From positions 1 to 27,440 of the IMG/VR virus record IMGVR_UViG_3300020220_000264: a DNA stretch of 27,440 bases; one strand, written 5' to 3'. Below are positions 1 through 27,440 of this stretch, piece by piece. The notes below the pieces were generated by a model, which worked only from the letters and a program-made list of their open reading frames with translations, was not told where the DNA came from and did not search any database. Both the position numbers and the translations under genes were made by a program. The DNA is from a virus. Each line of letters begins with the position of its first letter. Position 1 is the first letter of the stretch.

Positions 1-2245
1 CATTAGGGATATCGGAGCAGAAACAATCATATTCTGCTTTTAGAACACAGCCAGAGTCTGCGGCCGATGTTAATTGTTCTCCTATTCTGAACGATAATTC
101 TCCGGTTTCAGGACCAGGAGTAGCAATAATTGAATCATACACTGTTGGATTTGCAGTACCAGTACAGGTTCCTGCAAAGTACATGGTCCAGAACTGTACT
201 CCCAAGAAACTGTTTCCTCCGATGTATCCATCAGAAGGCTTTGTCTCTTGAACATCGGGAATGTCTAGTGTGACTTCGTAACGATTCCAGTTTGCAGTTC
301 CGTCAACTAAAACTGAAACAGGGGTAGAATACGCATCATCCAAGATTCCACGATTGCCAGCAAAGTGCTGGCGCATACTCACATAGAATGATCCTGCTTG
401 AGTTCCACGCGCCCAGAAACTCAAGGTAACTCGTTCATCGCTGAGAGTTCTGACATCTTCGATTCTGTTTTCCAAATAGTGATATGACTCTTGAGAACCT
501 GTAATCAACGCACTTGAAACTGTATATGATGTGGTGGGATCATCACCATCAGGCCTTACTGCCGTCATCAGAGTTCCTTGAACCTGAGCATATGTGGTGA
601 TAGAGTCAGGAAGTTCTTCGGGTCTAGCATTTACTGACGCTTGCTCGCCTGGAAGCAGAGGAGCAACCATTGCAGCGGGATTGAAGTGAGAGTGCTTCAC
701 TCCCTTTTTCAGCACATGATATGTACCAGTTAGAGGTGGTTCAATTGGAGAAGACAGACTGAAGTCTTGAAACCAACGATCAGCGGTATATTGTGGTTGA
801 GCGTCAAAGGTTTCCCGAGAGAACTCTTTGCCACGCTGCCAGACCAAGAATGCGCCGTTTATGATTGCATTGTCATTCAATCCAACTGGTGATATATCTG
901 TGCAACAGTCGTTGATAAATGATCCACAGTCAACCGTGTTGGTCTTGATGGCGAAGATTACATTTACAGAACTGGCGCGGGTGTCCACCGTTTCGCTGTA
1001 TCCGCTGTATTTTTCGCCCCCAAGTATGTCCTTGCCTTCATCTAGAGTTACTGAGTTTGATCCCGAGTAATCACCTAGATCAGACTGTCGCGCTGTTGCT
1101 CCTGAGAAAACAGCAACCGGATCGGCTCCTCTTACGGTGCGATTTCGTAGATTTGGAATAAAGAACTGCTCGTCTATTCCAGGCAGATATGGTGCGCGAA
1201 CTTTCACCTTCAACGAACCACCCACCTGATAGGCTGATCCGGTCATTCCATCCATCAATACATCACGGTCGATGATAACTCTGAGTCTATACTTATCAAC
1301 AATACCATCAATAATGGCAGAAATCTCAGCCATGCTTTCGCTTGATTCCAAGCGAAGATTCAGAGGTTCTTGAATAACAGCAGCACTAACATCAATATCT
1401 TCGTTAGAGAAGTCAAGAATGCAGTAACCATCTACACCAGTAAACACATCTGCTTGCGGAGGATTTGCTTCTAGTGTTAGCGTTGCAGGAACACGAACGC
1501 TTCCTCCGATTGCTTCTGAAAGTTGTGGATATTGTGCGCTGGCGCATAGTCTTCCGTCTGCGGCAATCCATGAATCTGGCAGATTGTTTTCAAGGAATGC
1601 TCCAATAGCACCAACCTTCTGAACATCTTGAATGTGAATCCATTCGTCAGGCAAACTATCCAGTTTGGAACCGATATAGTTCACAACTACAGCGCGAGTG
1701 TGATCCAATGCAATCAGCATGGGCTTCACAACCGAAGATGCCATTTTTCCACCGAACTCTAGCGGACTCTTACGAATTAGTTTTCCGAGTTCATCGGGGA
1801 AAGGACTCAGGTAGTACACACCACCTGGCGTGTATGCTTGTGGTACGCTTGATGTGCCTGTGAGCAGAGCGTGTTGATCATAGTCGATGTCTTGGTTGTC
1901 AGGAATAGTGATCTCACCACGGAACACAACGCTGAAGAAGTGTCGTGGATCGTTGCACTCTTCTCCGGTTTGTGTGCGATGATCAAACGCATACGATGGC
2001 AAAGCGCGTCTAGAATAATCTGCGGTGGAAGCAGTACTGTCTGCTCCACGGTATCCGCTATGACTCACAATGGCAAGGCCTTCTGCGTTATCCAAGGTAT
2101 CTGCACTTGCCAAAACCCACAGCCCTGTGACCTTATCAACCCGTACCACATCACCAAATTGGAATGTGTGATCCCGTTGATAAATCTTGGTGCGGCGGTA
2201 TGCTCTACCGTCCCAATATGCTCTGTGAAATGCGCTTACGCCCAT
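1..2245 (-). CDS. Tail fibre / collar-domain receptor-binding protein (partial, C-terminus beyond window)
   Basis: Open reading frame of about 748 codons starting at the ATG at 2245-2243 and still open at base 1, so the C-terminus is missing. A GTGAGG Shine-Dalgarno lies upstream. Residues about 28-192 (start QFGDVV, end VVVNYIG) match a module near the C-terminus of the preceding 1027-aa protein. Residues about 205-240 (SWIAADGRLC...YPQL...GGSVRVP) look like a phage Tail Collar domain, with a second similar stretch (FFIPNLRNRTVRG) around residue 355. Around 462-490 is NGAFLVWQRG followed by YTADRW, a motif seen in many phage fibres and tail-associated adhesins. The rest resembles a beta-sandwich carbohydrate-binding region (TLSFWARGTQAGSFYVS). 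Inferred role: distal tail fibre that touches the host surface. Not assigned to a specific T4 gene. Confidence 0.85.
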   Translation of the reverse strand, partial: MGVSAFHRAYWDGRAYRRTKIYQRDHTFQFGDVVRVDKVTGLWVLASADTLDNAEGLAIVSHSGYRGADSTASTADYSRRALPSYAFDHRTQTGEECNDPRHFFSVVFRGEITIPDNQDIDYDQHALLTGTSSVPQAYTPGGVYYLSPFPDELGKLIRKSPLEFGGKMASSVVKPMLIALDHTRAVVVNYIGSKLDSLPDEWIHIQDVQKVGAIGAFLENNLPDSWIAADGRLCASAQYPQLSEAIGGSVRVPATLTLEANPPQADVFTGVDGYCILDFSNEDIDVSAAVIQEPLNLRLESSESMAEISAIIDGIVDKYRLRVIIDRDVLMDGMTGSAYQVGGSLKVKVRAPYLPGIDEQFFIPNLRNRTVRGADPVAVFSGATARQSDLGDYSGSNSVTLDEGKDILGGEKYSGYSETVDTRASSVNVIFAIKTNTVDCGSFINDCCTDISPVGLNDNAIINGAFLVWQRGKEFSRETFDAQPQYTADRWFQDFSLSSPIEPPLTGTYHVLKKGVKHSHFNPAAMVAPLLPGEQASVNARPEELPDSITTYAQVQGTLMTAVRPDGDDPTTSYTVSSALITGSQESYHYLENRIEDVRTLSDERVTLSFWARGTQAGSFYVSMRQHFAGNRGILDDAYSTPVSVLVDGTANWNRYEVTLDIPDVQETKPSDGYIGGNSFLGVQFWTMYFAGTCTGTANPTVYDSIIATPGPETGELSFRIGEQLTSAADSGCVLKAEYDCFCSDIPN

Positions 2246-2274
2246 GGCAGAAACCTCACTCTATGTAGATCAGA

Positions 2275-5200
2275 TTACGGCCAGTTGGAAAGCGCAACTC
2301 TACGCCATGTGTTACCAGTCACACAAACATAGAGATGATCGTCGTCAAATCTAACTTCGCCAGCAATGCCAGGATCGTTATTGTTTGCGGGTACTGCGGT
2401 TGACGGCAATATGCTTGAAGTGTTTTCCCACATGGAAGTAGTACCGTTCCACACAAGAATCTGACCACCCGTTACAGCATTTTCGCCTGTAACAGGAGCA
2501 TCCACATCACGCAAATCATCTAGTCTTTGTACTGGATTCTCTTGGAAGTAGTCTCCGTTTACTACACCTTCGTAGTTGGTGATAAGCAACTGAGAGGTAT
2601 TTACTGCCAGTACAACTGGCTTTCTGATGTGTCCCACTTCAAGTGGTTCGCAGTCCACAAGTGTTCCACCAGTGATCGGATTCAAGAAGTACACCGATCC
2701 AGGCGTAATGATGTTTAGACCACACATTCCTGAAGACCAATCAATCAGATTTCCTACAGCAATGAGCCATCCTGCTGTACCTTCACCGATATCACAATTG
2801 TCGCCACCACCTGTGATCTGTTGCGCTACAATTCCAAGCACTTCTGCATCATCACGGGTGTCTGCTCTTGCCAAGAACAGCGCACCATTTGCAGAGATAC
2901 CAACCACATCTCCAACTTCAAAGTCGGTGTAGTTGGCAGCGCCGGTGACAGGCACAAAGATTCGATCTTGCTGAGTGTGTTCCAACACACCAAAATCGTT
3001 GCTAACTACGACACTATTTGGTTTGACTCCACCTTCAACACTAAACTGTGGAGAGCAAGTAATGTTATGGATATAGATGCCACCACATGGCAAGATACTC
3101 AAAGCAGGTAGATGACCGTTTGTTCCTGTGACTCCCACAGGAACATATGCAAAGTGTAAGAGTCCGTTGTCACTATTGTCCAGGCAATGATTTCCTGTAA
3201 GTGTAGCGACATTCATATACTGATGCACATTCCAATAATCGTGCGATCCACTTGAGTTATCAGCGTAATTTGTAGTTCCGTTTGCTATATTGAACGGAGT
3301 GAGTACATGGAATCGAGTATCTACTGCTAGATTCTGATTCAGAGTCCATGCATCATTGCTGTTTGCCCACAGAATAGATTTGTTGCCATCTGTGGAGTTA
3401 AGAATGACACCACCACCATTGATATCGATGTCTGTTCCTGCTTGTCCTGCAATTCCACTAATGGTGAAGCGCACTCCAGTTCGGGTGGTGTATGCAACTT
3501 TATCTGTTACAAACGGTACATCGTTGTATACACGAACCTTTACGGTTGCTGTGTTACCTGTGATGTTGCTTACTGATATAATGGTAGCACGCGAATACTC
3601 GGTTCCAGTTAGTTCAGGAATTTGCTCGGTTCCAGCCACATCGTTATGGATGTAATTTCCACCACCGTCTACATCGGTTGGATTGTATCCAGGACCTCTG
3701 TTGAGATAATCGCCGGTAACTAGATCGTAAGGATCGTCTTCGTACTCGGTTACTGGTTCTGGTTTTGGTTCAGTTCTTGCATAGGTGCTGTATACCGTAT
3801 GCTCTTGAATGACCAGTTCGCCTGTAAGTCCTGTGTATGTGTTGCCTGGAGTCGTATTGTCTGTTTCTGAACCACCCTCATAATAGTATGAGTCTCCATC
3901 GGGATCGTGACTCATTCCTGTAACGAGTTGTGCGGCATTTCCGCTTACCAATACAACAGAGAACTCAAGGAAGGGACTTGCTCCTAATTCGATAGCCTTG
4001 TCATCAATCGTGAGTTTCGTTGCGTTGATCTCCATGGCAGGAGATTCAAATGCAACCTTACCTGTGAATCTGTGATCGCCTGCAATTGTGTACGGCAGAA
4101 GATTTTCTGCTTTCACCTTGAAGATATTTGCTGCTGTGTTGTGGGGATCAATGCCTCTGCGCGAGCCAAAGCCATCATCGTCTACAAACCGCTCAAATAC
4201 AAACAAGTCAGTTTCTTTAACTTGGTTTCTAGACTTTCGATCCTCGAATGGATCAAACGCTCCCGTAACTTCAACTTCAGGCAAACCAAAGATGTCTAGC
4301 ACAATTTTGCCCGAGGCACAGTCCTGTGGTAGACCATCTAGCGGAGAGGTTGGTGGGAAAATGCGTAGACCAGGTCCAACATCTGCTTCAAGGTAAAGAA
4401 TTCCATTGCTTACAGCAACCACTTCCTTCAAACCACCCAACGCCTTTATGTCGTAGATACGAAGTGGATCAAGTGCTGCAATAATGTTGTTGGTCGTGGT
4501 GTACCATTCATAGAATGTATCACCAAGAGACAGAGGGGAGAAAGGAACTTCCCACGGTCTTTCATGTGGAACGCATTGTTCTTCTGTGCTGCATTCAAAT
4601 CCAGTTAGCGAACCAAGAATAACAATTTTACCACCAACAATTTCATTTCCACTCTGCGTGTAGTGACGATAGTAGAGAACATCAGGCGAGCAAGCGGGAA
4701 TTCTGAAAGCAAGATTCGGACACGGTTGCGGATCACCGTCAGGACAACCAACTCCGCAAGGACAATTCAATTCGCTTGGAAGAGTATTGAGTACTCCTGT
4801 GTATGTTGCGTCAGATGCTGGCGAAGCAAGTTCTTCTGTTCCATTGCGATACAGCAGATTTCCACTGGTTTCTTCATTACCTGTTACAGAATACAAAACT
4901 CCTTCTACGAATGTTCCATCTTTGCTAGTGGTAATGCAGATTGGATATCCTGCATTAGACTTGTCTTGTTGGCGGAAAATAATCCATTGACCACGGAAAG
5001 CATAGATGGTTGGAGCAAATCCACAGTAGTTATTGTTCAAATGACTCTCATAGTCATAGAAGTCACTACCTGTAAGTGCTGCCGGCCATCTCAGATAATA
5101 GGAATCTTCTAGTTGGGTGCCAGATGATGCTGTGTCCTTGCGAACAAATACATCAATCACAAATCCTTCACTAGTTGTACCTGTGGTTCCCGCAGACGGT

Positions 5201-5358
5201 GCAATGTTGTCTAGAAGGCCAGCAACACCTGTCAGTCCCTGACTTACATCGCAAAAGCACAAATCCCACTCTTGTGGAGCAGGCGATGGAGATGGAGCAG
5301 GTGGAAACGGTGGCTCGCAACCTGTTAGATTTGTGTTTGGGTCTGGACAAGTAGACAT
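2275..5358 (-). CDS. Large tail fibre-like virion structural protein (1027 aa)
   Basis: The start at 5358 has an AAGGAAG ribosome site. The N-terminus is Pro-rich ([13 protein letters not shown], residues 16-28), and residues 1-350 carry 14 cysteines, with a cluster at 199-223 (CPCGVGC...CPN...C). Residues 449-460 ([12 protein letters not shown]) and 643-677 ([11 protein letters not shown] ... [10 protein letters not shown]) are the two halves of a motif common in cyanophage-type fibres. Here they are 182 residues apart instead of adjacent. Residues 812-930 share a module with the next gene. The C-terminus ([10 protein letters not shown]...GQILVWNG...MWEN, then [14 protein letters not shown]) is typical of marine T4-like structural proteins. 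The tripeptide [V/L/I]-T-G is strikingly frequent. Inferred role: fibre or fibre-attachment component of the tail. The exact T4 counterpart is unclear. Confidence 0.88.
3121..3145 (-). other. Perfect 10-bp inverted repeat with 5-base loop inside the fibre gene
   Basis: The arms TGTTCCTGTG (3121-3130) and CACAGGAACA (3136-3145) are exact reverse complements around a 5-base loop. The element lies inside the 1027-aa fibre gene and encodes VPVGVTGT. No T-run follows it on the transcribed strand, so it is not a terminator. Part of the symmetry comes from the near-palindromic codons of the recurrent P/V-T-G motif, so it may have no separate function. Confidence 0.4.
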
Positions 5359-5370
5359 TGTGCTTCCTTA

Positions 5371-6096
5371 TTATGCCGGCGGCACCGTTGTCGGTGTCGG
5401 TGTCGGTGTCGGTGTTTCCGTTGGAGTTACTGTGGGAGTTTCGGTAGGTGTTGGTGTGTTGGTTACAGTAGATGTCGGTGTTGGAGTAACTGTCGCCGTT
5501 ACACTTGAAGTCACACTTGGTGTTGTGTTTGGTGTTGGGCCTGGTGTTCTTGTTGGGGACGGAGTTACTGTGCCAGTAGGCGTGGTCGTAGGCGTCGAAG
5601 TAACTGAAGGAGTGTTTGTTGGAGTAAACTCAGGGAACCGCGTCGGTGTTGGTGTTGGTGTTGGTGGCTTGGTTTTCGTTGGAGTGACTGTTGGTGTGAC
5701 TGTTCTAGTAACTGTGGGAGTTGGAGTAATAGAACACAGCGGATAGCAGTTCACCAGTCTGGCAACAGTTGCTTCCAATTCTGTAATTCTTTGCAATAGT
5801 GTTTCTATGGTAGCAGCGGATAGTCTAGCAGCAGACTTTGCGCTCCTCTTGTTATTCGCTGCTTGAACTTTGGCAGCATCCGCCAAAAACTGAACACCAG
5901 GCGCGCCTGCCACTCGGATGGTTTCAGCAGCAATAAGAGGTTGCTGTGTTAGTTGGAAGTCTTTGACCGCCGTATCAAATAGAACAACTTTTACTTGTTG
6001 GCCAGTAGCACTATTGACCGCACTAACTTCCCGTTCGATGGGTGAACGGTTTGACGGTTCTGTTAGTCTATTTTTGGGAGTATTGGGGATTGCCAT
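5371..6096 (-). CDS. Small tail protein with coiled coil and long Thr-Pro repeat tail (241 aa)
   Basis: Residues 1-85 are an unrecognised hydrophilic N-terminal region. About 86-115 is a heptad-like coiled coil ([24 protein letters not shown]), followed by Cys117 and Cys121. Residues 123-241 are a low-complexity tail made almost entirely of Thr, Pro, Val and Ser in TPTPT / VTPT units. The start at 6096 lies three bases after the stop of the 2272-aa gene and has no clear Shine-Dalgarno, so translation is probably coupled to the upstream gene. The position between the giant baseplate protein and the fibres suggests a virion protein, perhaps an oligomeric flexible linker or spacer. That is inference only. 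The tail would be extended and disordered, and is a possible target for surface modification. No family recognised. Confidence 0.82.
5374..5730 (-). repeat. Degenerate 6-bp tandem repeat coding Thr-Pro tail
   Basis: About 357 bases of degenerate hexamer repeats. The plus strand is almost all G and T (GGTGTT, GGTGTC, GGAGTT units), while the coding strand is A/C-rich. There are four perfect consecutive TCGGTG copies at 5391-5414 and three GGTGTT copies at 5645-5662. Because the unit is 6 bp, gain or loss of copies would keep the reading frame and only change tail length. Confidence 0.85.
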
Positions 6097-6099
6097 GTG

Positions 6100-9000
6100 T
6101 TATACCACCGCGATTACTCTGAGGTCTTTAACTTTGGGTACGATAGTTCCATTGTTACTGAACATGACAATCTTGATGGAGTATCTAGTAAACGGAACTG
6201 CAAATTGCTGTTCTGCTTTGCTATATCCTGTCTTTGCTGCTGATGGACTTGGATAGAAGAACTCTGGCATTGTGAAAGCGTACTCGGTGAAAGTAACCTC
6301 ATCTGTTGCAATTTGCGTTGCTTGCAGCGGATTCACATCCATTCGCATCCAGTTCAAATCATCAAACGGAACATCAGAGTCTCCTGTTTGAACCTTTGCC
6401 CAAACTTCAATAGCAGTCTTGATCTCGGTGTTCTGACTAGATCCATTTACATAGGTGAAGTTTGGAAGATTTGCACTCAAGTACACCTTGAGGTCATCAC
6501 ATTCTAGACCTGATATCAGATCAACTCTACGAGAAATGTATCTGCTCACGGGATACACTAGATTTCCGTTGGAGTCAACTTCGTCCACATCATATGGAGG
6601 TCTGGCTTTATACTCAACTTCCCAATTACTACTTTGGGGTGTTGGAGAACCAATGATATTGTCTATCAGAATGGCGCTGAGTCTTTCTGAATCAATGCAC
6701 GGAGAAACATTGACATCACTATTGGTGAATTGTAGTTTTAGTCTGCTAGATTTGTCCAACTGGAATGCAACTGGTCGTGGTGCAAAGTTTTCATTCAGAG
6801 GAATATCAAACTCCTGCACTAATCCGTTGTCATTGGTTAGTGCAAGTTTTGCATTCACAGTGCTATTGTCAAACTTAAGAAGTTGAGCAACTACTTTCAT
6901 AGCATCCACTTCAAATGGATCTTCTTCGTTTTCAAATCCATATTGGCCTGTTACGGGAGCAAAAGAAACTTCAAGTGGAGTATCTGATGTGACAAACTTA
7001 CAGGTATTGATGGCAAACATCAGGTCGGTGTTCTGATCCGCAGACCAAGTGCTTGCATTCTGCGATTTGAAGAACACCCCTGCATATGGTTGCTGAGTGA
7101 TTCGGGTTCCCTCAGTACCAATTGCAACCTCACCCATTTCTGCGATATAGCATTCATACTCTGCGCTGTTGCTCATAATGACAATGGCGTATTCGCCAGG
7201 AATCAAATAAACCGGAGTAGAGAACTTGAAGCGGGTGTATGTGTCAGGATCATCTACAGAAGGAACCTCACCATCTCCTGATCCAATTGCGAGATTAACC
7301 TCGCTTGCATTTAGAGATGCTTCAGCAAATGGCAGAACCATTGATGAATGCGGATATCCGTTTACTGTTGGTCTGATCTGTACGCGAATCGGTGGTGCAG
7401 ATTCTCCGCTTGGTGCATTCTTGATGAACAAGTCAATGCTGTGTACCCAAACTCCCTTTGGATTCTTGGCAACATCAACCAAGAATGTCTGAGCAAGCGG
7501 ATCGCGCCAAGTAATACTTGAAGTGGAATCAGTTTGTACTCGCGTAACTGCATCTCGCACTACACGATCTTCTGTAACTGTCTGACGACTAATCACAGGA
7601 ACACGAGTAGATACAATGGTGTTCTCTTTGGTTTGTAGCATTCCCTGTGCAAAATAACTTGCATCCGCAGAGGTGTTGCTTCTTGGCAAGTCATTTGTTG
7701 TACTATCGGTGAGTCTGAACTGCCGCTCGCCAGTCTTGAACACTCCACCTGGCAAATTGAATACCACTTCCACCTCTCCGGCAGAGTTGGTCTTGATTGG
7801 ATTACTTGGTGTAACTGGTTGACCATCAAACTCACAATACTTGTTCACAGAAGTATTGTCGAAGAATGCATAAAGAATGGTATTTGGTTTGAGAGACTTG
7901 CCGGTGATTGTGATTTTCTTAGAGCGGATGTAAGGAACCACACTCACATCTACAATTCTATCTCCAAGTTCTTTGGTGACACGCTGCGGTGTGATGGAAG
8001 TTTTGATTCCCTCGCGGGTTTGTCTACGATCAACTGTTTCGGTCACAAGACTTGTGCGAGTTGTGGTTGTCTGTTGGCGTCTACGCATGACACCATCAGG
8101 CGCTCTACGAGTGTGCGGAGCATCTAAGAACTGACTAGAAGATTTTTCTCCTAGCGACTCGGTAGTACTTGCACGAACACCAGTCCATGAGGTTTCCCAA
8201 TCGTTCCATTGAGTTCCAAAGGCACTCTTCATACCCTTCCATGCATCGTTTTCGCCTTCCAAGTTGATTGTAACTGCTGGCTTGGTATTGGTATCAATCC
8301 ATGTATCACTACTTGGAACCATAGACACGCTTCCCAGCCAACTCACAATATCAAATGGATTGACACTAATCGCTCTGCTTGCTACTGGTTGAATGATGTA
8401 GCGATTTGGCGTAGTATCATCATAGAAGAGAGTGACCACACCATCTGGCGAAATCTTGAACTCTTGCGATCCTGCGATGAGTGGTACGGGAGCAAACTCA
8501 ATATGTCGTGTGCTGAATCTTGGACGCAAGTGTCCCTTATCAAAATCCATGGCACACGAATAGTATGGACTAAACACATCTCCTACACCATGTCCCTTGA
8601 AGTTATCAACAAAGATACCGTTCTTGATACGCTCTGCTCCACCCAATGCAGGATCAGGAATAGAGAGTTCTGCTGCTTCTTTTTCTAGCAGAGTCAGGGT
8701 GGTATAGTACTCTACACGCTCGATACGCTTTTCCAGTTTGGCAATATCGCTCATGGTAAAGCGTCTGTTATCAATGTAGTCTACTAGAACATCCTCAGAA
8801 CCGAATGTGTACTGAGGAAGAGAAAGTGTATACAAAGACATAGACTCTGGCACATCTTTGGGTGATTCAGGACGAATCGCTGATTTGCCAGCAATGATCT
8901 TGAATTCACGATTCTTTAGTAGAACCAGTTTATCTCTGCGAGAAGTGAAATAGTCGTAAGTTACTGCGGGTCTAGAGCCAGTTGATCCAAGTGCAGGAAG

Positions 9001-12000
9001 AACTGTTTCCGAATCTCCTCTGGCACCACGAGCAATGAATGCTCCTGTGCTTTCTTGTATCAACGAGTTATCGCGTAATGGACAATCTTCATCCAATGCG
9101 TTTGGACGATTTGTGTCAGATGTTGTAAAATCATTCATGTCTGCTAGTGCTGTTGCAACTCTAGCCGGAGTAGAATTTTCTCTTGATGGTCTGTAGTCTA
9201 AGCAGTTACGAAGTTCGTATGTATATCCATATACAGGACTTGTGTAAAGCGGAATATCTTCGTAACGACTGAAGAATGGATGATGGTCGTTGTGTTCGTA
9301 TGAGTTAATCGTGAAAGGGCCTGCTCCGCTGTGCTTCAAGAACTTGAAGCGAATAAACAGAGTATAGTCCAGTTTTTCGCCCTTATTCTTGAAGATGCCG
9401 GGATATTGTGTCTTGAGGTTCTGCAAAGCACTCTTGCGAATCACAATCTTGGCATGATCGTAGAAATTATCATTGACTCCATTGATCAACTCAAAGTACT
9501 TGGTGATATCTCGCTTGCCTGTGGGATTTTGTTCTGAGTTTGTTGCGTCCCATACGAGGACTTCTTCAACAGATAGCACATCTGAGAATCCAAGACTAGT
9601 AACAAATTCGTCTGGCAATGTTGGACTCAAGAATGAGTTTGTATTGTTTGCCGAGCCGTCATCATCTTCATCCCATGAGTCCCATCCATTTTGTCCTTCA
9701 GGACTGAAGTTTACATTCCACGGATCATCTGAGTTATCTCCGTTGAACTGGAAAATGCCTTCCCAGTTTTTGAGAGGAAGCATAAAGTATCCGTCTTCGT
9801 TGATGTACTTGTCCCATGTCACGCCTGAGTATTCTGAAATAACTGCTGCTGTCTTCTTTCTAAAGTTTGTGGTATTTGCGCTACCTGCTGTTTGAGCAGC
9901 AACCACAGTTTCCATGTGGAAAGGTTTGGTTGTAATACCAAGAGTATCGCCACCTGTAGGAGCATACACAATATACATCACAGTTTTATCTGAGTTCACT
10001 AGTGCTTTGATTGGAGAGTTTGCATCAGAGACTGCACCAACTGATAGGAGTTTATTGGTGTTTGCGCTGAACACCATAATTTTGTCTAGATTGTCTGCTT
10101 CAAAGTAAGAAGCATTAGTCGCCAATGCTGCATTTACTCTTGCTTGAAATGCAGAGTTAACCGTAGAACTTGCCTTGAATGTGTATAGCGTATTGCTAGA
10201 AGTGTCAGCGGTATTCGCAACAATACCTACACCTGATGTCTGATTGCTGAGAATCCATATCAAGTTGCTTCCGCTTCCATATTGTCTCCAAACCAAACTA
10301 CTATTTGCCTGGAATGTAGGACCTGCTCCAGTTCCACTAGAGATCAGTTGCTTGCTGAAAGTTTTCTTGCAATCATACTTGGTCTTTGCAAACTCAGTAA
10401 TCTGTTTCAAAGAACACAAAGAAGGAAGATCAAAGATAGCAAGATTGGCCTTTGGAGAAAACAGGATGGTATCGTAGTATTCAACTAGAACTGGATCTGT
10501 TTGACCGGACACAATTCGCTCTACTTGAGTGAATGATGTTCCACCAAAACCAGACGGACCACCCGTAATCGAAATCTCAAACAACTCTATACTTCCTGCA
10601 ATCTGATCGCCGGTAACTACAGTATCTTCTCTATTTTCATAACGGAATCTGATGTGATCAAAGTCTGCAAAGTAAGAACCATCTTTGATCTGAATGTCAC
10701 ATAGATGCACATTCACTTTACCTTCGTTTGGTGTTACTCCGCGAATACGAGCAGTACCGATTAAAGTGTTTCCATTTTCGTTACCAGTCGTAGCATCAGG
10801 TGATAGTTGATTCCAAAGTTCAACCTTTGGATGCGAACTCCAAGATGGAAGTTTCAGAGTAGATGGAGCAGAAGTATCGCCAGTTAGAGGTGGTTCGCAG
10901 ATCACATAGTTGCCGAGAAGCAGGTTGATTTCTTCTCCAACAACTGCTTCAGACTCTCTCGCCTTTTCGATTGGAATGAACTTGGTGTTCTGATTCTCGA
11001 ACTCATATCCGTAGATGTATGCTTTGCCAGTACCAACACCAACTATGAGTTTGCTCTTGGCGTCTTCAATGGCATCTACCACCGTTTCTGATGATGGGTC
11101 TTCTGCGTCTGCCGCCCATTCAGGATGCAGGCGTCCAAGTGTATACTTTCCATTGAATCGATCATCTGAGTAGGTACTGACATGAGGAAATACTGCCAGG
11201 TAATCTTGAGGATTTTCTCCTTGCTGTGATAGAACCTTTCTAGGAACTCCATCACCTTTTGTATACAGAAGATTGAACACATCTCCTGTTACTGGAATTT
11301 CAGACTTCAAGAAAAACAAGTTGCTATTGTTTGATTTGCTGTAAGACTCAGACACCATGATATCACCTTCCAATGGGGTGCCAAATATCATGTGCATCAA
11401 AGTAGTGCCGTAACCTTCTGCACGGAAATCTACTTCTCCTTGACGAGAAAGGAATGTATCCGCGTTTGACACAATTCCTTTCCATACCAAAGCGTCATTT
11501 CGGTATCCATAGATGCTTATGTTTGCCGGGAATCCATCTGAAACTTCTGATGTGCCGCTTTCGTTTCTTACTGAAAATGGTGTCGAGTTTGCAGAACCTT
11601 GAATTTCTCTAACAGTTTCTCTAAGCACACACACCTTTTCGTCATTGAAGTATTCTTCGATGTCGATTTCAAATGGCTTAACTGTATACGATCCTGACTC
11701 ATCATAAGTTCTGCGGGCAAGAGTTTCTTCCAAATCGCTATAGATGGGATACTTTACCGAATAGCGAATAGTTCCATCTACTACACGAGTCAACTCAACA
11801 AAGTTAGTCGTTTTGTACTGGTCTGCATCTGCAAGAGTGTCTTGATTAGTGAATGCTAGTTGATCCAATACTAGATCAACTTTGTAGCGATCAGCACCAG
11901 GCGCTGCATAGTTGTAAGACCCGTATGCAGGATCTAGAAGAGTTCTATCAGTATCTGCATCAATCACTTCTCGCTTGATCGTAAATCCAACTCGGCAAGA

Positions 12001-12918
12001 TGGGAACTGAAACAGTCTGACTCCAACTAAACTACTTTCCATACCTGTAACAAATGTCCAACCTTCTCCGATTGAACCAATTGCAGGCACATCGCCAGGA
12101 GCAGTTGTCCATTCAGTTTCTACTGAATCACTTTCGGTTGAAACTCCAAGTACTGTGCTTTGTAGTCTAGCCTTTCGCTTCAGTGCGATAGTCTGCGCCG
12201 ATGCCATGATAAACGCACCGTCAATGTAATAGATGCCGTCTTGGTTCGATATTAGAGTTGCTTTTCCGAAAGTAGCAACTTTATCTACACTTTCGTTTGA
12301 ATACTTGATCTGACATCGAATATCAGTTGCAATCTCTTGATTGCTTTCGTCAACCACAGTAACCACCGACAATGTGGAGGGAGCGCCTGTAACTTGTTTG
12401 TATAGGTCTTTCAGATTTGTGATGCTTCTGTTTTCGCCTGTATTTGGATCTGTCACCGTGACAGAATTTTGATACTCGACAAACAGAACATGGTATGGGT
12501 CTGGATCTGTCGGTGCCACCGCCTCCGACGCTTCCACATGAAGAACTTTCATGCGAAGTTGCGGAACTGTAGATCCTGATGAAACATCATTGACGATGAT
12601 TTTTCCAACAAACTGAGAGGGAGTAACTGTTACTTGTCCCTGCGTGCCATCGGCTGTTGTTCCTGTGACCGCAGTTTCGATGCGGATGAAACTGCAATCC
12701 ACCGCACCCAACTGTCCATCGACAACTGGACTTCCATCCTTAAAGATGTGATTGGCAAATCTACTGATTTGCTTTTGCAAGACCGTTTGTAGTTGAGTTA
12801 GTTCTCGGGCCTGTAATGCATAGCCAGGCTTGAACAGCATCTTGATGAATTTCTTGCTGTCCTGATAGTCGTCGTAGTACGGGAAGCCTGCGAATTGTGT
12901 TGGTTCGATCTCTGCCAT
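6100..12918 (-). CDS. Giant DUF4815-like baseplate/tail structural protein (2272 aa)
   Basis: The N-terminus (FPYYDDYQDSKKFIKMLFKPG, then ARELTQLQTVLQKQISRF, residues about 12-55) matches the DUF4815-type start of a large virion protein of T4-like cyanophages. Further family-like segments include FYDHAKIVI (about 1154), YEDIPLYTS (about 1224), KLEKRIERVEYYTTL then VDNFKGH (about 1393-1450), SDTWIDTN and FGTQWNDWETSWTG (about 1540-1570), and WRDPLAQTFLVD (about 1806). The C-terminus ends in receptor-like beta-rich sequence. The AAAGGA ribosome site overlaps the gp8 stop. It appears longer than homologues I recall, with an extra unrecognised stretch around 845-1150 that includes an acidic patch (WDSWDEDDDG). 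Role inferred: peripheral baseplate protein linking wedges to fibres. Family confidence is good. The function of individual domains is unknown. Confidence 0.92.
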   Translation of the reverse strand: MAEIEPTQFAGFPYYDDYQDSKKFIKMLFKPGYALQARELTQLQTVLQKQISRFANHIFKDGSPVVDGQLGAVDCSFIRIETAVTGTTADGTQGQVTVTPSQFVGKIIVNDVSSGSTVPQLRMKVLHVEASEAVAPTDPDPYHVLFVEYQNSVTVTDPNTGENRSITNLKDLYKQVTGAPSTLSVVTVVDESNQEIATDIRCQIKYSNESVDKVATFGKATLISNQDGIYYIDGAFIMASAQTIALKRKARLQSTVLGVSTESDSVETEWTTAPGDVPAIGSIGEGWTFVTGMESSLVGVRLFQFPSCRVGFTIKREVIDADTDRTLLDPAYGSYNYAAPGADRYKVDLVLDQLAFTNQDTLADADQYKTTNFVELTRVVDGTIRYSVKYPIYSDLEETLARRTYDESGSYTVKPFEIDIEEYFNDEKVCVLRETVREIQGSANSTPFSVRNESGTSEVSDGFPANISIYGYRNDALVWKGIVSNADTFLSRQGEVDFRAEGYGTTLMHMIFGTPLEGDIMVSESYSKSNNSNLFFLKSEIPVTGDVFNLLYTKGDGVPRKVLSQQGENPQDYLAVFPHVSTYSDDRFNGKYTLGRLHPEWAADAEDPSSETVVDAIEDAKSKLIVGVGTGKAYIYGYEFENQNTKFIPIEKARESEAVVGEEINLLLGNYVICEPPLTGDTSAPSTLKLPSWSSHPKVELWNQLSPDATTGNENGNTLIGTARIRGVTPNEGKVNVHLCDIQIKDGSYFADFDHIRFRYENREDTVVTGDQIAGSIELFEISITGGPSGFGGTSFTQVERIVSGQTDPVLVEYYDTILFSPKANLAIFDLPSLCSLKQITEFAKTKYDCKKTFSKQLISSGTGAGPTFQANSSLVWRQYGSGSNLIWILSNQTSGVGIVANTADTSSNTLYTFKASSTVNSAFQARVNAALATNASYFEADNLDKIMVFSANTNKLLSVGAVSDANSPIKALVNSDKTVMYIVYAPTGGDTLGITTKPFHMETVVAAQTAGSANTTNFRKKTAAVISEYSGVTWDKYINEDGYFMLPLKNWEGIFQFNGDNSDDPWNVNFSPEGQNGWDSWDEDDDGSANNTNSFLSPTLPDEFVTSLGFSDVLSVEEVLVWDATNSEQNPTGKRDITKYFELINGVNDNFYDHAKIVIRKSALQNLKTQYPGIFKNKGEKLDYTLFIRFKFLKHSGAGPFTINSYEHNDHHPFFSRYEDIPLYTSPVYGYTYELRNCLDYRPSRENSTPARVATALADMNDFTTSDTNRPNALDEDCPLRDNSLIQESTGAFIARGARGDSETVLPALGSTGSRPAVTYDYFTSRRDKLVLLKNREFKIIAGKSAIRPESPKDVPESMSLYTLSLPQYTFGSEDVLVDYIDNRRFTMSDIAKLEKRIERVEYYTTLTLLEKEAAELSIPDPALGGAERIKNGIFVDNFKGHGVGDVFSPYYSCAMDFDKGHLRPRFSTRHIEFAPVPLIAGSQEFKISPDGVVTLFYDDTTPNRYIIQPVASRAISVNPFDIVSWLGSVSMVPSSDTWIDTNTKPAVTINLEGENDAWKGMKSAFGTQWNDWETSWTGVRASTTESLGEKSSSQFLDAPHTRRAPDGVMRRRQQTTTTRTSLVTETVDRRQTREGIKTSITPQRVTKELGDRIVDVSVVPYIRSKKITITGKSLKPNTILYAFFDNTSVNKYCEFDGQPVTPSNPIKTNSAGEVEVVFNLPGGVFKTGERQFRLTDSTTNDLPRSNTSADASYFAQGMLQTKENTIVSTRVPVISRQTVTEDRVVRDAVTRVQTDSTSSITWRDPLAQTFLVDVAKNPKGVWVHSIDLFIKNAPSGESAPPIRVQIRPTVNGYPHSSMVLPFAEASLNASEVNLAIGSGDGEVPSVDDPDTYTRFKFSTPVYLIPGEYAIVIMSNSAEYECYIAEMGEVAIGTEGTRITQQPYAGVFFKSQNASTWSADQNTDLMFAINTCKFVTSDTPLEVSFAPVTGQYGFENEEDPFEVDAMKVVAQLLKFDNSTVNAKLALTNDNGLVQEFDIPLNENFAPRPVAFQLDKSSRLKLQFTNSDVNVSPCIDSERLSAILIDNIIGSPTPQSSNWEVEYKARPPYDVDEVDSNGNLVYPVSRYISRRVDLISGLECDDLKVYLSANLPNFTYVNGSSQNTEIKTAIEVWAKVQTGDSDVPFDDLNWMRMDVNPLQATQIATDEVTFTEYAFTMPEFFYPSPSAAKTGYSKAEQQFAVPFTRYSIKIVMFSNNGTIVPKVKDLRVIAVV

Positions 12919-12928
12919 TCTTAGTCCT

Positions 12929-15481
12929 TTAGAACCGTAGAATCAACTTGAACTCTTCAAGCCGCTCGGGGTTGCGAGTGATTGCCTTGATATTGTCTAT
13001 GTATACGACTTCGCCACTATTAATCTGAAGGTCTGGCTCGGTGACATCCCCGCGAGTTATCGAAGGGATGTTGTCTGAAATGGGGATCTCGTCTACGGTC
13101 AGGACATAAACTGGTTGCCCACTTTCAGTTTTTCCAAATCCAAGCAAAATGCCTTCTTTTGTGGTGCTATCAAACGGATCAAATGATCTGTTCCAACCTC
13201 TAAGAGAAGTCAATTCTAGATTCACTGCTTGCTCAGACTCAGACTGTGTGATGGTGTAGTCCACCACAGATGCAGTACCTATCTTGCGATACTCGGCATC
13301 TATTGTTCCCTCAGTACCCGTGATCAGTTCCAAGACAGTAATCGTACTGTCTAATGAAAGATAAGATATGCCATTGATATCTACTAAACTTGGAGTGTTG
13401 TTCAGAACCTTGGCATTTACCTTATAGGTTTGACTGTACGATGCTCTTGTTAGTGTTTCTCGTTGAGCATCTCCACTAACAATGCCAATGTTTGTTTCTC
13501 GAACACCTGTGCTACTGATGTTGCTTCCATTCCATATGCCAGAGAATTGATTTACCCCCGAAACCTGTATGACTCTTTCGCCTTCCACATAATTTCCAAG
13601 TGCATCTACAGTTGCTCCACGGAATCTTCCATTGACATCGCTCAGTATGAGATATCCGTCTGTTCCATCAGTTCCAACATCCCAACCGGCAATTCTGGCA
13701 GTAGTCAACGACTCTACTCCAATCACAAACTTACCAATGTCAAATGACTCAGAAGTATATCCAAGCGTACTAATGAAGTTATCGTCATCTTGGAAATACT
13801 GATATGATGGGCCTATCTCCTGTCCTGCATCGTTGCATCCAACAATGGGAAGGTTTGAATTGTTTTTGAACTTGCTATCTTCTAAAGGTTCGATATACAC
13901 ATATCCAGTAGGATCTGGTCCTGTGATTGCCGTACAGCAATTTTCAGAAGACACAGCAATAGGAGGTATCCATCGTACAACTCTACCAGTTGCACCGCTG
14001 CTTGCTTGTTTGACTAGTTGACCATGCACAAAGTTTCCCGTGGAAGGATCATATGTGTGTCTTCCTGCAACTCCATCTGATGCCCAAAACTTGATCTTTA
14101 CCACGATGATTTTTGGTTTGGTTATTCTGAGTTTGTATCCTTCCAAGTCTTCGATACCTGCAAACTGACCTGCATTTGTACCTCTTCCCAACTTTGGATT
14201 TCTAAGAAGTCCAAACTGTCGGAAGTTGTTGATCGCTGGCAACTCTCCTGCTATACCTGCTCTGCTAGAACAGAAAACCATAATCTCAGATGCACCAAGT
14301 TCTGTGACTGCATCGGATCCATGTCCGCCACGCGGAGAAATGATTACTCTTGCTTCGGGCGCCTTTGCAGAAACTGGTGTAATAACAATGGTTGCATTCG
14401 TGTAGTTCTTTCCCGCTCTTAGAATTTCTAGTCGATCAATTTGGTAAGTATTGTTGCACTCTGCTCCTGTGATTGCTTCCATTTTGCAAAGCAGTTCGCA
14501 TCCAAATCCATCACCAAACACCTTTGCTGTTGGAACAATGTCGAATGCTGTTCTGTTTTCTCCCGAAGCAGATACTGGTCGAGCAAGTGGTTCTCTGATG
14601 GTCAATCCAAGCAATCCTGCATATTCGGTGGAAGGTTGTCCCCATTCTGCAAACTGAATTTCGTGAATTTGTCCTGATCCTAAACCACTCTTGAAGTATA
14701 CACTATAGCCAACCAATCCACCTTCAGAGTTCAAGTTTCCTCCAACTGGAAGTCCTGCGGGAATAACCCAAACCTTTGTGTCTCCCACTCTGCCTGGCAC
14801 AGCAACCATCTGATTTGTGCTAATGCTTGTGAGCGGGAATGAATCTCCTAGAGATGTAAGGATTACATTGTCAATTGATCCATCTATGGCTGATTGTTGA
14901 ACAGCAAGTTGAAGCGATCTGACATTGCTAAGACCACCCGCAAAGTTAAATCCATCTTCGATAAACTCTACTGGAACTCGCGTATCAGTAGCAAACTTGT
15001 AGTACAGATCGTCAGGAATCTGATACATGAACTTCCACCTGTATCCATCACTTGTGCAGAAAATGCTTGTACTTGTTGAAGTTGGTTGATCGGTTGAAGG
15101 TTCTCCACCTTCATTGGAAATGCATTTGTACACCTTGTTTTCAGATGTGGTTACATAGAATTGTTTCGGGGCGTATGGATTTACCAAATCAACCACATCA
15201 TCATATTCTGCGTAAACCGTTCCGTTTTGCCAAGGATTTCTAGGAATGACTAGTGATACATCGCTTCTACCAATACGGATGGCTCCCATCATATCAGTCC
15301 ATGCATCTAGATCACCACGGACACAATCAACAACTAAATCTGGAAGATTTTCATTGCTCCATTGTGAGTTCTTTCCAAAGAACAAGAAGAATCTAGAATC
15401 AGAAAAGGAATCAAACTCATCTAGCAGAAATTCTGCTAGATTTGCACGGAACTTGTTGCGGATACGAGTATCAAATGCCAT
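12929..15481 (-). CDS. gp8: Baseplate wedge subunit gp8 (enlarged, 850 aa)
   Basis: T4 gp8 hallmarks are present at the N-terminus: FFLFFGKNSQW (31-41), DAWTDMMGAIRIGRSDVSLVIPR (59-81), then DGYRWKFMYQIPDD (about 145-158). At the C-terminus, SGEVVYIDNIKAITRN and EEFKLILRF correspond to the conserved end of gp8 (GEMIYMENRPPI...EINILF in T4). T4 gp8 is 334 aa, so about 500 residues are inserted between the N-terminal domain and the C-terminal signature. This middle is beta-rich and resembles the enlarged gp8 of marine T4-like phages. In the baseplate gp8 joins the wedge around the gp6 ring. The start at 15481 follows AAAGG. It lies between the 659-aa structural gene and the giant DUF4815-like gene, in the usual marine-phage order. 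Confidence 0.9.
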   Translation of the reverse strand: MAFDTRIRNKFRANLAEFLLDEFDSFSDSRFFLFFGKNSQWSNENLPDLVVDCVRGDLDAWTDMMGAIRIGRSDVSLVIPRNPWQNGTVYAEYDDVVDLVNPYAPKQFYVTTSENKVYKCISNEGGEPSTDQPTSTSTSIFCTSDGYRWKFMYQIPDDLYYKFATDTRVPVEFIEDGFNFAGGLSNVRSLQLAVQQSAIDGSIDNVILTSLGDSFPLTSISTNQMVAVPGRVGDTKVWVIPAGLPVGGNLNSEGGLVGYSVYFKSGLGSGQIHEIQFAEWGQPSTEYAGLLGLTIREPLARPVSASGENRTAFDIVPTAKVFGDGFGCELLCKMEAITGAECNNTYQIDRLEILRAGKNYTNATIVITPVSAKAPEARVIISPRGGHGSDAVTELGASEIMVFCSSRAGIAGELPAINNFRQFGLLRNPKLGRGTNAGQFAGIEDLEGYKLRITKPKIIVVKIKFWASDGVAGRHTYDPSTGNFVHGQLVKQASSGATGRVVRWIPPIAVSSENCCTAITGPDPTGYVYIEPLEDSKFKNNSNLPIVGCNDAGQEIGPSYQYFQDDDNFISTLGYTSESFDIGKFVIGVESLTTARIAGWDVGTDGTDGYLILSDVNGRFRGATVDALGNYVEGERVIQVSGVNQFSGIWNGSNISSTGVRETNIGIVSGDAQRETLTRASYSQTYKVNAKVLNNTPSLVDINGISYLSLDSTITVLELITGTEGTIDAEYRKIGTASVVDYTITQSESEQAVNLELTSLRGWNRSFDPFDSTTKEGILLGFGKTESGQPVYVLTVDEIPISDNIPSITRGDVTEPDLQINSGEVVYIDNIKAITRNPERLEEFKLILRF

Positions 15482-15495
15482 TAGTTTACCTTTGC

Positions 15496-17475
15496 TTATG
15501 TAGGTGTAAATCTAGAAACTGATCCACTTCTAGTGTTTTGTCCCTGCGTATTTGTGTTGAAAATTCTATTTAACTCAGATACATTTACTGTCTGTTCATC
15601 CAGTACATCAGATCTCTTACCAAGTCCTTTTATTATTCCTGCAACATACGATGTTTCTTCAGGAACAAAGTCATCTGTTTCAAATCCATCAAACTTGTTA
15701 GATCCAGGCACAAACGAGTGGTAGTATCTTCCATCAATCATGTGGAAGAAATCGTTCAGTTTGATGTAAGAAAATCTAGTGAAATCTGAGTTTCCTTCAA
15801 TACAGATACATGGGGTTATGTTTGTATATCCTCTGCTGTTTGGATGACTGTACACAATCCAGTAATTCTGCGATAGGCAGCATCCAGGACCAGTTCCAGT
15901 ACAAAGTTCCCATGTTTCGTGAGTTGCTTGTAGTTCTTCTGTGCCTGTACACCCACCTGTTATGTTATTGCTCGTGACTTGTTCGTAGTCCGATGAATTG
16001 TGGTCGGCATCCAGGCACCAAATGTTGTGTATGCCCTGTATAAGGCCTTCTGATAGAGGACTTCCGCCAGTGATATGAGGATCTGTGCCATTTTCGACCG
16101 CAGTACCCAACAACGGGTTGTAACCATCAGGATACAAGTCAACTCCTTGACTATTGTTTCTGAGATTTTCATAGGTCTTGAATCGGTATGGTGTGTAGTG
16201 TCCGATGATAGGATCTTCAAATGTGACTACAAAGTTCTTGTCATCAACTCGATATCCTGTGGTTCTGTACAGATACTGCTGTGAAAACACTGCCATTCCT
16301 GATGGATGGATCAACTTTCTTATAGTGTCGATCCATCTGCCAAATGATTCGTCAGTCTTCACAACATACGAGAATTCTTGATAGAATCTGTTGTCTTGCA
16401 GTTTCTTTTTGGATGATACATGGCCATCGTCATTACTGTAGAATCCGTAGTCTTCTACAACTGCACCGAATAATGGAACCACTTCAGTTCCTCTTCCAGC
16501 CAAAGAAATGATCTTTGCTTCCCATTCTTCGGGATTATAGTTTACCCCACCATCCACAATCTTTATTCGCTTCACAGGACCTCTAGCATCGCTCTCTCCT
16601 GTTTTAACAAAGTATGCACTCTTGAGATAGTCAATCTCGATGATCTGTCCAAATCCTCCATTGCCCTCAGGAAATCCATAGTTACTTTTCGGATACAGCA
16701 CAACCTGATCGCCAATTCTATAGAGTTTCCATGATTGTCCAGTAGATGCCGTTTCTTCTCCAGTATCACAAATATCAAATCCAGTAAGAATCGTATACAC
16801 AATTTCACTTACAGTAGCGAGTGGAGAATTTGAAATCTGTACTGGAGAGTTTGGCGTAAACTGTCCGAACGGCGATGATATCACATACTCGGTTACTTCG
16901 TATCCACCTTGAGTGTATTGAATGATGCCTTTGATGTTTGCATATGCCTTCAATATGCCAGAACCATCTCTCTGCGAGAGAGTGCCCCCGTTATATTGGA
17001 ATAGTTTTCGGCCATTCGTGGATGTGGTTTTGATCTTGTACAGAGTATTCCACTTGCCATCAGACAACCGAAGAATGTCAACCTTTGGATAGTACAACTC
17101 AGCATAAGTGTTGAACAGAATCAAGAACAAGAATCTATATGATTTCTCTGTTCCCTTTGCCTTATAAAACGCTCTGATATGTTTCATCAGTTTGCGTTCA
17201 TCTAGGAGTGCCCCTGTAGTCTGATCGAACGCCAGTTGCTGTGGAAAGTGTTTCAGGTACTCTTCTTTGAACAGCGCGACGAATGAATCCAAACTGTTGT
17301 CAATATCTCTCTGATCTAGCAATGTCAGCGGAGAAAGTCTTCTTCCTTCTTCATTGGTTTGTAACCACTCGAAATACGCTTCCATGAATGCAACAAATAC
17401 GGGATGATCCGCAGAGACAAACTCTGGAACTTGCCCAGCAATAAAGTGTTGTAGTTTGTTGTCGTATCCTTGCAT
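15496..17475 (-). CDS. Conserved baseplate/tail structural protein of marine T4-like phages (659 aa)
   Basis: The N-terminal region contains VPEFVSADHPVFVAFMEAYF and EWL (residues about 17-38), DSFVALFKEEYL (about 63-74) and HIRAFYKAKGTEKSYRFLF (about 98-116), followed by ELYYPKVDILRLSDGKW. This is a conserved block found in virion proteins encoded between gp6 and gp8 in T4-like cyanophages. No T4 name is certain. The preferred start is the ATG at 17475, not the in-frame TTG at 17478: a GAGG motif overlapping the gp6 stop sits 6 bases before the ATG but only 3 before the TTG. Near the C-terminus a Cys/Gly/Thr-rich stretch (residues about 520-545, ELCTGTGPGCC) stands out. Likely a baseplate wedge accessory component. 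Confidence 0.85.
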   Translation of the reverse strand: MQGYDNKLQHFIAGQVPEFVSADHPVFVAFMEAYFEWLQTNEEGRRLSPLTLLDQRDIDNSLDSFVALFKEEYLKHFPQQLAFDQTTGALLDERKLMKHIRAFYKAKGTEKSYRFLFLILFNTYAELYYPKVDILRLSDGKWNTLYKIKTTSTNGRKLFQYNGGTLSQRDGSGILKAYANIKGIIQYTQGGYEVTEYVISSPFGQFTPNSPVQISNSPLATVSEIVYTILTGFDICDTGEETASTGQSWKLYRIGDQVVLYPKSNYGFPEGNGGFGQIIEIDYLKSAYFVKTGESDARGPVKRIKIVDGGVNYNPEEWEAKIISLAGRGTEVVPLFGAVVEDYGFYSNDDGHVSSKKKLQDNRFYQEFSYVVKTDESFGRWIDTIRKLIHPSGMAVFSQQYLYRTTGYRVDDKNFVVTFEDPIIGHYTPYRFKTYENLRNNSQGVDLYPDGYNPLLGTAVENGTDPHITGGSPLSEGLIQGIHNIWCLDADHNSSDYEQVTSNNITGGCTGTEELQATHETWELCTGTGPGCCLSQNYWIVYSHPNSRGYTNITPCICIEGNSDFTRFSYIKLNDFFHMIDGRYYHSFVPGSNKFDGFETDDFVPEETSYVAGIIKGLGKRSDVLDEQTVNVSELNRIFNTNTQGQNTRSGSVSRFTPT

Positions 17476-17483
17476 CAATTACC

Positions 17484-19571
17484 TCAACACTTGGGATAAC
17501 CCTTTGGAGGAGGAGAAGACTCTTTTGGTTTTGCGGCATTGGTTGTTTGTGCCGTTGCCTGTGTAGTAGTGGGTTGTTGTGTGGGGTCTGCTTGAAACTT
17601 TGGTTGATTTCTTGCAGAACTTGGTGAGTTCAGTCTACCTTCTGTAGAAAGTTTCACATCGACAATGTTCGATGTTGGATCTGTATTGTCAATCACTAAC
17701 AACTGGTTTTTATCTGCAACGATCTCTGCGAAGTTACTAGGCTGTGCGCTAATTTTCAACACAGGATTGATACCCGAAAGTCCTGCAATGTTTAGTGTTG
17801 GAAGGTCAACCTGTCCTGATTCGTAGTTTATACTGCCTGCTTTAGATTTCAATACTCGGAAAGGCTTCTCAGACAAAGATGTTGGATTGGTAGAAACCGA
17901 TGAAGTAGGTGACGCAGCAGCGCCTGGTAGCGGTTCGTAAGTTATTACATTCATCTGTCCGTTTCCATCATCTCGCAAATATGCAACAGAGTATGGAGAA
18001 GAGAACGAGGCTTTTGCTGCATCGAAATGCAAGAATCCGTTTGAATTTATGGTTTCGGGTTCCATTGGATTTGAGAACTCGGTGGTATAGTTTGCATCAA
18101 CTCCGTAGTTCGGGGAGATGCGCTTCTCTAAGAAGATTACAGTTCCACTCGCCTCCACACTAGTGTCAGACGAGTCAATGTTAGAAGATAGTCTAGATGC
18201 CAACAAGTTTCCACCAAACTTGCCAAGATTGCCGTTGACATATGAATTCACCGAATTCTTTACCACTTGCTTTACTTCGTTTGGAGTCTTGGTAGTCTTT
18301 GCCGGATTCATCTTTACGGTAGTTTCAAATTTCAGATAGGTGTAGTCAGGATCAACAATCTCAGGAGTTACTCCAACGATATTTAACTTTTTGAGAATGC
18401 CTATCTTGATTGCTTCTTTCTCTTGGTTTGTGAGACTTGTTCCACGCGAAGGTTTGATAGACACAAACACCTTTCCATATACAGGGGGTGTATTGTCTTC
18501 TCCTCCCCACACATAAATGCTCTCTGCGAATGGATAGTCTCTGGCAAGCATGAAACTGTAGTCTTCCACAGTAACTGCACGATCTTGCGCTTGGAATCCT
18601 CTAGGAGCATAGTATTTGATAGACTCAATACCTTCTCTCTCAGATCCTCCCAATGCAGGATCAATAGTAACTACATCGGGATCAGCAAAATCACTACCCT
18701 CTAAACTAAAGGACGACTGCAAAGATTCTGTATCAGTTGCACCTATACCGTTCGCTTCTATTGGATCTGCTGAAGTAACCAAGTATTCCAATACGACAAT
18801 GTTTCCGTTCTGTAATCCTTTGCCTACAATATCGTCACCGAAGTACACCTCGTACTTGGTGTTCTCTGTTTCCTGTATGAAGTAAACCTTGCTCGCTGCA
18901 TTCAGTTGTAGAGGATCAGAAACAAGAGTCCAGTACTCGTCATATCCTGATATGTTTGTTACCGAAGTCTGCACTCTTACCTTGAGTGTGCTTAGATCAA
19001 TGTTTGTCTCGGGAATCACAAATCGCTGTGATGGAGAATTTGTTCGATCCACGATAAAGGTTGATACGCCTGGTCTACCTTCAACAATGGTTAGTTCAGG
19101 TATCCAGTACTTTTGAACGATTCCGTTCTCATCATATGACTTGGGTTCAAACTTGTAAGTGTCGATGGTTCTGAAAGCGAAACTTTTCCCACCTGCACTT
19201 GCCAAGAATGTGCTGTATCTGGGCAAGAACTCGTTTGCAATTCCACCATCTCCATCTGCGTCTACAGTAACAGAAACTTGAGCGCGGGCGCCTTTGTTGG
19301 AAGTTGGAGTGTATCCAAGCAACTTGGAATGCGATACCACTGAGTCGCGCACAGTTGCTGTATCCAAGAACATTTCGTTTGCAACCATGTTGCTATAGTA
19401 GTTGATGTAGTGGGTGTTATAGGCAAGCAAATCTAACAGAATGCTCAACCCCGATCCCTCGAAGTTGTAGTCTTTGAACTTGTCTTGAGAACTCAAGAAT
19501 CGCTTCAGATTGGTTTTGATCTCGTAGAACTCTAGTCCGTCTACTGCAATCTTGTTGTTTACATCTGCCAT
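17484..19571 (-). CDS. gp6: Baseplate wedge subunit gp6 (695 aa)
   Basis: Strong gp6 / Baseplate_J-type signature at residues about 13-90: EFYEIKTNLKRFL, then KDYNFEGSGLSILLDLLAYN, NMVANEMFLDTATVRDSV and KLLGYTP. Length is close to T4 gp6 (660 aa). gp6 forms the inner ring that holds the six wedges together and rearranges during contraction. The start overlaps the gp25 stop as TAATG, indicating translational coupling. The final 42 residues or so (654-695) form a Pro/Thr/Gln-rich tail (QPTTTQATAQTT ... SSPPPKGYPKC) that ends in cysteine and is not part of the T4 protein as I know it. Unlike the fibre genes, this protein has no T-G dipeptide enrichment. Confidence 0.95.
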   Translation of the reverse strand: MADVNNKIAVDGLEFYEIKTNLKRFLSSQDKFKDYNFEGSGLSILLDLLAYNTHYINYYSNMVANEMFLDTATVRDSVVSHSKLLGYTPTSNKGARAQVSVTVDADGDGGIANEFLPRYSTFLASAGGKSFAFRTIDTYKFEPKSYDENGIVQKYWIPELTIVEGRPGVSTFIVDRTNSPSQRFVIPETNIDLSTLKVRVQTSVTNISGYDEYWTLVSDPLQLNAASKVYFIQETENTKYEVYFGDDIVGKGLQNGNIVVLEYLVTSADPIEANGIGATDTESLQSSFSLEGSDFADPDVVTIDPALGGSEREGIESIKYYAPRGFQAQDRAVTVEDYSFMLARDYPFAESIYVWGGEDNTPPVYGKVFVSIKPSRGTSLTNQEKEAIKIGILKKLNIVGVTPEIVDPDYTYLKFETTVKMNPAKTTKTPNEVKQVVKNSVNSYVNGNLGKFGGNLLASRLSSNIDSSDTSVEASGTVIFLEKRISPNYGVDANYTTEFSNPMEPETINSNGFLHFDAAKASFSSPYSVAYLRDDGNGQMNVITYEPLPGAAASPTSSVSTNPTSLSEKPFRVLKSKAGSINYESGQVDLPTLNIAGLSGINPVLKISAQPSNFAEIVADKNQLLVIDNTDPTSNIVDVKLSTEGRLNSPSSARNQPKFQADPTQQPTTTQATAQTTNAAKPKESSPPPKGYPKC

Positions 19572-19966
19572 TAGCGAAGCCTCTCTAGGTAAAACTGTGT
19601 TTCAGATACCTTTGATGTGTTTCTGATCTGAAATCGAATGGTTACGATGAACCTGTTACGATCAGGATCACCTTCAACAATCACATCTTGAAGCACTACA
19701 CGAGGTTCGTATGACAATACGGCATCACGAATACCCTTTTCCAAGCGAATCACAGTTAGGTCTGTGAACGGTTCAAACAACATGGCAGTAACATTGCCTT
19801 TTAGTTCAGGTGAAAAGGGTCTTTCGTATGTATTCGTCAGGATGATATTTTTTAGTGATCGCTTGATTGCGGTTTCATCCTGTAGAACATTCAAATCCCG
19901 TGTCACAGGATTTTTGGCAAAGTTCAAATCAATGTCTGTGAATTTGGTTTGTGGGGTGTTTGCCAT
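19571..19966 (-). CDS. gp25: Baseplate wedge subunit gp25 (131 aa)
   Basis: Length and sequence match the gp25 / GPW_gp25 family: FTDIDLNFAKNPVTRDLNVL (residues 9-28), the core KNIILTNTYERPFSPELKGN, then LFEPF (about 39-67), and C-terminal RFIVTIRFQIRNT. gp25 sits at the base of the sheath and together with gp6 nucleates the wedge and sheath. An AGGAGA ribosome site lies 5 bases before the ATG. It is followed by gp6 with a one-base stop/start overlap, the standard T4-like order gp25-gp6. Confidence 0.96.
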   Translation of the reverse strand: MANTPQTKFTDIDLNFAKNPVTRDLNVLQDETAIKRSLKNIILTNTYERPFSPELKGNVTAMLFEPFTDLTVIRLEKGIRDAVLSYEPRVVLQDVIVEGDPDRNRFIVTIRFQIRNTSKVSETQFYLERLR

Positions 19967-20006
19967 AAGTTCTCCTGTTCCATGTATGTATTAGCCAGAA
20001 TACACA

Positions 20007-21407
20007 TCAGAGCATACCTCCTAACTCGGGCCCACCTGAACCAAGTGCGGAACTTGGTGTAGGAGTTGGTGTTGGAGTGTACCATTCTGAATCGGAAGGT
20101 ACTACTCCATCAGACCCACCGGATACTCCCTCATCAAAGTATCCACCATCTACCTCTTCATCAGGAGTAGGGGTGACCATCATAGCAAGTCTAAGGCCAA
20201 CCGACATGGTTCTTGCCTCTACTTCCTGCAACCTGGCCTGAATCAAGGCAACAGTAGCAGCATCTATAGGAGGAGGAGTTGGTGTTGGAGTCCCTGTTAC
20301 TATTCCTTGCAGAATCAATTCATCAGGAACTGGTTCAAAGAAAATCTCTTTGTCTTCAGTTTGTGAATCATATGCTCTTTGTTTGCCAGATTCAGTTTGT
20401 GCGGCAGATGCGGCCGCGGCCGCTCTTTCTTCTTTGTCTCGTTCAACATCAATCGCCGTTATTGCATCTCTGAGATTGTCGCTACCTGTGAACTCTTCTA
20501 GCATGGCGCGCATGATACAGTTTCCTCTACCCTCTCCCTTGGCGATTGCTGCCATGAATTGTCCAAGCGTAAACTTCTGAACATACGCTTGTGCCAAAGA
20601 AAACTGTGATAGATCAAGTGAAACGATATAGTTCAGATATTCAAAGAATCCTGCCATATCAGATAACATCTGATCCAGTTTCTCAAAGAACTCATCGAGT
20701 TCCAATCCACCTAGCAGATTGGTAATATCATCAAGAGTAAATGGTAAAGAGCCTGCAATCAAGTCTAGGATGCTGCGAAGAATCTGACCCAAAGAATCAG
20801 GAATACACAGCAGATTCTTCATCTGCTCAATGACGATTGGTCCTTGAATGGTAGAGTTGAAGAATCCAGTAAAGTTGTCCTGATCCTGGCCTTCCATTTG
20901 TTGCTTGGCAGAATCATATGCACTTGCAATGCCCATCGTTCTCTGAAATATCACAGGATCGCCTGCACCACTTTGTTGGTCAGTATGCGATTTGAAAGAA
21001 CTCATTCGTTCTTGTTGACTGGTCAGTTTATCTGTAAAGGTTACTTGAGAACCAAAGGAACTTTCTGATCCAAACTGTAAGGTTCTCAGTTTGCTGAGAA
21101 GACTAGTACCTCCTCGGGACACGATTCTATCGTAGAAATGCTCTTGCTCAGGAGTAACATCTTCTGATCCCGATCCTGAATCGCCATCATATGCCCACGG
21201 AGGAATAGAACTTGCCAGAGTCTTTAGGTCTTCAGAACATAACACCCATTGCAGTACTCCCAACGCAGACGCATTCTCAAATATCTCTCCCTTCATTACC
21301 TTGTCAACAAGGGATTTGACTGCATTAGAAAGTCTATCAGCGTTTGGGGTGCATTTGCCGACTACTCTTTTGGTTAGTTCTTTAGTTCTTTCAATTCCGT
21401 CTGCCAT
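20007..21407 (-). CDS. Unrecognised probable baseplate/spike-associated protein with Thr-Pro segments (466 aa)
   Basis: No family recognised. The N-terminal 80 residues are helical (RTKELTKRVVG ... VLQWVLCSEDLK). Residues about 195-310 contain amphipathic helical segments (LLCIPDSLGQILRSILDLIAG, then FEKLDQMLSDMAGFFEYLNYIV). A poly-Ala run (ERAAAAASAAQ) lies near residue 330. The C-terminal third carries TPTPTPPP (about 373-380), a short coiled coil (ALIQARLQEVEARTM), VTPTPDEE and a terminal [10 protein letters not shown] plus Gly-rich end. It sits between the PAAR tip gene and gp25, so a role in hub or spike assembly is plausible. Large proteins of unknown function occupy this slot in marine T4-like phages. 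The start at 21407 follows GGGGTAACAC, overlapping the end of the PAAR gene. Confidence 0.8.
   Translation of the reverse strand: MADGIERTKELTKRVVGKCTPNADRLSNAVKSLVDKVMKGEIFENASALGVLQWVLCSEDLKTLASSIPPWAYDGDSGSGSEDVTPEQEHFYDRIVSRGGTSLLSKLRTLQFGSESSFGSQVTFTDKLTSQQERMSSFKSHTDQQSGAGDPVIFQRTMGIASAYDSAKQQMEGQDQDNFTGFFNSTIQGPIVIEQMKNLLCIPDSLGQILRSILDLIAGSLPFTLDDITNLLGGLELDEFFEKLDQMLSDMAGFFEYLNYIVSLDLSQFSLAQAYVQKFTLGQFMAAIAKGEGRGNCIMRAMLEEFTGSDNLRDAITAIDVERDKEERAAAAASAAQTESGKQRAYDSQTEDKEIFFEPVPDELILQGIVTGTPTPTPPPIDAATVALIQARLQEVEARTMSVGLRLAMMVTPTPDEEVDGGYFDEGVSGGSDGVVPSDSEWYTPTPTPTPSSALGSGGPELGGML
20056..20291 (-). repeat. Two short Thr-Pro coding hexamer repeats
   Basis: The plus-strand words GGTGTAGGAGTTGGTGTTGG at about 20056-20075 and GGAGTTGGTGTTGGAGT at about 20274-20290 encode TPTPTPTP and TPTPTPPP at the C-terminal end of the 466-aa protein. 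They have the same hexamer composition as the long repeat at 5374-5730 and could recombine with it. Only these two ends of the interval are repetitive. Confidence 0.6.
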
Positions 21408-21410
21408 GTG

Positions 21411-21695
21411 TTACCCCGCAAAGACATTTCCGCTGCCTGTTTGATTACGCGATCCACACGATACACCATCTCCGATGCGAGCAACCGCCATTCCGTTTGC
21501 AAAAACAGTTGGCGATCCTGTTTCTTGGTTTGCTCCGTGACAAACAACGCAGCAATGACTTTGCCATGGATCTCCTACACGATGCACTCCTAAACTATTG
21601 ACAAACACATCACCTGACGCGCCTGCATTTGGTCTTGAACCAAAGCATCCGTGTCCTGTGCATATGTCTCCGAGTCTGTGTACTGGCATTCCCAT
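21411..21695 (-). CDS. gp5.4: PAAR-domain spike tip protein (94 aa)
   Basis: Small Gly-rich protein with the repeated PAAR pattern: PVHRLGDICTGHGCFG (residues 4-19), VFVNSLGVHRVGDPW (30-44), HGANQETGSPTVFANGMAVARIGDG (53-77) and a C-terminal GSGNVFAG. Histidines and cysteines at 6, 12, 15, 38, 47-49, 52 and 53 could supply the metal site that stabilises the cone. PAAR proteins cap the gp5 trimeric needle and sharpen it for membrane piercing. It starts one base after the gp5 stop, so it is cotranslated with the spike it caps. It corresponds to T4 gp5.4 by fold and context. Confidence 0.93.
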   Translation of the reverse strand: MGMPVHRLGDICTGHGCFGSRPNAGASGDVFVNSLGVHRVGDPWQSHCCVVCHGANQETGSPTVFANGMAVARIGDGVSCGSRNQTGSGNVFAG

Positions 21696-21696
21696 G

Positions 21697-23046
21697 TTAG
21701 TTTAGTTGGATGGTTGCACCGCGAATGATGGTATCTGCTTTGCTTGTGAAACGATGATACTGGCCAGACTTCAACGCGGTGTAAAGTCCAGTTGTCATGT
21801 CTCTGAATCCTCCGCAGGATTCTAGGATATTCTTGGTTGCTTCCAAGATATAAGTCTTGTTTGTCTTGATATGAGTATCTCCGCCAGAATGCGAGAATCG
21901 TTTCTTACCGATTCGTTCAGTCATGTTTCCTGTGACATCTAGCGTATAGTTTCCGTTCACATATGCGTTGTAGTCTCCGTCATGCAGGGTCAGATTCACG
22001 CTGCCTTGCATGACTTCCACATTCACATTAGCGCCTTGTCCCACCTGTATATCAAAGTTTCTGCCAGATTCTTGATCCGTATTTTGTAGAATGCGAAGTG
22101 CTTTGTCGATGGTGACAAAAGTGTTGCCGTCTATCTGCACATGGTTGTCTTTCAGAATCACCGTGTAGTTGTCTCGCACAATGCGCTCTACCTTGCTTCC
22201 GTCAGGAAATATCTCGTAGTGGGTTCCGCTTCGGTGATACTCTGTGATGCGCTCTGCACCAGGCGTATCATCACACTCCCATGTGTGCCCCGATTCAGAC
22301 TCACGCACATGATTGTATGGATACTGTGCTGCGTATTCGGTTTTCCGTTCGTCCCATGCAGGACCGTCAGGACTCTTGGTTCTCACAGAACCACCAACCG
22401 CAGGATCAGCAGCAGGAACACTCTTGTTACGCGATGGTTGTAGTGCAGTAGGAATCTTTTGTTTTGCAGTTCTTCTCTTTAGACCGATGATGGTTTCATC
22501 TGTTTTGCATCCTCTGGCAAGTCTGTTTGTGTCTTGTTCGTTTAGTCTTGCTTGATGAGGACCGTTTCCAATATGCTTTGGATATGTTTTACCCTCAGTC
22601 GTATTTTCTAGAATTGCACCGCTTCCATCCACAGGATACTGCTGAACCCTGAACTCATCTTTGGGAATGAACTTCAACTCTTTGCTTGTACGAGGATCGT
22701 TGAATCCTTTGTCTTTGTTTGCTTTCTCTTCGGGGATTCCACCAATACTTCCAAGGATCACGGGTTCTTGAGCATTCACACCATCTCGAAAGAATCCAAC
22801 TACCCATGATCCAGGCACCAATCCTGTGGGAGAGTGACCAATACCGCTAATCGCAGCACTTGTAATGGGTTGAATGGGATATGCCCACGGGAGTTTATTC
22901 GTTGGAATATCTTTCTTGTCGCTAGTGTGAAATCCAAGAATACGAACTCTGCACCGACCAAGTTGTAGCGGATCAAGGTTGTCTTCTACAACACCTTGCC
23001 ACCAAACAAACGAATGTCCAACAAAGTCACGGTGGAGAATGTCCAT
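21697..23046 (-). CDS. gp5: Baseplate central spike protein gp5, no lysozyme domain (449 aa)
   Basis: Residues about 14-104 form the gp5/VgrG-type OB-fold: GVVEDNLDPLQLGRCRVRILG, then LPWAYPIQP and GSWVVGFFRDG, ending PVILGSIGGIPE. Residues about 245-449 contain VRESESGHTWECDDTPG, ERITEYHRSGTHYEI, DNYTVILKDN and NVEVMQGSVNLTLHDGDYNAYV, the repetitive beta-prism needle. T4 gp5 is 575 aa with a lysozyme domain between these parts. Here the intervening 140 residues are basic, Pro-rich and show no lysozyme catalytic pattern, so peptidoglycan cleavage must come from elsewhere. The start overlaps the upstream stop (TAATG) with AGGAG upstream, and the PAAR gene follows directly. Confidence 0.93.
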   Translation of the reverse strand: MDILHRDFVGHSFVWWQGVVEDNLDPLQLGRCRVRILGFHTSDKKDIPTNKLPWAYPIQPITSAAISGIGHSPTGLVPGSWVVGFFRDGVNAQEPVILGSIGGIPEEKANKDKGFNDPRTSKELKFIPKDEFRVQQYPVDGSGAILENTTEGKTYPKHIGNGPHQARLNEQDTNRLARGCKTDETIIGLKRRTAKQKIPTALQPSRNKSVPAADPAVGGSVRTKSPDGPAWDERKTEYAAQYPYNHVRESESGHTWECDDTPGAERITEYHRSGTHYEIFPDGSKVERIVRDNYTVILKDNHVQIDGNTFVTIDKALRILQNTDQESGRNFDIQVGQGANVNVEVMQGSVNLTLHDGDYNAYVNGNYTLDVTGNMTERIGKKRFSHSGGDTHIKTNKTYILEATKNILESCGGFRDMTTGLYTALKSGQYHRFTSKADTIIRGATIQLN

Positions 23047-23363
23047 TAGGATTTTCTCCTAGACTGACCACGCTTAATGTAACTCATCTCCCCCGTGGTA
23101 GGATTATGCACAATGATATGTCTGCCTGGTGTCTTGTATGAATAGTCTCTGATGGCATTTCCAGTAGGAGTTTCCAAATCTACAAATCGTTTCCATCTGG
23201 CTTGTGGAGTCTTTGCTCCGCGAATGCATTTGTGGAATGTGTCGGAGTCTACATCGAACACTCTACATCCTGCAAAGGTTCCTTGGACTACTGGTGGGCC
23301 CTCCGGTTGAACACCTTGAATGTTGCCTGCACCGAGACTGTTTATTGGGGTTTCTTCGCTCAT
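23046..23363 (-). CDS. Conserved-looking small phage protein of unknown function (105 aa)
   Basis: The start at 23363 has TAGGAGATACC upstream, a good Shine-Dalgarno. The first 25 residues are low complexity. The rest is a compact basic domain (GCRVFDVDSDTFHKCIRGAK, then RWKRFVDL and GRHIIVHNPTTGEMSYIKR) that reads like a small folded protein. The stop overlaps the gp5 start, implying tight coupling with the spike protein. A hub or spike assembly role is inferred from position only. No motif identifies its biochemical function. Confidence 0.8.
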   Translation of the reverse strand: MSEETPINSLGAGNIQGVQPEGPPVVQGTFAGCRVFDVDSDTFHKCIRGAKTPQARWKRFVDLETPTGNAIRDYSYKTPGRHIIVHNPTTGEMSYIKRGQSRRKS

Positions 23364-23379
23364 GGTATCTCCTACCTGA

Positions 23380-23784
23380 TTATGTAGATCGTGATGCTCT
23401 AAGTATGCCGACTATTTCTCTGTTGAGAGGTATCTGTATCAAATCGGCTTCAGGTATTTGCTTGGGAAGAGTACCAATATGCACCATGAATGTTTTGATC
23501 TCAGGATGTAACTCAGGTTCCACTTTGAAAAACAGGAGCCTCGCGGCCCCTGTTATACCAAACACATTACTGAGTACAATGAAATGATTCGTTAGTAGTT
23601 GATCTCGGATTTCGCCAGTTTTCTTGTATCGTCTAAGTAGTCGCTTGATGTACTTGATTCTACTAAGGTCTTCCACAAACTCACGCATACCAATACACGA
23701 TGGATTCGTGTAGATACCCATGGCGTACTGCATGAAATTTGAATCCGTTAGTATAGCAACTTCCATATCGAAAACGCATGGCAT
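23380..23784 (-). CDS. Conserved T4-like phage protein of unknown function (134 aa)
   Basis: The pattern FVEDLSRIKYIKRLLRRY (residues about 36-53), NHFIVLSNVFGITGAARLL and FFK (66-87), and LHPEIKTFM (about 92-100) resembles a small protein recurrent in T4-like phages of aquatic bacteria near gp5. Its function is not known to me. The start at 23784 overlaps the upstream stop (TAATG) and has AAGG upstream. The alternative Met7 lacks a ribosome site. The codons for GAARLLFF are unusually GC-rich and fold into a terminator-like hairpin, annotated separately. Confidence 0.85.
   Translation of the reverse strand: MPCVFDMEVAILTDSNFMQYAMGIYTNPSCIGMREFVEDLSRIKYIKRLLRRYKKTGEIRDQLLTNHFIVLSNVFGITGAARLLFFKVEPELHPEIKTFMVHIGTLPKQIPEADLIQIPLNREIVGILRASRST
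23526..23554 (-). terminator. Intragenic intrinsic-terminator-like hairpin
   Basis: Read on the transcribed strand, AACAGGGGCC (23554-23545), loop GCGA (23544-23541) and GGCTCCTGTT (23540-23531) form a 10-bp stem with one G-U wobble and a GNRA tetraloop. A run of five T (two of them in the stem) and then C follows at 23532-23527. This is the geometry of a Rho-independent terminator, but it lies inside the 134-aa coding sequence. It could attenuate the downstream baseplate genes or act as a processing or stability element. Whether it terminates is unknown, since translation would tend to suppress the hairpin. Confidence 0.5.
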
Positions 23785-24056
23785 TATACGCCCTTGCGTA
23801 CTTGTCTTTCAAAGTTTAGCAAGTCTTGGTTGCTGTAAACTGTTCCTGCTTTTTGACCAACTGCAAACGCTGTAGTCTTCAGAATAGAAATTGCTTCGTC
23901 AGATGTCTTTGCAGCAGCGACTTGCGTTCTAGTAGTTTCGACTGCTGCTTGCAGTTCAGTAGGCAACGGATTTGGTTGGTTCGCTTGCATCTGCTGTAGA
24001 ATCTGAGAGATATCTTTGGTTAACTGATCTTGGTTTGAAAATGGTGTAGGGTTCAT
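23784..24056 (-). CDS. Small helical protein of unknown function (90 aa)
   Basis: The start at 24056 has an AAAGGA ribosome site 4 bases upstream. The protein is predicted mostly helical and hydrophilic: a Gln/Asn-rich N-terminus (residues 1-30), then helices around 33-60 (LPTELQAAVETTRTQVAAAK) and 62-88 (ISILKTTAFAVGQKAGT ... DLLNFERQVRKG). No signal, membrane segment or known motif is seen. It lies between the nucleotidyltransferase and the 134-aa protein, and its stop overlaps the next start (TAATG), supporting a real, coupled gene. It may be a virion assembly factor. Confidence 0.75.
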   Translation of the reverse strand: MNPTPFSNQDQLTKDISQILQQMQANQPNPLPTELQAAVETTRTQVAAAKTSDEAISILKTTAFAVGQKAGTVYSNQDLLNFERQVRKGV

Positions 24057-24067
24057 GCTGTCCTTTC

Positions 24068-25408
24068 TTATGGTGCAGGTCCACTCAATAACAATGCTGA
24101 GATTTCAGTTGGTAATCCACTCTGTATGGTAGAGTAGTTCTTGCACAGATTTTGTTGTGCTGCTCTCCAATCTGATTCTTTACCTGTGTTTGCTGCTTTC
24201 AGGAATAGGTTTGCAAACTCAAGATATGGTTTATTGAAGTTAAGCATATGACTATCTGCGATTGCTTCTTCTGCTTCTTGCTTTCCGAATTTTATATTTC
24301 TAACCATCGGATCGACATACTTCTTGGATTGCAAAAGTCTCATGGGAAGTTCCCGCTTGCTACACGGCACAGATGCAATGTACTTGATGCTTGGAATCAC
24401 TCCGGTAGCAACCACTTCTTTCATAGATTGTAGTTGCAACATCCACGGTTTAACCAGAGACTTTGATTTGGCAAATAAACCCGCAGACTCTTCATACAAA
24501 CTATCATCTGCTCGTTCAGTATCGTCACTTCTACGAGCCTTGACTCGTCTACTAACGATAGTTCGCAGTTGTCCTTTTAGAGCATTCCATGAGCCGGGAT
24601 ACATGGAAAGCATGGTTTCCAATGTTCCGTATCCACCCTCAATACTATTTCCGGCAGAATCAGTTTCTACTGCGTAATAGATGTCATCTTGTTCATCTAG
24701 CCAGAACTGCACAAGCGATCCATGTGGAGTTTCGATGTGTCCAACTTCTACAAGACTTTCTGGCGTGTGTTCTACGCTTTCCTTTACACTCATTCCTTTA
24801 CGAAGTTGTTTGAACAGGGACTCTGCATCTGACTTGGAAACTCCATCAGGAATGCCACCCATGAATGCTTTCAGATTGTTTTCATAGGCAGCACCGCGCA
24901 TCTTGCTTGCAGACATACCTACAACGCCTTCGGCATCGGGATCGCGCTCACCGGCGCTAACCACTTCAAACTCGAATGAGTATCGCTTATCAGGATCTTT
25001 GTGTGTGAGATATGGTTTGATCACTTTACGCATCTCTTCCACACGATCTCCACCCACAACCATGATGACCTTTTTGACTCCTTCAGAATCAAACTTGGTC
25101 ATTGCATCAAACATGGTGATGACTCCTGAATCATCTACAACCTTTACTTTGTCACCAAAGAACTTGCGTAACCACTTGATCTTTACGCCAGAAGTTAGCG
25201 GATTCTTCTTCGGATCGTTGGTGCGAGAAGGATACAGGAGTGCAACTCCTCCTACTTTAGACGCTGTGCTTTGTAGAGCGTCCACTAATTTTTGATGCCC
25301 AGAGGTGGGGGGTTGAAAACGACCGAAAGTGAATACGACAGTTTTGCCTTTCAACGCTTCGTTGAGGGCATCACCGTCGCTCTTAGCCTTCCAATCGTCG
25401 TACTTCAT
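24068..25408 (-). CDS. Cytidylyltransferase-like nucleotidyltransferase with unknown C-terminal domain (446 aa)
   Basis: Residues about 22-175 form an HxGH-superfamily nucleotidyltransferase (NMN adenylyltransferase / cytidylyltransferase fold): VVFTFGRFQPPTSGHQKLVD with the T-S-G-H nucleotide site at 35-38, MVVGGDRVEEMRK (116-128) and GMSASKMR (164-171), equivalent to the ISTSxxR motif. These enzymes transfer an NMP to a phosphorylated substrate, as in NAD or lipid/sugar head-group synthesis. The substrate here cannot be told. Residues about 218-446 are an additional domain with no recognised family. Such proteins occur beside tail genes in T4-like aquatic phages. The leader directly before the ATG is an exact 16-base complement of the 16S rRNA 3' end. 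Confidence 0.88.
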   Translation of the reverse strand: MKYDDWKAKSDGDALNEALKGKTVVFTFGRFQPPTSGHQKLVDALQSTASKVGGVALLYPSRTNDPKKNPLTSGVKIKWLRKFFGDKVKVVDDSGVITMFDAMTKFDSEGVKKVIMVVGGDRVEEMRKVIKPYLTHKDPDKRYSFEFEVVSAGERDPDAEGVVGMSASKMRGAAYENNLKAFMGGIPDGVSKSDAESLFKQLRKGMSVKESVEHTPESLVEVGHIETPHGSLVQFWLDEQDDIYYAVETDSAGNSIEGGYGTLETMLSMYPGSWNALKGQLRTIVSRRVKARRSDDTERADDSLYEESAGLFAKSKSLVKPWMLQLQSMKEVVATGVIPSIKYIASVPCSKRELPMRLLQSKKYVDPMVRNIKFGKQEAEEAIADSHMLNFNKPYLEFANLFLKAANTGKESDWRAAQQNLCKNYSTIQSGLPTEISALLLSGPAP

Positions 25409-25424
25409 GGCTGGATCACCTCCT
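25409..25424 (-). promoter_or_regulatory. Ultra-long Shine-Dalgarno / 16S rRNA 3'-end antisense
   Basis: The transcribed strand reads AGGAGGTGATCCAGCC immediately before the ATG of the nucleotidyltransferase gene. Its complement, GGCTGGATCACCTCCT, is from memory the conserved 3' terminus of 16S rRNA in most bacteria, the site of the universal 1525R-type primers. Ordinary ribosome sites match 4-7 bases. The AGGAGG core is 10 bases from the ATG, slightly far. If the other 10 bases also paired they would reach the start codon. Confidence 0.85.
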
Positions 25425-25453
25425 ACCCCCTACCTCAGAGGGCAGTCAAATGA

Positions 25454-25576
25454 TTACTTATTCCAAGGTAACTTCTTGGAAACCCAATCCCAAAGTGGTT
25501 TGCCAATGAATGCACCGGCAACGAATACCAATACGGTATAGAAAAGTGTACCTAACGCGCTATGAATTGCTTCCAT
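25454..25576 (-). CDS. Small single-span membrane protein (40 aa)
   Basis: The ORF has a strong ribosome site (AAAGGAG, 7 bases before the ATG at 25576) and a TAA stop. The protein has a short polar N-terminus (MEAIHSA), one hydrophobic segment at about residues 8-25 (LGTLFYTVLVFVAGAFIG) and a basic, Trp-containing C-terminal tail (KPLWDWVSKKLPWNK). The positive tail suggests it stays in the cytoplasm. It lies between the ligase-like and nucleotidyltransferase genes. It could be a membrane anchor, a holin-like or superinfection-related peptide, or a virion membrane-contact factor. None of these is shown by the sequence. Confidence 0.72.
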   Translation of the reverse strand: MEAIHSALGTLFYTVLVFVAGAFIGKPLWDWVSKKLPWNK

Positions 25577-25615
25577 GTAAAATCTCCTTTCTAGAGATAT
25601 TGTATCTATGCCTAA

Positions 25616-26767
25616 TCACGACCAATTTTTCACGGCAGTAAAGTTCTGTCGTGAGAACTCTAGACGGTCTACCAGTTTATAGACCCCCTTTGCAGCAACT
25701 GCTACAAATCCTTCAGGATTCGCAACTCGGAATCCACTATCTGTTGGGTAGAACGCACCAATGGTCTTGACCTGACTCATCTTTGCCACTATCAGATTCT
25801 TGGCAACTGCAATGCGTTTGTGCAGATCGAACGCTCTCTTCAGTCCAGTTGCATTAGAGCGAATGCGCTGTGCCAATGCTTGATCTGGCTTGGGTTGTCC
25901 CAACACAAACTTGATGAGTGCAGGAACTGATCCCTGATCCACTCCTGCACGAATGCTACTGTTGAAATACCTAGTAACCACATCCTTTATATCAGAGTCT
26001 TTCTGAATGGTTTGCAGCGCACCTATAACATCTTTATCTGTCTTGAACACAAGAATATCTGCCAGCAGTTTTTCTAACTGTTTGGTTTCTGCTGCGGTCA
26101 TGCTTGCAACTCCTGTTGCATCTACAAACGATGCGTCTTCAATCCATGCTTTAGAATTACCTCTCAGATTAGAGATATTTGGATTGAAGGATGCGCTGAG
26201 AGACTGAAAGGTTTTTCCCTTGTATACCGTATGAAACACGATTCCGATTTGCGCTTTGGTGATACGCTTTCCAAGATCACTCTTGGTAGGAACCGCATAC
26301 ATGATGGTGTTTGGTTGAAAGGTATAGTAGTTCTCTCCATCAATGTTCTGTGTCTTTATATCGCCTGGAGTGAACATCAAGTCGCCCTGTAGAATACCTT
26401 GAATTCCCACACCTCTCAGAGCATCGAAAGCAGCGTGTAGTTTGGTAGCAACCCCCGAACCTCCATGATTGGTGTCGATATCTGCGTGTGAGTAATTTAC
26501 CTTTGGTGTTTTGTTGAACACACTCTTGGTTCCCACAAAGAACTTTTTGGTTTGCGGATCTTCACCACAGACGACCGCCGGCGCACCATCCCATTTCACA
26601 GAAACAAATGCACCACCCTTGGCATCTCCGCGTAAAGTCTTGATCACATCATTCACTACAGAAACAGCAAGATCAATACCCTTGATTCCACTCAAGAAGA
26701 TTGCGTCTTCCAAGTGTTCCAAGTGGGTGTTCTTAGATTCTGAGATGAACGATAGGAATGATTTCAT
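25616..26767 (-). CDS. DNA/RNA-ligase-like nucleotidyltransferase-fold protein (383 aa)
   Basis: Residues 56-64 (SVKWDGAPA) match ligase motif I (KxDG), with K58 as candidate nucleotide-accepting lysine. GDLMF (128-132) fits a motif III-like strand, PEGFVAV (351-357) motif IV (EGxV) and VYKLVDRL (362-369) motif V (KxV). Motif spacing is irregular: a helical region (about 225-335) lies between the III-like and IV-like parts, so the fold assignment is inference. Similar proteins of uncharacterised function (possibly Pfam DUF6267) are encoded near tail genes in T4-like aquatic phages. It could be an RNA end-joining or capping-type enzyme or a non-catalytic derivative. The start overlaps the upstream stop as ATGA with no clear ribosome site, indicating coupling to the coiled-coil gene. 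Confidence 0.82.
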   Translation of the reverse strand: MKSFLSFISESKNTHLEHLEDAIFLSGIKGIDLAVSVVNDVIKTLRGDAKGGAFVSVKWDGAPAVVCGEDPQTKKFFVGTKSVFNKTPKVNYSHADIDTNHGGSGVATKLHAAFDALRGVGIQGILQGDLMFTPGDIKTQNIDGENYYTFQPNTIMYAVPTKSDLGKRITKAQIGIVFHTVYKGKTFQSLSASFNPNISNLRGNSKAWIEDASFVDATGVASMTAAETKQLEKLLADILVFKTDKDVIGALQTIQKDSDIKDVVTRYFNSSIRAGVDQGSVPALIKFVLGQPKPDQALAQRIRSNATGLKRAFDLHKRIAVAKNLIVAKMSQVKTIGAFYPTDSGFRVANPEGFVAVAAKGVYKLVDRLEFSRQNFTAVKNWS

Positions 26768-27315
26768 AGAGGTACTTCAGCGCGAGTCAATGCAAGAATC
26801 TTAGTGATCTGATCTTGAATCTTGTTCTCTCTGTTTGGCCAATAGATGTATTCCTTCTCAGGGTTCTTCTTGAGATTGTAGAGCAAAGGCATAACCATCT
26901 GCTCGATAGTAGACATCTTTGCTTTGTACGCCGCCGTCAACTGCGACTTGCGCTCTTCTACTTCATCAATAACTGCTCTGATATCAGCAGATTGACCACT
27001 CAGCGCAGTATAGAGTTCTTGAGTTTGCAACTCAAGCATCTCATCCAACTTTCGCTCTAGTCTTTCGATATCAGTTGCAGCAGCAGGAAATCCGTCGCCC
27101 TCTTCTCCGCTGAGTCTGTCGATGATTGCTCTTAGATTTGCGTCAATGCTATCCAACCGATCATCAACTGCCGCAGATACCTGATCTGCAACCTGTTGTG
27201 TATTCTGTTGTGTAGTGACTTGTTGTGAAGCATTGTAAGTATCGGCATCAACTGCGGTGAAGCCGAAGTCGTTCAATGCTGCGTAATCTTCGGGATTGCT
27301 CGGTGTTACTGGCAT
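26764..27315 (-). CDS. Coiled-coil protein conserved in T4-like aquatic phages (183 aa)
   Basis: The N-terminus (residues 1-45) is Gln/Thr/Asn-rich. Residues about 50-150 are charged heptad-like helices (RLDSIDANLRAIIDRL, then IERLERKLDEMLELQTQEL and RAVIDEVEERKSQLTAAYKAK). The C-terminal block MVMPLLYNLKKNPEKEYIYW and PNR (about 139-161) resembles a conserved end of small unassigned proteins in marine T4-like phages. Function unknown; an assembly chaperone or virion linker is plausible. The start at 27315 follows immediately after the upstream stop, with GAGG 9 bases before it. The stop overlaps the ligase-like gene start (ATGA). Confidence 0.82.
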   Translation of the reverse strand: MPVTPSNPEDYAALNDFGFTAVDADTYNASQQVTTQQNTQQVADQVSAAVDDRLDSIDANLRAIIDRLSGEEGDGFPAAATDIERLERKLDEMLELQTQELYTALSGQSADIRAVIDEVEERKSQLTAAYKAKMSTIEQMVMPLLYNLKKNPEKEYIYWPNRENKIQDQITKILALTRAEVPL

Positions 27316-27440
27316 TTATAGTTTCCTCTTTAGCGTAGTGAACAAGTATCTAGCCAATTCGTGAGATGCTTCAATATCGCTGCGATAGTGGAGCGCAGAC
27401 GCCATAAGCGAGCGGTCAGTCTCCTCCGAAAGTCTGTACA
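27316..27440 (-). CDS. C-terminal end of an upstream gene (partial, 40 residues visible)
   Basis: The one frame open across the right edge encodes 40 residues (YRLSEETDRSLMASALHYRS, then DIEASHELARYL and FTTLKRKL) and ends in TAA at 27318-27316, abutting the ATG of the coiled-coil gene. The other two minus frames are closed by stops. The visible part is helical and charged. Its arrangement, with the stop touching the next start, matches the rest of the operon. Too little is present to name it. Confidence 0.7.
   Translation of the reverse strand, partial: YRLSEETDRSLMASALHYRSDIEASHELARYLFTTLKRKL

Follow-up and report, generated by a model that had tools for sequence, protein, structure and literature searches.

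The stretch of DNA analyzed here (the window, 27,440 nucleotides in length) is, by domain and family annotation, a fragment of a T4-like virus that carries baseplate genes; the virus record extends no further than the window. The genes and signals of interest are all read from its minus strand:

25616 to 26767, minus strand: gene for a DUF6267 protein (PF19782), the upstream neighbour of NT
25454 to 25576, minus strand: small membrane-type ORF of 40 amino acids (MEAIHSALGTLFYTVLVFVAGAFIGKPLWDWVSKKLPWNK); its stop codon and the 5' arm of the stem P1 (described below) are separated by a few bases
25409 to 25424, minus strand: extended Shine-Dalgarno (SD) sequence AGGAGGTGATCCAGCC, the complement of the 16S rRNA 3' end, abutting the NT ATG
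25406 to 25408, minus strand: NT start codon ATG, directly abutting the extended SD
24068 to 25408, minus strand: nucleotidyltransferase (NT) gene, 446 amino acids (CTP_transf_like, PF01467; PHROG 3041/395, 'cytidyltransferase')

The DUF6267 gene (25616-26767) and NT (24068-25408) are separate here and match different parts of phrog_455; because both match this one long family, some phages seem to make the two as a single protein. The small ORF has no significant Pfam match, and no cultured relatives that carry it were found; in related phages, the RNA element described below is found beside it. (One contig, L149, has a second small ORF of the PLWxx..PWNK type on its opposite strand, at 12605-12712, minus.)

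An extended Shine-Dalgarno sequence

The plus strand at 25409-25424 reads GGCTGGATCACCTCCT; the NT mRNA, which corresponds to the minus strand, reads AGGAGGUGAUCCAGCC followed by AUG at 25408-25406. The original prediction, that the NT start codon is abutted by a 16-base leader antisense to the 3' end of 16S rRNA, can be read directly from these letters: AGGAGGTGATCCAGCC is complementary at 16 of 16 positions to the canonical 16S end (...GGCUGGAUCACCUCCU), from which the 16S end of the host may differ. Since the base that follows the 16-base match is a T, the terminal bases of the 16S tail are unmatched. By E. coli 16S numbering, the free tail would presumably accommodate 12 of these bases, and helix 45 would have to open before the final AGCC could pair. 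As in other SD sequences, the complementarity lies just upstream of the start, with GGAGG ending 10 nt before the ATG.

The site had also been thought improbable by chance and well beyond an ordinary SD, and the numbers agree. About 1e-5 exact occurrences of the 16-mer are expected in the window, and even when up to 3 mismatches are allowed (0.16 expected at that tolerance) this is its sole match. Complementarity to the 16S tail extends over all 16 bases here and over 3-6 bases at the remaining 17 starts of the window; the corresponding pairing energies are -24.3 kcal/mol for NT with the free tail (-33.8 with a longer tail) vs. about -1 to -11 kcal/mol for the other starts.

Among 2.9 million viral contigs, the 16-mer followed by ATG occurs solely before orthologues of the NT gene. 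The sequence GGAGGTGATCCAGCC-ATG is identical in the close orthologues (64-91% protein identity), with the exception of L022, in which the box reads GGAAATGATCCAGCC, and it is also unchanged in L028, at 47% protein identity. Since L001 and L028 share just 42% identity at four-fold sites, drift would not be expected to leave 15 bases unchanged. Related phages might instead have shown an ordinary 5-7 base site with freely drifting flanks; what is found is that GGAGGTGATCCAGCC is fixed, and it is the bases directly 5' of the box that differ among orthologues (TA, CAC, TAT, GTG, TAC). This identity in all close orthologues but one supports the earlier suggestion of a ribosome-capture site, which would then be a conserved one. 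Farther away, relatives retain just GGAGGTGATC(C) and their spacers are free; the part that recurs in them is GGAGGTGAT(C)(C), 9-11 bases with differing spacers. Conservation across lineages thus covers 9-11 bases (up to 14 in a class of terminator-ended relatives, below), and the additional CAGCC is a trait of the window clade.

The association can also be seen when the motif is not used to find the loci. Using a DNA pattern for the small ORF (..PLWxW.....PWNK stop) that makes no reference to the motif, GGAGGTG[A/G]T was present in the gap at 11/11 loci in which the small ORF is followed by NT after at least 25 nt, and at 0/8 loci in which NT follows the small ORF directly; where the small ORF was found without a recognised NT, the motif was present in 1 of about 39 loci (L194). 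Elsewhere, a 13-base SD, AGGAGGTGATCCAAA-ATG, lies before genes beginning MASSYRNIHPVDEIL in L285, L315, L331, L340, L362, and L380.

A long-range stem that includes the active-site codons

Upstream of the SD, the leader is able to pair with the coding sequence of the gene that it precedes, and two stems, P1 and P2, can be assigned:

25425 to 25450, minus strand: 5' arm of P1 (TTTGACTGCCCTCTGAGGTAGGGGGT), an imperfect reverse complement of NT codons 32-39
25388 to 25399, minus strand: 5' strand of P2, codons 4-7, paired with codons 27-31
25318 to 25329, minus strand: 3' strand of P2, codons 27-31, with nearly no synonymous change in the clade
25291 to 25313, minus strand: 3' arm of P1 (ACCCCCCACCTCTGGGCATCAAA), the NT codons of the catalytic PPTSGH motif, with high synonymous conservation

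In the window, 25450-25425 pairs with 25313-25291; an alternative fold of the 5' arm (25425-25450) into a local hairpin is possible. P1 was not found by an ungapped inverted-repeat search because of its bulges. At loci joined to NT, the leader that immediately precedes the SD is antisense to the RF(Q/N)PPT(S/A)GH (HxGH) codons located about 100 nt downstream, with 24 consecutive leader:codon pairs in L233, and leader and HxGH codons change together in about 28 distinct relatives. The duplex formed by each leader with its own codons has a mean energy of -38.8 kcal/mol (30 loci) vs. -25.7 kcal/mol when partners are permuted between phages; none of 10,000 permutations reached the mean of the true pairs, the best being -30.7. 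This permutation across lineages addresses base composition. When the register was set from the first and second codon positions only, third positions were paired in 76% of cases with the leader's own codons vs. 49% in cross comparisons, a value again reached by 0/10,000 permutations. All 21 of the leader-bearing loci tested fell below -30 kcal/mol, 20 of them with z < -3, and pairing at z < -3 was seen in 0/34 NT genes that lack the leader (from cyanophages, other phages without the small ORF, and phages in which NT directly follows the small ORF); the sequences used in these pairing tests are related, and the counts are not of independent events. Isolated cyanophage NT genes have neither the small ORF nor the arm. 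Within the window clade, synonymous identity along the NT gene is highest at codons 22-38.

When the pairs are tabulated across the clade, P1 and P2 are retained; retention is inconsistent at the outermost pairs of P1 and in the inner helices. One P1 pair varies as U-A, C-G, and U-G, and in L028 a U-G pair of P2 has become C-G. Comparison of related sequences thus shows an SD that is conserved, a P1 that co-varies, and a P2 that is conserved, and it indicates that a conserved RNA element lies at the NT start, larger than the 16-mer that was noticed first.

The RNA from 25455 to 25285 has a predicted energy of -74 kcal/mol vs. -46.7 +/- 4.2 for dinucleotide shuffles (z -6.56, 0/200). Its predicted fold is a rod in which P1 joins the leader to codons 32-39, P2 joins codons 4-7 to codons 27-31, and further helices lie inside; the SD and the AUG are found mainly within a large bulge that separates P1 from P2. 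Of the 18 starts in the window, that of NT has the strongest SD, the lowest folding energy (-86 vs. -54 +/- 8), and the highest opening cost (18.7 vs. a mean of 10.7). On average, opening cost 14.5 kcal/mol when the native arm was present, 13.9 when the arm was scrambled, 11.1 for nascent RNA, and 11.3 when there was no arm. The nearly equal values for the native and scrambled arms do not support the idea that P1 simply sequesters the SD; because P1 changes the opening cost so little, any effect that it has must be steric or kinetic.

Two observations from relatives may be added. In L022, an orthologue of 76% identity, the SD core and the antisense arm are eroded together (GGAAATGATCC; duplex -19 kcal/mol), and the NT gene and CAGCC-ATG are retained. 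In L196, L211, L217, L224, L261, and L262, the small ORF is followed by a gene that starts like MIRFEKLRWKNLLSTGQYF (gp46-like by eye); the leaders of these gp46-like genes also pair with the beginning of the coding region, and the paired sequences vary (CTGTCCGGTAGGGAG / CTCTCTACCGGACAG; TGTCCCTGTAGAGAG / CTCTCTACAGGGCA).

Relatives with the motif and a terminator

In another set of relatives (L181, L193, L201, L205, L048/L049/L169, L127/L154/L166, L249, L259, and L273), a stem-loop that presents GGAGGTGRTCC or GGAGGTGATTC is located at the same place, and the motif has no start codon downstream of it at the distance usual for an SD. The order in these phages is the stem-loop, an intrinsic terminator, and then NT with a start of its own, often preceded by a late-promoter-like site, TATAAATA or TATACATA. 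The stem closes locally rather than with NT codons. In L201, L249, and L259 the stems differ by paired changes (CCACUGACUUUC/GAAAGUCAGUGG, CCACCGAUUUUC/GAAAAUCGGUGG, CCACUGGCUUC/GAAGCCAGUGG), yet GGAGGTGGTC is constant despite these changes. Matches of the start-less motifs to the free tail extend over about 11-14 bases (-21 to -26 kcal/mol; the 14-base match includes one G-U). These relatives suggest that displaying the 16S complement within a closed loop may serve a purpose in its own right. In L193, L201, L249, and L259, pairing is also available between the GGTGG of the motif and the CCAC(C) of the 5' arm, and the loop could switch between two folds.

Mechanism, known systems, and alternative explanations

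Taken together, these features look like an undescribed RNA element that controls ribosome loading. We consider it somewhat more probable than its denial that this is a cis-acting translation element, in which an over-strong SD loads the 30S subunit onto an unusually folded start. In this mechanism, the leader and the HxGH codons would form the long stem P1, and codons 4-7 and 27-31 would form P2; the SD, which matches nearly the whole of the free 16S tail, would dock the 30S subunit and in so doing pay for the unfolding of the start. We propose that the strength of the NT SD compensates for the fold of the start region, which is the most stable of the window and expensive to open; the coincidence of the strongest SD with the most stable fold fits an SD that has been strengthened for loading 30S subunits on a folded start. 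Translation of NT would then depend on 30S capture in competition with the fold of the mRNA. P1 would most likely matter either through a kinetic gate, in which the 30S subunit is captured on nascent RNA before the 3' arm has been made, or through a steric effect of P1 beside the SD. A ribosome that ends the small ORF, just a few bases before P1, might disturb the stem, and coupling to such a terminating ribosome is possible. Use of the site by 30S subunits, regulation of NT by the structure, and the trigger are what we infer from the comparisons above. Counting against the mechanism are the start-less relatives, whose retention of the motif would not be explained by an SD alone; L022, in which the NT gene persists although the SD core and a large part of the arm are gone; and the computed finding that P1 by itself would neither bury nor free the SD.

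Strong SDs and start-site hairpins are each known separately, and here they are joined in one element. In the Flavobacteriales, a lone very strong SD on rpsU senses ribosomes that lack bS21, the 16S tails being otherwise sequestered (PMC9976891). The NT element resembles rpsU in that a single start is exceptional (9-13 bp in rpsU) and other genes have little or no complementarity (PMC9976891), and within the window NT does stand alone, at -24.3 kcal/mol among 17 starts of -1 to -11. Unlike rpsU, the gene here is a phage nucleotidyltransferase rather than bS21, and its SD lies within a long-range hairpin. A sensor linked to bS21 was rejected, as the gene is a nucleotidyltransferase and no bS21 gene is present in ten related partial records. 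The 16S tail of Bacteroidia also differs (GGAACACC). Extended SD-aSD helices are common in Staphylococcus aureus, and there, as here, pairing runs past the GGAGG core toward the start codon (PMC13009471); however, in S. aureus this is genome-wide, whereas here it involves a single gene of the window, a far longer match, and a co-varying structure.

In T4, inhibitory hairpins are present at the start sites of e, soc, 49, and I-TevI, as well as at mobE of Aeh1 (PMC3014915). These share with the NT element a T4-like phage and intramolecular mRNA structure at a start region (PMC3014915), but they pair the SD or the AUG within a helix, whereas here a bulge or loop that separates two helices contains both, and the pairing partner is the gene's own active-site codons. 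The hallmark of e, soc, and 49, an SD or AUG in a stable helix, is absent from the NT start, and P1 adds little to the opening cost. A switch by a late promoter, as in T4, where a promoter within the hairpin yields late mRNA without the 5' arm, was rejected, there being no TATAAATA or TATACATA near 25400-25460. At T4 genes 38 and 25, a hairpin between SD and AUG shortens the spacing (PMC3014915); this is likewise RNA structure near an SD that is tied to initiation in a T4-like phage, but the SD of NT abuts the AUG and its stem links the upstream leader to downstream codons. The Stab-SD of Bacillus thuringiensis cry3 is an SD-like sequence without a start codon that binds 30S subunits. It resembles the start-less site of the terminator-ended relatives, but it lies at the 5' end of a stable mRNA and has neither a closing stem nor a terminator after it (PMC4113751); absence of a following start codon is seen only in those relatives and not in the window. 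An arm within active-site codons and a start-less version are features of none of the rpsU, S. aureus, and T4 systems compared. No description of the element was found in the literature searched, the coverage of which was partial, and no covariance model of Rfam 15 matched the window, or the place of the element in relatives.

The terminator-ended relatives are the basis for a different account, in which conservation acts on an RNA whose loop, closed by a stem, displays the 16S-tail complement and so holds or senses 30S subunits, its use as the SD of NT in the lineage of the window being secondary; an RNA of this kind could stabilize the transcript, titrate ribosomes, or sense free tails. Both the persistence of a GGAGGTGRTCC-like motif in a locally closed loop followed by a terminator and the compensatory stem changes in L201, L249, and L259 around a fixed GGAGGTGGTC favour this account, which we regard as a real but minor possibility: there are about 11 terminator-class examples vs. 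about 28 joined to an NT start, the next gene is nearly always NT, so that a tie to NT expression persists, and the motif is partly paired inside the loop in unconstrained folds. It is rather unlikely that all of these RNAs form a new phage family, capturing or sensing 30S subunits by means of a loop, closed by a stem, that is perfectly complementary to the free tail, and either ended by a terminator or joined to a gene; if they did, free ribosomes would gate the NT-joined gene or be titrated, and in the gene-joined form the stem would be closed by the gene's own active-site codons. Another possibility, that the SD is of the ordinary kind though very strong, giving high output, and that the stem serves RNase III processing or mRNA stability or is a DNA inverted repeat, draws on the small computed effect of P1 on SD access and on the occurrence of 13-base SDs (AGGAGGTGATCCANN-ATG) in front of further phage genes, a repeated MASSYRNIHPVDEIL family among them. 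(In a scan of viral contigs for 13-base SDs, 41/104 matches were leader-like vs. 20/100 for scrambled controls, among the matches listed.) The co-occurrence of SD and P1, the absence of the arm from leader-less NT genes, and the erosion of both SD and arm in L022 make this distinctly improbable.

T4-like phages also use mRNA operators bound by protein, and in T4 gp43 and gp32 act on their own mRNAs (PMC3014915). Such usage (PMC3014915), and the position of the start site in the bulge of a long rod, would suit an operator at which a phage RNA-binding protein, perhaps NT, recognises the rod and blocks initiation; we give this little credence, since the P1 sequence differs widely among lineages and the constant part is a 16S complement rather than a protein-specific loop. 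The retained CAGCC would be accounted for by a 4-codon upstream ORF, GTG ATC CAG CCA TGA (25419-25405, minus strand), which ends on the NT start through an ATGA overlap and could couple translation. This ORF is found in all members of the window clade (L022 reads ATG ATC CAG CCA TGA), but it is not retained in other lineages and shows no synonymous variation that would reveal coding constraint, making such coupling very improbable. A captured fragment of a 16S gene end, which had been raised as an explanation, or an artefact has nothing in its favour but the identity to the 16S end, and we take the 16-mer to resemble a universal 16S reverse primer. Both are refuted by the recurrence of the sequence at one orthologous place in many independent metagenome contigs with differing flanks. 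In addition, no other 16S sequence adjoins it, there is no Rfam rRNA match, and distant relatives keep only GGAGGTGATC(C) with free spacers; the probability left to this idea is negligible.

For the cis-acting translation element that we favour, the wider interest is that it recurs across many uncultured T4-like phage lineages, and that one arm lies in the codons of a catalytic motif, placing protein and RNA constraints on the same bases. The full 16-base, 10-base, eroded, and start-less versions constitute a natural series for testing how much 16S pairing is useful and for studying mRNA folding vs. 30S docking; if the start-less RNAs bind 30S subunits, they would represent a new type of phage RNA that acts on ribosomes. 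Two minor observations concern sequences beyond the element. A related virus contig, L125, carries a tmRNA at 1696-2033 and tRNAs at 71-144 and 493-566. Among 84,980 cellular genomes the 19-mer has two exact matches, about the number expected by chance, one of which is in Marinobacter segnicrescens (L518), where AGGAGGTGATCCAGCCATG, on the minus strand at 2252-2270, precedes an ORF that looks like TusB/DsrH.
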